Source: Fusobacteria bacterium ZRK30 (GTDB lineage: Bacteria > Fusobacteriota > Fusobacteriia > Fusobacteriales > Fusobacteriaceae). Taken from it: DNA of 64,000 nt. The position numbers were made by a program, and so were the translations under genes. How positions within the stretch are numbered: the stretch's first letter is position 1; every line of letters starts with the position of its first letter. Under the pieces are notes generated by a model. It saw nothing but the letters and a program-made list of their open reading frames with translations. It did not search any database and had not been told where the DNA came from. Where the stretch lies: the NCBI GenBank assembly GCA_024628785.1, contig CP102405.1, positions 620,001 to 684,000 of the forward strand, written 5' to 3'. This document shows, one piece after another, positions 1 through 64,000 of this stretch.

Positions 1-6
1 AAATAG

Positions 7-1335
7 ATGAAAAAAGTATTTTTTATAGGAATAAATGGTATAGGTATGAGTGGATTAGCTAAGATAATGGCTAAGAGCGGATACTGTGTGAGCGGGTCAG
101 ACCAGGCTAAAAAAGATGTAAGTATAGAACTCGAAAGTTTAGGAGTTAAAATTCATTATAAACATGATTCAAAAAATGTAGAAGGAATTGACCTGGTAGT
201 GAGATCAAGTGCTATTAAGGAGAGTAACCCAGAATATAAATACGCTATGGAAAATGGAATAGAAGTTATAAAAAGAGGAGAACTTTTGGCTAGGTTATTC
301 AATGAAAAAGCCGGGATAGCTGTAGCCGGGACCCATGGAAAAACTACTACCAGTTCTATGCTGGGAGCTGTAATGCTGCCACTGGATCCATCTATTGTAG
401 TAGGAGGGATCTTACCAGAGATAAATTCCAACGCTCATTGTGGGACAGGAGAATTTTTGGTAGCAGAAGCAGATGAAAGTGATAATTCATTTTTATACCT
501 ACTGCCGGAATACTCCATCATAACCAATATAGAGGCGGATCATTTAGAAAATCATGGTAGTTTTGAAAATATAAAGAAATCATTCATACAATTTTATGAG
601 CAGACTAAAAAGCTTACTCTGCTGAATATAGACTGCTTGGAATCAGAAAATATATTGGGATCTAAAGATAAAATATTGACCTATAGTATTGAGAAAAAAG
701 CTGGGATATATGCAGATAATATCAGAATAATGGACGGGAAGAGTGTTTACGATGTGATCTTAGATGGGAAACTTCTGGGAGAATTCAGATTATCTGTACC
801 TGGAAGTCATAATATTTCCAATAGTTTAGGAGTAATATATCTGGCTTATACTCTGGGAGTATCTCTAGAGGAGATAAAGATCAGACTGGAAAAATTTAAG
901 GGTGCCAAGAGAAGGTATGATATTCTTTTAGATGGAGACACAAGGATCATAGATGATTATGCACATCACCCCACTGAGATAAGAGCTACATTGGAAGGTG
1001 CTAAAAAAATAGAAACTAAAAAAATTACAGCTATCTTCCAACCTCATAGATATAGCAGAGTAAAATTTTTATATGAAGAATTTAGAGGGTGTTTTGATCT
1101 GGCAGATGAGGTAATCTTACTTCCTGTATATTCTGCAGGAGAGGAAGATATATATGGGATTACCTTGAAGGAGTTGGCTGCTGATATTTATACTTCTGGA
1201 GATGCAAAGATTTTAACTACTGTGGAAGAAATATTGAAAGAAATAAAAACTGAAGACAGGACCTATATCTTTATGGGAGCTGGAACTATATCCCAGATGG
1301 CATATGAGGTAGTTGAAAAGTTGGAGGTAAGATGA
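7..1335 (+). CDS. murC: UDP-N-acetylmuramate--L-alanine ligase
   Basis: Cytoplasmic ATP-dependent ligase that adds L-alanine to UDP-MurNAc, the first amino acid of the peptidoglycan stem peptide. The 442-residue product has normal family length. It opens with a Rossmann-type nucleotide site (FIGINGIGMSG), carries the Mur-ligase ATP P-loop GTHGKTTT near residue 108, and has the central EADESD and the DDYAHHPTEI motif of the C-terminal domain. Its last bases overlap murB (ATGA), so the two are probably translationally coupled. It is the first complete gene of a division and cell-wall operon; the TAG at bases 4-6 may be the stop of an upstream gene, probably murG, but that is a guess. Confidence 0.97.
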   Translation: MKKVFFIGINGIGMSGLAKIMAKSGYCVSGSDQAKKDVSIELESLGVKIHYKHDSKNVEGIDLVVRSSAIKESNPEYKYAMENGIEVIKRGELLARLFNEKAGIAVAGTHGKTTTSSMLGAVMLPLDPSIVVGGILPEINSNAHCGTGEFLVAEADESDNSFLYLLPEYSIITNIEADHLENHGSFENIKKSFIQFYEQTKKLTLLNIDCLESENILGSKDKILTYSIEKKAGIYADNIRIMDGKSVYDVILDGKLLGEFRLSVPGSHNISNSLGVIYLAYTLGVSLEEIKIRLEKFKGAKRRYDILLDGDTRIIDDYAHHPTEIRATLEGAKKIETKKITAIFQPHRYSRVKFLYEEFRGCFDLADEVILLPVYSAGEEDIYGITLKELAADIYTSGDAKILTTVEEILKEIKTEDRTYIFMGAGTISQMAYEVVEKLEVR

Positions 1336-2174
1336 AAATATATAAATACCATCATATGAGAGAATATTCTAATATGAAAATTGGTGGAACAGCTAAAGAG
1401 TTGATAGTAATAGATAAAAAAGAGGAATTGGTTGAAGTTTTAAAAACCAGAGAAAAAACTTTTCTTATAGGTAATGGAACCAATACATTGATTCCGGATA
1501 GAGATATGGATATATCTTTTATAAGTTTAAATAAATTAAATAAGATAGAGGATTTAGGAGATGGAAGAGTCTATGTGGAATCAGGATTAAACTTTGATGA
1601 TCTGATTGAGTTTATAGAAGAAAAAAATTATTCAGGATTGGAAAATTTAGCCGGGATTCCTGGAAGTGTAGGAGGCCTGATCTATATGAATGGAGGAGCC
1701 TATGGTTCTGAAGTTTTTGACCATATAGAAGAGGTCGAGATCGTAGATGAAAATTTTGAAATTAGAAAAATAAAGAAATCAGAGATCTATGTGACTTATA
1801 GAAATACAGAGATTCAGAAAAAAAACTGGATAGTTATAAGTGCTGTGTTTAAATTTGAAATGGGATTTGATAAAGAAAGAGTTTTGGAACTAAAGGGGAA
1901 AAGAGAGGCCAGACATCCTTTGAATATGCCTAATCTGGGAAGTACTTTTAAAAACCCTGAGGGACATTTTTCTGCTAAACTGATAATAGCTGCAGGGGTA
2001 CAAGGCCACAGAGTAGGGGATATGCAGGTTTCCAATGTTCATCCTAATTTTTTGGAAAATCACGGAAACGCTAAATATAATGATGTTATTGAGATAATCA
2101 GGATAGTGAAGGAAAAAGTAAAACTAGATTCAGGGATTGAACTAGAGGAAGAGATCGTAATTATTGAAGACTAG
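1332..2174 (+). CDS. murB: UDP-N-acetylenolpyruvoylglucosamine reductase
   Basis: FAD-dependent reductase that uses NADPH to turn UDP-GlcNAc-enolpyruvate into UDP-MurNAc. The 280-residue product shows the FAD-binding segment LIGNGTNTLIPD near residue 45, the family motif GLENLAGIPGSVGG near residue 100, a YRNTEI-like segment, and GSTFKNPEG in the C-terminal substrate domain, with a conserved Glu near the end of the fold. The start ATG overlaps the murC stop. Length fits the short type II MurB class. The product feeds murC directly, so the two consecutive steps are encoded side by side. Confidence 0.96.
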   Translation: MKIYKYHHMREYSNMKIGGTAKELIVIDKKEELVEVLKTREKTFLIGNGTNTLIPDRDMDISFISLNKLNKIEDLGDGRVYVESGLNFDDLIEFIEEKNYSGLENLAGIPGSVGGLIYMNGGAYGSEVFDHIEEVEIVDENFEIRKIKKSEIYVTYRNTEIQKKNWIVISAVFKFEMGFDKERVLELKGKREARHPLNMPNLGSTFKNPEGHFSAKLIIAAGVQGHRVGDMQVSNVHPNFLENHGNAKYNDVIEIIRIVKEKVKLDSGIELEEEIVIIED

Positions 2175-2183
2175 GAGAAAAGT

Positions 2184-3053
2184 ATGAGAATAGCAGTATT
2201 GATGGGGGGGGTCTCCTCAGAAAGAGAGATATCACTGATGAGTGGAGGAGCTATATTGCAGGGGCTTCTAAACCTGGGATATGACGCCTTTAAGATAGAT
2301 CTAGTGGAAGAAAATTATTTGACTGCACTTATGGAAAATGAATATGACTTAGCATATATAGCTTTACATGGTGAGTTTGGTGAAGATGGAAGGGTACAGG
2401 CAGTCTTAGATATTTTAAAAAAGCCATATACAGGATCAGGTGTAACAGCCAGTGCTGTATCGATGGATAAAATTTTAACTAAAATAATTGTAGATGATTT
2501 TGGAATTAAAACACCAATGAAGTATACTAGTATAGATGATATAAAAAAATATCCAATAGTTATAAAACCTTCTAAAGAGGGGTCTAGTGTAGGACTCTAC
2601 ATCTGTCAAAACTCAGAGGAAGCAGAAAAGGCAGTAGAAAAATTAAAAGGAATAGATCTGGTGATAGAGGAATTTGTTGCTGGAGAGGAGCTGACAGCTG
2701 GAATCTTAAATGGAGAAAAATTAGGTGTAGTAAAGATAATACCTAATTCAGGAACCTATGATTTTGAGTCAAAATATACAGTCGGAAAAACTATATATGA
2801 AGTTCCTGCCATAATAGAGGAAAATTACTATGAGGAAGCTATGGAGATTGCTTCTAAAGTACACGATATATTAAACCTTAGAGGAATGAGCAGAAGTGAC
2901 TTTATTCTGTCTAAAGACGGGTTGTATTTTTTAGAGGTGAATACCAGTCCTGGAATGACTACTACAAGCTTACTGCCTAAATTAGGAGAACTAAAAGGTT
3001 ATAGTTTTGAAATGATATTGGAAAAAATGATATCAGATGTAACAAATTTATAA
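2184..3053 (+). CDS. ddl: D-alanine--D-alanine ligase
   Basis: ATP-grasp enzyme that joins two D-alanines for the peptidoglycan stem. The 289-residue protein starts with MRIAVLMGGVSSEREISL, the typical Ddl N-terminus. It has the glycine-rich lid KPSKEGSSVGL near residue 130, EEFVAGEELT in the central domain and FLEVNTSPGMT with the metal ligands near the C-terminus. It lies 9 bp after murB in the same operon. Codons 7-9 are written with an uninterrupted run of eight G, at 2204-2211, which is unusual in this AT-rich DNA and could slip. Confidence 0.96.
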   Translation: MRIAVLMGGVSSEREISLMSGGAILQGLLNLGYDAFKIDLVEENYLTALMENEYDLAYIALHGEFGEDGRVQAVLDILKKPYTGSGVTASAVSMDKILTKIIVDDFGIKTPMKYTSIDDIKKYPIVIKPSKEGSSVGLYICQNSEEAEKAVEKLKGIDLVIEEFVAGEELTAGILNGEKLGVVKIIPNSGTYDFESKYTVGKTIYEVPAIIEENYYEEAMEIASKVHDILNLRGMSRSDFILSKDGLYFLEVNTSPGMTTTSLLPKLGELKGYSFEMILEKMISDVTNL

Positions 3054-3125
3054 TAGTTTTATGTATATATTGTAAAAAATAGATAAAAATGTTATATTTA
3101 AAATAATAGACTAGGTGAAATGAAT

Positions 3126-3815
3126 ATGAAGAAAATATTGCAAATAATATTCATAGGGATAGTATGTTGGTATACCTATACTGAGTATGGAGACTTTAAA
3201 AGAGCCTCCTTATTTGACGTTACCCAAGTAAATATAAGGGCTAAAAATATTGAGCTGATCGATGATTTAGCTGGCAGTATAGAAAACCTAAAGGGTAAAA
3301 ATATACTGGAAATAGATAAAAAAAAAATGAAGGATAAAATATTAGAGGATGTAAGGGTAAAAGATGTGGTCATAAAAACTCAGATGCCCGATATTTTATT
3401 ATTTGATATAAAGGAAAAAGAACCTTTTATATATATAGAATATAAAGGTAGGATTTACATATCCGATGAATTGGGTAAAATATATGGGTATATGAAAGAG
3501 AGTAAAAAATATAATATGCCTTTATTTCGGATAGATAATGAAAAAGAGATAAAAGAATTTATAGCGGTTATGGAAAAAATTAGTTTTAAAGATGAAATAT
3601 CCCAGATATATAAGGTAAGTAATGGGATAGCAGTGACAACAAATACAGGGCTTAAGATAATCACAAATATAGATGTAGACAGAAAAAAATATGGGGTTGT
3701 AAAAAAACTATATGATCAGGTAAGGGCTCAAAGTAAAAGGGGTAAAAAAATAGAGTATATTGATTTGAGGTTTGAAGACTACATTATAAAAAGGATAGAG
3801 GGTGATCAAAGATGA
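3126..3815 (+). CDS. ftsQ: FtsQ/DivIB-like cell division protein
   Basis: Probable bitopic division protein linking early and late divisome components. One membrane helix lies near residues 3-18, followed by an extracytoplasmic POTRA-like segment (residues about 30-100, with VNIRAKNIELIDDLAG and a KEKEPF turn) and a divergent beta domain. Sequence identity to textbook FtsQ is low, so the call rests on topology, length of about 230 and position between ddl and ftsA. ATG at 3120 is also in frame, but the AGGTG site at 3113-3117 is better spaced for the ATG at 3126. The gene overlaps ftsA by 4 bp. Confidence 0.8.
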   Translation: MKKILQIIFIGIVCWYTYTEYGDFKRASLFDVTQVNIRAKNIELIDDLAGSIENLKGKNILEIDKKKMKDKILEDVRVKDVVIKTQMPDILLFDIKEKEPFIYIEYKGRIYISDELGKIYGYMKESKKYNMPLFRIDNEKEIKEFIAVMEKISFKDEISQIYKVSNGIAVTTNTGLKIITNIDVDRKKYGVVKKLYDQVRAQSKRGKKIEYIDLRFEDYIIKRIEGDQR

Positions 3816-5107
3816 TGAGAAGGATAAGAACAGGAATAGATATAGGGTCATCTAAAACAACTATTATTGTAGGAGAATTATATGATTCTGGAAAAAATAT
3901 AAAGGTATTGGGGCAGACTATTGTTCCATCTAACGGAATAAAAAAAGGTGAAATAATCGATGGGGAATTATTCAGTAGAACCTTGAGATTGGGAAAGGAA
4001 AGACTGGAAGATAAGCTTGGAGTAGTAATAAAAAAAGCTACTATAGGAGTCAGTGGAAGTGATATAAAATCTAGTACCACAGAGATTGAGTATAAGCTTT
4101 CCGATGAGGAGATAGAAGTTACTGAAGATCATTGTGATCAAATTTTTGAGATATCTAAAGAAAAGGTAGTTAAAGAAGATGAACAGGTAATTGCCAAGGA
4201 AATTTATAATTACAGGGTAGATGATTCTGGAATAATGAAAAACCCAGTAGGAAAAGTAGGAAATAAATTAAAGGTAAATGTTCATTTGATAAGGATTCCG
4301 AAATTAAAGGTAAAAAAAATAGTAGAAACACTAAATAAAGCAAAGATAGAGGTAGACAGCCTTATATATAATGGAGAAGCATCTTCAAAAGCTACTCTGA
4401 AAAAAATAGATAAGGTAAATGGTGTAGCATTGGTAGACATCGGGTATGGTTTGACAGAGATAACTATCTTTAAAAATAACAGGCTTATAAATACAAATGT
4501 AATACCTATAGGTGGTATGCACTATGTCAATGATCTTAAATATGTGTTAGAATTAAATCAAGAGGTAGTGAAAAATATCTTATTGGAGATAAAAAACAAG
4601 GATATAGATGAAAAAATTACAGTATCTTATTTAGAAAATGGAGAAAGTATGACTAAGACCTTTGAAGTTAGATATTTAAGGGAGATAATGGATGCTAGAA
4701 CCGATGAGATATTGGAATATATTTCAAAGAGTATAGAGGCTTCCGGGTACAAAGAATACCTGAAAAACGGTGTTGTATTGGCTGGAGGAGTTGTAGGAGA
4801 TTATGGAATTTTAGAAAAGTTAAAATCTTTACTGGATTACGATATCAGGATAGGAACTACTATCAAGATAGATGGAATGACAACTACACTAAAAAATCCT
4901 GCCTGTATTACAGGAATGGGGGTATTGCTAACAGCTCTTGAGGATGAATACAGCGATCTGCAAAAAACAAATGTAGAGGATAAGGTAGAGGAAGTAAAGG
5001 AAAAAGTGGAAACTGTCAATAAAGTAGAAAAAAAAGAAGCAGTTAAGAAAAAGACTGGAACTAAAAGTCCGTCTAAATTTAAAAAATGGTTGGGAAATTT
5101 TATATAG
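3812..5107 (+). CDS. ftsA: Cell division protein FtsA
   Basis: Actin-like ATPase that tethers FtsZ to the membrane. The phosphate-1 motif TGIDIGSSKTT lies at the N-terminus, the phosphate-2 region VALVDIGYGLTEIT near residue 210, and the adenosine motif VLAGGVVGDYG near residue 323. After a Lys/Glu-rich linker (residues about 390-420) the protein ends in SKFKKWLGNFI, a short amphipathic helix typical of the FtsA membrane-targeting tail. The 431-residue length is normal. It overlaps ftsQ and lies 26 bp before ftsZ. Confidence 0.95.
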   Translation: MMRRIRTGIDIGSSKTTIIVGELYDSGKNIKVLGQTIVPSNGIKKGEIIDGELFSRTLRLGKERLEDKLGVVIKKATIGVSGSDIKSSTTEIEYKLSDEEIEVTEDHCDQIFEISKEKVVKEDEQVIAKEIYNYRVDDSGIMKNPVGKVGNKLKVNVHLIRIPKLKVKKIVETLNKAKIEVDSLIYNGEASSKATLKKIDKVNGVALVDIGYGLTEITIFKNNRLINTNVIPIGGMHYVNDLKYVLELNQEVVKNILLEIKNKDIDEKITVSYLENGESMTKTFEVRYLREIMDARTDEILEYISKSIEASGYKEYLKNGVVLAGGVVGDYGILEKLKSLLDYDIRIGTTIKIDGMTTTLKNPACITGMGVLLTALEDEYSDLQKTNVEDKVEEVKEKVETVNKVEKKEAVKKKTGTKSPSKFKKWLGNFI

Positions 5108-5133
5108 AGCCTATAGTCTAAGGAGGAAGATGG

Positions 5134-6192
5134 ATGATACACACGAATGAGCATTTGGTGAAGATAAAGGTAATGGGGATAGGGGGTTCCGGAGGGAATG
5201 CAATAAATGATATGATCGAAGCAGGAGTAACAGGAGTAGAATATATTGCAGCCAATACAGATGCCCAAGATCTACACAATTCTTTAGCTGACATAAGAAT
5301 ACAGTTAGGGGAAAAATCAACGAGAGGGTTGGGAGCAGGAGCTAACCCGGAGATTGGAAAACAAGCAGCAGAAGAAGATTTAGACAAGATAAAAACTCTA
5401 TTAGAAGAAACAGATATGTTATTCATAACATCTGGAATGGGTGGAGGTACAGGTACAGGTGCAGCTCCGGTAATAGCCAGAGTAGCAAAAGAGATGGGGA
5501 TTTTAACTGTTGCAGTAGTTACAAAACCATTTACTTTTGAAGGAAAGAGCAGAATGAAAAATGCAGATTCAGGAATAGTTAACCTAAAAGAATCTGTAGA
5601 TGCGCTGATTATCATACCAAATGATAAATTATTCGAACTTCCGGAAAAAACTATAACATTACAAAATGCTTTCATGGAAGCTAATAATGTTTTGAAAATT
5701 GGAATTAAAGGTCTGGCTGACCTAATATTAAAGACAGGATTAATAAACTTAGACTTCGCTGATATTAAAACGACTATGTTAGATTCAGGGATAGCTATGA
5801 TAGGATTTGGAGAGATGGAAGGGGAAAATAGAGCCATTAAAGCCACTGAAAAAGCCCTTCAAAGTCCATTATTAGAAAAATCAATATCTGGGGCAAGTAA
5901 GATATTAATCAATATATCCGGATCATCGGCATTGGGATTAAATGAAGCTTTTGCAATATCAAATATGGTAAAGGAAGCTGCAGGAAAATCTGTAGATGAC
6001 GTAATGTTTGGTGTTACAACTGATGATGAGATGGGAGACAGATTACAAGTAACTCTGGTTGCAACTAACTTTAGTGATGAATCAACAGAAAAAAAAGTAG
6101 TAGCTATAGAAAAACCAAGTTTAGCTAAAACAGTAGAGAAAAAAGAAGAGGAAGATTTAGAGATTCCAGCTTGGATGAGAAGAAATAATTAA
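5134..6192 (+). CDS. ftsZ: Cell division protein FtsZ
   Basis: Tubulin-like GTPase that forms the division ring. The 352-residue product has GIGGSGGNA near the N-terminus, the tubulin signature GMGGGTGTGAAPV near residue 103, the T7-loop region (LDFADIKTT) and a C-terminal peptide EDLEIPAWMRR that binds FtsA. The ribosome site AAGGAGG sits about 8 bp before the ATG. It is the last gene of the mur-fts operon and is followed by a clear terminator. Confidence 0.98.
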   Translation: MIHTNEHLVKIKVMGIGGSGGNAINDMIEAGVTGVEYIAANTDAQDLHNSLADIRIQLGEKSTRGLGAGANPEIGKQAAEEDLDKIKTLLEETDMLFITSGMGGGTGTGAAPVIARVAKEMGILTVAVVTKPFTFEGKSRMKNADSGIVNLKESVDALIIIPNDKLFELPEKTITLQNAFMEANNVLKIGIKGLADLILKTGLINLDFADIKTTMLDSGIAMIGFGEMEGENRAIKATEKALQSPLLEKSISGASKILINISGSSALGLNEAFAISNMVKEAAGKSVDDVMFGVTTDDEMGDRLQVTLVATNFSDESTEKKVVAIEKPSLAKTVEKKEEEDLEIPAWMRRNN

Positions 6193-6195
6193 TAT

Positions 6196-6233
6196 AAAAA
6201 ACTAACCTATAAAATGTAGGTTAGTTTTTTATT
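6196..6233 (+). terminator. Rho-independent terminator after ftsZ
   Basis: A 10-bp perfect stem (6200-6209 with 6217-6226) with a 7-nt loop is followed by T residues. It closes the mur-fts operon. Confidence 0.9.
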
Positions 6234-6238
6234 TATCC

Positions 6239-6267
6239 TTGCTTTACTTTTACAGATATGATATAAT
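6239..6267 (+). promoter_or_regulatory. Promoter for rpsF-ssb-rpsR
   Basis: A weak -35 TTGCTT (6239-6244), a 17-bp spacer and a perfect -10 TATAAT (6262-6267) lie upstream of rpsF. Confidence 0.6.
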
Positions 6268-6273
6268 ATATGC

Positions 6274-6323
6274 ACCCTGTTTGAGTGATTTATTACTTGG
6301 ACAAAATCCAGAGGGAAGGAGGT
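6274..6323 (+). promoter_or_regulatory. Possible S6/S18-type leader RNA of rpsF
   Basis: The 5' leader of rpsF can fold. GTTTGAG (6280-6286) pairs with CTTGGAC (6297-6303), including G-U pairs, flanked by CCCT on the left and AGGG next to the ribosome site, with an unpaired 3' side segment. S6:S18 autoregulatory leaders with this placement are known in many bacteria. The match here is by position and shape only. Confidence 0.3.
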
Positions 6324-6330
6324 CAAATTG

Positions 6331-6615
6331 ATGACAAATTACGAAATAATGTACATTATTAACCCAACAGTTATGGAGGATGCCAGAGGTGCTATCATTG
6401 AGAAAGTAGAAACTATCTTAACAGCAGCAAACGCAACTGAATTAAAAACTACAAAAATGGGTGAAAGAAAGTTAGCTTATCCAATCGAAAAGAAAGGAAC
6501 AGGTTTCTACGTATTAACTACGTTCAAAGCTGAAGGGCAAAACTTACAAGCAGCAGAAAACAAGTTAAACATTACTGAAGAAGTTATGAGATATATCATC
6601 GTTAAGAACAAGTAA
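6331..6615 (+). CDS. rpsF: 30S ribosomal protein S6
   Basis: Small-subunit protein that pairs with S18 on 16S rRNA. The 94-residue protein has the S6 beginning TNYEIMYIINP and the conserved KMGERKLAYPIEK segment near residue 45. A TTG lies in frame at 6328, but the AAGGAGGT site at 6316-6323 is better spaced for the ATG at 6331. It is first in the rpsF-ssb-rpsR operon, with S6 and S18 flanking the ssDNA-binding protein as in many bacteria. Confidence 0.97.
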   Translation: MTNYEIMYIINPTVMEDARGAIIEKVETILTAANATELKTTKMGERKLAYPIEKKGTGFYVLTTFKAEGQNLQAAENKLNITEEVMRYIIVKNK

Positions 6616-6650
6616 TTCTTAATTCAATAATTGTTTAATAGGAGGCTATT

Positions 6651-7091
6651 ATGTCTATGAACTTAGTGGTTTTAACTGGTAGACTTGTTAGAGATCCAGA
6701 ATTAAAGTATGGTCAAAGTGGAATGGCTTATTGCAAATTCACACTAGCAGTCAATAGAATGAGAAAAGATGATCCAGCAGATTTTATTAGTTGTGCTGCC
6801 TTTGGTAAGACAGCTGAATTGATTGGAGAGTACCTAAGAAAAGGTAATAATACCGGAGTACAAGGTAGAATTCAAACAAGTACTTATGAAGTTAATGGGG
6901 AAAAAAGATACAGAACAGAAGTTATTGTTGATAGAATCGAATTTTTAGAGTCTAGAAACAGTGGAGCTAATAGTTTTGAATCTGATTCAAATTCTAAACC
7001 CAAAACAACAAATAGCTATAATCAACCAAAGTATACAGAACCAAAGCAATCGGGCGTTGTCGAAGAAGAAGATGACGAATTCCCGTTCTAA
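6651..7091 (+). CDS. ssb: Single-stranded DNA-binding protein
   Basis: OB-fold protein that coats single-stranded DNA in replication and repair. The OB domain covers about residues 1-105 (LTGRLVRDPELKY, then FISCAAFGKTAE and EVIVDRIEFLES). A flexible Asn/Ser/Pro/Gln linker follows, and the acidic tip EEDDEFPF ends the protein; this tip is the usual docking site for partner proteins. Length of 146 is standard. ATG at 6651 follows AGGAGG; a second ATG two codons later is possible. Confidence 0.96.
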   Translation: MSMNLVVLTGRLVRDPELKYGQSGMAYCKFTLAVNRMRKDDPADFISCAAFGKTAELIGEYLRKGNNTGVQGRIQTSTYEVNGEKRYRTEVIVDRIEFLESRNSGANSFESDSNSKPKTTNSYNQPKYTEPKQSGVVEEEDDEFPF

Positions 7092-7109
7092 TTTTAGGAG
7101 GTGACTGAG

Positions 7110-7334
7110 TTGGCAGAATTCAGAAAGAGAAGAAAAAGAGCAAAATTAAGAGTTAAAGCTGAAGAGTTAAACTATAAGAATGCAGATTTATTAAAGAGAT
7201 TCATGTCTGATAAAGGTAGAATCAATCCTGCAAGAGTAACTGGTGCAAGTGCTAAGTTACAAAGAAAGTTAACTAGAGCAATAAAGAGAGCTAGAAACAT
7301 TGCTTTATTACCTTACACAAACATAGAGAAGTAA
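7110..7334 (+). CDS. rpsR: 30S ribosomal protein S18
   Basis: Basic small-subunit protein that binds next to S6. The family core is clear ([18 protein letters not shown], then [12 protein letters not shown] near the end). The start is TTG at 7110, giving [10 protein letters not shown]. An in-frame GTG at 7101 overlaps the ribosome site AGGAGGTG at 7096-7103 and is therefore unlikely to be used. The 74-residue product lacks the zinc cysteines seen in some S18 proteins. Confidence 0.95.
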
Positions 7335-7349
7335 GAAATTACTTTTGGA

Positions 7350-7378
7350 GCCAAGAAATTATTTCTTGGCTTTTTTTG
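7350..7378 (+). terminator. Terminator after rpsR
   Basis: A 9-bp stem GCCAAGAAA/TTTCTTGGC with a 3-nt loop is followed by seven T. Confidence 0.9.
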
Positions 7379-7640
7379 TAACTCTAAAAAAAGATAACAA
7401 AGTTGATATTTCATAGTGGAAGAGTCAAAAATGAGGTAAAAATTAAACAATTCGTATTATTGAGAATGTAGACAAGTATAAATATGACAGTGGATTTTAT
7501 ATCCCAATATTCGTTGATTTAAAAGAGCTGATTATTAGAAAATGAAACCAGAAAAATAAACGAAAGATTTTATAAACTATAGATAAGTAAGGCTGAATTT
7601 GATAAAGCTAAAAAGAGAAAGAGGGAGGAAAGATAGATAG
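7379..7640. other. Intergenic region with possible gene remnant
   Basis: No complete gene is seen. One plus-strand frame at roughly 7450-7545 reads as plausible protein (YKYDSGFYIPIFVDLKELI) before a TGA and lacks a start, so it may be a decayed fragment. The right end supplies the ribosome site for the next gene. Confidence 0.25.
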
Positions 7641-8921
7641 ATGGGGAAGATGATAAGGAGTTATAGTATATTTGTATTATTTTTATTGATGAGTATTTCG
7701 ATTTTTGCGGGATGGGGAAATGGAAAAACACCACCTGGGCAAGCGAGAAAAAAAATAGGTGTAAAAGATATAGATGTTACAAATTATCCAGAAATAAAAA
7801 TAATTTTAAGTGGGAATAATGGGAAAAAAACTATTTTAAATGATAAAATCACAGAAACTTCGGGATGGAGCATCTCTGGAATTGCAAATCCTCTGGGGAA
7901 TAATAAAACAGAAGTAATTTATAGAACTCCTATAAAATCCAAAGTGAAACCTGGAGATAGAGTAGAAATAGAGTTATATATATATAATGGAAATGTAAAA
8001 AATGGAAATTGGATACAGACTTACTATAAAGTACCTGATTTCCTTGATTCTAAAAGTATAGAGATAAAAACTTATGAAGAGATCTATGGATGGGAGAATG
8101 GAGAAAGAACAACTATAGATGATTCTGGTAGAACATATATTTTTACAAAGGGGGGGGATTATTTTCATAAAAGCAAACCAATTATTTATGTAGAGATTCC
8201 TGAAGATAATACTGATGAAAAAGGGAAATTGAAAATAACCAAAATTAAAGTAGAAAAACTAGATTCATATGGAAGAGTTATACGGAAGAAAAACTTTAAA
8301 ATAACAAAAAACACGAGATATAGAGAAATAGAATTAGACTTTATAAGAGAAGAAGCAAATATAGTTAGAGTAACGCCTATAGCTGCGGATAAATATAATA
8401 TAGATGAAACACCTAAAATTTTAAATTTTATAGTGGATACTAAGATAAATAGTTCCTATCTAGACGATGAAGATATTATAGGTGAATTAAAATCAGGAGA
8501 AATAAATATAAAATTATCAGAATTTCAGGAGTTATCAGGCATAAATAAGTATAGCTATACTTTATCAAACGGTTTTCAAAGGGAAGGTAAAGGGGGAACA
8601 GTTGATGGTGGAAAATATTTGACTCCCACTGAAGATGGTAAGTTAGATGATGTAAAAATTCAATTAGGAAATTTCTCTGAAGGTTCTAGACTAACTTTAT
8701 CATTTACAGTATATGACAGATTAGGACATGAAAAAACTTATGAAAAAACTTATTTTGTATCTAAACAATCTGATGGAATAGCAGCCAAGGTAAGTGGTGA
8801 GGTAAAACTGAGGAGAAGTAAAATAAAGATAATAACAGAAGGAAGTAAAGAGAAATTTGGGATAGGTAGCAGTATAGACAGAAGCTCAGAGGAAGACGAA
8901 ACTAGTATAAGTGGAAGTTAA
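7641..8921 (+). CDS. Secreted hypothetical protein, paralogue A
   Basis: I do not recognise a named family. The N-terminus has a signal peptide (hydrophobic residues about 8-22, SYSIFVLFLLMSISIFAGW), and the rest is hydrophilic and predicted beta-rich with no further membrane segment. The last 80 residues (YDRLGHEKTYEKTYFVS, then LRRSKIKI and a Ser/Glu tail) match the next gene closely, so the two are tandem paralogues. It contains KGGD encoded by eight consecutive G (8150-8157). GGGAGGA lies about 12 bp before ATG 7641; ATG at 7650 is an alternative. Its position upstream of pilB suggests, without proof, a secreted or pilus-associated role. Confidence 0.75.
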   Translation: MGKMIRSYSIFVLFLLMSISIFAGWGNGKTPPGQARKKIGVKDIDVTNYPEIKIILSGNNGKKTILNDKITETSGWSISGIANPLGNNKTEVIYRTPIKSKVKPGDRVEIELYIYNGNVKNGNWIQTYYKVPDFLDSKSIEIKTYEEIYGWENGERTTIDDSGRTYIFTKGGDYFHKSKPIIYVEIPEDNTDEKGKLKITKIKVEKLDSYGRVIRKKNFKITKNTRYREIELDFIREEANIVRVTPIAADKYNIDETPKILNFIVDTKINSSYLDDEDIIGELKSGEINIKLSEFQELSGINKYSYTLSNGFQREGKGGTVDGGKYLTPTEDGKLDDVKIQLGNFSEGSRLTLSFTVYDRLGHEKTYEKTYFVSKQSDGIAAKVSGEVKLRRSKIKIITEGSKEKFGIGSSIDRSSEEDETSISGS

Positions 8922-8949
8922 AAAATAGGAGTACATAAAATTACAATTA

Positions 8950-8992
8950 TAGGCTGGGAACAGAAAGTGTTTTCAGCCTATTTTGTTTTTTT
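8950..8992 (+). terminator. Probable terminator between the two secreted paralogues
   Basis: TAGGCTG (8950-8956) pairs with CAGCCTA (8974-8980), with weaker inner pairing, and is followed by TTTTGTTTTTTT. Confidence 0.7.
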
Positions 8993-9063
8993 ACCTGAGA
9001 AGGAAAAAAATAAAAGGGGGGGTATATTGTTATATAGAAGATCTATAAGGAGGGGGAGGGGAA

Positions 9064-10347
9064 ATGAAGGGTTATAAAATATTCATTTTATTTATTTTAT
9101 TAAGTATGGTTACTTTTGCAGGAAACAACGCTATATCTGTTTGGGTAGAAAGTGTAGGATTTGATTCACTGACAAATACAATGAAGGTAACGTTAAAATC
9201 AAGAACAGGTGAAAAATTTGAAGAAATGGATAGGCTTAAACTTGATGGTCTCCAAATAATAAATGGGTTAAATGATGTATCCTATACAGACGTTTATGCA
9301 GAGAGAGAAAGTGAAATAATTGAAAATCCTAAAGTTATAACGGAATGGTATGCAGAGGTTGAATTAGGCTTTGTTTTGGTAAATGAGCCGGTAACAATAA
9401 ATGGAACGATATTGGTAGAAGATTTTGTCGATGGAAATCAACATGCAATAGATGGAAGAAGTATTACCTTTGGACCATTTGCAATAGCTCCAAACGATAA
9501 GACAGAACTTAAAATATATGAAAAGCTTAGTGATGAAGATAACTGGACAAATAATAGCACAAATATAGTGGGAAAAGAAATAATAGTAGATGATCGTATA
9601 TTTACAAAGGGAGGTTCGGGTTCCTTTGAAGATGACCCTGGGGTATATGCACTAATATCAACTGATGGAGGAGCAAAAATAGAAAAATTAAGGGTCAAAA
9701 GAAATAATGGTGCTGAAGAAATATTAACAGTCCCTTATCCAGAAGGTTCTGAAGCGGTAGTGATGAAAATAGGTGGATTTGAAAGTAATAAAATAAATAC
9801 TATAACAATAAGACCTGTAAGTATCTACGGGATAGTAGGTGACGAAGTAAATCTTGATTTTTTAATAGATACACAGATAAATACGGTGTATTTAGAAAAT
9901 GGAATTATAGGGGAAATAGGTAATGATAGAAATATACAAATAGATCTATCGAAGTTAATAGAGTTAGCTGGAGTGACAGAATATAGTTATGTCTTTAGAG
10001 TGGGGAATAAGCCTGAAACAGATGATGAATCTAACCTAGATGGACAATCATTTACTACTCTTACAGAAAATTCTATAACCAGTACTCCAAAATGGGAAGA
10101 TGGTAAAGTAAAAATTCCGACTTCCGGATTTATAGCCGGTTCAAAAGGAACTCTTTTATTTACCGTCTATGATAAATTAGGGCATAAAAAAACTTTTGAA
10201 AAAACTTACTTTATTCCAGATCAATCTGAAATAAAGGCTACAACAGAAGGGGAAGCAAAACAAAGAAGGAGTAAGGTTAAGTTAGTTTCTGAAGGAGCTA
10301 GTGATAAATTTGAAGTAGAAAGCAGTGTAGATACAAGCAGTGAATAA
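9064..10347 (+). CDS. Secreted hypothetical protein, paralogue B
   Basis: Family not recognised. The signal peptide covers about residues 1-19 (YKIFILFILLSMVTFAG). The mature part is predicted beta-rich. It shares with the preceding gene the FTKGG segment near the middle, the VDTKINSSYL/IDTQINTVYL-type segment and a conserved C-terminal block (YDKLGHKKTFEKTYF, QRRSKVKLVSEG). A strong purine-rich ribosome site (GGAGGGGGAGGGG) precedes the ATG. Length of 427 equals paralogue A, consistent with an old duplication. The role is unknown; extracellular or periplasmic location is inferred from the signal peptide. Confidence 0.78.
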   Translation: MKGYKIFILFILLSMVTFAGNNAISVWVESVGFDSLTNTMKVTLKSRTGEKFEEMDRLKLDGLQIINGLNDVSYTDVYAERESEIIENPKVITEWYAEVELGFVLVNEPVTINGTILVEDFVDGNQHAIDGRSITFGPFAIAPNDKTELKIYEKLSDEDNWTNNSTNIVGKEIIVDDRIFTKGGSGSFEDDPGVYALISTDGGAKIEKLRVKRNNGAEEILTVPYPEGSEAVVMKIGGFESNKINTITIRPVSIYGIVGDEVNLDFLIDTQINTVYLENGIIGEIGNDRNIQIDLSKLIELAGVTEYSYVFRVGNKPETDDESNLDGQSFTTLTENSITSTPKWEDGKVKIPTSGFIAGSKGTLLFTVYDKLGHKKTFEKTYFIPDQSEIKATTEGEAKQRRSKVKLVSEGASDKFEVESSVDTSSE

Positions 10348-10455
10348 AAAGTGAAAAGAGGTTAATCAGACCTAAGGGGTAGAAAAAAAGATCATTATAA
10401 TATAATATATAAGGTATAGAAAAAATAAGTAATGATGGGAACAGAGGGGTAAATT

Positions 10456-12180
10456 ATGGTGGTAGTAAAGAGAAGACGGGGAATCGGAGAGATTTTAGTA
10501 GAGAAAAAGTTGATAACAAAAGATGGGTTGGAAAAAGCTTTGGAAGAGCAAAAAAAAACCGGGGAAAAGTTGGGAGAAATTTTAATAGAACTGGGTTATT
10601 TAGATGAGGAAAATATGCTCGATGCTTTGGGGGAGCAAAATAAAGTAAAGGTAAAGGTAATAGATGAAACAGATCTGAAATTAGAAGTATTGGCAATCTT
10701 ATCAGAAGAGTATATGAAGGAAAAAATAATTTTACCATTACGGATAAATGGAAAAAAACTTATGGTAGCTATGGAGAATCCAAAAGATACGTTTTTAATA
10801 GACGAATTGCAGATGAAAACAAATATGGTTATTAAACCGGTATTAGCAATGAAATCTAATATAATGGAATATCTGGAAAAATATATCCACAAAAGAGATG
10901 AGAAAACAGAAACTCAAACAGATAATGTATTGGATGAATTGAATAAATTTGCAGAGGAAGATATAGAGATTGAAAGTAACTATAAAGATGAAGATATAGT
11001 TAGTAGTTTGGGATCTGATAGTGCACCTGTGGTAAAAGGGGTAAATGCCATAATAGTAAAAGCTGTAAAACTGCAGGCCAGTGATATCCATATAGAGCCC
11101 TATGAAAAAGAGATAAGGATAAGGTATAGATTGGACGGTTTATTGATAACTGTTAAAAAAATGCCTAAGCATATTATGAATGCTATAGTTTCAAGGATAA
11201 AAATTATGTGTGATCTGGATATTGCAGAGAAAAGACTTCCCCAGGATGGAAGGTTTAGGATAAAAATAGGAGATAGACGAGTTGATTTTCGTGTGTCCAC
11301 TCTAAAAACTATTCATGGGGAAAAAGTAGTAATGAGAATATTGGATAGGGGATCGGTACAGCTGGATTTATCCAGTTTAGGTTATGATGAAAAAGCATTG
11401 AAAATAGTAAATAGAGTTATTCAAAATCCATATGGAATTATACTGGTGACAGGACCTACTGGTTCTGGGAAGTCCACAACTTTGTATTCTGTATTGGATA
11501 AATTAAATAAGGAAGATGTAAATATATCTACAGCGGAAGATCCAGTGGAATATGAATTGGAAGGAATAAATCAAGTCCAGTGTAAACCAGATATAGGGCT
11601 TACTTTTGCGGCTTCTCTTCGAAGTTTTTTGAGGCAGGATCCGGATATCATAATGGTAGGAGAGATAAGAGATGGAGAAACTGCAGAGATCTCTATTAAA
11701 GCTGCTCTAACAGGGCATTTGGTATTATCTACTCTCCATACCAATGATGCACCTAGTTCTATTCATAGATTATTAAATATGGGGGTAGAGCCATTTTTGA
11801 TCTCAGCTTCTATATCGATGGTTATTGCTCAAAGGTTAGTTAGGCGAATTTGTCCTCACTGTATGGGCAAAGACGGTGAATCCTCCAACAAATTAATGGC
11901 TATGGATTTGGATAAAAATGATTATGAAGGTTTAGATTTTAAAATAGGAGCAGGTTGTGAGAAGTGTAATAATACCGGCTACAAAGGAAGAAGTGTTATA
12001 TATGAGATAATGGAAGTAGATGACGAGATGAAAAACCTTATTTCTGAAAATACAACAAGTATAGACATAAAAAATTTGGCGGTAAAAAAAGGTATGGATA
12101 CCTTGAGGGAATCAGGGATGAAGAAAGCTGTATTAGGAGTGACTAGTTTGGACGAGGTGATGAGAGTCACGCTGTCATAA
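10456..12180 (+). CDS. pilB: Type IV pilus/type II secretion assembly ATPase (PilB/GspE family)
   Basis: Cytoplasmic hexameric ATPase that drives pilin polymerisation. The 574-residue protein begins with an MshEN-type domain (residues about 1-145, with GEILVEKKLI and GEILIELGYL repeats). The secretion ATPase core follows: DIHIEPYE, Walker A GPTGSGKSTT near residue 335, Asp box EDPVEYELEG, Walker B-like DPDIIMVGEIRD and the His box GHLVLSTLHTN. A tetracysteine zinc site (CPHC and CEKC) is near residue 475-510. PilC follows after 28 bp. The presence of the zinc motif fits the assembly type rather than a PilT retraction ATPase. Confidence 0.94.
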   Translation: MVVVKRRRGIGEILVEKKLITKDGLEKALEEQKKTGEKLGEILIELGYLDEENMLDALGEQNKVKVKVIDETDLKLEVLAILSEEYMKEKIILPLRINGKKLMVAMENPKDTFLIDELQMKTNMVIKPVLAMKSNIMEYLEKYIHKRDEKTETQTDNVLDELNKFAEEDIEIESNYKDEDIVSSLGSDSAPVVKGVNAIIVKAVKLQASDIHIEPYEKEIRIRYRLDGLLITVKKMPKHIMNAIVSRIKIMCDLDIAEKRLPQDGRFRIKIGDRRVDFRVSTLKTIHGEKVVMRILDRGSVQLDLSSLGYDEKALKIVNRVIQNPYGIILVTGPTGSGKSTTLYSVLDKLNKEDVNISTAEDPVEYELEGINQVQCKPDIGLTFAASLRSFLRQDPDIIMVGEIRDGETAEISIKAALTGHLVLSTLHTNDAPSSIHRLLNMGVEPFLISASISMVIAQRLVRRICPHCMGKDGESSNKLMAMDLDKNDYEGLDFKIGAGCEKCNNTGYKGRSVIYEIMEVDDEMKNLISENTTSIDIKNLAVKKGMDTLRESGMKKAVLGVTSLDEVMRVTLS

Positions 12181-12208
12181 AAAAAATAAATAGACAGGGG
12201 TGTGAATT

Positions 12209-13408
12209 ATGTTATATAAATATACTGCCTTGGATAGTCGTGGTAAAAAAGTTAATGGAGAGATGGAGGCTAAATCTCCTATAGAACTCAGAAAAATGTT
12301 GAGACAGCAAAAATTAATTCTTGTAAAGTCGAATAAAAAGGCGAGTTTTAGTATGCAAAACGGTATGTTTCAAAGGGTCAAAACTAAGGATATAGCTGTC
12401 TTTACAAGAGGGCTATCCACCATGATAAATGCAGGGGTAGGACTTATCAGGTGTTTTGAAATCCTGGAAGCCCAAATTGAAAAACCTAAATTAAAAGAAG
12501 TTGTCTCTCAAGTGAGGGAGGAAATAAGTTCGGGGATGCCTTTGGCAGCATGTTTAGCTAAACATCCTAAATATTTTGATAAATTATATATAAGTATGGT
12601 AAAAGCAGGGGAAGCATCAGGAATGCTGGATTCGGTACTCATGAAGATAGCTACATCATTGGAAAAATCTGAAGAGATAAAGGGAAAGGTAAAGGGAGCC
12701 ATGATCTATCCGTCCATTGTATTTTTCACTGCGATAGTTGTAATGTTTTTTATGTTAGCTTTTATAATTCCAAAATTTATGCTGTTATTTGAAGGAACAG
12801 GGGTGGAGATGCCACTTCTTACCAGGATGGTTATGAAAGCCAGTGATATTGCTTCTAGATTTTGGTATCTCTTTATTTTGGGAACCGGGTTGATTTTTTA
12901 TGGTATAAAAAAAGCTAGATCAACTCCTAAGGGGAGAAGGACTTTTGATATTCTTCTATTAAAGGCACCTCTCTTTGGAACATTTGTGAGAAAAACAGCC
13001 ATGGCCAGGTTTACGAGGACTATGTCTACTCTTTTAAATAGTGGAGTTACGATCCTTATGGCTTTTGATATATGTGGTGAGATTGTGGGGAATACTCTTA
13101 TAGAGGAAGCTATATTAGAGGCCAAGGATAGTATAAGAGACGGAGCCAGTATATATAAACCATTGGCGAATAGCGGACAGTTTCCTCCTATGGTGACAGA
13201 TATGATTGAAGTAGGTGAAGAGAGTGGACAGTTAACCGAAATTTTGGAAAAAGTAGCAGATTTTACCGAGATGGAATTGGAGGAAGCTGTCAGAAATTTA
13301 CTCTCTGCCTTTGAGCCACTAATAATTTTATTTATGTCAGTAGGAGTAGGAATTTTGATCATCGCTATGTTCCTGCCTTTATTCAAGATGTCAGATATGG
13401 TAGGATAG
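12209..13408 (+). CDS. pilC: Type IV pilus/type II secretion inner-membrane platform protein (PilC/GspF family)
   Basis: Polytopic membrane platform on which PilB acts. Two T2SF domains are visible: residues about 65-190, with FTRGLSTMINAGV, and about 268-390, with FTRTMSTLLNSGVTI. Membrane segments lie near residues 168-192, 218-235 and 370-395. It starts MLYKYTALDSRGKKVNGEM, the usual PilC N-terminus, and has normal length of 399. It directly follows pilB and belongs to the same operon. Confidence 0.94.
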   Translation: MLYKYTALDSRGKKVNGEMEAKSPIELRKMLRQQKLILVKSNKKASFSMQNGMFQRVKTKDIAVFTRGLSTMINAGVGLIRCFEILEAQIEKPKLKEVVSQVREEISSGMPLAACLAKHPKYFDKLYISMVKAGEASGMLDSVLMKIATSLEKSEEIKGKVKGAMIYPSIVFFTAIVVMFFMLAFIIPKFMLLFEGTGVEMPLLTRMVMKASDIASRFWYLFILGTGLIFYGIKKARSTPKGRRTFDILLLKAPLFGTFVRKTAMARFTRTMSTLLNSGVTILMAFDICGEIVGNTLIEEAILEAKDSIRDGASIYKPLANSGQFPPMVTDMIEVGEESGQLTEILEKVADFTEMELEEAVRNLLSAFEPLIILFMSVGVGILIIAMFLPLFKMSDMVG

Positions 13409-13459
13409 TGAGCTATAATAAAAAAAGAAGAGTAAGGTTTAGAAAAAGGGGTTAATAAA

Positions 13460-14218
13460 ATGAATAATATTATTTCTGTAAAAAATATTTCCTTGATCTA
13501 TAAGGAGAGGGATATATTAAAAAAAATAAAGGGATCTAAGGGTAGTATCGGGGTAAAAAATATCTCTTTCGATGTAAACGAAGGGGAAATTTTTTCCATA
13601 ATAGGTCTCAATGGAGCAGGAAAGACAAGTACGTTGAAGTGCATCTTAGGGTTGATGAAACCCGATGAGGGTGAGATAGAGGTATTTGGAAAGAAAGAAT
13701 TGAAGGGAATGGATTTTGAGAAGGTAGGTTATCTGCCGGAAATCTCCTACTATCCCAAGAGTATGAAACTTATGGATTTGATGAGGTATTATGGAGAACT
13801 CTACAATATCCCAAAGGATGAATTAGATAAAAAAATAGACAAGATATTAAATAAAATAGGTCTTATGTCTAGAAAGAATGAAAGGCTGGAAAAGTTCTCC
13901 AAGGGGATGCTGCAAAAGGTTGGGATAGCTCAGGCTATCCTAAATAATCCTAAATTATTATTTTTAGATGAACCCATGTCGGGATTAGACCCTTTAGCCC
14001 GTGAGTTGGTTATAGAAATAATATTGGAATTAAAATCTAAAGGAGCTACAATATTTTTCAATACTCATATATTGGAGGATGTAGCCAGTATAGCAGATAG
14101 GGTAGCTATAATTGATAAGGGGAAATTAGTAGAGATATTGGATATGAAAAAAATTGTGTTGGAACAGGATGATTTTTTATTGAAGAATCATTTTATAAAA
14201 ACAGTAGGAGAGAAGTAA
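13460..14218 (+). CDS. ABC transporter ATP-binding protein
   Basis: ATPase subunit of an ABC exporter. Walker A GLNGAGKTST is near residue 51, the signature region is FSKGMLQKVGIAQAI, Walker B is LLFLDEPMSGLDP and the H-loop is FFNTHILED. The fold is of the CcmA/NatA type that usually serves drug or polypeptide export and gliding-type systems. It lies 51 bp after pilC and 1 bp before its permease, so the pair is likely part of the pilus-cluster transcript. The substrate is unknown. Confidence 0.92.
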   Translation: MNNIISVKNISLIYKERDILKKIKGSKGSIGVKNISFDVNEGEIFSIIGLNGAGKTSTLKCILGLMKPDEGEIEVFGKKELKGMDFEKVGYLPEISYYPKSMKLMDLMRYYGELYNIPKDELDKKIDKILNKIGLMSRKNERLEKFSKGMLQKVGIAQAILNNPKLLFLDEPMSGLDPLARELVIEIILELKSKGATIFFNTHILEDVASIADRVAIIDKGKLVEILDMKKIVLEQDDFLLKNHFIKTVGEK

Positions 14219-14219
14219 A

Positions 14220-14972
14220 ATGAAAAAAATACTGACTATTGGTAAGTATACATTGAAAGAAAATATATCTAACAAGGTATTTAATGGAATTCTTTATTTT
14301 GGAGTTCTCTCTATATTCTTTACTACCTTGTTAGATGAGGTAGCCCTCTATGAGGGGGGGCGAGTTATTCGAGACAGCGGGTTATTTCTTACTGAACTTT
14401 TGGTGATGCTGATAACTGTATATATATCGTCTACCTATGTTATAAAAGCAGTAGCAGAAAAATCGATCTATTTAGTTTTGACCAAAGCTGTTACAAAACC
14501 TAAATATATTATGGGAATAAATCTGGGGATAATTTATTCTGTATTTTGTAATGTGTTTGTCATGGGAGGAATATTAGGGCTTATCCTTTATACCAAAGGG
14601 CAATTTGACTGGTGGTATATACGTGCATTATTCTTTATAGGATTAAAACTATCAATTGTGAGCAGTTTAGGAATATTTTTCTCAATAATCTCAGATTCCT
14701 TTGTAACTTCTACAATATTTACCTTATTTACCTATATATTGGGTCACGGGGTTATGGAGATAAAGGCTATCTCAGAAAAATTAACGGGAAGTTTATTTCA
14801 GTGGATCTTAGATCTGCTGTATATTGTTCTGCCTAAATTTAACCTGTTAAATTACAGGGATTATTTGAAACCATTAGATACTAATTATTTTTTGATTATT
14901 GGCTATGTAGTAATCTATATAACTTGTGTTGTGGTAGCTACCAATATAGCTTTTGAAAAAAAGCGACTGTGA
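14220..14972 (+). CDS. ABC transporter permease (ABC-2-like)
   Basis: Polytopic membrane protein of 250 residues with about six hydrophobic segments (for example residues 22-38, 57-80, 98-122, 135-160, 165-185 and 220-245). It starts immediately after the ATPase gene, which it presumably pairs with. It resembles ABC-2 family permeases in layout, but I cannot assign a substrate. A run of seven G (14354-14360) codes for EGGR. Confidence 0.85.
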   Translation: MKKILTIGKYTLKENISNKVFNGILYFGVLSIFFTTLLDEVALYEGGRVIRDSGLFLTELLVMLITVYISSTYVIKAVAEKSIYLVLTKAVTKPKYIMGINLGIIYSVFCNVFVMGGILGLILYTKGQFDWWYIRALFFIGLKLSIVSSLGIFFSIISDSFVTSTIFTLFTYILGHGVMEIKAISEKLTGSLFQWILDLLYIVLPKFNLLNYRDYLKPLDTNYFLIIGYVVIYITCVVVATNIAFEKKRL

Positions 14973-14984
14973 TGAATTGGAGAT

Positions 14985-15172
14985 CCGTAATTAAAAATTG
15001 ATAATGTACAATTGAAAATTAAAATCAAAAAATGAACCGCGAATGACGCAAATGTACGCGAAAAAAGATATGAAATTATTTTGCTTAAGAACCCAAAAAC
15101 AAAGGTTTTATTCGTCAGCATTAGCGAATATTAGCGGTAAAAAATATTTTGAATTTATATATGCGGTTCGTG
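14985..15172. repeat. Dispersed intergenic inverted-repeat element
   Basis: A non-coding stretch between the permease and the TPR gene. The left arm at 15034-15062 (GAACCGCGAATGACGC and following) is an imperfect inverted repeat of 15111-15138, and its outer GAACCGC also pairs with GCGGTTC at 15163-15169. AT-rich simple sequence (TTGATAATGTACAATTG) precedes it. The GACGC/TAGCG periodic wording is unlike the surrounding genes, pointing to a mobile or dispersed repeat. A similar architecture occurs at about 31109-31194. Confidence 0.55.
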
Positions 15173-15197
15173 ACAAAAGAAAAAGGTTGTGGTGTAA

Positions 15198-15872
15198 GTG
15201 ATTAAAGACAGTAAAATATACATCCTTCTACTATGTCTTGGGATATTATTTTTATTAAATCCATATCTCAGAGCAGATGAAAAGATCTTACTTAAAAATA
15301 GTTATAGAGAGACTGATGGGATGAACCAGAACACCCTCCTCCTACGAACTATGGGAATGAAGAAGATCGGTACAGCATTTATATGGGTAGATCAGGTGTT
15401 GACAGTAGGAGAAGGTGGGGATCCAGATCTGGTAGTAGAGAAGATAAAGACCAATTCCGACAAGATGGCATATTTAGATCCTTATTTTCTCACAAATTAT
15501 AATTTCAGCGGGAGTATCTTGGGGCTTATCAGGATCTATAAGAGATTTGATCTGGCCAGTGAAATATATCAAAAAGGAATAGAATATAACCCTGATGATA
15601 TGGTATTGAAAAACTATTTTGCAGGGATGATGTCAGCGTCTAAAAATAATGTAGAGGGACTATTGGTAAATTTTGAAAAGGTAGTGGATGAGACCAGAGA
15701 TGACCTCTTGACCAATATGGTGGCTTACCTATATGAAAGGCAGTATAAAAAATTAGGAGATAGGAAAGACCTGGAGAAGGCGCTTAAATATTGGAGCATA
15801 TTGGCAAATTCTAAAGATGAAAAATACAGGGAGATAGGAGTGAGGAAGCTCGAGGAGATAAAAAAGAGATAA
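15198..15872 (+). CDS. TPR-like protein with N-terminal membrane anchor
   Basis: Not recognised as a named protein. A hydrophobic segment near residues 8-22 (YILLLCLGILFLLNPYL) is probably a membrane anchor or signal. The rest is helical with tetratricopeptide-like spacing (SILGLIRIYKRFDLASEIYQ, then EYNPDDMVLKNYFAGMM and ALKYWSILANSKDEKYRE). The start is GTG at 15198 with only a weak ribosome site. It lies between the pilB/pilC/ABC genes and the pilins, so it could be a pilus-assembly accessory protein; this is inference from position. Confidence 0.75.
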   Translation: MIKDSKIYILLLCLGILFLLNPYLRADEKILLKNSYRETDGMNQNTLLLRTMGMKKIGTAFIWVDQVLTVGEGGDPDLVVEKIKTNSDKMAYLDPYFLTNYNFSGSILGLIRIYKRFDLASEIYQKGIEYNPDDMVLKNYFAGMMSASKNNVEGLLVNFEKVVDETRDDLLTNMVAYLYERQYKKLGDRKDLEKALKYWSILANSKDEKYREIGVRKLEEIKKR

Positions 15873-15974
15873 GAAGTTAGTCACAGACTATACAATTCTA
15901 ACAAAATAATTTATATTAAAAAAAACCATGAAAAGAGTATAAGAATTAAAAAAAACTAATAAATGCTAATATAC

Positions 15975-16002
15975 TTGACATAATGTGTTGATATCTTATA
16001 AA
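15975..16002 (+). promoter_or_regulatory. Promoter of pilin gene 1
   Basis: A consensus -35 TTGACA (15975-15980), a 16-bp spacer and -10 TATAAA (15997-16002) give a leader of about 90 nt before the pilin start. It suggests the pilin is transcribed separately from the assembly genes and at a high level. Confidence 0.7.
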
Positions 16003-16099
16003 CTATAATAGCGATAAGCATAAAAAAAATAAAAGTAATTTTTATTTTTGGAAGTAAAATAGTCTGGAGTAAGGAAAAAAAAAATTTGGAGGAATGAAA

Positions 16100-16582
16100 A
16101 TGAAAAGATTGAAAAAAGGATTCACACTGATTGAATTATTAGTAGTAATCGCAATAATCGGAATATTAGCAACAACATTGGCACCGAAGTTAAGAGAACA
16201 GTTAGCAAAGGCTAAAGACTCAAAGGCAATAGCGTTATTAGGAGCAGCAAGAACAGCAGGGAGTGTAGTATTAGTAGATAAGATGATAACTACAACAACT
16301 GCGAGTATAACTATGAGTTTAGCAGATGTAGAAGTAAAATTAGATAAAAAATCAAAAGCTTTAACAACTACAAGTGCTGGAGGAGTGACTATTGGTGGAG
16401 GAGATAATGGTACTAAAATAGTGTATGGTGGAGTAGTAGACTTTACCATTACTGATGATGCCGGTGCTGAAAAATCTGCTGCTGGAGATGTTACTGTTGG
16501 AGAAGAGTTTGGGTTAAATTTAGTTAAAGGAACAGATGCTCAGGATAAAAGTACAGAAGGGAAACTTTGGACAGAATATTAA
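16100..16582 (+). CDS. Type IV pilin-like / pseudopilin protein 1
   Basis: Prepilin with a short basic leader and class-III cleavage site: MKRLKKG then FTLIELLVVIAIIGILATT, with Glu at position +5 of the mature protein. The N-terminal 55 residues form the conserved helix; the rest (about 100 residues, ending KLWTEY) is variable and low in complexity. The ATG at 16100 is chosen over 16094 because GGAGG at 16088-16092 has the right spacing. It shares its N-terminus with two further pilins at 17899 and 18574. Substrate of the PilB/PilC machinery upstream; no prepilin peptidase is in this window. Confidence 0.92.
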   Translation: MKRLKKGFTLIELLVVIAIIGILATTLAPKLREQLAKAKDSKAIALLGAARTAGSVVLVDKMITTTTASITMSLADVEVKLDKKSKALTTTSAGGVTIGGGDNGTKIVYGGVVDFTITDDAGAEKSAAGDVTVGEEFGLNLVKGTDAQDKSTEGKLWTEY

Positions 16583-16618
16583 ACTAATTTAAAGTATTAA
16601 TAATAAATAAAATATTAA

Positions 16619-16650
16619 AAGGATTGAGGATTTTATCGATCCTTTTTTTA
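16619..16650 (+). terminator. Terminator after pilin 1
   Basis: An 8-bp stem AAGGATTG/CGATCCTT (one G-T pair) is followed by a T run. Confidence 0.8.
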
Positions 16651-16753
16651 TTCTCTAAAATGGAGCAATTAAAGTATAGGGAAGAATGGATAAATAGTTA
16701 GAATTTTAGGGAGATGTATAAGTTTATGTTTTTTCTTGTTAACTGATCTTACG

Positions 16754-17805
16754 TTGTCAAATTAAATGCAACACTTTTCAATTTCACCCCAAAATACTTC
16801 TTTTGGGGTTTTCCAATTTAAACACTTCCTTGGTCTATTATTAATTTTGTTTACCGCTTTATAAAATTCACATCTCTTTATCTTACTAAAAATAGTCCCT
16901 TTAGGGAAAGTTCTCCTTAATAAATCGTTTGTATTCTCATTTGTTCCTCTCTCCCATGAGTGATAAGGGTTAGCAAAATAAGCTTTAATACCTAATGCTT
17001 CCTCTAATTCTTTAAATTTAGAGAATTCTTTCCCGTTATCCGATGTAAATGTTTTTATGTATTCTTTAGGTATATATTTAAAATTCTCTATTGTTGCCTC
17101 ATTAAAAGTATCTGATTTTCTATTAATCATTAGCTCCGCTACAAGATATCTTGATTTCCTATCAACATAAGTCATCATAGCACCTTTTTTCCTGCGCCAA
17201 CGATAGTATCGCTTTCAAAATGACCAATCTCACTTCTATCATTCGCTTCTTCAGACCTTTCTTCTATCATCTTTTTATTAGGGATTTTACCCCTTGTTTC
17301 TTTCAATCCTCTAGGCTTTTGTTTGCCTTTTCTAGTTAAAAGGTATTTAGTACTCTCCGTAAGAAAATCAAGATATATTGCTCTATAAATTGTTTTAAAT
17401 GAAATAGAATATTGGTTGTCTAATTTAGCTCTTCCTGATATTTGTTCTGGACTCCAACCTGATTCTAACTTTTCTTGAATATCTACCAAAAGGATCGAAT
17501 CTCTTAATTTGTGCTTTCTTCCACAAAGTTGTTTTCTTTTTTTGTATAAAAACTGGGCTTTATTAGGAGTGTACTCACCATCAACTGAATTTCTATTAAT
17601 TTCTCTATAAATACTAACTCTATTTTTCTTTAATTTAGCTGCAATAAAACTAATTGATTTTTTTTGCGCTAAAAATTTAAATATACTTTCTCTTTCTTCA
17701 ATGGTAAAATGTTTATGATTCATAAATACTCCTTTAATGTTTGGTCGCACTTACATTATACCAAGGAAATATTTATGAATTTTTTTGTTGCATTTAATTA
17801 TACAA
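16754..17805 (-). mobile_element. IS30-family insertion sequence, about 1.05 kb
   Basis: Bounded by imperfect terminal inverted repeats at 16754-16773 and 17786-17805, which match at 18 of 20 positions (TTGT..AATTAAATGCAACA). The interior encodes an IS30-type transposase on the minus strand. The element sits between pilin genes 1 and 2 without breaking either. A target-site duplication cannot be read with certainty. Confidence 0.88.
16762..17750 (-). CDS. IS30-family transposase in two overlapping frames (-1 frameshift)
   Basis: The upstream part (17750 down to 17175, about 191 residues) has the N-terminal helix-turn-helix (HFTIEERESIFKFL, then SIYREINRN) and the first half of the DDE core ending ESDTIVGAGKK. 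The downstream part (17178 down to 16762) continues with MMTYVDRKSRYLVA, TSDNGKEF and NPYHSWERGTNEN, i.e. the remaining catalytic Asp and Glu. The frames meet at A AAA AAG (complement of 17184-17190), a classic -1 slippery heptamer, and slippage gives KKGAMMTYVDRKS, the family-like continuation. The downstream ATG also overlaps the upstream TGA, so reinitiation is possible. Alternatively a base was lost and the gene is dead. Confidence 0.85.
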
Positions 17806-17898
17806 TTCAAGAGGTAAAAAAAAAAATAAAATAAAGGAAATTTTTTTTTTTTGAGAAGATGGTATATAGTTGTAATTTTAAATCGAGGAGGGATTGGT

Positions 17899-18354
17899 AT
17901 GAGAAGAATGAAAAAAGGATTTACATTGATAGAACTATTAGTGGTAATCGCAATAATCGGGATATTAGCGACAACTCTAGCACCAAAGTTAAGAGAACAG
18001 TTAGCCAAGGCTAAGGACTCAAAAGCGGTGGCATTACTGGGAGCAGCAAGGACAGCAGGGCAAGTAGCATTTATGGATGAAATGGTAAAAAATGATACAG
18101 GAACTATAACTGTGACAATGGGGGGGATAAAAGCTAAACTAGATACAAAAGCAAATGATATGTTCGGTACAGATGATATATTAACAGTAGGAGGATCAAG
18201 GGCTTCAGAATCAGCTAGTATAGATTATGATAATAATAAAATTGCTTTAGCAATAACAATGAATGATGATGTTTCAGTAGATTTTACAACGACAGGAACA
18301 AGTGTAACAGTTGGAAGTCATAGTGTGGAAGATAAAGAGTGGGTTAAATACTAA
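17899..18354 (+). CDS. Type IV pilin-like / pseudopilin protein 2
   Basis: Prepilin with leader MRRMKKG and mature N-terminus FTLIELLVVIAIIGILATT. The first 55 residues are nearly identical to pilin 1, then the sequence diverges (KANDMFGTDDILTVGGSRAS) and ends in KEWVKY. The ATG at 17899 is preceded by GAGGAGG at 17885-17891; the frame stays open further upstream but without a good site. It has no obvious promoter of its own except within the A/T-tract region after the IS element, so the IS may have separated it from pilin 1. Confidence 0.92.
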   Translation: MRRMKKGFTLIELLVVIAIIGILATTLAPKLREQLAKAKDSKAVALLGAARTAGQVAFMDEMVKNDTGTITVTMGGIKAKLDTKANDMFGTDDILTVGGSRASESASIDYDNNKIALAITMNDDVSVDFTTTGTSVTVGSHSVEDKEWVKY

Positions 18355-18450
18355 ATTAAGTTGTTATATTTAATTTCTTATTCTTGTGTTTCGGGTTAAA
18401 GTTAGAGGAAGTGAAATTAAGTGAGATAAAATTGAATGGAAAATATTTAA

Positions 18451-18483
18451 AGGGTTTGAGAAATATCTCAAACTCTTTTTTAT
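18451..18483 (+). terminator. Terminator after pilin 2
   Basis: An 11-bp stem (18451-18461 with 18466-18476, one G-T pair) is followed by a T run. Confidence 0.85.
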
Positions 18484-18573
18484 TTCCTGGGTAATAAAAA
18501 AATCTCCTTTTTATTAGTATTTATTTATAGTATTATAATAGTATGAATATAACTAAGTATTATGGTGGAGAGT

Positions 18574-19095
18574 ATGAAAAAATTAAAGCAAGGATTTACT
18601 CTGATAGAGCTGTTGGTAGTGATAGCTGTAATTGGTATTTTAGCAACAACGTTGGCACCTAAACTAAGGGAGCAATTGGCTAAGGGAAAGGATGCAAAGG
18701 TAATAGCAGCTTTAGGAACAGGAAGAACAGCGATAAGCACAATATCTTTTGAGAAGATGGTAAATACTGATACAAATAATATTACAATAACCTATGATGA
18801 ATTCAGAGATAGGTTAGATAAAAAAAGCAGAAAAATATTTAAAGAGGACGATGGAGATATATGGGTAGGAGGATCAAGAAAGGATCCGAAGACAGATCCT
18901 AATTCACCTATTAAATATAATATGAATTTAACCCTGTCCCATGTATATAAAAATAATGAACAGGGAGAACAATCATTTAATAAAACATTGCCTATGATAA
19001 TAGATGATGATGAGACATTGCTATTTTTATCTCCAAGGGCAACTCCAAATGGATATGTTTACAGTATAGAAGGAAAAAAATGGATTGATTATTAA
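18574..19095 (+). CDS. Type IV pilin-like / pseudopilin protein 3
   Basis: Prepilin with leader MKKLKQG and mature N-terminus FTLIELLVVIAVIGILATT. The N-terminal helix matches pilins 1 and 2, and the C-terminal half is longer (about 110 residues), acidic and distinct, containing WVGGSRKDPK and ending KKWIDY. The W-x-x-Y ending is shared by all three. ATG 18574 follows GGTGGAG; an in-frame ATG at 18562 is less likely. The region just upstream contains TATAAT-like sequence, so it may have its own promoter. Confidence 0.92.
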   Translation: MKKLKQGFTLIELLVVIAVIGILATTLAPKLREQLAKGKDAKVIAALGTGRTAISTISFEKMVNTDTNNITITYDEFRDRLDKKSRKIFKEDDGDIWVGGSRKDPKTDPNSPIKYNMNLTLSHVYKNNEQGEQSFNKTLPMIIDDDETLLFLSPRATPNGYVYSIEGKKWIDY

Positions 19096-19132
19096 AAAAG
19101 GAATTGAGGCAGCTGCCTCAATTCCTTTTTTT
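19094..19132. terminator. Bidirectional terminator between pilin 3 and gshAB
   Basis: A perfect 19-bp palindrome (AAAAAAGGAATTGAGGCAG and its complement) with T runs in both directions. It serves the convergent genes on either side. Confidence 0.92.
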
Positions 19133-19134
19133 TT

Positions 19135-21462
19135 TTAAAACCCTAAACTATCCAGGATCTTTTCTCCTAATTTTCTATTTTTACCTTTATATGGGTAGCA
19201 GTGAATGTGGATAGCGGGATTAAAGTTGATCTCGATTATCCCGTGATTACTGTCATTTGGAATCTCTTTTATGTCTTTTATCATCATATCCACACCGCAG
19301 ATAGTAGCATCTGCAGCTTTAGCTGAGTCTATGGCAATCTGCTTATATTCATCCAAAATATCATCGGTGAAATCGATACTGTCTCCCCCAGTGCTGATAT
19401 TTGAGTTCTCTCTGAGGTATATAGTTTCAGCTTTTTTCGGTATATAGTCAAAGTTTAAATTTTGACTTGCTAAAAATGTCTCCTCAGCTTCTCCTAGATT
19501 TATCTTTTGCAGGGGTTTTTTATAACCTGTTCCCCTTAAAACATCTTTATTTTTTTCTTCCACCAATGTTTTGATAGAGTGTTTTCCGTCTCCTACAACA
19601 TTTGCCGGGACCCTGTGAAGGATTCCTACAACTTTATCCTTTAATACAAAGATTCTATATTCCTTCCCCTCTATAAATTCCTCTATCAGGATAGAATCAT
19701 CCTCTCCAAAGGCAAAATTTAGGGCAGTTTTATAATCTGTCAAAGTAAATTCCTTGGGAAGGATTGTTATCCCCAATCCAAAATTAGTGGAGTTAGGTTT
19801 GACAACTGTTTTAGTGCCCTGATATCTATAAAAGTCATCTATAGCATCCTGTGAATTGGTATAATATCCTCCTTTAGGAACTTTTATCTGATTCTTTTCC
19901 AATATCTTTTTAGTCACCAATTTATTTTCCATGATGAGGACAGTGCTATATGAATCTAAGGAAGTTTTAGTAGCCTGGACTATATATTCTGTCTTTCCAC
20001 CCTTAGTCAGTGAGATAAAATTTTCCTTTCGATCTAAGATCTCAAATTTAACCCCTCTTTTAATAGCATCTTTAAGTAAAATTTGGGTAGAAAGCTCTAA
20101 ATCTTCATACCCTTTTAGAGAGAAGTTATCGATCTGGCTTTCTTTATAGTATTTTTTAGCTAAATTCAGGTTGAAATCTATAAATCCTTCCTCCCTGATC
20201 CCCCTTTCGATTTGACTCGAGATAAGAAGATCGGTATTGTGGAATGATTCCAAGGCCTCTCTGAGAGTATTTGAATAATTTAAATTGGAAATTTTTAAGT
20301 TCTCTACAATCATTTCAATCTTTGAAATAATGTCTAATCCTAAATCCTTTAAAAATTTAAATTCTCCTCCATCAAATAATTCCAGATCCACCTTTCTGCC
20401 ATAGTGGGCTACGAGGTCATGATTTTTATTTCCTTCCCACATCTCTTTTTCTGTGAGACTGTCTTCATCTGTAAATAGGCAGAACAATAGGAATAGGTGT
20501 ACAAAGTACAGCTGATCTATGGAAATTCCTGTTTTTATCATGGGGTTTAGGTCTAATAACCGGACTTCTAAATATTCAATTCCATCTTCTTCGATGGATT
20601 TCAATAAGTTTGTATTGTCTTTAGCTTTTAATCTGATAGGGCTGTAGTATTCCTTTTCACTGATTAATTTTTCCTGAGAGATCAATTTTTTGATATTTTC
20701 TACATATTCTGCTCTGGAATTGTAAGGAATATTGAATACTTCCTTATTTTTATACCCGCACATCCCGTTTCTAAAAGAGTTACCTGAGGTATAGGAGAAT
20801 GAATCGGGAGCTACTTCGTCTAACATATCCACACATTTTCTACTATACGTACCATGGATACTTGGGTTAGCTCCAAATAAGTATATAAGGATCCATCTGT
20901 ACTTAAAGAAATTTCTCGAAATCTTTAGATAGATCTCATCTTTGAATAATTTAAAATCAGAACTTTCAGACTCTTTGTATAATAGATCTAAAAATTCATC
21001 TTTAAAGGAAAAATTATAGTGGATTCCCGATAAAAGCTGCTTTTGTTTACCATATTTTTGCGAGAGATAATCTCTGTATTTTTGAGCCCGATTCCCTTCA
21101 CAGGTTTCTTCAAATGTAGAAACGGGAATATCCTCCTCGTCTGGGAGCGATGGAGGAGTGCTTTGAGGCCAGAGATACTCGTCTTTTAGTTCAAGACTCA
21201 CAATATCGTGTAAACTATCTAAAAAATTATAAGTTTCCTCGATGGTATCCATAGAGGGAGTGATCATCTCTACCTGACTCTCGGAAAAATCAGTTGTAAT
21301 ATATGGATTTTTTAATTTATTTCCAAAAATATCAGGGTGTTTTGTCATAGCAAGATGACCGCTAGAATCTACCCTGACATTTTCCTTTTCTATCCCAAAA
21401 TTGCATCTAGTTAAAAATCTATTTAATTTTTTATCATTTATAATATCCATTAATTTTTTCAT
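19135..21462 (-). CDS. gshAB: Bifunctional glutamate-cysteine ligase / glutathione synthetase
   Basis: Makes glutathione in two ATP-dependent steps from Glu, Cys and Gly. The N-terminal half (about residues 1-480) is GshA-like (NFGIEKENVRV, SFSYTSGNSFRNGMCGYK, EYLEVRLLDLNP). The C-terminal part (about 490-775) is an ATP-grasp domain (VVKPNSTNFGLGITIL, EEFIEGKEYRIFVL, GIIEINFNPAIHIHCYP). The 775-residue length matches GshF fusions. It is third in a minus-strand run arsR-MATE-gshAB with gaps of about 60 bp, suggesting regulation with metal or thiol stress. Confidence 0.95.
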   Translation of the reverse strand: MKKLMDIINDKKLNRFLTRCNFGIEKENVRVDSSGHLAMTKHPDIFGNKLKNPYITTDFSESQVEMITPSMDTIEETYNFLDSLHDIVSLELKDEYLWPQSTPPSLPDEEDIPVSTFEETCEGNRAQKYRDYLSQKYGKQKQLLSGIHYNFSFKDEFLDLLYKESESSDFKLFKDEIYLKISRNFFKYRWILIYLFGANPSIHGTYSRKCVDMLDEVAPDSFSYTSGNSFRNGMCGYKNKEVFNIPYNSRAEYVENIKKLISQEKLISEKEYYSPIRLKAKDNTNLLKSIEEDGIEYLEVRLLDLNPMIKTGISIDQLYFVHLFLLFCLFTDEDSLTEKEMWEGNKNHDLVAHYGRKVDLELFDGGEFKFLKDLGLDIISKIEMIVENLKISNLNYSNTLREALESFHNTDLLISSQIERGIREEGFIDFNLNLAKKYYKESQIDNFSLKGYEDLELSTQILLKDAIKRGVKFEILDRKENFISLTKGGKTEYIVQATKTSLDSYSTVLIMENKLVTKKILEKNQIKVPKGGYYTNSQDAIDDFYRYQGTKTVVKPNSTNFGLGITILPKEFTLTDYKTALNFAFGEDDSILIEEFIEGKEYRIFVLKDKVVGILHRVPANVVGDGKHSIKTLVEEKNKDVLRGTGYKKPLQKINLGEAEETFLASQNLNFDYIPKKAETIYLRENSNISTGGDSIDFTDDILDEYKQIAIDSAKAADATICGVDMMIKDIKEIPNDSNHGIIEINFNPAIHIHCYPYKGKNRKLGEKILDSLGF

Positions 21463-21525
21463 TTCTGCCCTCCCTCTTTTTTATACTGTCTAGATTTTGA
21501 TTGTTTTTAATTATTTATGCTATTT

Positions 21526-22881
21526 TTAATTTGTGACTAAAGTTTTTTCTTCTTTAAATCTTTTTAAATGGATCATAAACCAAATTGGAAGAGCTATCCC
21601 TTTGAAAATACTACTTATAGTAATACTCCACCAAATACCATTTAATTCTAACACTGTGGCAGATAATAGGAGAGCCATAGGTATACGAGCTCCTGTAAGG
21701 ATTATACTTACAATAGATGGAGGCAATGTTTTTCCGATACCCTGGAATCCTCCTACAGTGGTCATCTCAACTACCATAAATAACTGGGATACCCCTAATA
21801 TTCGTAGGTAATTAGCTCCTAAACTGACTATATAATCATCCTGTAAAAATATCCTGAATATAGGCTCTGGAAAGACTATCAGGATAAAACTTACAAAGAC
21901 TCCTAAAACAGAGATTATCCCAATGGCATTGAAGTATCCTTTTTTTATTCGGTCATATTTTTTAGCTCCATAGTTTTGTCCTACAAAGGCAGCCAATGCT
22001 CCTTGGAACCCTCCTGCTGTAATCCATGAAATAGATTCTATCTGTACCCCTACTCTTTGGACAGCTATGGCATCTGCTCCCCAATTGGCTATAATCCTTG
22101 CGATAAATACAGAGAATCCTGTAAAAAGAATTCTTTGGGCAGCTATAGGAGTACCAATCTTTATAATATCTCTGGTTTTTTCCATATCATATATGAATCC
22201 ACGAGTAAATATCTGGTAGTTTTTTCTAAGATAGATAAATAAAATAGTAGAAACTATTGTCTGGGCCAAGACTGTGGCTATGGCAGCTCCTACTACCCCC
22301 AATTTTGGAAATCCAAATAATCCAAAGATTAATATGGGGTCTAAGATAATATTTAAGATAAGCCCGATACTGGTTATTAAAAATGGTGTTTTACTGTCTC
22401 CATGACCATTGAATATTCGTGTGAAAACCAATGACAAAGAGGAGAAAAATATCCCGAAAGCTGTGATGGACATATAATCGACTGCCATCTTTTCAATTGC
22501 TGGATTATTTAATTTAAAAAATCCTATAAGCTGGTATCTGGAGATCAGAATCAAAACTATAAAGGCCGCAATAAGACCCATGGTATTGATGATAGATGTT
22601 TCGGCGTAGGAGTTTGCTTTTTTATAATTTTTTTCTCCTACAGACTGGGATGTTCTGATCCCTGTTCCTATAAAGATAAGGGCTGTTATTGCAAATCCGA
22701 ATTTCAGGAAAAATCCAGCTGTACCAACAGCAGCTACAGCTCCATTTCCCAATCGTCCAATCCAAATCATATCTATCATATTATATGCCATCTGAATCAA
22801 TGACATCCCCATGATAGGCAGGGAAAGAAGGGTCAATTTATAGAGAATATTCCCCTCGGTTAAATCATATTTTTTTTTCAT
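21526..22881 (-). CDS. MATE family efflux transporter
   Basis: Multidrug and toxin extrusion type antiporter of 451 residues with about twelve membrane helices. The family N-terminus is clear: GNILYKLTLLSLPIMGMSLIQMAYNMIDMIWIGRLG, split over the first two helices, and QNYGAKKYDRIKKGY appears after helix 7. GGAGGAAAT precedes the ATG on the minus strand. It lies between arsR and gshAB in the same orientation. Substrate is not readable; export of a drug, metal conjugate or other toxin is possible. Confidence 0.93.
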   Translation of the reverse strand: MKKKYDLTEGNILYKLTLLSLPIMGMSLIQMAYNMIDMIWIGRLGNGAVAAVGTAGFFLKFGFAITALIFIGTGIRTSQSVGEKNYKKANSYAETSIINTMGLIAAFIVLILISRYQLIGFFKLNNPAIEKMAVDYMSITAFGIFFSSLSLVFTRIFNGHGDSKTPFLITSIGLILNIILDPILIFGLFGFPKLGVVGAAIATVLAQTIVSTILFIYLRKNYQIFTRGFIYDMEKTRDIIKIGTPIAAQRILFTGFSVFIARIIANWGADAIAVQRVGVQIESISWITAGGFQGALAAFVGQNYGAKKYDRIKKGYFNAIGIISVLGVFVSFILIVFPEPIFRIFLQDDYIVSLGANYLRILGVSQLFMVVEMTTVGGFQGIGKTLPPSIVSIILTGARIPMALLLSATVLELNGIWWSITISSIFKGIALPIWFMIHLKRFKEEKTLVTN

Positions 22882-22941
22882 ATTTCCTCCAAACTGCCTC
22901 TCTATTTTCCTTATGAGGGGAATTTAGATGAGGGTCGTTAG

Positions 22942-23235
22942 TTATAAAAGTTTTTTGATGTAGTTGGTAGCCAAATCTTCACAGTTACTCAAAAGATCGA
23001 TAGTTTTATCATCTGATATACGATAGTGGGAATAATTTCCTTCCTTTCTTTTGACAATCAGACCTGCATTGCTGAGAATTTTTAGATGCTGAGATAGATT
23101 TGCCTGTGTAAATTCAGTGTCATCTACTAATTTGCATACACAAAGTTCTCCATCTACTAATTTTTTTAAGATCTTTAATCTTAACGGGTGACCTAAAGCT
23201 TTGAATATTCGAGCTTGGAAATCAATGTTATTCAT
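22942..23235 (-). CDS. ArsR/SmtB family metalloregulator
   Basis: Small winged-helix repressor (97 residues) that normally releases DNA on binding a metal or metalloid. The metal site ELCVCKL (Cys32, Cys34) lies in the alpha-3 region and the recognition helix is TQANLSQHLKILSNAGL. It is first in the arsR-MATE-gshAB run and divergent from the ArsC-like gene, so it probably controls both sides. The type of inducer cannot be read from sequence; As(III), Sb(III), Cd or Pb are usual for the Cys-x-Cys type. Confidence 0.93.
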   Translation of the reverse strand: MNNIDFQARIFKALGHPLRLKILKKLVDGELCVCKLVDDTEFTQANLSQHLKILSNAGLIVKRKEGNYSHYRISDDKTIDLLSNCEDLATNYIKKLL

Positions 23236-23390
23236 AAAATCCCTCCTTAAGTATTTAACTAAATAATTATTTGCTTATATATTAAGTTATTTTAATTATA
23301 AAAGCAAGGAATATTTATTAAATTAAATTTTAGATTTTATTGCATATAGAATAGATGTATAATAAACTGTTATTATCATAAAAAAAAGGG
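23236..23390. promoter_or_regulatory. arsR / arsC-like divergent control region
   Basis: Intergenic, strongly AT-rich. A -10 TATAAT for the ArsC-like gene is at 23358-23363 (weak -35). Near the arsR side lies AAATAATTATTT, a perfect 12-bp palindrome inside a broader imperfect dyad, a candidate ArsR operator. The complement of TCCCTCC (23242-23248) is the arsR ribosome site. Confidence 0.5.
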
Positions 23391-23399
23391 GTGCAGGAG

Positions 23400-24068
23400 A
23401 TGAAAATAGCATTTGTATGTAACGGAAATTCCTTTAAATCTATCATAGGTGAAAGGTTTGGAAATGAATTTAATGATGGAACTTTTGAGATTTTTTCAGC
23501 AGGAACAAAGCCGGCTGAAAAACTAAATGAAGCAGGGAAGAAAATAATGGAATCCAAAGGTTATTCTATGGATGGTTATTTTCCTAAAGATATGGATACC
23601 TTACCTAAAAAATTAGATGTTTTGGTAAAGATGGGGTGTAATATAGATTGTCCGATCTATATGGCTGATAGAGTAGTAAATTTTGAATTAGAGGATGTAG
23701 ATGACAAGGAAAGATGTATAGAGTTGATAGAGGTAAAAGTAAAGGAATTATTGGAAACTTTAAAAAGAGGGCGAAAAGCAGAGTCGGCAGCAAGCTGTTG
23801 AGGGGATATAAGAGATAATTCTGGAATTGAATTAAAGGAAGATAAAAAAATAAAAACTCCTATAGAGAAAAAGATGTATGAATATATCTGTTATTGTGAC
23901 AAGGTAACCAAGGGAGACATAGTTACTGCTGTGTTTGGAGGAGCTAAAACTTTCAAGGAAGTAATACAAATAACAGGAGCTATGAAAAACTCTAATTGTG
24001 AGGAGAATAATCCAAAAGGTGTCTGTTGCAGTGCTGATATAATAGAACTGCTAAAAGAATACAGCTAA
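23400..24068 (+). CDS. ArsC-like / BFD-type [2Fe-2S] fusion read through an in-frame TGA (candidate selenoprotein)
   Basis: Residues 1-133 are a low-molecular-weight phosphatase/arsenate reductase fold (KIAFVCNGNSFKS P-loop, FSAGTKP, MGCNIDCPIY). Codon 134 is TGA at 23799-23801, directly after a Cys codon and before Gly (Ser-Cys-TGA-Gly). The frame then stays open for 24 plausible codons (GDIRDNSGIELKEDKKIK) and runs into a 64-residue BFD-like domain with cysteines at ICYC, NC and GVCC. That second part has an ATG at 23874 but only a poor ribosome site. A hairpin 20 nt after the TGA resembles a bacterial SECIS. Readings: a 222-residue selenoprotein, two separate genes, or a nonsense-interrupted fusion. 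If TGA is a true stop, the ArsC-like product ends at 23801. Confidence 0.6.
23816..23834 (+). promoter_or_regulatory. Possible bacterial SECIS hairpin
   Basis: TAATTC (23816-23821) pairs with GAATTA (23829-23834) around a 7-nt loop TGGAATT. The loop starts 20 nt after the in-frame TGA and has G at loop position 2, within the spacing and loop rules known for bacterial SECIS elements. The stem is AT-rich and short, so it could be chance. Confidence 0.35.
23874..24068 (+). CDS. BFD-like [2Fe-2S] domain (separate-gene reading)
   Basis: If TGA at 23799 terminates translation, this 64-residue ORF would be an independent bacterioferritin-associated-ferredoxin-like protein. It has the cysteine set ICYC, NC and GVCC and the NPKG turn typical of BFD domains. 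No convincing ribosome site precedes its ATG, unlike neighbouring genes, and it is in the same frame as the upstream gene with no other stop between, which favours the fused reading given in the preceding entry. Confidence 0.5.
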   Translation: MYEYICYCDKVTKGDIVTAVFGGAKTFKEVIQITGAMKNSNCEENNPKGVCCSADIIELLKEYS

Positions 24069-24204
24069 GATAAAGTCAACTAATAAAATGGTAAAATAAA
24101 GGTAAGATGAAAGTTGGGAAAGGGAAAATAAAGGGGTGTTAAAAATAACAGATATATAGTATAATGCCCTGTGAAATATAATAAATTTAAGGAGTGATTA
24201 TTCA

Positions 24205-24846
24205 ATGAATATCATGTTATTTGGAGCACCAGGTGCCGGTAAAGGTACGCAAGCAAAATTTCTAATAGAGAAATACGATATACCTCAAATCTCAACAGGA
24301 GATATTTTGAGAGCGGCTATAAAAGCTGGAACAGAGATGGGATTAGAAGCTAAGAAATTTATGGATGAGGGGAAGTTAGTACCAGATTCAACTATCATCG
24401 GAATAATAAGAGATAGATTAGCTGAAAAAGATTGTGCAGAAGGATTTATCTTAGATGGATTCCCTAGAACAATACCTCAGGCAGAGGCATTGGAAAAATT
24501 GATGGAGGATATGAAAATATCGTTGGATAGAGTAATATCTCTAAATGTACCTGATGAACTGATTGTAGATAGAATTACTGGAAGAAGAGTATGCCCTAAA
24601 TGTGGAGCATCTTTCCATGTTGAATTTAATCCACCAAAATCTACAGATATCTGTGACTACTGTGGAGAAGCATTGATCATAAGAAAAGATGATACAGCTG
24701 AGACTGTTGTAAATAGATTGGCTTCATACCATGCTCAAACAGCACCATTATTTGACTTCTATACTACTAGAGGAGTAATGGCAGAAGTAGATGGAACAAA
24801 AGACGTTTCAGAAGTAAAGGAAGATATATTTAAAATATTAGGATAA
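24205..24846 (+). CDS. adk: Adenylate kinase
   Basis: Phosphoryl transfer between ATP and AMP. The 213-residue long-form enzyme has the P-loop GAPGAGKGTQA at the N-terminus, GFPRTIPQAEAL near residue 85 and a lid with four cysteines (CPKC and CDYC) that should bind zinc. It heads the adk-map-infA-rpmJ-alpha-operon gene order. In most bacteria secY precedes adk; here the gene upstream is the ArsC/BFD gene, so the ribosomal cluster is split at this point. Confidence 0.98.
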   Translation: MNIMLFGAPGAGKGTQAKFLIEKYDIPQISTGDILRAAIKAGTEMGLEAKKFMDEGKLVPDSTIIGIIRDRLAEKDCAEGFILDGFPRTIPQAEALEKLMEDMKISLDRVISLNVPDELIVDRITGRRVCPKCGASFHVEFNPPKSTDICDYCGEALIIRKDDTAETVVNRLASYHAQTAPLFDFYTTRGVMAEVDGTKDVSEVKEDIFKILG

Positions 24847-24854
24847 AGTTATCT

Positions 24855-24882
24855 AAAAAAGGTGAGGTGGCTCACCTTTTTT
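24855..24882 (+). terminator. Terminator after adk
   Basis: A 12-bp stem AAAAAAGGTGAG/CTCACCTTTTTT with a GTGG loop. It implies that map and downstream genes have their own promoter or depend on readthrough. Confidence 0.88.
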
Positions 24883-24956
24883 ATTAGGTAGCAATTAAGA
24901 GTTAATTCTCTTTTTATTATATTTAATTAAAATAAAGAGAGTGTAAGGAGGATAAG

Positions 24957-25727
24957 ATGTCAATAACAATTAAAACAAGGGAAGAGATAGAAAAAATAAA
25001 GGCAGCAAACCAGATAATCGCTAGATTGTACAATGAAATATTACCTAGTAAGATAGTTCCAGGAGTATCAACAAATGAGCTCAATGTAATAATAGAGGAT
25101 TATATCAGAAGCCAGGGAGCTATTCCTGCAACTATAGGTGTAGGAGGACCGCAAAATGCTTACCCGGCAGGTTCTTGTTTATCTGTAAATGAAGAGGTAG
25201 TACATGGGATTCCCGGGAACAGGATCTTACAGGAAGGAGATATAATCAGTGTCGATACTGTAACTAACCTAGATGGTTACTATGGAGATTCGGCTATTAC
25301 ATTTCCTGTAGGAGAGATCGATGAGGAATCAAAGAGATTATTAGAAGTAACAAAGGAAGCTCTGGAAATAGGTATAGAGCAATGCTATGCTGGGAACAGA
25401 TTAGGAGATTTAGGAAATGCAATAGAAGCTCATGTAAAGAAAAATAAATTTACAGTGGTAAGAGACTTTTGCGGGCACGGAGTAGGACATGCTATGCATG
25501 AAGATCCTATGGTAATGAACTTTGGAAGAAAAGGCAGAGGGATAAAACTAGAAGAAGGAATGGTGATCGCTATAGAGCCTATGGTGAATTCGGGGTCTTA
25601 TAAGGTAGGAATTCTAGATGATGGTTGGACAGCTGTAACTAGAGATGGAAAAAGAAGTGCACACTTCGAACATTCAGTGGCTATTGTAGATGGAAAACCA
25701 CTAGTTTTAAGTAGATATGAAAAATAA
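24957..25727 (+). CDS. map: Methionine aminopeptidase, type I
   Basis: Removes the initiator Met from nascent proteins. The 256-residue product has the five metal ligands in family positions: VDTVTNLDGYYGDSAIT (two Asp), GHGVGHAMHE (His), IEPMVN (Glu) and FEHSVAI (Glu). It starts with ATG after AAGGAGG and lies between adk and infA as in many bacteria. Confidence 0.97.
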   Translation: MSITIKTREEIEKIKAANQIIARLYNEILPSKIVPGVSTNELNVIIEDYIRSQGAIPATIGVGGPQNAYPAGSCLSVNEEVVHGIPGNRILQEGDIISVDTVTNLDGYYGDSAITFPVGEIDEESKRLLEVTKEALEIGIEQCYAGNRLGDLGNAIEAHVKKNKFTVVRDFCGHGVGHAMHEDPMVMNFGRKGRGIKLEEGMVIAIEPMVNSGSYKVGILDDGWTAVTRDGKRSAHFEHSVAIVDGKPLVLSRYEK

Positions 25728-25858
25728 AATTTTGATTATAAATATTAGATCTAACCTAGTAAAATAGAGTTTTTGAACAATATAGCAACAGAACTGTAGA
25801 ACAATACTTTTATCTTTGTTGAAAACTAAAAAAAATAGAGCAAAACAAAAATAAAAAG

Positions 25859-25887
25859 TAGACTTCTTGTGTGACTTATGATATAAT
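25859..25887 (+). promoter_or_regulatory. Promoter before infA
   Basis: -35 TAGACT (25859-25864), 17-bp spacer, -10 TATAAT (25882-25887), followed after about 35 nt by the infA start. Confidence 0.6.
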
Positions 25888-25922
25888 AATTCGGTATTAA
25901 CAATAAGTTTCGAGGAGGAAGT

Positions 25923-26141
25923 ATGGCGAAACAAGACGTAATAGAATTAGAAGGAGTAATACTTGAAACGTTACCTAATGCTATGTTTAAAGTAGAATTA
26001 GAGAACGGACATGTGATTTTAGGTCACATATCAGGAAAGATGAGAATGCATTACATTAGAATCTTGCCTGGAGATAAGGTATTAGTTCAAGTTTCACCTT
26101 ATGATTTATCAAGAGGGAGAATTGTTTACAGAAAAAAATAA
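25923..26141 (+). CDS. infA: Translation initiation factor IF-1
   Basis: S1-type OB-fold protein of 72 residues that binds the A site of the 30S subunit during initiation. Sequence [21 protein letters not shown], split by a standard turn, then [23 protein letters not shown] and SRGRIVYR at the end are diagnostic. An AGGAGGAAG site precedes the ATG. rpmJ follows after 24 bp. Confidence 0.98.
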
Positions 26142-26165
26142 TTTTTTTGTGAGAGGAGGTTTCAA

Positions 26166-26282
26166 ATGAAAGTAAGAGCATCAGTAAAGCCTATTTGCGA
26201 TAAGTGTAAAGTTATTAAAAGACACGGAAAGATCAGAGTAATCTGTAAATCTAATCCTAAGCACAAGCAAGTTCAAGGGTAA
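26166..26282 (+). CDS. rpmJ: 50S ribosomal protein L36
   Basis: A 38-residue protein, too short for many ORF lists: starts [14 protein letters not shown] and ends HKQVQG. The zinc ligands are two Cys of the CDKC motif, the Cys of VICKSN and a His of PKHKQ. GAGAGGAGG precedes the ATG. Its place between infA and rpsM is the classic order. Confidence 0.97.
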
Positions 26283-26446
26283 TTGAAAGCAACACACATT
26301 TGAAAAACGCGTACTGTAAAGATATGTTGACCCGTAGGGGCGGTACTTTTGGGTGAAAATTCGGAGTAATCAAAAGGCATGTCGAGGAAAGTGTTTAGCT
26401 GGTTATTATACCAAGCGATATATAAAGTAAACGAGGAGGAAAATAC
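26283..26446 (+). promoter_or_regulatory. Structured leader of the rpsM-rpsK-rpsD-rpoA-rplQ operon, possible pseudoknot
   Basis: 164 nt without a gene. GTACTG (26311-26316) can pair with CGGTAC (26341-26346), and the loop ACCC (26330-26333) with GGGT (26351-26354), giving an H-type pseudoknot. A further hairpin TGGT/ACCA lies near 26401-26414 before the ribosome site. Alpha-operon leaders in other bacteria are pseudoknots bound by S4, whose gene lies downstream here; the homology is not shown. Confidence 0.45.
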
Positions 26447-26806
26447 GTGGCAAGAGTAGCAGGAGTAGATATCCCTAGAAATAAGAGAATCGTAATCGCA
26501 TTAACTTATGTCTTTGGAATCGGACAAACAACTTCAGAAAGAGTTTTAACAGAAGCTGGAATCAGTTTTGATGTTAGAGTTAAAGATATGACTGAAGAAG
26601 AATTAAACAAGATCAGAGCTATAGTTGACGGAATTAAAGTTGAGGGTGACTTAAGAAAAGACATCAGACTTGATATCAAGAGATTATTAGACATCAGATG
26701 TTACAGAGGTTCTAGACATAGAGCAAACTTACCTGTAAGAGGGCAAAAGTCTAAAACTAATGCAAGAACTGTTAAAGGACCAAAGAAAGCAGTTAATAAG
26801 AAATAA
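26447..26806 (+). CDS. rpsM: 30S ribosomal protein S13
   Basis: Head protein of the small subunit near the P site. The 119-residue product starts GTG ([18 protein letters not shown]) after GAGGAGG and has the family end [17 protein letters not shown], then [11 protein letters not shown]. First gene of the alpha operon here. Confidence 0.98.
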
Positions 26807-26858
26807 TAATAATAATAAATCTAATTATATAGAAAAATTTAAGTAAGGAGGAGTTAAC

Positions 26859-27251
26859 TTGGCTAAGAAAAGAGGCGCAGTTAAGACTAAGAAGAAATTA
26901 AAGAATATTCCTTTAGGAATAGCTCATATACATTCAACTTTTAACAACACTATCATCGCTATCACAGATACTGAAGGAAGAGTTGTAGCTTGGAAATCTG
27001 GAGGAACTTCAGGATTCAAGAACACTAAAAAAGGAACTCCATTCGCAGCTCAAATAGCAGCGGAAGAAGTAGCTAAAGCAGCTATGGAGCATGGAATGAA
27101 AAAGGTAGAAGTAAGAGTGAAGGGACCTGGTTCTGGAAGAGAAGCTACTATCAGATCATTACAAGCAGCTGGATTAGAAGTATCAAAAATTGTTGATGCT
27201 ACACCAGTTCCACATAATGGATGTAGACCACCTAAAAAGAGAAGAGTGTAG
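26859..27251 (+). CDS. rpsK: 30S ribosomal protein S11
   Basis: Platform protein of the small subunit, 130 residues. Diagnostic motifs are [33 protein letters not shown] and the basic end [13 protein letters not shown]. The start is TTG at 26859 behind AAGGAGGAG. Confidence 0.98.
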
Positions 27252-27332
27252 TTCACTTATTCAAAATTATCGTAGATAAAACGAATTCTGATTATCGGAG
27301 TTAAAATAAGAAATAAAGGAGGATATAGGTCA

Positions 27333-27920
27333 ATGGCAATTAATAGACAGCCTGTATTAAAGAGATGTAGAGCTCTTGGATTGGATCCAATAGTTTTAGG
27401 TATAAATAAAAAATCAAACAGAGGTCCTAGACCAAATGCAAATCAAAAACCAACTGAATATGCTATTCAATTAAGAGAGAAGCAAAAAGCGAAATTCGTA
27501 TATGCTGTAATGGAAAAGCAATTCAGAAAGTTATATGAAGAAGCATCAAGAAAAGACGGAGTAACTGGTCTTAACTTAATTCAATATTTAGAGAGAAGAT
27601 TAGAAAATGTAGTATACAGAATGGGGTTTGTTTCAACTAGAAGACAAGCTAGACAAGTTGTATCTCATGGACATGTTTCTGTAAATGGAAGAAAAGTAAA
27701 TATCGCGTCTTACAGAGTAAAAGCTGGAGATGTTGTAGCAGTTATAGAAAATTCAAAAAATGTTGAGCTTATCAAATCTGCAATTGAGGAAGCTAACGCT
27801 CCTTCATGGATTGAATTAGATAAAGCTAACTTTGCTGGAAAAATCTTACAAAACCCTACAAAAGACGATATGGACTTCGAATTAAATGAAGCATTAATCG
27901 TAGAATTCTACTCAAGATAA
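27333..27920 (+). CDS. rpsD: 30S ribosomal protein S4
   Basis: Primary 16S-binding protein; in many bacteria it also represses the alpha operon. The 195-residue product has the S4 RNA-binding domain (LERRLENVVYRMGF, then RRQARQVVSHGHVSVNGRKV) and ends ALIVEFYSR. The N-terminal region lacks the zinc-cysteine cluster, so it is a C-minus form. It lies downstream of the leader that could be its own regulatory site. Confidence 0.97.
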   Translation: MAINRQPVLKRCRALGLDPIVLGINKKSNRGPRPNANQKPTEYAIQLREKQKAKFVYAVMEKQFRKLYEEASRKDGVTGLNLIQYLERRLENVVYRMGFVSTRRQARQVVSHGHVSVNGRKVNIASYRVKAGDVVAVIENSKNVELIKSAIEEANAPSWIELDKANFAGKILQNPTKDDMDFELNEALIVEFYSR

Positions 27921-27960
27921 TAAGTTTTGAGAGCACAAAATTTTATGTAGGAGTGATTCA

Positions 27961-28941
27961 ATGTTAAAGATCGAAAAATTAGCAAGAAATATAAACATTA
28001 CAGAAGAAAAAACTAGTGAATTTGGTGGAAGCTATGTAGTGGAGCCATTATATAGAGGGTATGGAAATACGATTGGTAATGCACTTAGAAGAGTGTTATT
28101 ATCATCTATTCCAGGAACAGCTATTAAAGGTGTAAGAATTGACGGTGTTTTAAATGAATTTTCTACTATGGAAGGCGTTAAAGAAGCTGTAACTGATATT
28201 GTCCTTAATGTTAAGGAGATTATCGTTAAAGCCGATGAGCCTGGTGAGAAAAAAATGACATTATCAATTGAAGGACCAAGAGTTGTTACAGCTGCTGACA
28301 TCATTCCTGATGCTGGTATCGAAGTAATAAATCCTGATCATATTATCTGTACAGTTACTACTGACAGAAAAGTAGATATGGAATTTATTGTTGATACTGG
28401 AGAAGGTTTTGTAGTTGCAGATGAGATCGACAATACAGACTGGTCTGTAGAGTATATCGCAGTTGATGCAATATATACTCCAATCAAAAAAGTTTCTTAT
28501 GCTGTAGAAGATACTATGGTAGGAAGACAAACTGATTTTGATAAATTAACATTAAATGTTGCAACTGATGGAAGTGTTGAAATCAGAGATGCAATTTCAT
28601 ATGCAGTTGAGCTTTTAAGTTTCCACTTAAACCCATTCTTAGAGATTGGTGACAGAATGGATAGCTTAAGAGACCAAGATGAAGAAGAATTAAATGATGA
28701 GCCTGCAACAGCTGTTGTTGAAAACAATGTAGCGGGAACTAAAATTGAGGAGTTAGATCTTACTGTAAGATCATTCAATTGTCTTAAAAAGGCTGGAATT
28801 GAAGATGTTGGTCAACTTTCTGAGATGGGATTAACTGAATTGTTAAAGATCAAGAACTTAGGAAGAAAATCATTAGATGAAATTTTAGACAAAATGAGAG
28901 AATTAGGATTTGACTTACAGGGTAACAATACCTCTAATTAA
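27961..28941 (+). CDS. rpoA: DNA-directed RNA polymerase subunit alpha
   Basis: Alpha subunit of 326 residues. The N-terminal domain has the assembly motif GYGNTIGNALRRVLLSSIPG near residue 35, and the C-terminal domain (about 255-320) has SFNCLKKAGIEDVGQL and KIKNLGRKSLDEIL, the helix-hairpin-helix region that contacts UP elements and activators. An acidic linker (DEEELNDE) joins them. It follows rpsD and precedes rplQ. Confidence 0.98.
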   Translation: MLKIEKLARNINITEEKTSEFGGSYVVEPLYRGYGNTIGNALRRVLLSSIPGTAIKGVRIDGVLNEFSTMEGVKEAVTDIVLNVKEIIVKADEPGEKKMTLSIEGPRVVTAADIIPDAGIEVINPDHIICTVTTDRKVDMEFIVDTGEGFVVADEIDNTDWSVEYIAVDAIYTPIKKVSYAVEDTMVGRQTDFDKLTLNVATDGSVEIRDAISYAVELLSFHLNPFLEIGDRMDSLRDQDEEELNDEPATAVVENNVAGTKIEELDLTVRSFNCLKKAGIEDVGQLSEMGLTELLKIKNLGRKSLDEILDKMRELGFDLQGNNTSN

Positions 28942-28970
28942 TCTTATAAGCAAAGGAGGCTAGCTTAAAA

Positions 28971-29321
28971 ATGAATCATAATAAATCATATAGAAAGTTA
29001 GGTAGAAGATCAGACCATAGAAAAGCTATGTTAATGAACTTAACTATCTCTTTAATAAATGAAGAAAGAATAGAAACAACTGTAACTAGAGCAAAGGAAT
29101 TAAGAAAGTTTGCTGAAAGAATGGTTACTTTAGGTAAAAAAGGAGACTTAGCGTCAAGAAGAAGAGCACTTGCATTCTTAAGAGACAAAGATACTGTAGC
29201 AAAGTTATTTGCTGAAGTAGCTCCTAAGTACACTGAAAGAAATGGTGGATATACTAGAATTATGAAAACTGCTATCAGAAGAGGAGACTCTTCACAAATG
29301 GCAATAATCGAATTAGTATAA
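28971..29321 (+). CDS. rplQ: 50S ribosomal protein L17
   Basis: Bacteria-specific large-subunit protein near the exit tunnel. The 116-residue product starts [19 protein letters not shown] and contains [20 protein letters not shown] and [17 protein letters not shown]. Last gene of the alpha operon. Confidence 0.98.
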
Positions 29322-29330
29322 TTCAATTAT

Positions 29331-29367
29331 AAATAGTTAGATCACTATGTGATCTAACTATTTTTTT
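29331..29367 (+). terminator. Terminator after rplQ
   Basis: A 15-bp stem AAATAGTTAGATCAC and its complement with a TAT loop, followed by a T run. Confidence 0.92.
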
Positions 29368-29387
29368 ATCTCTAAAAATATTAAGAA

Positions 29388-29419
29388 ATAAAAAAGGAGA
29401 AGCAGTCAGCTTCTCCTTT
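29388..29419 (-). terminator. Terminator of the EamA gene
   Basis: An 11-bp stem (29393-29403 with 29409-29419) with a 5-nt loop. On the minus strand the hairpin is followed by a T run. Confidence 0.8.
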
Positions 29420-29420
29420 A

Positions 29421-30317
29421 CTATTTTTTTGAAAATTTATGATTTACTATGAGTGCTCCAAAGACACATCCCATTCCGATAAATGAGATAAGGTTAGGAG
29501 ATTCATTGGGTAGGATACTCCAGCTGATGATAGCTCCCGACACAGGAACAAAAAACTTAAACATATTCAGTTCAGATACTTTAACTCCATCTACCTGTAT
29601 CAAGAAGAACCAGATAGAGAAAGCAACAGCTGAGACCAATGCCAGCCAAACTAAAGCTATATAAAAATTAACTGGCTGATTCAGTTGAATTTCCCCTTCA
29701 AAAACTCTTCCCATACCTAGGAGGATAAGTCCCCCCCACAGCATTTGGTTGGTAGTTAAAAATACTCCTGAAATTCCTTTTTTTATCTGAGCTACCTTTA
29801 TATTGGCAAAACTAGTCAGAGTAGAATTAGCCAGAAGCAGAAGGATTCCAAAAACTTCCTTCTGACCAACTGGTGTCAGAGGTTTGGAGTTGATCATAAT
29901 AACAACTATTCCTGTCAATCCCAGCAATATACTCAACCCTTTATATCTGTCTATTTTATCATCAGCCATAGTAAAGTGAGTCATAACGGCTGTGATAAGC
30001 GGTCCGGATCCAATAACGATAGCAGCAGTAGCTCCTCCTACATAGCTCATGGCTATATAGTAAAGGGCATAACCCACAGCAGTATTGAGAAAAACGACAT
30101 ATGTGATCACCTTTCTATGGAGAAACAGCTGACTAAAACTATCTCTTTTCCAGGCAAAGGGGATCAGGATAAGTCCCGCTAAGGTAAATCTGAGTCCCGC
30201 AAAAGTAAACGGTTTTGGCATATATTCAAATCCGATCTTAACTCCTGCAAATGCAGTGGACCAGAGTAGGCAGGCTAGTATAGCCAGTCCTGCAACATAT
30301 TTTTTTTGTAATTTCAT
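29421..30317 (-). CDS. EamA/DMT family transporter
   Basis: Ten-helix drug/metabolite transporter of 298 residues with two EamA halves. The first starts with LAILACLLWSTAFAGVKIGFEYMP, spread over helix 1, then TFAGLRFTLAGLILIPFA; the second half has FSIWFFLIQVDGVKVSELNMFKFFVPV. Such proteins export or import amino acids and other metabolites; the substrate is not readable. Monocistronic, with its own terminator. Confidence 0.93.
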   Translation of the reverse strand: MKLQKKYVAGLAILACLLWSTAFAGVKIGFEYMPKPFTFAGLRFTLAGLILIPFAWKRDSFSQLFLHRKVITYVVFLNTAVGYALYYIAMSYVGGATAAIVIGSGPLITAVMTHFTMADDKIDRYKGLSILLGLTGIVVIMINSKPLTPVGQKEVFGILLLLANSTLTSFANIKVAQIKKGISGVFLTTNQMLWGGLILLGMGRVFEGEIQLNQPVNFYIALVWLALVSAVAFSIWFFLIQVDGVKVSELNMFKFFVPVSGAIISWSILPNESPNLISFIGMGCVFGALIVNHKFSKK

Positions 30318-30500
30318 TAAATACTCCTATTCCCTTTCTTTTAAATATTTTGATAGACTAGAAAATTATACTTGTAAATTGTATTACCAAAATATTAATA
30401 GTTTACTCTGTAAAAATAGAATTTTGCGATAAAATTTATGGATGTATTAAACCTTTAAACTCTATAATTAATTCTAGTCTGGATACAACGTCACGTTGCT

Positions 30501-31070
30501 TTATTTTCTGTTAAATTTTTCGATAACCCTGTCGATACTTTTGGCAGTGATCATAGACTTAGCTGCTTTAGATGCAGTTTCTATAAGAGGTTCAATCTCT
30601 TCAATTCTATCTTTTTTACTAAATGTATCTAAAACAAAGTTTATAACTTCCTCAGTTCTTTTAGGTTTTCCGATTCCGCATTTTATTCTGATAAATTCTT
30701 CTCCAAGGTGGGAGATGATAGATTTGACTCCGTTATGTCCCCCGGCTCTTCCTTTTTTCTTGATCTTAAGTTTACCCAATGTAATATCCATATCGTCATA
30801 GATAACTATGAGATCTTCGATGGGATCTAACTTATAGAACTTTACGACTTCCCTGATAGAATCTCCACTGAGGTTCATAAATGTCATAGGTTTCAATAAA
30901 AAAACTTTTTCCCCATCAACGGTAGCTTCTCCCAGATCACCATTGAACTTATCTCTAAAATTAGTTACTCCTAATTCCTCTGCTAAATAATCGATCACAT
31001 CGAATCCAATATTATGTCTTGTCTTATCATACTTACTTCCTGGATTTCCCAGTCCTACAATTAATTTCAT
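30501..31070 (-). CDS. pth: Peptidyl-tRNA hydrolase
   Basis: Releases tRNA from prematurely dropped peptidyl-tRNA. The 189-residue product has KLIVGLGNPGSKYDKTRHNIGFDV at the N-terminus (with the Asn and catalytic His), LLKPMTFMNLSG near residue 58, IYDDMDITLGKL with the conserved Asp, and GGHNGVKSI. The start ATG lies after a purine-rich site. No close operon partner; the dispersed repeat lies upstream. Confidence 0.96.
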   Translation of the reverse strand: MKLIVGLGNPGSKYDKTRHNIGFDVIDYLAEELGVTNFRDKFNGDLGEATVDGEKVFLLKPMTFMNLSGDSIREVVKFYKLDPIEDLIVIYDDMDITLGKLKIKKKGRAGGHNGVKSIISHLGEEFIRIKCGIGKPKRTEEVINFVLDTFSKKDRIEEIEPLIETASKAAKSMITAKSIDRVIEKFNRK

Positions 31071-31104
31071 GCTTTTGTTCTCCTTCGTTTTTTTAGTTCT
31101 TATT

Positions 31105-31196
31105 TTTGGACACGGAGATTAACGGAGCTTTAAATCAGAGATTCACAGAATTGCTCCTCTGTGTAACTCAATATTTTCTCTGTGTAACTCAGTGAC
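31105..31196. repeat. Dispersed inverted/direct repeat element
   Basis: Non-coding. CTCTGTGTAACTCA occurs twice (31157-31170 and 31178-31191) and the second copy extends to AGTG. These are imperfect complements of CACGGAGATTAACGGAG (31111-31127) and CAGAGATTCACAGA (31136-31149). The arrangement is like that at 15034-15169 but with a different word. Confidence 0.55.
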
Positions 31197-31233
31197 TAAA
31201 TTTCATTTCTTTTAATTTATGTGGTCTTATTAA

Positions 31234-32355
31234 TTATTTTGCCAGTCCATTTGCAAAATAACCCTTCATCTCCTTTAAAAATTCACCTTTATCTTTGATA
31301 TTATTCGTAAAGAAAAATTCAATACCCATATAATGAGCTACTCCTAATAGGACCGATGAGATTATTCTCTTTTCCTCAAAGTTGTAGGAAAGGCCTTCCA
31401 TGGTTTTTATATAGAGTTCATCCAGGGAATGGTTATAATCGACTACCATATCTTCAGCTATAAACTCAGATCTTCTTAAAAGTTCGTATTTATGGGGAGA
31501 TCTTCCATAAAATTCCAATAATAGATAGAGGAACAGTATATGAGTCTCATTCTGAGAAAAATTATTTTGAACATTGTCTTTGAGAAAATAAAGGGTTGTC
31601 CTTTTTAAATTTTCTACAATTTCCCTTAAAAATATCTCTTTATTTTCATAAAAATGATAAAAGCTGCCTACGCCTATCTGGGCTTCTCCGGCAATATCAT
31701 TTATGGTAACTTTGTAATAATTTGTCTCGCCAAAAAGTTTTTCTCCAACTTCTAAAAGTTTGTGTTTTTTATTGCCGCTATTGAACAAAACTCTCAAATA
31801 AAAATCCATATCTTCAAAAGTTTCTACTTCTAAATCACTCTCATTAAAGAATCCATGAAGTAGGATTTGAGCTAAAAACTTTTCATCTATCTCGAGGCCT
31901 CTTTTTACAAAATTAACATTTATATATCTTATACCTGACATTATGAATAGATACTCTAACTCCTTTAGTTCCCTTCCATAAACAACTTTTAATGCTTCTA
32001 AGTAAACATTTCGGAGTTTTTGCTCATACTCGATAAATTTATACTGCCCTTCACGATAAACTCTGATAAGGGGAAATTCCTTCTTGGTTATATCGAAATT
32101 TAAAAGGATGAAATTCTCCATTCTGGCTTGAAGATCCTTCCCCTCAATATTTTTAAATTGCTCCTCTATTCTGTTACTGGTTTCTTCCAAAAGGTATGTG
32201 AATAATTCCTCCTTATTTCTGAAATAGTTATATATTATACCATTTGAAATTTTTGCATTTTTACAGATTTGAGCTATTGAAACTTTTCCATATGAATCTT
32301 TTGAAAAAAGATCAATGGCTGAATCTATAATTTTCTGTTTAGTCTTTTTTTTCAT
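31234..32355 (-). CDS. TetR-like regulator with two DNA-binding domains
   Basis: A 373-residue protein, about twice the usual TetR length. A first TetR helix-turn-helix lies near residues 5-50 (IIDSAIDLFSKDSYGKVSIA, ISNGIIYNYFRNKEELF) and a second near 198-245 (VGEKLFGETNYYKVTINDIA, IGVGSFYHFYENKEIFL), each followed by a helical ligand-like region. It could bind a single DNA site as one chain, or bridge two. It is downstream of the acd-etfB-etfA operon but separated by a terminator, so it likely has its own promoter; it may still regulate that fatty-acid locus. Confidence 0.87.
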   Translation of the reverse strand: MKKKTKQKIIDSAIDLFSKDSYGKVSIAQICKNAKISNGIIYNYFRNKEELFTYLLEETSNRIEEQFKNIEGKDLQARMENFILLNFDITKKEFPLIRVYREGQYKFIEYEQKLRNVYLEALKVVYGRELKELEYLFIMSGIRYINVNFVKRGLEIDEKFLAQILLHGFFNESDLEVETFEDMDFYLRVLFNSGNKKHKLLEVGEKLFGETNYYKVTINDIAGEAQIGVGSFYHFYENKEIFLREIVENLKRTTLYFLKDNVQNNFSQNETHILFLYLLLEFYGRSPHKYELLRRSEFIAEDMVVDYNHSLDELYIKTMEGLSYNFEEKRIISSVLLGVAHYMGIEFFFTNNIKDKGEFLKEMKGYFANGLAK

Positions 32356-32425
32356 ATTTCCTCCAATAGCAATTTATTTTAATACCAATTAATACTTAAT
32401 TATTCTCTCTATTATAACACGAAAG

Positions 32426-32463
32426 AAAAGACCATAAACAATTAATTTTGTCCATGGTCTTTT
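32426..32463. terminator. Terminator after etfA
   Basis: A 10-bp stem AAAAGACCAT/ATGGTCTTTT around an 18-nt loop, with T-rich sequence on both strands. Confidence 0.75.
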
Positions 32464-32484
32464 TCCCTTACACTAAGTGTCTGA

Positions 32485-33495
32485 CTATGCTTTCTTTTCA
32501 GCTAATTTACTGATTTCATTATTTAAAAGTGGTAAAATTTTGTTAACATCTCCTACAATACCAAGATCTGCAGTATTGAATATAGGAGCTCCCTTGTCTT
32601 TATTTATAGCTATGATATACTCAGATTCTTCCATCCCGGCAATATGCTGTATAGCTCCAGAAATTCCCAAGGCAAAGTAGATATCCGGTCTAACAGTTTT
32701 TCCAGTCTGACCTACCTGTCTATCGTGACTCATGATTCCTGCATCTACCATAGCACGAGAAGTAGAAACTGTAGCGCCGATATTATCAGCTAATTTTTCT
32801 AAATTTTTAAAGTTTTCAGCAGTTCCAACTCCACGACCACCAGAAACTAAGACATGAGCATCTTCAATTTTTACTAATTGTTTAGCTTCTTTTACTTCTT
32901 CGATAAGTCTAACTTTAAATTTACTTTCATCAAAGTTTACACCGAACTCTATGATCTCTCCGGTTCTGGTATTGTCTACAGCTAACTTTTGCATTACTCC
33001 AGGTCTAACACTAGACATTTGTGGTCTATGATCCGGGCATACAATAGTTGCCATCAAGTTTCCACCGAAAGCAGGACGTGTCATAAGTAATTCTCTTTCT
33101 TCTGAGATCTCGAGAGATGTACAATCTGCTGTAAGTCCTGTAGATAATCTTGCAGATACTCTAGGAGCCAGGTCTCTTCCTGTAGAAGTAGCACCGATTA
33201 AAATTATATTTGGTTTTTCAAATTTTGAAATAGCATCAAGTGCCTGGGCATATGGTTCAGTTAAATATCTATCTAATTTAGGATGATCTACATAGATTAC
33301 TCTGTCTGCTCCATGTGAAATAAGATCCTGACATTGGTCTTTAATTTCATTTCCTAAAAATACTGCCACTAATTCCTCTTCTAAGGTATCGGCTAACCCT
33401 CTACCTCTACCTAATAGTTCGAGGGAAACATTTTGAATCTCCCTGGATTTTTGTTCTATAAATACATATACGCCTTTATATTCGTTTAAATTCAT
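32485..33495 (-). CDS. etfA: Electron transfer flavoprotein subunit alpha
   Basis: FAD-binding subunit of ETF, 336 residues. The C-terminal FAD domain is clear: VLVSGGRGVGTAENF near residue 212, GATVSTSRAMVDAG, HDRQVGQTGKTVRPDIYFALGISGAIQH and IAINKDKGAPIFNTADLGIVGD. Partner of EtfB, encoded 12 bp upstream. It passes electrons to or from the acyl-CoA dehydrogenase. Confidence 0.96.
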   Translation of the reverse strand: MNLNEYKGVYVFIEQKSREIQNVSLELLGRGRGLADTLEEELVAVFLGNEIKDQCQDLISHGADRVIYVDHPKLDRYLTEPYAQALDAISKFEKPNIILIGATSTGRDLAPRVSARLSTGLTADCTSLEISEERELLMTRPAFGGNLMATIVCPDHRPQMSSVRPGVMQKLAVDNTRTGEIIEFGVNFDESKFKVRLIEEVKEAKQLVKIEDAHVLVSGGRGVGTAENFKNLEKLADNIGATVSTSRAMVDAGIMSHDRQVGQTGKTVRPDIYFALGISGAIQHIAGMEESEYIIAINKDKGAPIFNTADLGIVGDVNKILPLLNNEISKLAEKKA

Positions 33496-33507
33496 AGTTC
33501 CCCCTAC

Positions 33508-34293
33508 CTATATAATGAAATTTTCTTTTAATTTATCTACAATAATTGTAACAGCTTCTTGTGCTGTAACTTCATGAATTTTACCAGCTGTTTTTGCTCC
33601 CTTGGTAAATGATTTTTTTACCTTTGTAGGAGAACCAGCAAGTCCAAGAACTTCTAAGTTGATATCGATCATACTAGTATCCCAAACTTCTATTTTTTTC
33701 TCTCTAACTGCCTCTATTATTTTAGATACAGACATATATCTTGGGGTATTAGCTTCAGATAATATAGTCAGAACACATGGAGTTTCGGCCTCTAATAATT
33801 GATAACCATCTTCTACCCCTCTTTTAACTCTGACTAAATTTTCACCTACGATATCCATCTCTTTTACATATGACATCTGAGGTAATCCTAAATGTTCTGC
33901 TAATTGCGGACCAACCTGTGCTGTGTCTCCGTCGATAGCCTGTCTTCCTGTGATTACGATATCAAAATCTAATTTTCTTAGTGCACCTGCTAAGGCATTT
34001 GAAGTTGCCAAGGAATCTGCACCTGCAAATTTTCTGTCTGTCAATAATATTCCTTTATCTACACCCATTGCAAAAGCTTCTTTAAGAGCCTGCTCTGCTT
34101 GGGGAGGTCCCATTGTAATTGCTGTGATATGTGCTCCGTGAAGCTCTTTTAATTTTAGAGCCTCCTCTAAACCAGCCTTATCATCTGGATTTATAATACT
34201 AGGAACTCCATCTCTAATCAATGTTCCTTTGATTGGATCTAATCTGATTTCTGTGGTATCTGGTACTTGTTTTATACAAACTACTATATTCAT
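33508..34293 (-). CDS. etfB: Electron transfer flavoprotein subunit beta
   Basis: Subunit of about 261 residues with the family start MNIVVCIKQVPDTTEIRLD, the GRQAIDGDTAQVGPQLAEHLG motif near residue 125 and ILSEANTPRYMS. I choose ATG at 34293 because the GGGGGA site fits it; an ATG four codons upstream (34305) lacks one. Whether this ETF is of the electron-bifurcating type cannot be decided by eye, but anaerobe context and a neighbouring butyryl-CoA-like dehydrogenase make it possible. Confidence 0.95.
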   Translation of the reverse strand: MNIVVCIKQVPDTTEIRLDPIKGTLIRDGVPSIINPDDKAGLEEALKLKELHGAHITAITMGPPQAEQALKEAFAMGVDKGILLTDRKFAGADSLATSNALAGALRKLDFDIVITGRQAIDGDTAQVGPQLAEHLGLPQMSYVKEMDIVGENLVRVKRGVEDGYQLLEAETPCVLTILSEANTPRYMSVSKIIEAVREKKIEVWDTSMIDINLEVLGLAGSPTKVKKSFTKGAKTAGKIHEVTAQEAVTIIVDKLKENFII

Positions 34294-34317
34294 AAAATCC
34301 CCCATTTTTATATTTTA

Positions 34318-35463
34318 TTATTTCAATAAACTTCCTGCTATTACCATTTTTTGAACTTCAGAAGTTCCCTCATATATTTCAGTTATCTTGGCATCCCTCA
34401 TCATTCTTTCTACAGGATAGTCTCTGGTATAACCATATCCTCCATGGAGTTGAACAGCTTTTGTAGTTACTTCCATAGCTGTTTCGGCAGCAAATAATTT
34501 TGCCATGGCAGCTTCTACAGAATACCTTTCTTTTTTATCTTTTTTCGCAGCAGCTTTTCTAACTAATAGTCTAGATGCCTCTACCTTTGTGTCCATGTCA
34601 GCCAATTGGAATTGAGTATTTTGGAATTTAGAAATTGTTCTTCCAAATTGAGCTCTTTCCTTTACATATTTTACAGTTTCATCCAATGCACCTTGGGCAA
34701 TTCCAAGTGCTTGAGAAGCTATTCCGATACGTCCCCCATCAAGGGTCATCATAGCTATTTTAAATCCTTTTCCAACAGCCCCTAATAAATTTTCTTTAGG
34801 GATTCTGCAATCTTCAAATATAAGTTCGCAGGTAGCTGAGGCTTTTATTCCTAATTTTTTCTCTTTCTTTCCAATACTGAATCCATCTCTGTCTGCTTCT
34901 ACAATAAATGCAGTGATACCCTTTAAACCTTTAGATTTATCGGTCATAGCAAAGATAACATAAACATGGGCATAGCCGGCATTGGTAATAAATATCTTAG
35001 AACCATTTAGCACCCATTCATTAGTTTCTTCATCTAAATAGGCAGTAGTCTGTTGTCCGGCAGCATCAGTTCCTGCATTTGGTTCTGTTAATCCGAAAGC
35101 TCCAAGCCATTCACCGCTACACATCTTAGGTAAATATTTTTGTTTTTGTTCCTCTGTACCAAATTCATAGATAGGAGCCATTCCAAGTGATGTATGTGCA
35201 GATACAATTACTCCTGTAGTTCCACAAGCTTTAGATAGTTCTTCTACTACCATAGAATACATGAGATTATCTCCGCCTTCTCCTCCATATTCCTTAGAAA
35301 TAGGAATACCAAAAAGTCCCAACTTAGCCATTTTTTCCACCGTTTCTACAGGAAATCTTTCCTCTTCATCGATCTCTCCAGCTATAGGTTTGACTTCTCT
35401 CTCTGTGAACTCACCAATCATTTTTTCCAGTATTTTGTATTCTTCGTTCAATCCAAAATTCAA
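34318..35463 (-). CDS. Acyl-CoA dehydrogenase (short-chain / butyryl-CoA type)
   Basis: FAD enzyme of 381 residues, first gene of acd-etfB-etfA. Motifs: LTEPNAGTDAAGQQT near residue 127, FITNAGYAHVYVIFAMT, and near the C-terminus YGYTRDYPVERMMRDAKITEIYEGTSEVQ, which has the catalytic Glu of the short-chain class. In this setting it probably reduces crotonyl-CoA to butyryl-CoA or works in the reverse direction. Confidence 0.94.
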   Translation of the reverse strand: MNFGLNEEYKILEKMIGEFTEREVKPIAGEIDEEERFPVETVEKMAKLGLFGIPISKEYGGEGGDNLMYSMVVEELSKACGTTGVIVSAHTSLGMAPIYEFGTEEQKQKYLPKMCSGEWLGAFGLTEPNAGTDAAGQQTTAYLDEETNEWVLNGSKIFITNAGYAHVYVIFAMTDKSKGLKGITAFIVEADRDGFSIGKKEKKLGIKASATCELIFEDCRIPKENLLGAVGKGFKIAMMTLDGGRIGIASQALGIAQGALDETVKYVKERAQFGRTISKFQNTQFQLADMDTKVEASRLLVRKAAAKKDKKERYSVEAAMAKLFAAETAMEVTTKAVQLHGGYGYTRDYPVERMMRDAKITEIYEGTSEVQKMVIAGSLLK

Positions 35464-35536
35464 TTTATGCCCCCCCTTTTGTTACAAAAAGTTATTTTTT
35501 TCACTTTTGTTATAAAAAAAATTATTTATTACTAAG

Positions 35537-35565
35537 TTTATATAACTTTTTATTGCTGATGTCAA
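35537..35565 (-). promoter_or_regulatory. Promoter of acd-etfB-etfA
   Basis: On the minus strand TTGACA (35565-35560), 17 bp, TATAAA (35542-35537). A dyad AAGTT-N5-AACTT overlaps the -10 and could be an operator. Confidence 0.7.
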
Positions 35566-35598
35566 CATTTTTTTCGAAAAAAAGTATTTTTTTTGAAT

Positions 35599-35630
35599 AG
35601 TCGCTCATTAAAGGAATGAGAGGCTTTTTT
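35599..35630 (+). terminator. Terminator-like hairpin in divergent intergenic region
   Basis: CTCATT (35604-35609) with AATGAG (35615-35620), extended by outer pairs AGTC/GGCT, then six T. On the plus strand no gene precedes it, so it might end a short RNA or be chance. Confidence 0.4.
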
Positions 35631-35923
35631 ATAGAATTAAATTTTTAATTCATGAAATTTCGTTATAGTGTAAATAAAAATAGTTTATTTGTATTATTTA
35701 ATTACAGTTATATATGTTTTTTCAAAAGTTTTCTAGTTGACTAAGTCAGGAAATGGTGGTAATATTCTATTGTTTATTGAATTAGTTCTCAAAAAAGAAA
35801 ACGAAGGTAAATATATCCTTACTTATAGAATGAGTCAAGAAAAAAGTATTGTAAAATGTTTATAAAGTAGAAAAACTATAGTATATATTAGTATTGAAGA
35901 AAAATTAAAAGAGGGGGTAAAAA
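35631..35923. other. Upstream region of the SDR gene
   Basis: 293 bp with no gene. Only AT-rich sequence and the GAGGGGG ribosome site near the right end are seen; no clear -35/-10 pair can be assigned. Confidence 0.4.
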
Positions 35924-36643
35924 ATGAGATTAGAAGGAAAAGTGTGTGTAGTAACTGGTGGAGCTAATGGAATAGGTGCTGAGATGTCTAAATTATTTGC
36001 TAAAAATGGAGCAAAGGTAATAGCGGCAGATATGGGAGATTTAACTTATACGGCAGAAAATGTTGAGGGATATAAACTCAATGTAACAGATCCAAAAGGT
36101 TGTGAGACATTATTTAATTTTGTATTGGAAAAATATGGAAAAATAGATGTTTTGGTAAATAATGCAGGGATAACTAGAGATGCACTTACTCATAAGATAA
36201 CAGATGATATGTGGAATATGGTAATAGATGTTAATTTAAAAGGGGTATTTAATCTGACTAAATTTGTAGGACCTCATATGATGACTTCAGGGTCAGGATC
36301 TATAATTAATATTTCATCGGTAGTAGGAGAATATGGAAATGTAGGTCAGGCTAACTATGCAGCTACCAAGGCAGGAGTTATTGGTCTGACTAAAACATGG
36401 GCAAAGGAATTTGCTAGAAAAGGAGCAGCAGTAAGGGTAAATGCCATAGCTCCAGGTTATGTAATGACAGATATATTAAAGACTGTTCCTCAGGATTTAT
36501 TGGATAAATTCGCTAAAAAGACAATGTTAGGTAGATTGGGTCAGCCTGAAGAAGTAGCTAAGGTAGCATTATTTTTAGCAAGTGACGATGCCAGTTATGT
36601 GACGGGACATACTCTCAGTACAAATGGTGGAATGAGATTATAG
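35924..36643 (+). CDS. SDR family oxidoreductase, 3-oxoacyl/acetoacetyl reductase type
   Basis: Short-chain dehydrogenase of 239 residues. NAD(P) motif TGGANGIGAEM near residue 11, NNAGITRDAL near 82, catalytic Ser in NISSVVGE and YAATK (Tyr/Lys), and APGYVMTDI. It resembles FabG/PhaB reductases. A thiolase follows after 71 bp, so it more likely reduces acetoacetyl-CoA than acyl-ACP; this is inference. No crotonase gene is in the window. Confidence 0.9.
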   Translation: MRLEGKVCVVTGGANGIGAEMSKLFAKNGAKVIAADMGDLTYTAENVEGYKLNVTDPKGCETLFNFVLEKYGKIDVLVNNAGITRDALTHKITDDMWNMVIDVNLKGVFNLTKFVGPHMMTSGSGSIINISSVVGEYGNVGQANYAATKAGVIGLTKTWAKEFARKGAAVRVNAIAPGYVMTDILKTVPQDLLDKFAKKTMLGRLGQPEEVAKVALFLASDDASYVTGHTLSTNGGMRL

Positions 36644-36714
36644 GTAAAAAAAAATGAAAAGTAGTTATAAAATTCACTTTATAGCTGGTAGGAGTTTTTA
36701 CAAGGGGTGTTGAT

Positions 36715-37923
36715 ATGTCAAAGGTATATATAGTTTCGGCTAAAAGAACTGCAGTAGGTGGATTTATGGGAAGTTTAAGTGGTGTGAAAGCAGCACAATT
36801 AGGTGGAGCAGTTATAAAAAATATAATTGAAGAAACCAAGATAGATCCTAAAAATATAGATGAAGTAATCTTGGGGAATGTACTTTCTGCAGGTCAGGGA
36901 CAGGGAGTGGGAAGACAAGCTGCAATAGATGGTGGAGTTCCAGTGGAAGTTCCGGCATACACGGTAAATATAATCTGTGGAAGCGGGATGAAAACTGTGA
37001 TGTTAGCGTATAATGCTATAAAATCTGGAGAAGCTAATCTGATAATGGCTGGAGGAGTAGAATCTATGTCTACAGCACCATACTTAATCCCTGAATCTGC
37101 CAGATCCGGGCATAGGATGGGAGATTTTAAAACTATAGATCATATGGTTTTTGATGCTCTCACAGATGCTTTTGAAGGATGTCATATGGGAGTTACAGCT
37201 GAAAATATAGCCGAGAAATACAATTTATCTAAGGAATCTCAAGATGCCTTTGCTATAGAATCTCAAAGGAGAGCTATAGCTGCTGTAGACAGCGGCAGAT
37301 TTAAAGATGAGATAGTACCTATAGAGGTAAGATCTAGAAGGGAAACTGTACTTTTTGATACTGATGAACACCCAAACAGAAAAACAAGTTTAGAAAAATT
37401 AGGGAAATTAAAAACTATCTTTAAAAAAGATGGAACAGTTACAGCAGGAAATGCTTCTGGAATAAATGATGGAGCCAGTGTGATGCTGGTGGCGTCTGAG
37501 GAAGCGATAAAAAAATATGATCTGACTCCTTTGGTTGAGATTGTGGCTACAGGACAGGGCGGAGTGGACCCGTCTATCATGGGGATGGGACCGGTTCCTG
37601 CTGTAAACAATGCTTTAAAAAAAGCCGGAATGACACTAAAAGAGATTGAACTACTGGAATTAAATGAAGCCTTTGCGGCACAATCTCTTGGTGTAATGAC
37701 AGAATTAACCAGACAATATGATGTGACTCTAGATTGGTTTAGTGATAAAACCAATGTAAATGGAGGAGCTATAGCTTTGGGACATCCTGTAGGAGCAAGT
37801 GGAAACAGAATTACTACAACTCTTATCCATGAGATGAAAAAAAGAGAGGTAAACTTTGGTCTAGCATCCCTTTGTATCGGTGGAGGAATGGGAACAGCAG
37901 TGATTTTAAAAAATGTAAAATAA
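36715..37923 (+). CDS. Acetyl-CoA acetyltransferase (thiolase)
   Basis: Condenses two acetyl-CoA or cleaves acetoacetyl-CoA. The 402-residue product has the nucleophile region NIICGSGMKTVM near residue 85, MAGGVESMSTAPYL, NEAFAAQSL, NVNGGAIALGHPVGASG and CIGGGMGTAVI with the second catalytic Cys. Length and motifs are normal for a type II thiolase. With the SDR upstream and Acd/Etf divergent, it fits a four-carbon acyl-CoA pathway. Confidence 0.96.
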   Translation: MSKVYIVSAKRTAVGGFMGSLSGVKAAQLGGAVIKNIIEETKIDPKNIDEVILGNVLSAGQGQGVGRQAAIDGGVPVEVPAYTVNIICGSGMKTVMLAYNAIKSGEANLIMAGGVESMSTAPYLIPESARSGHRMGDFKTIDHMVFDALTDAFEGCHMGVTAENIAEKYNLSKESQDAFAIESQRRAIAAVDSGRFKDEIVPIEVRSRRETVLFDTDEHPNRKTSLEKLGKLKTIFKKDGTVTAGNASGINDGASVMLVASEEAIKKYDLTPLVEIVATGQGGVDPSIMGMGPVPAVNNALKKAGMTLKEIELLELNEAFAAQSLGVMTELTRQYDVTLDWFSDKTNVNGGAIALGHPVGASGNRITTTLIHEMKKREVNFGLASLCIGGGMGTAVILKNVK

Positions 37924-37933
37924 ACTTTTGATT

Positions 37934-37976
37934 AAAAAAGGAGTTAACCAGTCTTTTTACTGGTTAACTCCTTTTT
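37934..37976. terminator. Terminator between thiolase and OMP genes
   Basis: A stem of at least 17 bp (AAAAAGGAGTTAACCAGT and complement) with T runs on both strands serves convergent genes. Confidence 0.9.
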
Positions 37977-38061
37977 ACTTCTTTAGAAAATTATAAATTA
38001 TTTATAGAAATAAAAAAACGTATAATTACTCCTGATTGAATGAAATGTTATGTTTTTTTAA

Positions 38062-38607
38062 TTATCTGAATCTGTAACCAATTCCAAATGTCCATCTAGA
38101 ATAATCGTAGTTTGTTTTGTGCACCTTAGAACGGGTGTCCTGGTATGCAACTTCCAATACTACTCCATCATTTTCTACTCCGCCACCAAGAGCATAGTAT
38201 AATCCATCTTTAGGAGTGTAATCTCCTCCATCTTTCATATTAAATGAGTAACCTAGGTTAGCTTTAAGGAAAGTTTCCCAAGAAGAGTCTCCTAAATATC
38301 CGATCTTATATTTTAATGCACCATAAACCGGAACAGATCTGAATAAAGGATCGTTTGCCTTCTTGTTTTCCTGGTTAATCTGGTAGGCGATACCGGCACC
38401 TAGATATAAATTGTCATTTACAGAGTTCATGATCTCCGCTGCAAAATCTACTCCTACACCAGAAGTTTTCTCTTTGTAAACAGTGCTGGAGTTATCATGG
38501 TTGTAGGTTCCAAAACCATTTAATCCGATTCTTGTTTCTATATACTTGTCTGCCATGGCTGTAGTAGCAGTTCCTACTAACAGTCCTATCAATAGTATTT
38601 TTTTCAT
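38062..38607 (-). CDS. Outer-membrane beta-barrel-like protein
   Basis: Signal peptide of about 19 residues (MKKILLIGLLVGTATTAMA), then alternating amphipathic strands and a C-terminal aromatic-rich strand WTFGIGYRFR ending in a barrel-type residue. 181 residues would suit an eight-strand barrel. The specific family is not recognised. It is evidence that the organism has an outer membrane. Single gene. Confidence 0.8.
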   Translation of the reverse strand: MKKILLIGLLVGTATTAMADKYIETRIGLNGFGTYNHDNSSTVYKEKTSGVGVDFAAEIMNSVNDNLYLGAGIAYQINQENKKANDPLFRSVPVYGALKYKIGYLGDSSWETFLKANLGYSFNMKDGGDYTPKDGLYYALGGGVENDGVVLEVAYQDTRSKVHKTNYDYSRWTFGIGYRFR

Positions 38608-38724
38608 AACTCCACCTCTTTAAATAAATTTAAATATGATTTGACCTGTATATTCAATAGGTCATAAAATGTTAATGTATTTTAATATGGTTTAGATTAT
38701 AATACAACTAAAATTATAGATATA

Positions 38725-39699
38725 TTAGTTAAATTTTTCTTCTACATATTTTTCACTGACTACAGCAGCTATAGCACCATCAGCAGAAGCTGTTATAACC
38801 TGGTATAATAATTTTTCCCTGCAGTCACCTGTAGCATATACACCTTCTAAATTATCTCCGGTAGAAGAAAGCTTTACATTTAGAGTTTTTTCATCTGTGA
38901 TCAAGAATCTGCCAGAGTTAACTACTAATTTGTCTTTAAATAACTCGGTGTTTGGGACATTTCCAACTAGAACAAAGACACCGATTGGTTTATCTCCACC
39001 ACTGTGTTCTGTGATTTCTCCAGTTATCTTATTCTTTAAAACGATACTCTCAAGACCTTTAATAGGGTCTCCCTTCATCTCCTCTACAACAGTATCCCAA
39101 ATAAAGTTTATTTTTTCATTTTTAAATGCCTTTTCCTGGATAGATTTGGCAGCTCTTAACTTATCTCTTCTATGAACTACATTTACTTTTTTAGCAAATT
39201 TAGTTAAAAAGATAGCCTCCTCTACTGCAGTATCTCCACCACCGATTACAAATACCTCTAGATCTCTGACGAAAAATCCATCACAGGTAGCACAATAAGA
39301 AACTCCTCTGCCGGTATATTCTTTTTCCCCGGGAGCACCAACTAATCTAGGGGATGCTCCAGTAGCCAGGATAACGGACTTGGCTTTGTACTCAATTCCT
39401 GATTCCCCTGTTAGAGTTTTTATCTTGGATTCTAAATCAAGATCGATGATGGTGTCGGTCTTAAATTCACATCCAAAATTTGCAGCCTGGTTTTTCATCC
39501 TTATTGTAAGTTCGGTTCCCGATTCAGATATCATTCCACCGGGGTAATTTTCAATCTCAGATGTAGTAGAAATCTGCCCTCCTACCAGCATGTTTTTCTC
39601 TATTATTAGTGTTTTCATCATACCTCTGGCACCATAAAGACCGGCAGACAGACCAGCAGGACCGGCACCTAATATAATTAAATCATATAAATTTTCCAT
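38725..39699 (-). CDS. trxB: Thioredoxin reductase
   Basis: NADPH-dependent FAD enzyme of 324 residues. FAD motif GAGPAGLSAGLYGARG at the N-terminus, redox-active YCATCDGFF near residue 145, NADPH motif VIGGGDTAVEEAIFL and the second FAD site GVYATGDCREK near the end. It keeps thioredoxin reduced and is a plausible electron source for thiol enzymes at the ars/gsh locus. Single gene. Confidence 0.96.
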   Translation of the reverse strand: MENLYDLIILGAGPAGLSAGLYGARGMMKTLIIEKNMLVGGQISTTSEIENYPGGMISESGTELTIRMKNQAANFGCEFKTDTIIDLDLESKIKTLTGESGIEYKAKSVILATGASPRLVGAPGEKEYTGRGVSYCATCDGFFVRDLEVFVIGGGDTAVEEAIFLTKFAKKVNVVHRRDKLRAAKSIQEKAFKNEKINFIWDTVVEEMKGDPIKGLESIVLKNKITGEITEHSGGDKPIGVFVLVGNVPNTELFKDKLVVNSGRFLITDEKTLNVKLSSTGDNLEGVYATGDCREKLLYQVITASADGAIAAVVSEKYVEEKFN

Positions 39700-39789
39700 A
39701 AAATCCCTCCTAAAACATTAGTATTACATAATATAACTATATACTTATTTTACTGAAATAACAACTAATAAATTATTTTTCTTTTTCCC

Positions 39790-39817
39790 TTGCAATTGAG
39801 TAAAATGGAGGTATAAT
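39790..39817 (+). promoter_or_regulatory. Promoter of the winged-helix-HU gene
   Basis: -35 TTGCAA (39790-39795), 16 bp, -10 TATAAT (39812-39817). Confidence 0.7.
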
Positions 39818-39851
39818 TGTATTAAAATATAAAAAAATGGAGGATGAACCT

Positions 39852-40316
39852 ATGAAGGAAAAAATTTTAAAGTTGTTGTTTAAATCTGAGCCACTAAAGA
39901 CTGGGGATATCGCTAAGATTTTGAAGGTTGACAGTAAGGAAGTTACCAAAGCTCTAAAAGCCTTGAAAAAGGAAGAAAAAATTATTTCTCCTAAAAGGTG
40001 TTTCTACACAGTTGAAAAAGTGGAGGAGAAATTAGTTGTAAATAAAAAAGAATTTATTTCTCTCTATAAAGAAAAGGGAACTTTTAAAACTAAAGTGGAA
40101 GCCGAAACAAATTTAAATGCCTTCATGGATCTTATAGGAGAGTTGCTGACCTCTGGAAAAGAAGTGAATTTCACAGGATGGGGAAAGTTTAAAGTGGTTG
40201 AAAGAGAGGAAAGAAAAGGAAGAAATCCTCAAACTGGAAAAGAGATTACTATTTCTGCAAAAAAATTAATTAAGTTTAAATCTGGAAAAAAATTAGATGA
40301 GAAAGTGAATAATTAA
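39852..40316 (+). CDS. Winged-helix-HU fusion DNA-binding protein
   Basis: The N-terminal part (about residues 1-58) reads as a winged helix-turn-helix (SEPLKTGDIAKILKVDSKEV, TKALKALKKEEKII). Residues about 65-150 form an HU/IHF domain, with FTGWGKFKVVEREERKGRNP and QTGKEITISAKK, which is the HU DNA-binding arm. The start is ATG 39852 because GGAGGA at 39839-39844 fits; an in-frame ATG at 39837 overlaps that site. Whether it is a nucleoid protein or a specific regulator is unknown. Confidence 0.85.
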   Translation: MKEKILKLLFKSEPLKTGDIAKILKVDSKEVTKALKALKKEEKIISPKRCFYTVEKVEEKLVVNKKEFISLYKEKGTFKTKVEAETNLNAFMDLIGELLTSGKEVNFTGWGKFKVVEREERKGRNPQTGKEITISAKKLIKFKSGKKLDEKVNN

Positions 40317-40380
40317 TTTAAAAAGAAAGAGTAAAAAAAGTTCTAATATTTTACTATAGATGTAAAATAAGGAGGTTTGT

Positions 40381-40803
40381 ATGAGTAAAATTAAAGTGAA
40401 TAGTATACAGGATGTAAGAACAGAATTGTTGTGTAATTCAGAAAATGACATAAAAATAAGAACTAGAAATATAAAAGTGAAATATGAAAATGGAACCACA
40501 AGAGTTGTAAGGCATCTTCCAATAGAAGCTTTTTTACAAATTTCAGAAGATGAGAAATTTTTAAAAACTGCTAAAATAATTGACTTTTATGTGATGCGTG
40601 AAGATGCAGATTTAATAGTGTTTTTAGATGGTAGTATGGATGTATCTGCCTATGACTCGGTCTCTTATAAATCGTTAAAAGAGCTAAATGACCGGGATGT
40701 AGTTAAAACTATAGTTATAAAAAATGGAGAAGAATTAACTGAGGAATACAAAGAAAAAATTAAAAAGAAGTTGAAAAAAGTAGTTGTAAAAAATGTAGAA
40801 TAA
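40381..40803 (+). CDS. Hypothetical protein, 140 residues
   Basis: Not recognised. Soluble, charged protein with no signal or membrane segment, mixed alpha/beta in appearance, and a basic C-terminal helix (EEYKEKIKKKLKKVVVK). AAGGAGG lies before the ATG at good spacing. It may be co-transcribed with the winged-helix-HU gene 64 bp upstream. Confidence 0.75.
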   Translation: MSKIKVNSIQDVRTELLCNSENDIKIRTRNIKVKYENGTTRVVRHLPIEAFLQISEDEKFLKTAKIIDFYVMREDADLIVFLDGSMDVSAYDSVSYKSLKELNDRDVVKTIVIKNGEELTEEYKEKIKKKLKKVVVKNVE

Positions 40804-40929
40804 GGGAATTTTCGAATTTAGTTAAAATTAATTTAAATCTTCTTAGTTGATGGAGTGAAACCTGTTGATTAGGAGGATTTTTTATTGAGGAAAACAGTAT
40901 ATAACTTAAATAATGGTTGAAGTGAAAAT

Positions 40930-40957
40930 GAAGTTCTAAAATAATTTTTAGAACTTC
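40930..40957. terminator. Hairpin between convergent small genes
   Basis: A 12-bp perfect stem GAAGTTCTAAAA/TTTTAGAACTTC with a 4-nt loop. T tracts after it are weak on both strands, so terminator function is only probable. Confidence 0.5.
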
Positions 40958-40983
40958 AAAATAATAATTTTCAATCTTTGTTT

Positions 40984-41187
40984 TTAAATTTTTTCTTCTT
41001 CACGTTCATCTTCCCTTCCATAGGGGTCTTCTGGGGTATCTAGGCCATATTTTGCTAAAATTTTCTGCATCATATCTTGGATAGCATACCATTGGGGAGA
41101 ATAAACGTCCTCTTTCATAGAGTAAAGTCTTTGGTATTCACGGAAATCTTCCGGTGTCATCAATTCTTCTAATTTTTCTATACTCAT
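40984..41187 (-). CDS. Small acidic hypothetical protein
   Basis: 67 residues, acidic and helical (MSIEKLEELMTPEDFREYQR at the N-terminus, GREDEREEEKI at the end). No known family recognised and no membrane segment. A short purine-rich site lies before the ATG on the minus strand. Protein-like composition supports a real gene. Confidence 0.6.
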   Translation of the reverse strand: MSIEKLEELMTPEDFREYQRLYSMKEDVYSPQWYAIQDMMQKILAKYGLDTPEDPYGREDEREEEKI

Positions 41188-41505
41188 AATTGTCCCATCC
41201 TTAATAATTTATTTTTTAAATTTATAACAACTAACAGTATATTCAATCTTATTTCTAAAATTCCTTTATTATCTTTGACAGTTTTTATTATGTTGTTCCG
41301 ACTGGAGATATAAATTTATTTATTAGTTTTAGAGATATATTTGTCTTTGTGGTAGATAAGGTTAAAGGATCTTTTGAGAACGATGTCAGTGATACTATGG
41401 GTATTTATTTTGTCATCAAAAACTTCATTTTTGCAAGCTAAATTAGGGGATGCACTTACCCCTAAATTGTTTATAATTAATATTGGAGTCTGTTATAAAA
41501 ATATA
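41188..41505. other. Intergenic region with a possible decayed coding fragment
   Basis: 318 bp without a complete gene. A plus-strand frame of about 60 codons without start, ending at TAA 41439-41441, reads FRDIFVFVVDKVKGSFENDV and may be a remnant. Nothing else is visible. Confidence 0.25.
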
Positions 41506-41535
41506 ATAAAAAAGATGGAACGATACCGCTCCACC
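41506..41535 (-). terminator. Terminator of the 41.5-44.8 kb operon
   Basis: A 9-bp stem (41527-41535 with 41514-41522, two G-T pairs), tetraloop, and a T run on the minus strand. Confidence 0.8.
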
Positions 41536-41564
41536 TCCAGTGTTTAATAGTTCTGTAGGAAAAA

Positions 41565-41807
41565 TTAGTAATTTTTTCCTGCTGCCATTATATTGTTGAT
41601 ATCAAAGGCATGACAAGGAGTTACCCCGTATACCATCCCACAGTGAGGACAAGTATATTCCATAGTAACCATTGTTATTTCTTCGTTGCATTCGTGGCAC
41701 TTAAAAACTGCCGGAATAGGCATAGACTGTTGACTGAATCCCATCATTCTCACCTTATCAACTACTTGTTTTCCATTTTCAAAACTTCCATTACATCCAT
41801 CGTGCAT
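41565..41807 (-). CDS. Small zinc-ribbon-like cysteine-rich protein
   Basis: 80 residues with CHEC and CPHC pairs near residues 37-55, a probable zinc or metal knuckle, plus further Cys and His (CHAF, HDGC). No named family recognised. It is last in a four-gene minus-strand operon, 10 bp after the ATPase gene. It could be a metal carrier or a regulatory subunit for the other three products; that is inference. Confidence 0.75.
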   Translation of the reverse strand: MHDGCNGSFENGKQVVDKVRMMGFSQQSMPIPAVFKCHECNEEITMVTMEYTCPHCGMVYGVTPCHAFDINNIMAAGKNY

Positions 41808-41817
41808 ATTTTTCCTC

Positions 41818-42849
41818 CTAATTTTTTATTATTTCAAAATTTGCTTCTAATTCTTGTCCATATCTAAGCTTAGTTCTCATTCCCTGTATAACTTCATCCA
41901 AAGATTCTAACTTATGTAAGATAGCTTTCTCTTCAACTGTTATCTCCATAACTTTGTCGATTCCACCGTTACTGATGATGATTCTTTTATCACCCATAAG
42001 AGCCAGGATAGGGTCGTGGGTAGCCATAAGAACTATCTTTTCTTCTCCTACCAGTAGATCCAGTGCTTTCTTTCTGTCAATCCCGGCATTTTCTATCTCA
42101 TCTATAAGTACAATGGGAGATTTACTTAAGATAGCAACATCGGCAATCATAAGAGCTCTGGATTGACCGCCACTGAGGCTGGTAATGGGAGTATCCAGAG
42201 AGAATTTTTCTCCTGCTAGTTCATTGGCTTTATTGAATATTTTCTCTATAATTTCTTTTTCGTTTTCTACCATTCTACTCTTAGCGTGGAGTTCGATAAA
42301 CTCCTCTACACTGAGGTCCATAACAAAGTTCATATTTTGTGACAGCTGTGCTACCAACTTGTTGTTGCTGGAAAATCTACTCTGGATATCCATAACTTTG
42401 CCGTCGATAAGAACAGTTCTGTTAGTAGGAGTGTCAGCATTAGCTCCCCATTCGATATCGGCTAACAACCTACTTTTCCCACTTCCAGTAGGACCGACGA
42501 TGGCGATTATCTCGCCTTTATTTATAGTTAATTCATTAAAAGTTTCGGCTTCCTTATATTTATTGAATCCGGGTTTTAGAGTGATGCTTTGAACACCTTT
42601 GTCCTCTTCAACCCCTAAAAAATCTATCATCTGGTTAGTATAAGTGATAAATGAATCGATTAGCTCATCTGGAATAATAGCTTTTTCTTCCAAAACCTCT
42701 GGATCTAAAAGATTAAGATGTGTAATAAGTGTAGTATCTTTAGCGTCGTCTAAATCGATAAGGTGATCAGTCAAAAAATCTTCGATGAAAGGGTATAGAT
42801 TAAGTAATTCTGCAACGGTTTTATTATCTACTATATTTTTATTAATCAT
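41818..42849 (-). CDS. ABC-type ATPase with N-terminal DUF1858-like domain, no permease partner
   Basis: 343 residues. The N-terminal ~70 residues (VDNKTVAELLNLYPFIEDFL) look like DUF1858, a small helical domain often tied to redox or cofactor proteins. An ABC ATPase follows: Walker A IVGPTGSGKSRLLADI near residue 117, signature LSGGQSRALMIADV, Walker B PIVLIDEIENAG, H-loop MATHDP. No membrane segment occurs and no permease is nearby. It overlaps the GTPase gene by 8 bp. A soluble ABC role, as in SufC, is a reasonable hypothesis. Confidence 0.85.
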   Translation of the reverse strand: MINKNIVDNKTVAELLNLYPFIEDFLTDHLIDLDDAKDTTLITHLNLLDPEVLEEKAIIPDELIDSFITYTNQMIDFLGVEEDKGVQSITLKPGFNKYKEAETFNELTINKGEIIAIVGPTGSGKSRLLADIEWGANADTPTNRTVLIDGKVMDIQSRFSSNNKLVAQLSQNMNFVMDLSVEEFIELHAKSRMVENEKEIIEKIFNKANELAGEKFSLDTPITSLSGGQSRALMIADVAILSKSPIVLIDEIENAGIDRKKALDLLVGEEKIVLMATHDPILALMGDKRIIISNGGIDKVMEITVEEKAILHKLESLDEVIQGMRTKLRYGQELEANFEIIKN

Positions 42850-43543
42850 TGTTATCCTCCAAATTTATTTTTCTGACGTTACCCATTTGATGTTCTTCAC
42901 CTATTCTAGTCTCTCCTAAACAATAAGAACATAGAGCAGAAGGCATAGAGAATCTTAATTTTTTCCCTTTTAAAGTTTTTAATTCCTCGTCTTTACCATA
43001 GATAAGAGTTGAAAATTCATATGCACCCTGGCCAGTTAATCCATTGACATGCATAGTTGTGGCTCTAGGATTTACAGATGTAACTCTAGACATAAATACT
43101 TCCCTTTCAGCCTGAGATACTATATCTCCCTTTGTGATTACAACAATGTCTGCTGTTTTTAACATAGGTCCGATTTTTTTCGGGGTATTTATTCCACTTA
43201 AGTTGTCAATAACACAGATAGCTTTTATATCCTGGATATAAGGTGAACATCTGTTACATAATCCGGCACTCTCTGTGATAAGAAGATCTAGCCCCTGCTT
43301 TATCCCCCATTGGGTTACTTCCTCTATATTACTTACGAAATAGTGGTCAGGGCAAAGTGATGCAGATAATCCTTTTTTTACAGGAACACCAATTTTTTCA
43401 TATAATATATCGTCATCGGTGTATAGACAGTCAAATTTTACAACTCCCACTTTTACACCTCTGGATTTTAGATTTTCTATTGTTTTTATTATTAAAGCTG
43501 TTTTCCCTGATGAAGGGGGTCCAGATACTGTTATTAAATTCAT
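42842..43543 (-). CDS. HypB/UreG-like GTPase with cysteine pairs
   Basis: 233 residues of the SIMIBI P-loop class. Walker A GPPSSGKTALI at the start, switch region LLITESAGLCNRCSPY near residue 88, ITKGD as the base-binding motif near residue 137, and CSYCLGE near the C-terminus. The CxxC at the switch end and the second CxxC suggest metal-linked folding, as in nickel-inserting HypB/UreG. It is second in the operon, 19 bp after the binding-protein gene. The metal or client protein is unknown. Confidence 0.85.
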   Translation of the reverse strand: MNLITVSGPPSSGKTALIIKTIENLKSRGVKVGVVKFDCLYTDDDILYEKIGVPVKKGLSASLCPDHYFVSNIEEVTQWGIKQGLDLLITESAGLCNRCSPYIQDIKAICVIDNLSGINTPKKIGPMLKTADIVVITKGDIVSQAEREVFMSRVTSVNPRATTMHVNGLTGQGAYEFSTLIYGKDEELKTLKGKKLRFSMPSALCSYCLGETRIGEEHQMGNVRKINLEDNND

Positions 43544-43562
43544 GATTTATACTCTCCTTATT

Positions 43563-44774
43563 TTACTTTTTAGTTTCTTCGAAAAATAATTTTTCACAGT
43601 GTTTCAAGATAGATCCAATATCGTTATTTTTTATATAATCCCATCCTACCCACATAAATTTTTTGTCTCCTAAGTTGTTTTCAACTCCGGGATTTACAGT
43701 CGGGAATAATCCTTGGTGAGATAAGATCTCTCCGATCTCCTTAGAAGCAAAGAAATCTGCCAGGGGTTTCAATTCTTTTTCCTTGGATTTTTTAGTCAGC
43801 ATAAATATTGGAGAAAGTGCAGCACCGTCTTCGGGCCATTGTGCTACCATTGGTCCACCCTGTCCAGTCATCTTAGTGAAGAAATAAGGCATGATTGTTA
43901 CTGCTGGAACATTTGCTTTAAGTTTGTCTGATTTAACCATTTGAGATGGGTGCATATTTTGTAGGAGTGTTTTTCCTAATTTTTTGACTCCATCCTCTCC
44001 GTAATTTTTATAGATACTGATCAAGATTGCATTGAACAGATCAAAGTCAGATATAGGTAAACTTACTGAATTTTCAAATTCGGGTTTTAAAAGATCAGCC
44101 CAAGATTTTGGGAAAGGTCTGTCTCCTAAAGCGTCTGTATTAACTAAAAATACAGCTGGAACTACTGCTAGCATAGAATAATCTCCATCTGGATCTTTCA
44201 ATGATATATTTTCATTATTAAAATCTTTGTTATACTCTGTCATCCCTGTGATATCTTTAAAAATTCCCTCGTGTTTAAATTTACCCATAAGTTCATCTTC
44301 GAAAAACAGGTCAAATCCAGCAGAGATAAACATATCTGCTAATTTTTCTGGATGATTAGCCTTTATAACATCTTCTTTTAACCAATCAAGTCCGCTAGAT
44401 GCAGCTTTCAATTCGTGGTTTATCTTCATTCCGGTTTTTGACTGGAATTTTTTCAGTCCTTCTAAAAGTGGATTTTTTACCGGGCAGGGTAGGAGACCCA
44501 TTACAGATACGGCACCTTCATCATCAATTTTTTTGTTTAAATTGACATCTTCTGAATTTCTATCCTGCTCGATTATGTCATTTAATAGTTCTAAAAATGT
44601 ATCTACATTAATTTTTTTAGCTTCTAACGCTTTTTGTATAGTTATCTTTCCTATTGTATTAAGTAAAGTTTTGTTGTCTAATCCCTTAAATCCCTTTGAA
44701 TTAAAAAATTCAACAGTTTCTGGATAAGTGTTCACAATTTCTTTTAAGGTCATCTCTTTTTTTATATGATTCAT
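43563..44774 (-). CDS. Periplasmic-binding-protein-like protein without signal peptide, DUF1858-like N-terminus
   Basis: 403 residues. Residues about 1-68 resemble DUF1858 (MTLKEIVNTYPETVEFFNSKG). After a linker the remainder resembles a bacterial solute-binding protein of the iron/2-aminoethylphosphonate type (VMGLLPCPVKNPLLEGLKKF, SWADLLKPEFENSVSLP, FPTVNPGVENNLGDKKF). No signal peptide or lipobox is present, so it should be cytoplasmic, which is unusual. First gene of the operon, divergent from a Crp/Fnr regulator. Ligand unknown; iron or another cofactor is possible. Confidence 0.82.
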   Translation of the reverse strand: MNHIKKEMTLKEIVNTYPETVEFFNSKGFKGLDNKTLLNTIGKITIQKALEAKKINVDTFLELLNDIIEQDRNSEDVNLNKKIDDEGAVSVMGLLPCPVKNPLLEGLKKFQSKTGMKINHELKAASSGLDWLKEDVIKANHPEKLADMFISAGFDLFFEDELMGKFKHEGIFKDITGMTEYNKDFNNENISLKDPDGDYSMLAVVPAVFLVNTDALGDRPFPKSWADLLKPEFENSVSLPISDFDLFNAILISIYKNYGEDGVKKLGKTLLQNMHPSQMVKSDKLKANVPAVTIMPYFFTKMTGQGGPMVAQWPEDGAALSPIFMLTKKSKEKELKPLADFFASKEIGEILSHQGLFPTVNPGVENNLGDKKFMWVGWDYIKNNDIGSILKHCEKLFFEETKK

Positions 44775-44836
44775 TACTCGTCACCTCAACTTTTTATTTT
44801 ATGATTTAGTATACTACAGAAATATATATAATACCT

Positions 44837-44850
44837 GTAACATAGGTTAC
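44837..44850. promoter_or_regulatory. Candidate Crp/Fnr-family operator
   Basis: GTAAC-ATAG-GTTAC, a dyad of five-base arms, lies between the divergent operon and regulator. The spacing matches Crp/Fnr-type sites and fits autoregulation or control of the operon. Confidence 0.5.
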
Positions 44851-44969
44851 GAAAATTAATTTTTTTTAAAAAATTATTTGGTATTGGATTTTATTCCTTA
44901 TCTAATATATAATGAATTATAAATATTAGATGAAGTTTGGAGCAATATCAAAGAGTGGGGGAATTAATT

Positions 44970-45644
44970 GTGGATATATTTGAAAAATTGAAAAATGTGG
45001 AGATATTTAGGGATATACAGGAAGAGAATTTAAAAACTTTGTTGATTGAGTTAAAATATAAAGTTAAAAAATTAGATAAAAATGAAATTGTAGCTTTCAG
45101 AGGAGATGAGATTGAGGATCTGATAATAGTTGCTCAAGGAGAGGTCTATACCGAGATGCAAAAATTAAATGGTGATTCTATTGTGGTTGATAGATTGCCA
45201 GAGGGAAGTGTTTTAGCAGGGGCATTTATTTTTGGAAAAGATAATAGGTTTCCAGTAGATGTAGTGGCATCGTTAGATACAGAATTAATCTATATATCTA
45301 AGGATGAGGTTATAAAGATGTTTCAGATGAATGAAAGGTTGCTACAGAATTATTTAGGAGTAATAAGTAACAAAACTCAATTTTTATCCAAGAAAATTTG
45401 GTTTTCCTTTACCAATAAAAGTATAAACAATAAATTGATAGCCTACCTTCTTAATAATATGAATAGGAATAACTGTGTACTGCTTAAAAACTCTATGAAA
45501 GAGATAGCGCAGATGTTTGGTGTTGCCAGACCGTCGTTATCTCGTGTACTAAAAGAATTTATAGATGAGGGAGTTATAATAAGAAAGGAAAAGAACTTGT
45601 TAGAGATCCCATCAAAAGATATTTTATTGAAGAAAGTAGATTAA
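44970..45644 (+). CDS. Crp/Fnr family transcriptional regulator
   Basis: About 224 residues: a cyclic-nucleotide-binding-like beta barrel (residues about 20-130, VAFRGDEIEDLIIVAQGEVY, LPEGSVLAGAFIFG) and a C-terminal HTH (KEIAQMFGVARPSLSRVLKEF). There is no N-terminal cysteine cluster, so it is not a canonical FNR. The start GTG at 44970 follows GGGGGA; the frame is open to a TTG at 44937 but with no site. Its divergent position suggests it controls the adjoining operon, possibly as a HcpR-like nitrosative/redox regulator. Confidence 0.9.
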   Translation: MDIFEKLKNVEIFRDIQEENLKTLLIELKYKVKKLDKNEIVAFRGDEIEDLIIVAQGEVYTEMQKLNGDSIVVDRLPEGSVLAGAFIFGKDNRFPVDVVASLDTELIYISKDEVIKMFQMNERLLQNYLGVISNKTQFLSKKIWFSFTNKSINNKLIAYLLNNMNRNNCVLLKNSMKEIAQMFGVARPSLSRVLKEFIDEGVIIRKEKNLLEIPSKDILLKKVD

Positions 45645-45648
45645 TTTC

Positions 45649-45672
45649 AAAAAAGTTTTAAACTTTTTTGGA
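45649..45672 (+). terminator. Terminator after the Crp/Fnr gene
   Basis: A palindromic AAAAAAGTTT/AAACTTTTTT hairpin immediately after the stop codon. Confidence 0.6.
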
Positions 45673-45748
45673 ACACCCTGCGTCTGATAGATATAAGCAA
45701 ATGAAAATAGTAATATTTTTTTCATTTCTTTCTTTCCTTAAAATAAAT

Positions 45749-45811
45749 ATAGATAAATAAAAATCTCTTAACTGTGTGACTATTACAGGAAAGAGATTTT
45801 TATTTATCTAT
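45749..45811. repeat. Long perfect inverted repeat (21-bp arms)
   Basis: ATAGATAAATAAAAATCTCTT at 45749-45769, minus one base of length, is exactly complementary to 45791-45811, with a 21-nt loop. It could be a bidirectional terminator, a structured small RNA or a MITE-like remnant. No gene is closer than 100 bp on either side. Confidence 0.7.
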
Positions 45812-46045
45812 TATAAATTGTATAAAAAGTTTATAGTTTTTATAGATTGAGTTGAGAAATAAAGCATCATGAGGAAAAACATGTTGTTGATGATTAAAAA
45901 AACATAAATTTTTTTAAGAACGATAACATATGTGTTTTTTAAGTTTTTAACTCAATAAAACCAAGGAAAAATGACGGTAGAGTTTAGTGTTTTGATTAAG
46001 AAATAGAAAAAAACAAAAAACTTTATAAAAAAAACAAAAAAAGTG
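45812..46045. other. AT-rich spacer upstream of the rRNA promoter
   Basis: About 230 bp with A and T tracts and no gene seen; may hold upstream elements of the rRNA promoter. Confidence 0.4.
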
Positions 46046-46074
46046 TTGACGAAAAGTTGTAAACGCGGTATACT
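46046..46074 (+). promoter_or_regulatory. rRNA operon promoter
   Basis: TTGACG (46046-46051), 17-bp spacer, TATACT (46069-46074), preceded by A-tracts like an UP element and about 220 nt before 16S. Confidence 0.8.
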
Positions 46075-46140
46075 TCTTCTTGTCCGCGAGGGAAAGCGAA
46101 AGCGACTTGAAGCGAGACGAATAACAGGACATTAGCAATT

Positions 46141-46153
46141 AAATAGAGAAAGA
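46141..46153 (+). other. Pre-16S processing stem, 5' arm
   Basis: AAATAGAGAAAGA is the exact complement of TCTTTCTCTATTT at 47872-47884 after 16S. Together they bracket the gene as an RNase III-type processing stem. Confidence 0.6.
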
Positions 46154-46295
46154 AAGTGTAAATTAAAAACTCAATTGTCGTTTGAAACTTTGTTTTCAAA
46201 CAATCGATTAAGGTGTACAGTGGAATGAACCACTATAAAAATAATTATCTTTTAATAGATAGCTAAACTTCATTTATGAAGTTAGGATATAAATT

Positions 46296-47815
<1,520 letters not shown>

Positions 47816-48100
47816 AAGGAGCACTTTATGAGACCATGCAAATGGTATTACATAAAGAATATTTATACTGCTCTTTCTCTATTTATTTGGTAATGTTCTC
47901 TTTTTTTTGAGAGAAAATACCAGTTGGACATTGAAAACTATATAGTAATGAAATAATAAATTAACAATTTTATTAGATCTTCAGTTACACGAGAGTGTAA
48001 CAATAATTAACGAAGAGTTAGAAATAACTGAACGATAATTAGATTTCAAAAATTCTAAAAACAAATTAAGCAAAAAATATTAAAATTCTATTTTAATAAT
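47816..48100 (+). other. 16S-23S spacer
   Basis: No tRNA is present. It contains the 3' arm of the pre-16S stem (47872-47884) and the 5' arm of the pre-23S stem (47929-47950), whose partner is 51079-51100 (20 Watson-Crick pairs, one G-U, one mismatch). Confidence 0.7.
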
Positions 48101-51044
<2,944 letters not shown>

Positions 51045-51127
51045 AAGAAAATGATTTTTAGAAAGTTAATTTATGAAACATTATTATATAGTTTTGAATG
51101 TTTAACAATATTCAATAAGAAAGTAAG

Positions 51128-51243
51128 CTTGGTAAGAAAAGCTACGGGGGTACACCTGGTCACATTCCGAACCCAGAAGTTAAGTCCGTAAACGCCGAAA
51201 GTACTTAGGGGGCAGCCCCTTGGGAGGATAGGAACTTGCCAAG
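51128..51243 (+). rRNA. rrf: 5S ribosomal RNA, copy 1
   Basis: Helix I is formed by CTTGGTAAG at the start and CTTGCCAAG at the end. The internal sequence (CACCTGGTCACATTCCGAAC and CCCAGAAGTTAAG) is 5S. It follows the 23S gene directly. Confidence 0.95.
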
Positions 51244-51253
51244 TCTTTCAAAA

Positions 51254-51330
51254 TGCTTCTTTAGCTCAGTTGGTAGAGCGCTCGACTGTTAATCGAGTTG
51301 TCACAGGTTCAAGTCCTGTAAGAAGCGCCA
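51254..51330 (+). tRNA. tRNA-Asn (GTT)
   Basis: 77 nt including encoded CCA. Acceptor TGCTTCT/AGAAGCG, D-loop AGCTCAGTTGGTAGAGC, anticodon loop with GTT, and T-arm GGTTCAAGTCC. It lies between the two 5S copies. Confidence 0.96.
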
Positions 51331-51334
51331 TTTG

Positions 51335-51450
51335 TTTAGCGAGAATAGCTATGGGGATACACCTGGTCACATTCCGAACCCAGAAGTTAAGTCCATATAC
51401 GCCGAAAGTACTTAGGGGGCAGCCCCTTGGGAGGATAGGAACTCGCTAAA
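51335..51450 (+). rRNA. rrf: 5S ribosomal RNA, copy 2
   Basis: A second full 5S (116 nt), nearly the same as copy 1 except for the helix I ends (TTTAGCGAG/CTCGCTAAA) and a few loop positions. Each copy has its own self-complementary ends. Confidence 0.95.
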
Positions 51451-51459
51451 CTCAATCTT

Positions 51460-51535
51460 GGGGATATAGCTCAGTTGGGAGAGCGCCGCACTTGCACTGC
51501 GGAGGTCAGCGGTTCGACCCCGCTTATCTCCACCA
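51460..51535 (+). tRNA. tRNA-Ala (TGC)
   Basis: 76 nt including CCA. Acceptor GGGGATA/TATCTCC contains the G3-U70 pair that is the alanine identity element; the anticodon stem CCGCA/TGCGG holds TGC. Confidence 0.97.
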
Positions 51536-51547
51536 AATAAAATTTTA

Positions 51548-51575
51548 ATCAGGATCTTTTCCTGATTTTTTTATA
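51548..51575 (+). terminator. rRNA operon terminator
   Basis: AATCAGGA/TCCTGATT stem with a 5-nt loop and seven T after it, directly after tRNA-Ala. Confidence 0.88.
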
Positions 51576-51763
51576 TATTTGACACTTTTTGTAAATAAAG
51601 GTATAATGTTTAGATACTAAATGTGTTATGAATTGAGGTTAAGGAGTTAGAAATATAAATTTTATAGGTATAAAAAAGGAAAGACATAGAATTTATTTGT
51701 TCAAAATTGTGATGAGATCTTTGAGTTAGAAAAAACTTTTAAGGGATCTAGGAGGAATAAAAA

Positions 51764-52288
51764 ATGATTTACATATTAGCGTTTATAGCTGCAATATCGC
51801 TGCTATTTACAGGATTAAAAAACACTTTAAGGGCATTACCAATAATAGCAATAGTTTCAGTTATAATTTTCTTTTTGGGATCAGCTTTTATTACATTTTT
51901 ACCAGTTATTATTATATTAATTGCATTGAGGATGATATTTGGAAAAAAGCAGCCTCAAAGAAATACGAGAACATATTATTATAAAAGTAAAAATTCTGGC
52001 AATACTCAGGATTTTGAGGAGTTTTTTAGACAGGCAGCAGGGGGAAACTATGGAAATTACCAGAGACAAACAAATGGCGGTCATCCTGGTTATGTTGTAA
52101 ATAAGGATAAATATTATGCTGAATTGGGTGTAACTAAGGATGCTACTCCAGATGAAATAAAGAAAGCCTATAGAGGAATGGCAAGGAAATATCATCCAGA
52201 TAAAGCCAATAACTTAGATGAGACAACAAGAAATAAATATGAAGCTAAATTTAAGCAAATAAATGAAGCTTATGAAAATTTGAAATAA
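51764..52288 (+). CDS. Membrane-anchored J-domain protein
   Basis: 174 residues. Two hydrophobic segments occupy about residues 1-20 and 25-58, a Gly/Asn/Gln-rich linker follows, and a J domain covers about 110-174 ([30 protein letters not shown] with the essential HPD). J domains recruit and stimulate Hsp70/DnaK; this one would do so at the inner membrane. It has GGAGG before the ATG and its own terminator. Confidence 0.9.
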
Positions 52289-52292
52289 AAAC

Positions 52293-52331
52293 AAGGGTTA
52301 CTGCATTAAGTTGCAGTAACCCTTATTTTTT
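52293..52331 (+). terminator. Terminator after the J-domain gene
   Basis: A 13-bp perfect stem AAGGGTTACTGCA/TGCAGTAACCCTT followed by T-rich sequence. Confidence 0.9.
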
Positions 52332-52730
52332 ATGGAAAAAATAAATTTGACTGACATTTTATTCAGTGTAACGGAAGTTAAGGTATGGATCCCAGAAGAA
52401 AAATAAAATGGCTAAAATATAACCTAAAAAAATTATAATTTGCTTAGAAAATAAATTTTTTTATTATATTAAAATTTTAATTTAAATTTAAGGAAAAAGA
52501 AAAAAGGTGTTTATAAAATAGAGTGGTATAACATTAAGGATAAATTTTGTTTTAAATGTTTATTTAAATGATCACAAATTGATATTTAAAAAGAAAAATA
52601 CAATTTGCTTTAGGTTTTAAAGTTATTTCATTTTTAAGTATTGAAGAATCGCGACTTAATTATTAATTAGTTTGATGCTCTAAATGTAGGTTGGACTGTA
52701 TGTTTTACAAACACTTTGACGCAAAAGAGC
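52332..52730. other. AT-rich spacer upstream of the hydrogenase operon
   Basis: About 400 bp with no gene and no clear structure; scattered A/T tracts only. The promoter of the hydrogenase operon lies at its right end. Confidence 0.4.
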
Positions 52731-52759
52731 TTAACAAAAGAGTGGAAATACTGTATAAT
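52731..52759 (+). promoter_or_regulatory. Promoter of the nuoE-like/hydrogenase operon
   Basis: -35 TTAACA (52731-52736), 17 bp, -10 TATAAT (52754-52759); leader of about 75 nt. Confidence 0.65.
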
Positions 52760-52835
52760 GTTATTATAAAGTGAAATTAATAACTAAGAAATTATGGTTA
52801 ACGTAATTGATTTATAATTAGAAGGAGGAGCAAAA

Positions 52836-53315
52836 ATGTCTTGTAAAAACACGTTAAAGCAAGAATGTTTTAAACAATTAGATGAATTTATAATTGGATT
52901 ACCTGAAAAAAATGGAGCACTAATATCAGTTCTACATAAGGCTCAAGAAATATTTGGATATCTTCCAACAGAGATCCAAGAGTTTATTGCTGATAGGTTG
53001 GACTTACCTTTAGCTAAAATATATGGAGTAGTAAGTTTCTATTCATTCTTTACGATGACTCCTAAGGGTAAATATCCTATCTCTGTCTGTATGGGGACAG
53101 CTTGTTTCGTAAGGGGAGCAGATAAGGTTTTAAAAGATTTAGAAAATAAATTAGGAATTAAAGCAGGGGAAACAACACTAGATGGATTATATTCAATAGA
53201 TGCTTTAAGATGCGTAGGAGCTTGTGGATTAGCACCTGTTGTATTAGTTGGTGAAGAGGTATTTGGTAAAGATGAAGCCCGTGATATTGATGGGATCTTA
53301 GCAAAATTTAATTAA
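52836..53315 (+). CDS. NuoE-like [2Fe-2S] subunit of the [FeFe] hydrogenase complex (HydC/HymA type)
   Basis: Thioredoxin-like ferredoxin subunit of 159 residues. The four ligands are in the class order CMGTAC and CVGAC. The N-terminal helical part (LISVLHKAQEIFGYLPTEIQ) is the usual NuoE start. It probably relays electrons between the NAD(H)-binding subunit and the hydrogenase. First gene of a four-gene operon ending in hydA. Confidence 0.93.
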   Translation: MSCKNTLKQECFKQLDEFIIGLPEKNGALISVLHKAQEIFGYLPTEIQEFIADRLDLPLAKIYGVVSFYSFFTMTPKGKYPISVCMGTACFVRGADKVLKDLENKLGIKAGETTLDGLYSIDALRCVGACGLAPVVLVGEEVFGKDEARDIDGILAKFN

Positions 53316-53331
53316 AGTGGGGGGATCAAGG

Positions 53332-53745
53332 ATGTCTAAAAAGATAACTTCAATGGAAGAATTATTAAAAAAAGCAAAAGAGTGTGAAGAGTTAATAAAA
53401 ATCAGAAAAAAATGAAAAGATTTAGAGGATATAATTAAGATAAAGGTGGGAGTATCATCGAAATATGAAGCTGCAATAAAAAATACCGACTTAGTTATAA
53501 AATCTATAGTTGATATGATTGAAGCGGAAGATATAGAAAATGTGGCTCTATATAAAACGGAATTTTTAGGGTATGGAGGAAAATTTCCAAGTTTAGAAAT
53601 TATTATTCCTGATAAGGGAAATGTAGTTTTTGGAAATGTGGATTCTAAGGAAGCTATTAGATTGATAAAAAAATACCTTAAAGACACTTCTGAAATAGAG
53701 GAGTTTTTAGTAGACAATAACGGTACCAAAAGATGTAATCACTAA
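53332..53745 (+). pseudogene. Cys-less Trx-like ferredoxin homologue with in-frame TGA
   Basis: An ATG at 53332 behind GGGGATCAAGG starts MSKKITSMEELLKKAKECEE. The frame meets TGA at 53413-53415 (codon 28, inside a Lys-rich stretch), then stays open to TAA at 53743-53745 for 110 more codons (KIKVGVSSKYEAA, FLGYGGKFPSLEIIIPDKG). Its position between NuoE- and NuoF-like genes matches the small Trx-like [2Fe-2S] protein of such operons, but every cluster cysteine is replaced. A one-base change from AGA to TGA would explain the stop. No SECIS-like hairpin is visible after it. Probably decaying. Confidence 0.6.
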
Positions 53746-53763
53746 TTTTAGGAGGTAAAATTG

Positions 53764-55551
53764 ATGGCTTATAAGAAACATGTCCTAATTTGTGGAGGGA
53801 CAGGCTGTTTATCATCAAAAGGTGGAGCGATAGCTGAGAATATAGAAAGCTTACTGGTAGAAAAAGGTATGAGTGAAGAAGTACAGGTAATCAAAACAGG
53901 ATGTTTTGGATTTTGTGAAAAAGGACCAATCGTAAAGATCGTTCCTGACAATACATTTTATGTAGAAGTTAAGCCCGAGGATGCTGCTAGAATAGTAGAG
54001 GAAGACTTAATTAAGGGTGAAAAGATAGAAACTTTATTATTTAGAGACCCTGTTACTAAAAAAAGAATAGAAGATTCTGATCATATGGAATTTTATAAAA
54101 AACAACAAAGAATAGCTCTTAGAAACTGTGGATTAATAGATCCAGAAAATATCAATGAGTACTTTGGAAATAGAGGATACCAGGCATTAGGTAAAGTATT
54201 AACAGAGATGACTCAGCAAGAGGTAATCGATGAAATGAAGCTATCTGGTCTCCGTGGAAGAGGGGGAGGAGGATTCCCTACAGGTTTAAAATGGCAGTTT
54301 GCACTAAATAATGATGCAGATCAAAAATATGTAGTATGTAATGCAGATGAAGGAGATCCGGGAGCATTCATGGATAGATCTATCCTAGAAGGAGATGCAC
54401 ATTCTGTAATCGAAGCAATGGCAATTTGTGGATATTCTACTGGAGCAACTAAAGGATTAGTTTATATAAGAGCTGAATATCCATTAGCTATAAACAGATT
54501 GAAAAATGCCATGGCTCAGGCTAAAGAATATGGGATGTTAGGAGAGAATATCTTAAATTCAGGATTTGATTTCGATATCGAGATTAAATATGGAGCTGGA
54601 GCATTTGTATGTGGAGAAGAAACTGCACTTATTCATTCGATGGAAGGAGAAAGGGGAGAACCTACTTCAAAACCTCCATTCCCAGCTGAATCAGGATACT
54701 GGGGGAAACCGACAAATGTAAACAACGTTGAAACTTTTGCTAATATTCCAGAGATCATCTTAAATGGTGGAGAATGGTATAAAGGTATAGGAACGGAAAA
54801 ATCATCTGGAACTAAGGTATTTGCTTTAGCAGGGAAAATAAATAACGTAGGTTTAGTAGAAGTACCTATGGGAACTACCCTTAGAGAGGTAATCTTTGAG
54901 ATTGGTGGCGGAATTAGAAATGGAAAGAAATTTAAAGCTGTTCAAACAGGAGGACCATCTGGTGGATGTCTTACTGAAAAAGATTTAGATGTTAAAATTG
55001 ATTTTGATTCATTGACGGCTATCGGATCTATGATGGGATCTGGTGGAATGATCGTATTGGACGAAGATGACTGTATGGTTTCTGTATCTAAATTCTATTT
55101 AGAATTTACAGTGGAAGAGTCTTGTGGAAAATGTACGCCATGTAGGATTGGAAACAAGAGATTATTAGAGATATTAGAAAAGATAACTAAAGGAAATGGA
55201 ACTATGAAAGACCTTGAATTATTAAAAGAGTTATCTGAAACTATAAAGGATACATCATTATGCGGATTAGGTCAAACTGCTCCTAACCCTATCCTTTCAA
55301 CTCTGAATAATTTCTGGGATGAATATGTAGCCCATGTAGTAGACAAAAAATGTCCGGCAGGATCATGTGAAGATCTATTAACTTATTCAATCAATGATAA
55401 ATGTATCGGCTGTACCGCTTGTGCTAGAGTATGCCCAGTTAATTGTATTGCAGGAAAAGTTAAAGAAATGCATGTAATCGACGCTGAAAAATGTATCAAG
55501 TGTGGAGCTTGTTATGATAAATGTAAATTTGGAGCGATAGACAGAGGATAA
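53764..55551 (+). CDS. NuoF-like NAD(H)-binding subunit of the [FeFe] hydrogenase complex (HydB/HymB type)
   Basis: 595 residues. N-terminal Trx-like [2Fe-2S] domain (about 1-95, CGGTGCLS and CFGFC), then the NuoF core with LRGRGGGGFPTGLKW and NADEGDPGAFMDRS, FMN/NADH-binding, an SLBB segment, CGKCTPCRIGNKRL with the [4Fe-4S] site, and a C-terminal two-cluster ferredoxin domain (CIGCTACARVCPVNC, CIKCGACYDKC). The ATG at 53764 fits GGAGGT better than the TTG at 53761. It passes electrons between NAD(H), ferredoxin-type centres and HydA. Confidence 0.95.
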   Translation: MAYKKHVLICGGTGCLSSKGGAIAENIESLLVEKGMSEEVQVIKTGCFGFCEKGPIVKIVPDNTFYVEVKPEDAARIVEEDLIKGEKIETLLFRDPVTKKRIEDSDHMEFYKKQQRIALRNCGLIDPENINEYFGNRGYQALGKVLTEMTQQEVIDEMKLSGLRGRGGGGFPTGLKWQFALNNDADQKYVVCNADEGDPGAFMDRSILEGDAHSVIEAMAICGYSTGATKGLVYIRAEYPLAINRLKNAMAQAKEYGMLGENILNSGFDFDIEIKYGAGAFVCGEETALIHSMEGERGEPTSKPPFPAESGYWGKPTNVNNVETFANIPEIILNGGEWYKGIGTEKSSGTKVFALAGKINNVGLVEVPMGTTLREVIFEIGGGIRNGKKFKAVQTGGPSGGCLTEKDLDVKIDFDSLTAIGSMMGSGGMIVLDEDDCMVSVSKFYLEFTVEESCGKCTPCRIGNKRLLEILEKITKGNGTMKDLELLKELSETIKDTSLCGLGQTAPNPILSTLNNFWDEYVAHVVDKKCPAGSCEDLLTYSINDKCIGCTACARVCPVNCIAGKVKEMHVIDAEKCIKCGACYDKCKFGAIDRG

Positions 55552-55612
55552 TCAAAATTAATAAGGATAGTGTCTTGGACCTGTTCTAAAAAAAGGGAGT
55601 GTGTAAAAACCA

Positions 55613-57370
55613 ATGGAATTAATAAACATTATCATAGATGGTAAATCAATAGAAGTTCCCAAGGGAGCAACGATACTTTCTGCTGCTGAATCATTAGGAG
55701 TTTCTATTCCTACACTGTGTCACTTACAAATAGGTGAAAATGGATATAAAAATGATTGTGCATCATGTAGAATATGTGTTGTAGAGGTTGAAGGAAGAAG
55801 AAATTTAGCGCCTGCTTGTGCTACACCAGTTCATGAGGGAATGGTAGTAAAGACTAATACAATGAATGTAATGCAAAAAAGAAGAACTATAATGGAACTA
55901 TTGCTATCGGATCATCCTAAGGATTGTTTATCATGTTCTAAAAATGGAGAGTGTGAGTTACAGGACTTAGCTATTCAATTAGGTGTGAGAGAGGTAAGAT
56001 TTGAAGGAGAGATGTCAAGCTACAGATCTGACTACTCACCTTCTATCATAAGAGATATGGATAAGTGTATCATGTGTAGAAGATGTGAAACTATGTGTAA
56101 TGATGTGCAGACAGTAGGAGCACTATCAGGAGTAAATAGAGGTTTTGACTCAGTAGTTGCACCAGCATTTGAAAAAAACTTAGAAGACAGTGTATGTACT
56201 TACTGTGGTCAATGTGTAGCTGTATGTCCAGTAGGAGCACTACATGAAAATGATCATACTTGGAAGTTAGTTAAAGACTTAGCTGACCCTAAGAAAAAAG
56301 TGATAGTTCAAGTTGCCCCTGCTGTAAGAGTAGCTTTAGGTGAGGAATTCGGAGAGGAACCGGGAACAAATGTAACTGGTAAAATGGTAACGGGACTTAG
56401 ACAATTAGGATTTGACCAGGTATTCGATACTAACTGGGCCGCTGACCTTACTATAATGGAAGAAGCTTCTGAATTTAAAGACAGGTTAGAAAGATTCTTG
56501 TCAGGAGATAAAGATGTAAAATTACCATTATTAACTTCTTGCTGTCCGGCATGGGTAAAATTCTTCGAGCATAACTATCAAGATATGTTAGATGTACCAT
56601 CTTCAGCTAAATCACCTCAACAAATGTTTGGTGCAGTTGCTAAAGGAATCTGGGCTAAGGAAGAGGGAATTGCGAGGGAAGATCTTATTGTGGTATCTGT
56701 AATGCCATGTTTAGCTAAAAAATATGAAACTTCCAGAGATGAATTTAAAGTGGATGACAATCCAGATGTAGATTATTCTATCTCGACTAGAGAATTAGCT
56801 AAGTTATTAAAGCAAGCCAATATAGATTTAAGAATATTAGAAACTTCTGAATTTGATAATCCATTGGGAGAATCATCTGGAGCAGCTGATATATTCGGTA
56901 GAACTGGTGGGGTAATTGAAGCCGCTACTAGAACTGCATACGAATGGGTAACAGGTGAAACATTAGAAAATTTAGACTTCGAAGCTTTAAGAGGATTTGA
57001 AGGATTCAGATCAGCTACTGTAAAGGTAGGAGACTTAGATCTTAATATCGGAATAGCTCATGGTTTAGGAGAAGCTAGAAAGATGTTAGATAAGATAAGA
57101 GCAGGAGAAGCTAGTTATCATGCGATAGAAATAATGGCATGTAAAGGTGGATGCGTAGGTGGAGGGGGACAACCTTACCATCACGGAGATTTCAGTATAG
57201 TTACTAAGAGAGCAGAAGGACTTCAAAATATAGATGATAACAAAACTTTGAGAAAATCTCATGAAAATAAATTTGTACAATCGATCTATGAAAATCATTT
57301 AGAAAAACCATTGAGTCATAAAGCTCATAAGTTACTACATACTAAATATTTTCCAAAGCATAAAATATAA
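55613..57370 (+). CDS. hydA: [FeFe] hydrogenase catalytic subunit
   Basis: 585 residues. The N-terminus has a plant-type [2Fe-2S] domain (CASCRICVVEVEGRRN), the His-ligated [4Fe-4S] site HPKDCLSCSKNGECELQ, and two [4Fe-4S] clusters (CIMCRRCETMC, CTYCGQCVAVCPVGA). The H-cluster domain has all three signatures: TSCCPAWVKF, MPCLAKKYE and MACKGGCVGGGGQP. With NuoE- and NuoF-like partners it forms a multi-subunit group A bifurcating-type enzyme. The maturases hydEFG are not in the window. Confidence 0.96.
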   Translation: MELINIIIDGKSIEVPKGATILSAAESLGVSIPTLCHLQIGENGYKNDCASCRICVVEVEGRRNLAPACATPVHEGMVVKTNTMNVMQKRRTIMELLLSDHPKDCLSCSKNGECELQDLAIQLGVREVRFEGEMSSYRSDYSPSIIRDMDKCIMCRRCETMCNDVQTVGALSGVNRGFDSVVAPAFEKNLEDSVCTYCGQCVAVCPVGALHENDHTWKLVKDLADPKKKVIVQVAPAVRVALGEEFGEEPGTNVTGKMVTGLRQLGFDQVFDTNWAADLTIMEEASEFKDRLERFLSGDKDVKLPLLTSCCPAWVKFFEHNYQDMLDVPSSAKSPQQMFGAVAKGIWAKEEGIAREDLIVVSVMPCLAKKYETSRDEFKVDDNPDVDYSISTRELAKLLKQANIDLRILETSEFDNPLGESSGAADIFGRTGGVIEAATRTAYEWVTGETLENLDFEALRGFEGFRSATVKVGDLDLNIGIAHGLGEARKMLDKIRAGEASYHAIEIMACKGGCVGGGGQPYHHGDFSIVTKRAEGLQNIDDNKTLRKSHENKFVQSIYENHLEKPLSHKAHKLLHTKYFPKHKI

Positions 57371-57373
57371 GAT

Positions 57374-57408
57374 AAAAAGTCAGCGAAATTCGCTGACTTT
57401 TTTTATTG
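57374..57408 (+). terminator. Terminator after hydA
   Basis: A 13-bp perfect stem AAAAAGTCAGCGA/TCGCTGACTTTTT, 3-nt loop and a T run. Confidence 0.92.
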
Positions 57409-57512
57409 CTTTAAATTTATATGAAATTAAAGTAGAATAAATGTGTCATTATTTAAGTATAAATAGAGTGTGATTGATCAAAATACTGAAATGTAAAGTA
57501 GATCTTAAAAAA

Positions 57513-57541
57513 TTGAAAAATTCTGACGAATATGCTATACT
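57513..57541 (+). promoter_or_regulatory. Promoter of glmU-prs
   Basis: TTGAAA (57513-57518), 17 bp, TATACT (57536-57541). Confidence 0.65.
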
Positions 57542-57571
57542 TCTAGGTAATGAACTGAGGGGTGATGAAGG

Positions 57572-58921
57572 ATGAAATTAGTTTCACTTATATTAGCGGC
57601 AGGAAAAGGTACAAGGATGAATTCTAACTTACCAAAGGTTGTTCACAAGGTTAACGGAATACCTATGGTAAAAAAAATAATGAACGTATTAGATGAATTA
57701 AAAGTAGAGAAAAATATATTAATATTAGGTCATAAAAAAGATGTTGTTTTGAAAAATGCAGGAGAGGAAAATACCTATGTTGTTCAAGAGGAACAGTTAG
57801 GTACAGGGCATGCAGTAATGATGGCGAAAGATATATTAAAGGATTACGATGGAGATGTAATGGTAGTGTGTGGAGATACACCACTATTGAGGTCAGAAAC
57901 TTTAAAAAAACTTTATGACAAACATATAGCTACTAAGGCAGCTACAACTATTCTAACATCTGTCTATGAAGATCCATTTGGATATGGAAGAATAGTAAAA
58001 AAGGATGGTCTGGTAAAAGCCATAGTAGAGCAAAAAGAAGCTGATTTTGAGATTCAGGCTATAAAAGAAGTAAATGCAGGTGTATATGTCTTTAACAGTA
58101 AAAAACTATTTGAAGCACTATCTAAGATGGATAATAATAATGCCCAAGGGGAATATTATTTGACAGATGTAATAAAGATTCAGGTAGAGAAAAAAGAAGT
58201 AGTGGAAAGCTTTATCTTAGAGGACAATGAGGAGATCTTAGGTGTTAATTCTAAAGTACAGTTAGCCCAGGCAGAAAAAGTCTTGAGAATGAGAAAAAAT
58301 GTTGCTCTCATGGAAGAAGGAGCAATTTTAATAGATCCACAAACTACATATGTAGAAGATGGTGTAAAGGTAGGTAAAGATACGGTTATTTATCCGGGAG
58401 CAGTTATCCAGGGAGAAACCGTTATTGGAGAAAACACAGAAATTATAGGAAATACTAGAATAATAGATTCTAAAATAGGTGGGAATGTAAGGATAGAATC
58501 TTCAGTAATAGAGGAATCAATAGTGGAAGATAAGGTTACAATTGGACCTTTTGCACATCTAAGACCGAAGACTCACTTAAAAGAAGAGGTGCATATAGGA
58601 AACTTCGTTGAAACTAAAAAATGTACATTAGAAAAAGGCGTTAAGGCCGGGCATTTGACATATTTAGGAGATGCTGAAATAGGTGAAAATACCAATATAG
58701 GAGCAGGAACCATAACTTGTAACTATGACGGGGTTAATAAACATAAAACAGTAATAGGGAAGAATGTATTTGTTGGAAGTGATACTGAATTAGTGGCACC
58801 TATAAGTATAGGAGATTCAGCAGTAATAGGAGCTGGGTCGGTAATTACTAAGGATGTACCTGCTAGAGCATTAGCAGTGGCTAGAGGAAAGCAGTTTATT
58901 AAGAAGGAGTGGACTAAATAA
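57572..58921 (+). CDS. glmU: Bifunctional UDP-GlcNAc pyrophosphorylase / glucosamine-1-phosphate acetyltransferase
   Basis: Makes UDP-GlcNAc for peptidoglycan and outer-membrane glycolipid. N-terminal uridyltransferase ([32 protein letters not shown]); C-terminal left-handed beta helix of hexapeptide repeats from about residue 250, with [16 protein letters not shown] and [11 protein letters not shown]. Length of 449 is standard. The prs start lies 2 bp after the stop. Confidence 0.97.
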
Positions 58922-58923
58922 CC

Positions 58924-59883
58924 ATGATTAAAAATGTCAAAGATGTAAAGATTTTTACTGGAACATCAAATGTTAGCTTAGCAAATAAAATTGTAGAACA
59001 TTTAGGAGTACCTTTAGGTAAGTCAGAAGTACTTAGATTTGCAGATGGAGAAGTTCTTACTAAGATCAATGAACCAGTTAGAGGTTGTCATGTATTCGTA
59101 ATTCAACCAACAACAGAGCCTGTAAATGAATCTTTAATGGAATTATTGATATTTATCGATGCATTAAAGAGAGCTTCAGCGGCTAAAATAACTGTAGTTA
59201 TGCCGTACTACGGATATGCAAGACAAGACAGAAAAGCCAGCCCAAGGGAACCAATTACATCTAAATTAGTAGCAAATTTACTTACAACAGCAGGAGCAAC
59301 AAGAGTAATGACTATGGATTTACATGCAAACCAAATCCAAGGTTTCTTTGACATCCCAGTAGATCATTTTAAGGCATTACCTCTTTTAGCGAGAAACTTT
59401 ATAGAGCACGGATTAAAAGGAGATGACGTAGTAGTAGTATCTCCAGATATCGGTGGTGTAAAAAGAGCCAGAGAATTAGCTAAATGGTTAGATTGTAAAA
59501 TAGCTATAATCGACAAAAGAAGACCAAAACCTAATATGTCAGAAATCATGAATATAATAGGAGATGTTGAAGGAAAAACAGCTATCTTCATAGACGATAT
59601 GATCGATACAGCAGGAACTATTACCAATGGAGCACAGGCTATCATGGATATGGGTGCAGTAGCATCTTATGCTTGTTGTACACATGCAGTATTTTCTGGA
59701 CCAGCAATAGAAAGGTTAGAAGCTTCACCGCTTAAGAAAATAATCATAACGGATTCTATTGAACTACCTGAAGAAAAGATAATATCTAAGGTAAAGATTT
59801 TATCTATAGATAAATTATTTGCAGAAGGAATAAAAAGAGTAATAGAACATAAATCGATAAGTGAGTTATTTGAAATAAAATAA
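58924..59883 (+). CDS. prs: Ribose-phosphate pyrophosphokinase
   Basis: Makes PRPP from ribose-5-phosphate and ATP. The 319-residue product has [17 protein letters not shown] near residue 130, [12 protein letters not shown] and the PRPP-binding loop [12 protein letters not shown] near residue 220. Adjacent to glmU, an order common in bacteria. A terminator follows. Confidence 0.98.
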
Positions 59884-59889
59884 TAATTT

Positions 59890-59922
59890 AAAAAGGAGGT
59901 CTTTGGACTTCCTTTTTTTTTT
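59890..59922 (+). terminator. Terminator after prs
   Basis: A stem AAAAGGAGGTC/GACTTCCTTTT with one G-U pair and a long T run. Confidence 0.85.
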
Positions 59923-59929
59923 GCTCATC

Positions 59930-59958
59930 TTGAGAAAATTTATAAAATATGATAAAAT
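59930..59958 (+). promoter_or_regulatory. Promoter of tsaC
   Basis: TTGAGA (59930-59935), 17 bp, TAAAAT (59953-59958). Confidence 0.5.
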
Positions 59959-59991
59959 GTTAAATAAATGTCATAAAAAAATGAGGTAGTT

Positions 59992-60624
59992 ATGAAAAAA
60001 TTATTTGGAAATAACGATTTGAATTATGAAGAAATCTCAAATATGGTAGCTGATGGAGACCTGATAATTTACCCAACCGATACAGTGTATGGATTGGGGG
60101 CAAGTATTGAGACAATAGAATCATTGGATAGAATCTATGAAGTAAAGGAAAGGGATAAAAAATCTCCCTTGATAGCTCTTTTAAGCGATAAAAAGTATGT
60201 GGAAAAAGTTGCTGTAATAAATGAACTCAATAGAAAGAAAATAGAAAAATTAATGGAAAATTTTTGGCCCGGTGGTCTAACAATAATTTTGGATAAGAAG
60301 AGGATAATTCCTTCTAACATGGTATCTAATGGTAGCAGTGTAGGAGTAAGAATCCCAAATCATAAAATATCTATAAAAATTATAGAAAGCTGTGGGGGAA
60401 TACTAGCAACTACAAGTGCCAATATATCAGGGGAACCTAGCCCTAGATCATATGAAGAACTCAGCGAAGAGATAAAATCCAGAGTAGAGATAGTGGTAGA
60501 TGATAATGAAACACCTAAAGGGGTAGAGTCAACTATAATCGATATGAGAGATACTCCTAAGATATTACGAGAGGGTCACATCACACAAATAGATATAGAA
60601 AAAATAATCGGGAAGATGAAATAA
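59992..60624 (+). CDS. L-threonylcarbamoyladenylate synthase (TsaC/Sua5 family)
   Basis: First step of tRNA t6A modification: forms threonylcarbamoyl-AMP. The YrdC domain of 210 residues has GDLIIYPTDTVYGLGAS near the N-terminus, KERDKKSPLIALLSDKKYV, WPGGLTIIL, GVRIPNH and TTSANISGEPSPRS. No Sua5 C-terminal extension is present, so it is the short TsaC form. 10 bp before the next small gene. Confidence 0.94.
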   Translation: MKKLFGNNDLNYEEISNMVADGDLIIYPTDTVYGLGASIETIESLDRIYEVKERDKKSPLIALLSDKKYVEKVAVINELNRKKIEKLMENFWPGGLTIILDKKRIIPSNMVSNGSSVGVRIPNHKISIKIIESCGGILATTSANISGEPSPRSYEELSEEIKSRVEIVVDDNETPKGVESTIIDMRDTPKILREGHITQIDIEKIIGKMK

Positions 60625-60634
60625 TGGAGGGAAT

Positions 60635-61054
60635 ATGAAAGGGCAAAATATGAATGGAATGCAAATGAGAAATATGTCAGGTATGATGGGTATCCAAAAT
60701 GCTATGCAAAGAATAGGAAAAGGAAAGAGAAAATATACTGTAAAGATCTCTAAACATAATAAAAAGTTTTTAGGTAAATTTGTAGAAGAGATTCAGAAAC
60801 AAATGGGCTCTGAAAACAATCCTCAAATGAAAGGTGTTCAAGATTTTTTAAATTATTTAAAAGCTGAATGCGGTAAAAAATCTATAACTGAGATCAAGAT
60901 GAGTTTTGATGAATTAGAGTTTTTAAAGAAAATGGTAGTGGATTCTGTTAAAGGTATGGAAGGTATGACCTATAAATGGTATCAAATTATTAATAAATTA
61001 ATGGTAAAAACAATGATCAAGTCTAATAGAAGTCTATTGGAAGAGTTAAAATAA
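60635..61054 (+). CDS. Hypothetical protein with Met-rich N-terminus
   Basis: 139 residues; unknown. The first 25 residues are rich in Met, Asn and Gly (MKGQNMNGMQMRNMSGMMG) and look disordered; the rest is helical and basic (KRKYTVKISKHNKKFLGKFV, SITEIKMSFDELEFLKKMV). No signal or membrane segment. GGAGGG precedes the ATG. Likely co-transcribed with tsaC. The Met cluster could bind metal or simply be a linker; neither is shown. Confidence 0.7.
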   Translation: MKGQNMNGMQMRNMSGMMGIQNAMQRIGKGKRKYTVKISKHNKKFLGKFVEEIQKQMGSENNPQMKGVQDFLNYLKAECGKKSITEIKMSFDELEFLKKMVVDSVKGMEGMTYKWYQIINKLMVKTMIKSNRSLLEELK

Positions 61055-61080
61055 TAAAGATTAAGGTAGAATGAAAATAT

Positions 61081-61126
61081 AAAAACAAGGGGTAATTAAA
61101 TTTAAATTTAATTACCCCTTGTTTTT
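61081..61126. terminator. Strong palindromic terminator
   Basis: A perfect 23-bp inverted repeat of AAAAACAAGGGGTAATTAAA type, with T-rich end on both strands, between the small gene and yvcK. Confidence 0.9.
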
Positions 61127-61199
61127 ATATTTAATTTTTTATAAGAGTAGAATAATCTTGTGCTATACTTATAATGGAGAAAATAAAAAGAGGTGACTT

Positions 61200-62165
61200 A
61201 TGAAAAATAAACCAAAGATAGTAGTATTAGGTGGCGGAACCGGTCTCTCTAACTTATTGAGAGGATTAAAATATTTTCCATTAGATATCACTGCTATAGT
61301 TACAGTGGCAGATGATGGTGGATCTTCCGGAAGACTCAGAACAGAGTTTAATATACCGGCACCAGGTGATATAAGGAACGTTATGATTGCACTCAGTGAA
61401 TTTGAAAGTAAAGGAGAGGAACTCCTAAATTATAGATTTGGCGGGACCAGCGACCTGGCGGGCCATCCAATAGGGAATCTTATGCTGACAGCCATGATAA
61501 ATATGGAAGGGAATATAGTAGATGGAATAAAGGCACTAAATGAAGTGTTAAATATAAAAGGAACGGTATTACCGGCCACCTCCAGCAGCTGTACTCTCAT
61601 TGCAGAGATGGAAGATGGTCAGATAGTCATGGGAGAATCTAAGATACCTGCCGTTAATAAAAAAATAAAAAGAGTGTATTTTGATAAAAAACCTAAGGCA
61701 GTCAGGGAAACTGTATCAGCTATTGAGCAGGCGGACATGGTGATAGTTGGGATTGGAAGCCTCTATACCAGTATTATGCCTAATTTAATCATAGAGGAGA
61801 TAAGGGATGCTGTATTAAAATCAAATGCTCATAAAATATATGTGTCTAATGCTATGGAGCAGCCTGGAGAGACTGCAGGTTATAGTGTGGGAGATCATAT
61901 AAAAGCTATATACTCCCATGTGGGAAAAGAATTTTTTAATTCTGTTATTGTGAACAGTAAAAAAATTCCAAATGATATTTTGGCTAAATATAAGGAACAG
62001 GATGTTAAGGAGATAAAGATAGATTTGGAAAATCTAAAAAAATATTCCCTTAAAATAATTCAGGAACCGTTGATAGAGATAAGTGAAAATAAAACTGTAA
62101 GACACAATCCATTGAAATTAGCATCAACTATATATTCATTGGTATTAGGAAAGATAAAACTGTAA
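61200..62165 (+). CDS. yvcK: YvcK/CofD-like gluconeogenesis factor
   Basis: 321-residue protein of the YvcK family, needed in other bacteria for growth on gluconeogenic carbon and for cell-shape maintenance; it binds UDP-sugars there. Motifs: VVLGGGTGLSNLLRGLK at the N-terminus, TVADDGGSSGRLR near residue 40, GDIRNVMIALS and GIGSLYTSIMPNL. RapZ is usually a neighbour but is not in the window; a radical SAM gene follows after 16 bp. Confidence 0.94.
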   Translation: MKNKPKIVVLGGGTGLSNLLRGLKYFPLDITAIVTVADDGGSSGRLRTEFNIPAPGDIRNVMIALSEFESKGEELLNYRFGGTSDLAGHPIGNLMLTAMINMEGNIVDGIKALNEVLNIKGTVLPATSSSCTLIAEMEDGQIVMGESKIPAVNKKIKRVYFDKKPKAVRETVSAIEQADMVIVGIGSLYTSIMPNLIIEEIRDAVLKSNAHKIYVSNAMEQPGETAGYSVGDHIKAIYSHVGKEFFNSVIVNSKKIPNDILAKYKEQDVKEIKIDLENLKKYSLKIIQEPLIEISENKTVRHNPLKLASTIYSLVLGKIKL

Positions 62166-62181
62166 AAAAGGGGGATTAAGA

Positions 62182-63114
62182 TTGTATAAATATATATTTG
62201 GACCAGTGCCTTCTAGAAGATTAGGAGTTTCTCTAGGTGTGGACTTGGTTATGCCTAAAACATGTAATTTGGATTGCATCTATTGTGAGTGTGGATCTAC
62301 AACTAAATTTTATAATATGAGAGATAGTTATATAGATATAGATAGATTAATAGGGGAACTTGAAGATGTATTGCAGAATCTGACTCCTGACTATATAACT
62401 TTTTCAGGTAGTGGAGAACCAACACTAAATAAAGATTTAGGTACGATAATCAAAAAAGTAAGAAAGATATACAATGGGAAGATAGCAGTTATAACTAATT
62501 CCAGCCTTCTGAATAATTTAGATGTAAGGGAATCACTGGAAGAAGCGGACCTTATCATCCCATCTTTAGATGCAATATCAGAAGACGTATTTAAAAGGAT
62601 GAACAGACCTATCGAAGGTTTGTCTGCTGAAAACATCTTGGATGGGATGACTAAATTTCTATCTACAACTAAAAAAGAGGTATACCTGGAGATCTTTATT
62701 GTAGAGGGAATAAATGACAGTATAGAAGAGTTGGAAAAATTTGTAGAGTATCTCAAAGATAAAGAAATAACTGCAATTCAGCTGAATACTTTGGCTAGAC
62801 CTGGAGCTGTAAGGGAGGTAAAGCCAGCCACTATAAAAAGGTTGTCTGAAATTAAGGATTATTTTATAAGCTCTGGTTTGAAATCGGTGGAAATTATAAA
62901 AAAATATACCTCCAGGGAAGAGCTCCCTAAGTACAGTGAAAAACTAGAAAAACTTATCTTAAATATGCTTACTAAGAGAAAATACAGTATAGATGAGATG
63001 GTTGAATTACTCCAAAGAAATGAAGTGGAGTTATTTAAATATTTAAATATTTTGCAAAAAGAAGGTAAGGTAAAAATAGTTATTGAAAATGATCAAATCT
63101 ATATAAAATCTTAA
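62182..63114 (+). CDS. Radical SAM protein (COG0731-like)
   Basis: 310 residues. The radical SAM core begins FGPVPSRRLGVSLGVDL and has the CxxxCxxC cluster in KTCNLDCIYCECG, then FSGSGEPTL and TNSSLL. The C-terminal ~60 residues form a winged-helix-like extension (KRKYSIDEMVELLQRNEVEL). The start is TTG at 62182 behind AAGGGGGA. The substrate is unknown; related proteins are often annotated Fe-S oxidoreductases. Possibly co-transcribed with yvcK. Confidence 0.88.
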   Translation: MYKYIFGPVPSRRLGVSLGVDLVMPKTCNLDCIYCECGSTTKFYNMRDSYIDIDRLIGELEDVLQNLTPDYITFSGSGEPTLNKDLGTIIKKVRKIYNGKIAVITNSSLLNNLDVRESLEEADLIIPSLDAISEDVFKRMNRPIEGLSAENILDGMTKFLSTTKKEVYLEIFIVEGINDSIEELEKFVEYLKDKEITAIQLNTLARPGAVREVKPATIKRLSEIKDYFISSGLKSVEIIKKYTSREELPKYSEKLEKLILNMLTKRKYSIDEMVELLQRNEVELFKYLNILQKEGKVKIVIENDQIYIKS

Positions 63115-63122
63115 AAAAATAA

Positions 63123-63151
63123 TTGACAAAAATTGTATTATTTTATATAAT
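63123..63151 (+). promoter_or_regulatory. Promoter of tRNA-Tyr (and tuf)
   Basis: Perfect consensus: TTGACA (63123-63128), 17 bp, TATAAT (63146-63151), about 35 nt before the tRNA. Confidence 0.85.
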
Positions 63152-63186
63152 GAATCGTATCTCTGTAAGGGATATAAAATACTCGT

Positions 63187-63271
63187 GGTTGGATTCCCGA
63201 GTGGTCAAAGGGAGCAGACTGTAAATCTGCCGGCTCAGCCTTCGAAGGTTCAAATCCTTCTCCAACCACCA
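63187..63271 (+). tRNA. tRNA-Tyr (GTA)
   Basis: 85 nt with encoded CCA. Acceptor GGTTGGA/TCCAACC, anticodon stem CAGA/TCTG with loop containing GTA, and a long class II variable arm (CCGGCTCAGCCTTCG). Confidence 0.96.
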
Positions 63272-63408
63272 TTTTTTAAAACTGCACAAATTTCTTAAAG
63301 TAAATATTTAAGGGAAGGGTGTGGATTTTTTTTTTAAGACAGTGAATTAGGCCATGGGGTCATAATATAAATTCAAAAATAAATTAAAATTTTTAGGAGG
63401 CTTTAACA

Positions 63409-64000
63409 ATGGCAAAAGAGCAATTTGACAGAAGTAAACCACATGTAAATATTGGAACAATAGGTCACGTAGACCATGGAAAGACAACAACAACAGCAGC
63501 AATCTCAAAAGTATTAGCAGACGCTGGATTAGCAGAAAGAGTAGATTTCGCTAACATCGACCAAGCACCAGAAGAAAGAGAAAGAGGAATCACTATCAAC
63601 ACGGCTCATATCGAGTACCAAACAGCAGCAAGACATTACGCTCACGTTGACTGTCCTGGCCATGCTGACTACGTAAAGAACATGATCACTGGAGCAGCAC
63701 AAATGGATGGAGCTATCTTAGTAGTTTCAGCAGCTGACGGTCCAATGCCTCAAACAAGAGAGCATATCTTACTTTCTAAGCAAGTAGGAGTACCTTACAT
63801 CATCGTATACTTAAACAAAGCTGACATGGTAGACGACGAAGAATTATTAGAATTAGTAGAAATGGAAGTAAGAGAATTATTAACTGAGTACGGATTCGAC
63901 GGAGATGACGCACCAGTAGTAACAGGTTCTGCATTAGGAGCATTAAATGGAGAGCAACAATGGGTAGACAAGATCATGGAATTAATGGATGCAGTAGATT
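63409..64000 (+). CDS. tuf: Elongation factor Tu, 5' part (runs off the window)
   Basis: GTPase that delivers aminoacyl-tRNA to the ribosome. 197 codons are in the window: [20 protein letters not shown] at the N-terminus (P-loop GHVDHGKT), [24 protein letters not shown] (G3), and NKADM (G4). The ATG at 63409 follows AGGAGG at about 9 bp. The frame is open to the last base, so the 3' part lies beyond. It follows tRNA-Tyr, an arrangement common in bacteria. Confidence 0.97.

Follow-up and report, generated by a model that had tools for sequence, protein, structure and literature searches.

Arsenate reductases of the thioredoxin-coupled kind, known from the biochemistry of the S. aureus pI258 ArsC, work through a triad of cysteines with distinct roles, including a resolving and a shuttle cysteine. 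Selenocysteine (Sec) has entered the description of arsenate reductases by another route, as the Sec arsenate reductases listed in an earlier selenoprotein table (PMC9312934) are only of the COG1393 type. A further line of work concerns BFD-type [2Fe-2S] domains preceded by a Cys-Sec or Cys-Cys pair, which NCBIfam holds as NF045877, the 'Csac_0668 family 2Fe-2S cluster-binding (seleno)protein', and whose Sec-containing version appears as 'CopZ family form 2, CU' in a 2026 catalogue (PMC13188914).

Here, we describe a gene that seems to bring these elements together. It lies in a window of 64,000 nucleotides from a marine fusobacterium, Fusobacteria bacterium ZRK30 (contig CP102405.1, positions 620,001 to 684,000; G000:C2:620001-684000 of the whole genome), and its features are collected in Table 1. 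We put at about 80% the probability that it encodes a fused selenoprotein whose redox role is linked to arsenic, as judged from sequence comparison. An annotation made frame by frame would split such a gene at the UGA, so that the selenoprotein would be missed.

Table 1. Predicted features of the fusion gene and its divergent neighbour (positions in the window)
Feature	Position	Strand	Basis or remark
ArsR/SmtB-family repressor	22942..23235	-	Divergent from the fusion; Pfam HTH_5 and NCBIfam NF033788 above cut-off
Predicted fusion selenoprotein CDS	23400..24068	+	222 residues, Sec134 at TGA, terminal TAA 24066-24068; full-length TGA homologues in three congeners
ArsC-like (low-molecular-weight phosphatase fold) domain	23400..23768	+	Residues 1-123
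P-loop C7-N-G-N-S-F-K13	23418..23438	+	Alignment with Fusobacteriota and Bacillota ArsC; Lys replaces Arg of CX5R
Cys80 and Cys84 (MGCxxxCP)	23637..23651	+	Alignment; match the resolving/shuttle cysteines of thioredoxin-type ArsC
Putative Cys-Sec(TGA)-Gly motif	23796..23804	+	Invariant in four species, within a variable linker
Candidate bacterial-type SECIS hairpin	23816..23834	+	6-bp stem, 7-nt loop, G at loop position 2
BFD-type [2Fe-2S] domain	23883..24059	+	Residues 162-220; Pfam Fer2_BFD E 8.8e-7

The ArsC-like frame opens at ATG 23400 and reaches an in-frame TGA at 23799-23801, codon 134, preceded by TGT (Cys133) and followed by GGG (Gly), and the sequence bears out the original prediction in placing the TGA there between Cys and Gly. 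From the TGA, the same frame stays open for 88 codons to the terminal TAA and runs into the BFD domain, as had also been claimed. Such a stretch is uncommon, with only 4 of the 67 ORFs of at least 100 residues in the whole window remaining open for at least 60 codons past their stop, and among these four the fusion gene alone has a TGA, the other three stopping at TAG or TAA. TGA is also a rare stop here: of 79 long ORFs tallied over the window and the genus loci, only 5 end in it.

The genome holds what is needed to decode such a codon. A tRNA-Sec was found with both Rfam and ARAGORN, and SelA, SelB and SelD are all present in a complete selD-selA-selB operon, which a TusA-DsrE (YedF-like) gene then follows. 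The SelD of this genome has an in-frame UGA of its own (CSGGG-U-TSKIGPG), and that UGA and its hairpin recur in all six genus genomes in which the stretch is readable. In this organism SelD, too, would be a selenoprotein, and thus serves as an independent internal control for the decoding of UGA as Sec. Its gene (L043:7629-8670, minus strand) starts upstream of the mechanically called ORF, and the hairpin at its UGA is strong.

The full-length fusion occurs in 4 of 98 Fusobacteriota genomes (G000, G056, G057 and G059), which belong to four species of one genus, probably Psychrilyobacter. The four proteins share 63-85% identity over their full length and have the TGA in frame; homologues that end at this codon had been named as a reason to doubt the fusion, and the three congeners instead keep both the TGA and what follows it. 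The Cys and Gly flanking the TGA are invariant in all four, so that the Cys-Sec-Gly part of the Ser-Cys-Sec-Gly motif proposed earlier holds across species, whereas its 'Ser' does not. The linker ahead of Cys-TGA-Gly drifts (dN/dS about 0.6-1.1) and carries a 10-codon insertion in G059, and its indels (10 and 2 codons long) all preserve the frame. A motif that stays frozen while the linker around it varies is to be expected of a functional Cys-Sec pair, but not of a stop codon. Judged by their substitution rates, the ArsC domain (dN/dS 0.06-0.16) and the BFD domain (0.17-0.31 in comparisons with unsaturated synonymous sites) are under constraint at the protein level, and so is the stretch from the TGA up to the internal ATG, at 0.18-0.59 apart from a single outlier of 2.2 in a short sample.

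Our search covered 98 Fusobacteriota and a Bacillota sample, with other phyla reached by a short-peptide genome scan only. Beyond the four species, no fusion was found in the 98 Fusobacteriota genomes, nor in 299 Bacillota genomes or 101 relatives of G358 (two sets that overlap), and the plasmid search returned no record covering it. Two further genomes of the genus point to loss or lack of the module. G058 has the ArsC part only, 86% identical, with a TAA where the linker would begin, and the ortholog in G055 (L040:4000-4260) has been disrupted by the loss of ~0.4 kb from its interior, which joins residue 8 to about residue 150 and removes the segment between Phe-Val-Cys-Asn and Lys-Ile-Lys-Thr-Pro. 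The module is therefore dispensable. In G055 the arsR and adk flanks of the broken gene and the sel genes are all intact, and G058 still has selA and selB, which argues that the module was not lost simply because the Sec system was.

The hairpin just 3' of the UGA is present as first described, with its loop (TGGAATT) 20 nt past the TGA, and its offset of UGA+17 to +35 is identical in all four species. In G059, two pairs have changed in a compensated manner (A-U to G-C and U-A to A-U), one further pair is now U-G and one outer pair is gone. Across the four sequences, 96% of the hairpin cells are paired, a share that falls to 25-42% with the partner shifted by 1-3 columns, and 32 of 500 shuffles of the four reach the observed value, a modest result. 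Within the single genome, neither energy nor stem length goes beyond synonymous randomisation, about a third of the randomised versions of the G000 gene matching its stem length, so that the support is comparative; the Rfam SECIS_1 model, silent in all controls, was uninformative. The conserved position and compensatory changes support recoding, although the hairpin is no proof by itself. Taken with the sel genes and the congeners, none of the findings that the original prediction had listed as speaking against a selenoprotein emerged. The selenoprotein reading of the fusion gene is strongly supported at the sequence level, and UGA134 is, with high confidence, predicted to be decoded as Sec.

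The C-terminal half has recognizable relatives. The fusion matches NCBIfam NF045877 with an E value of 7.9e-20 and the PDB entry for CopZ (2hu9) with 1.5e-4. All four fusions match NF045877, with E values of about 1e-16 to 1e-20 and in each case along no more than the BFD part, and the 71.4 bits of the fusion lie below the 190 bits set as the cut-off for the whole protein; it does contain the CU/CC motif plus BFD of this family. Bacillota relatives begin with CU (L085-L088) or CC (L080, L081), followed by a CPxC zinc domain and then the BFD domain, but between CU and BFD the fusion has no CPxC zinc domain such as L085-L088 possess. Closer in layout are stand-alone proteins of 82 residues from the Clostridia-type genomes L093 and L094, which consist of CC, a short linker and BFD. 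Their CC aligns with Cys133-Sec134, across a linker gap in the alignment, and the relatives thus have Cys at the site for which the original prediction had proposed to look for Cys or Sec. Together with the zinc-domain comparison, these proteins suggest that the fusion carries a minimal CC/CU-BFD module set on another enzyme, and not a full CopZ-type protein. By sequence, the C-terminal half is a known Cys/Sec plus BFD module, kin to NF045877: the iron-sulfur domain proposed at the outset is there, and is better seen as one partly known unit with the Cys-Sec pair.

Other BFD proteins came to light in the process. Three Clostridia proteins of ~70-77 residues (L062, L063 and L064, around 5001-5234) have an in-frame TGA (KGT-U-C); we rejected these matches as instances of the same site, as their TGA falls in the BFD Cys pair (GTUC) and no ArsC domain lies upstream, and they fit form 1 (GxUC) of CopZ as catalogued (PMC13188914). 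A CopZ-like protein in L090 has the N-terminus CCC-S-D-TGA-K, possibly a Sec in a shifted place of the Csac_0668 type. In G000 itself, a cupin-like protein (L043:12885-13448) ends in what by eye resembles a pair of BFD-like repeats, a further unusual BFD fusion.

The N-terminal half matches Pfam LMWPc over residues 3-79 (E 2e-9; 38.2 bits against a cut-off of 23.2), and the arsenate reductase 3t38 in the PDB with an E value of 1.3e-10. Its closest solved structures are arsenate reductases of the low-molecular-weight phosphatase (LMWP) type (3t38, 2l17, 1y1l and 1ljl), whereas the score for NCBIfam TIGR02691 is 26 bits, far under the cut-off of 174. In the alignment, the redox triad of thioredoxin-type ArsC is kept as Cys7, Cys80 and Cys84. 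The P-loop, in turn, reads CNGNSFK(S), with Lys for Arg, in all fusions and in the whole Fusobacteriota clade save L020, so that the fusions have CX5K and no CX5R; because of this replacement, arsenate reductase activity is uncertain. The ArsC-like domain that had been proposed is accordingly confirmed by LMWPc, in a more precise form as an LMW-phosphatase type with an altered P-loop.

The link to arsenic comes from the gene neighbourhood, and rests on paralogues and other species more than on this window. Here, the divergent arsR is followed by a MatE transporter gene and gshF on the strand opposite to the fusion, with adk downstream; the reported vicinity to ArsR therefore stands, but the glutathione synthesis gene lies further off, beyond arsR and MatE. 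arsR adjoins the fusion in L012 as well, and in L060 it is separated from it by an ArsP-ArsE-TauE block, in the order arsR, ArsP, ArsE, a lone Pyr_redox_dim domain, FmdE, TauE, fusion, rhodanese and adk. In L061, a pyridine-nucleotide disulfide oxidoreductase gene lies immediately upstream of the fusion. Both G000 and G056 encode a stand-alone ArsC paralogue, 75-76% identical to the ArsC part of the fusion, right after arsR and acr3, and G055 likewise has a stand-alone paralogue. A relative on a Cetobacterium plasmid lies within an arsR/thioredoxin/permease/acr3 cluster, and in G058 the ArsC comes after ArsP, a permease, and ArsE, a thioredoxin. Such neighbours connect the ArsC-like domain with the handling of arsenic. 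The lone pyridine-nucleotide oxidoreductase dimerisation domain of the L060 cluster (L060:2653-2982, 109 residues) is perhaps all that is left of a disulfide reductase gene resembling that of L061.

The most likely role, in our view, is that of a reductase linked to arsenic that has an electron relay of its own, made up of Cys-Sec and [2Fe-2S]. The resident SelB and tRNA-Sec, with the hairpin just 3' of the UGA, would insert Sec at UGA134 and yield one chain of 222 residues, in which a thioredoxin-type ArsC-like domain is joined by a Cys-Sec-Gly linker to a BFD [2Fe-2S] domain. The ArsC-like domain would reduce arsenate or a related oxidised substrate, with Cys7 attacking and Cys80 and Cys84 resolving; a mobile Cys133-Sec134 pair may then re-reduce the Cys80-Cys84 disulfide in place of an external thioredoxin, and the electrons would reach it through the [2Fe-2S] domain, perhaps coming from a flavin disulfide reductase like the one encoded next to the fusion in L061. 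The relay step taken alone we put forward tentatively, at somewhat under even odds. An AlphaFold model (mean pLDDT of 54, linker mostly below 45) is too weak to speak to whether Cys-Sec reaches the ArsC site.

The chief rival to the electron relay keeps the selenoprotein and makes the Cys-Sec-Gly/BFD part a CopZ-like metal(loid)-binding arm, which would hand the product (arsenite, say, or some other soft metal) over to an exporter. We give it somewhat lower odds than the relay. The CopZ N-terminal family is the one nearest to the module, Cys-Sec motifs are known in metal-linked selenoproteins (according to the table in PMC13188914), and ArsP-type and TauE permeases adjoin the fusion in L060. 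Yet the fusion is without the zinc domain of CopZ, no exporter stands beside it in the same operon in the window, and in L061 its neighbour is the flavin disulfide reductase.

Rather unlikely, to our mind, is that the gene is programmed to give two products, just ArsC under a shortage of selenium and the entire fusion under an ample supply. The UGA does fall ~10 residues past the end of the ArsC domain, so that ending there would still yield an intact domain, of a kind that occurs alone in G058 and in acr3 operons. Against this, partial termination at a Sec UGA is commonplace and may serve no function. Less probable still is the combined picture of a self-contained arsenic reductase, in which electrons would pass from [2Fe-2S] through the Cys-Sec arm to the ArsC disulfide, and selenium supply would choose between plain ArsC and a self-powered fusion.

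Finally, that the TGA is a true stop, leaving an ArsC-like protein of 133 residues and a separate BFD gene read from ATG 23874 by coupling or from its own start, accords with the regular use of TGA as a stop by this organism, with the ATG of the BFD part and with the stand-alone CC-BFD and ArsC genes of Clostridia and G058, but is highly improbable given a Cys-TGA-Gly fixed in four species amid a drifting linker, indels that keep the frame, the rarity of TGA at the end of long ORFs and homologous modules that have Cys-Cys upstream of BFD within the protein, and with the codons from TGA to ATG conserved at the protein level (KxKTPxEKKM) we rejected an independent BFD gene on conservation.

How does the selenoprotein fusion relate to what has been described? 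In the literature searched, we found no description of Psychrilyobacter selenoproteins. The deep-Sep study (PMC12013277) has no mention of a Sec-containing LMWP-type ArsC or of such a fusion, and the available part of the 2026 catalogue (PMC13188914) has neither an LMW-phosphatase-type ArsC selenoprotein nor an ArsC-BFD fusion, although two Haft papers that it cites may mention one. The thioredoxin-coupled ArsC proteins of S. aureus pI258, Corynebacterium and Synechocystis share with the fusion the LMWPc domain and the equivalents of Cys7, Cys80 and Cys84, and the close paralogues of the fusion sit in arsR-acr3-arsC operons. The fusion departs from them in its P-loop Lys for Arg, in a CxxxC instead of a CX6C spacing, in scores well under the NCBIfam ArsC cut-offs and in being joined to a Sec/[2Fe-2S] module. 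Thioredoxin reductase ends in a Gly-Cys-Sec-Gly tail, a vicinal Cys-Sec-Gly on a mobile segment, and the Cys-Sec-Gly of the fusion could likewise be an electron shuttle; the two are not homologous, and the Sec of the fusion is internal, with an iron-sulfur domain after it.

With the catalogued Sec arsenate reductases (COG1393/TIGR00014; PMC9312934 and PMC13188914), the likeness is one of name and Sec use. These are thioredoxin-fold ArsC proteins with Sec in UxxS or UxxC, whereas the fusion is of the LMW phosphatase type, gave no match to a thioredoxin-fold ArsC domain of that type in Pfam or NCBIfam, and has its Sec in the linker after the domain. The Csac_0668 family, or (2Fe-2S) CopZ form 2 CU, has the same flexible Cys-Sec or Cys-Cys stretch before a BFD [2Fe-2S] domain, but there a CPxC zinc domain is present, and in the fusion an ArsC-like domain stands ahead of Cys-Sec instead. 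Thus both halves have known relatives, and what appears new, as far as the available parts of these sources reach, is their joining through a Sec codon and an LMWP-type ArsC that bears Sec. In linking a little-understood Cys-Sec/BFD module to an arsenic-type enzyme, the fusion offers a concrete and testable hint at the role of that module.
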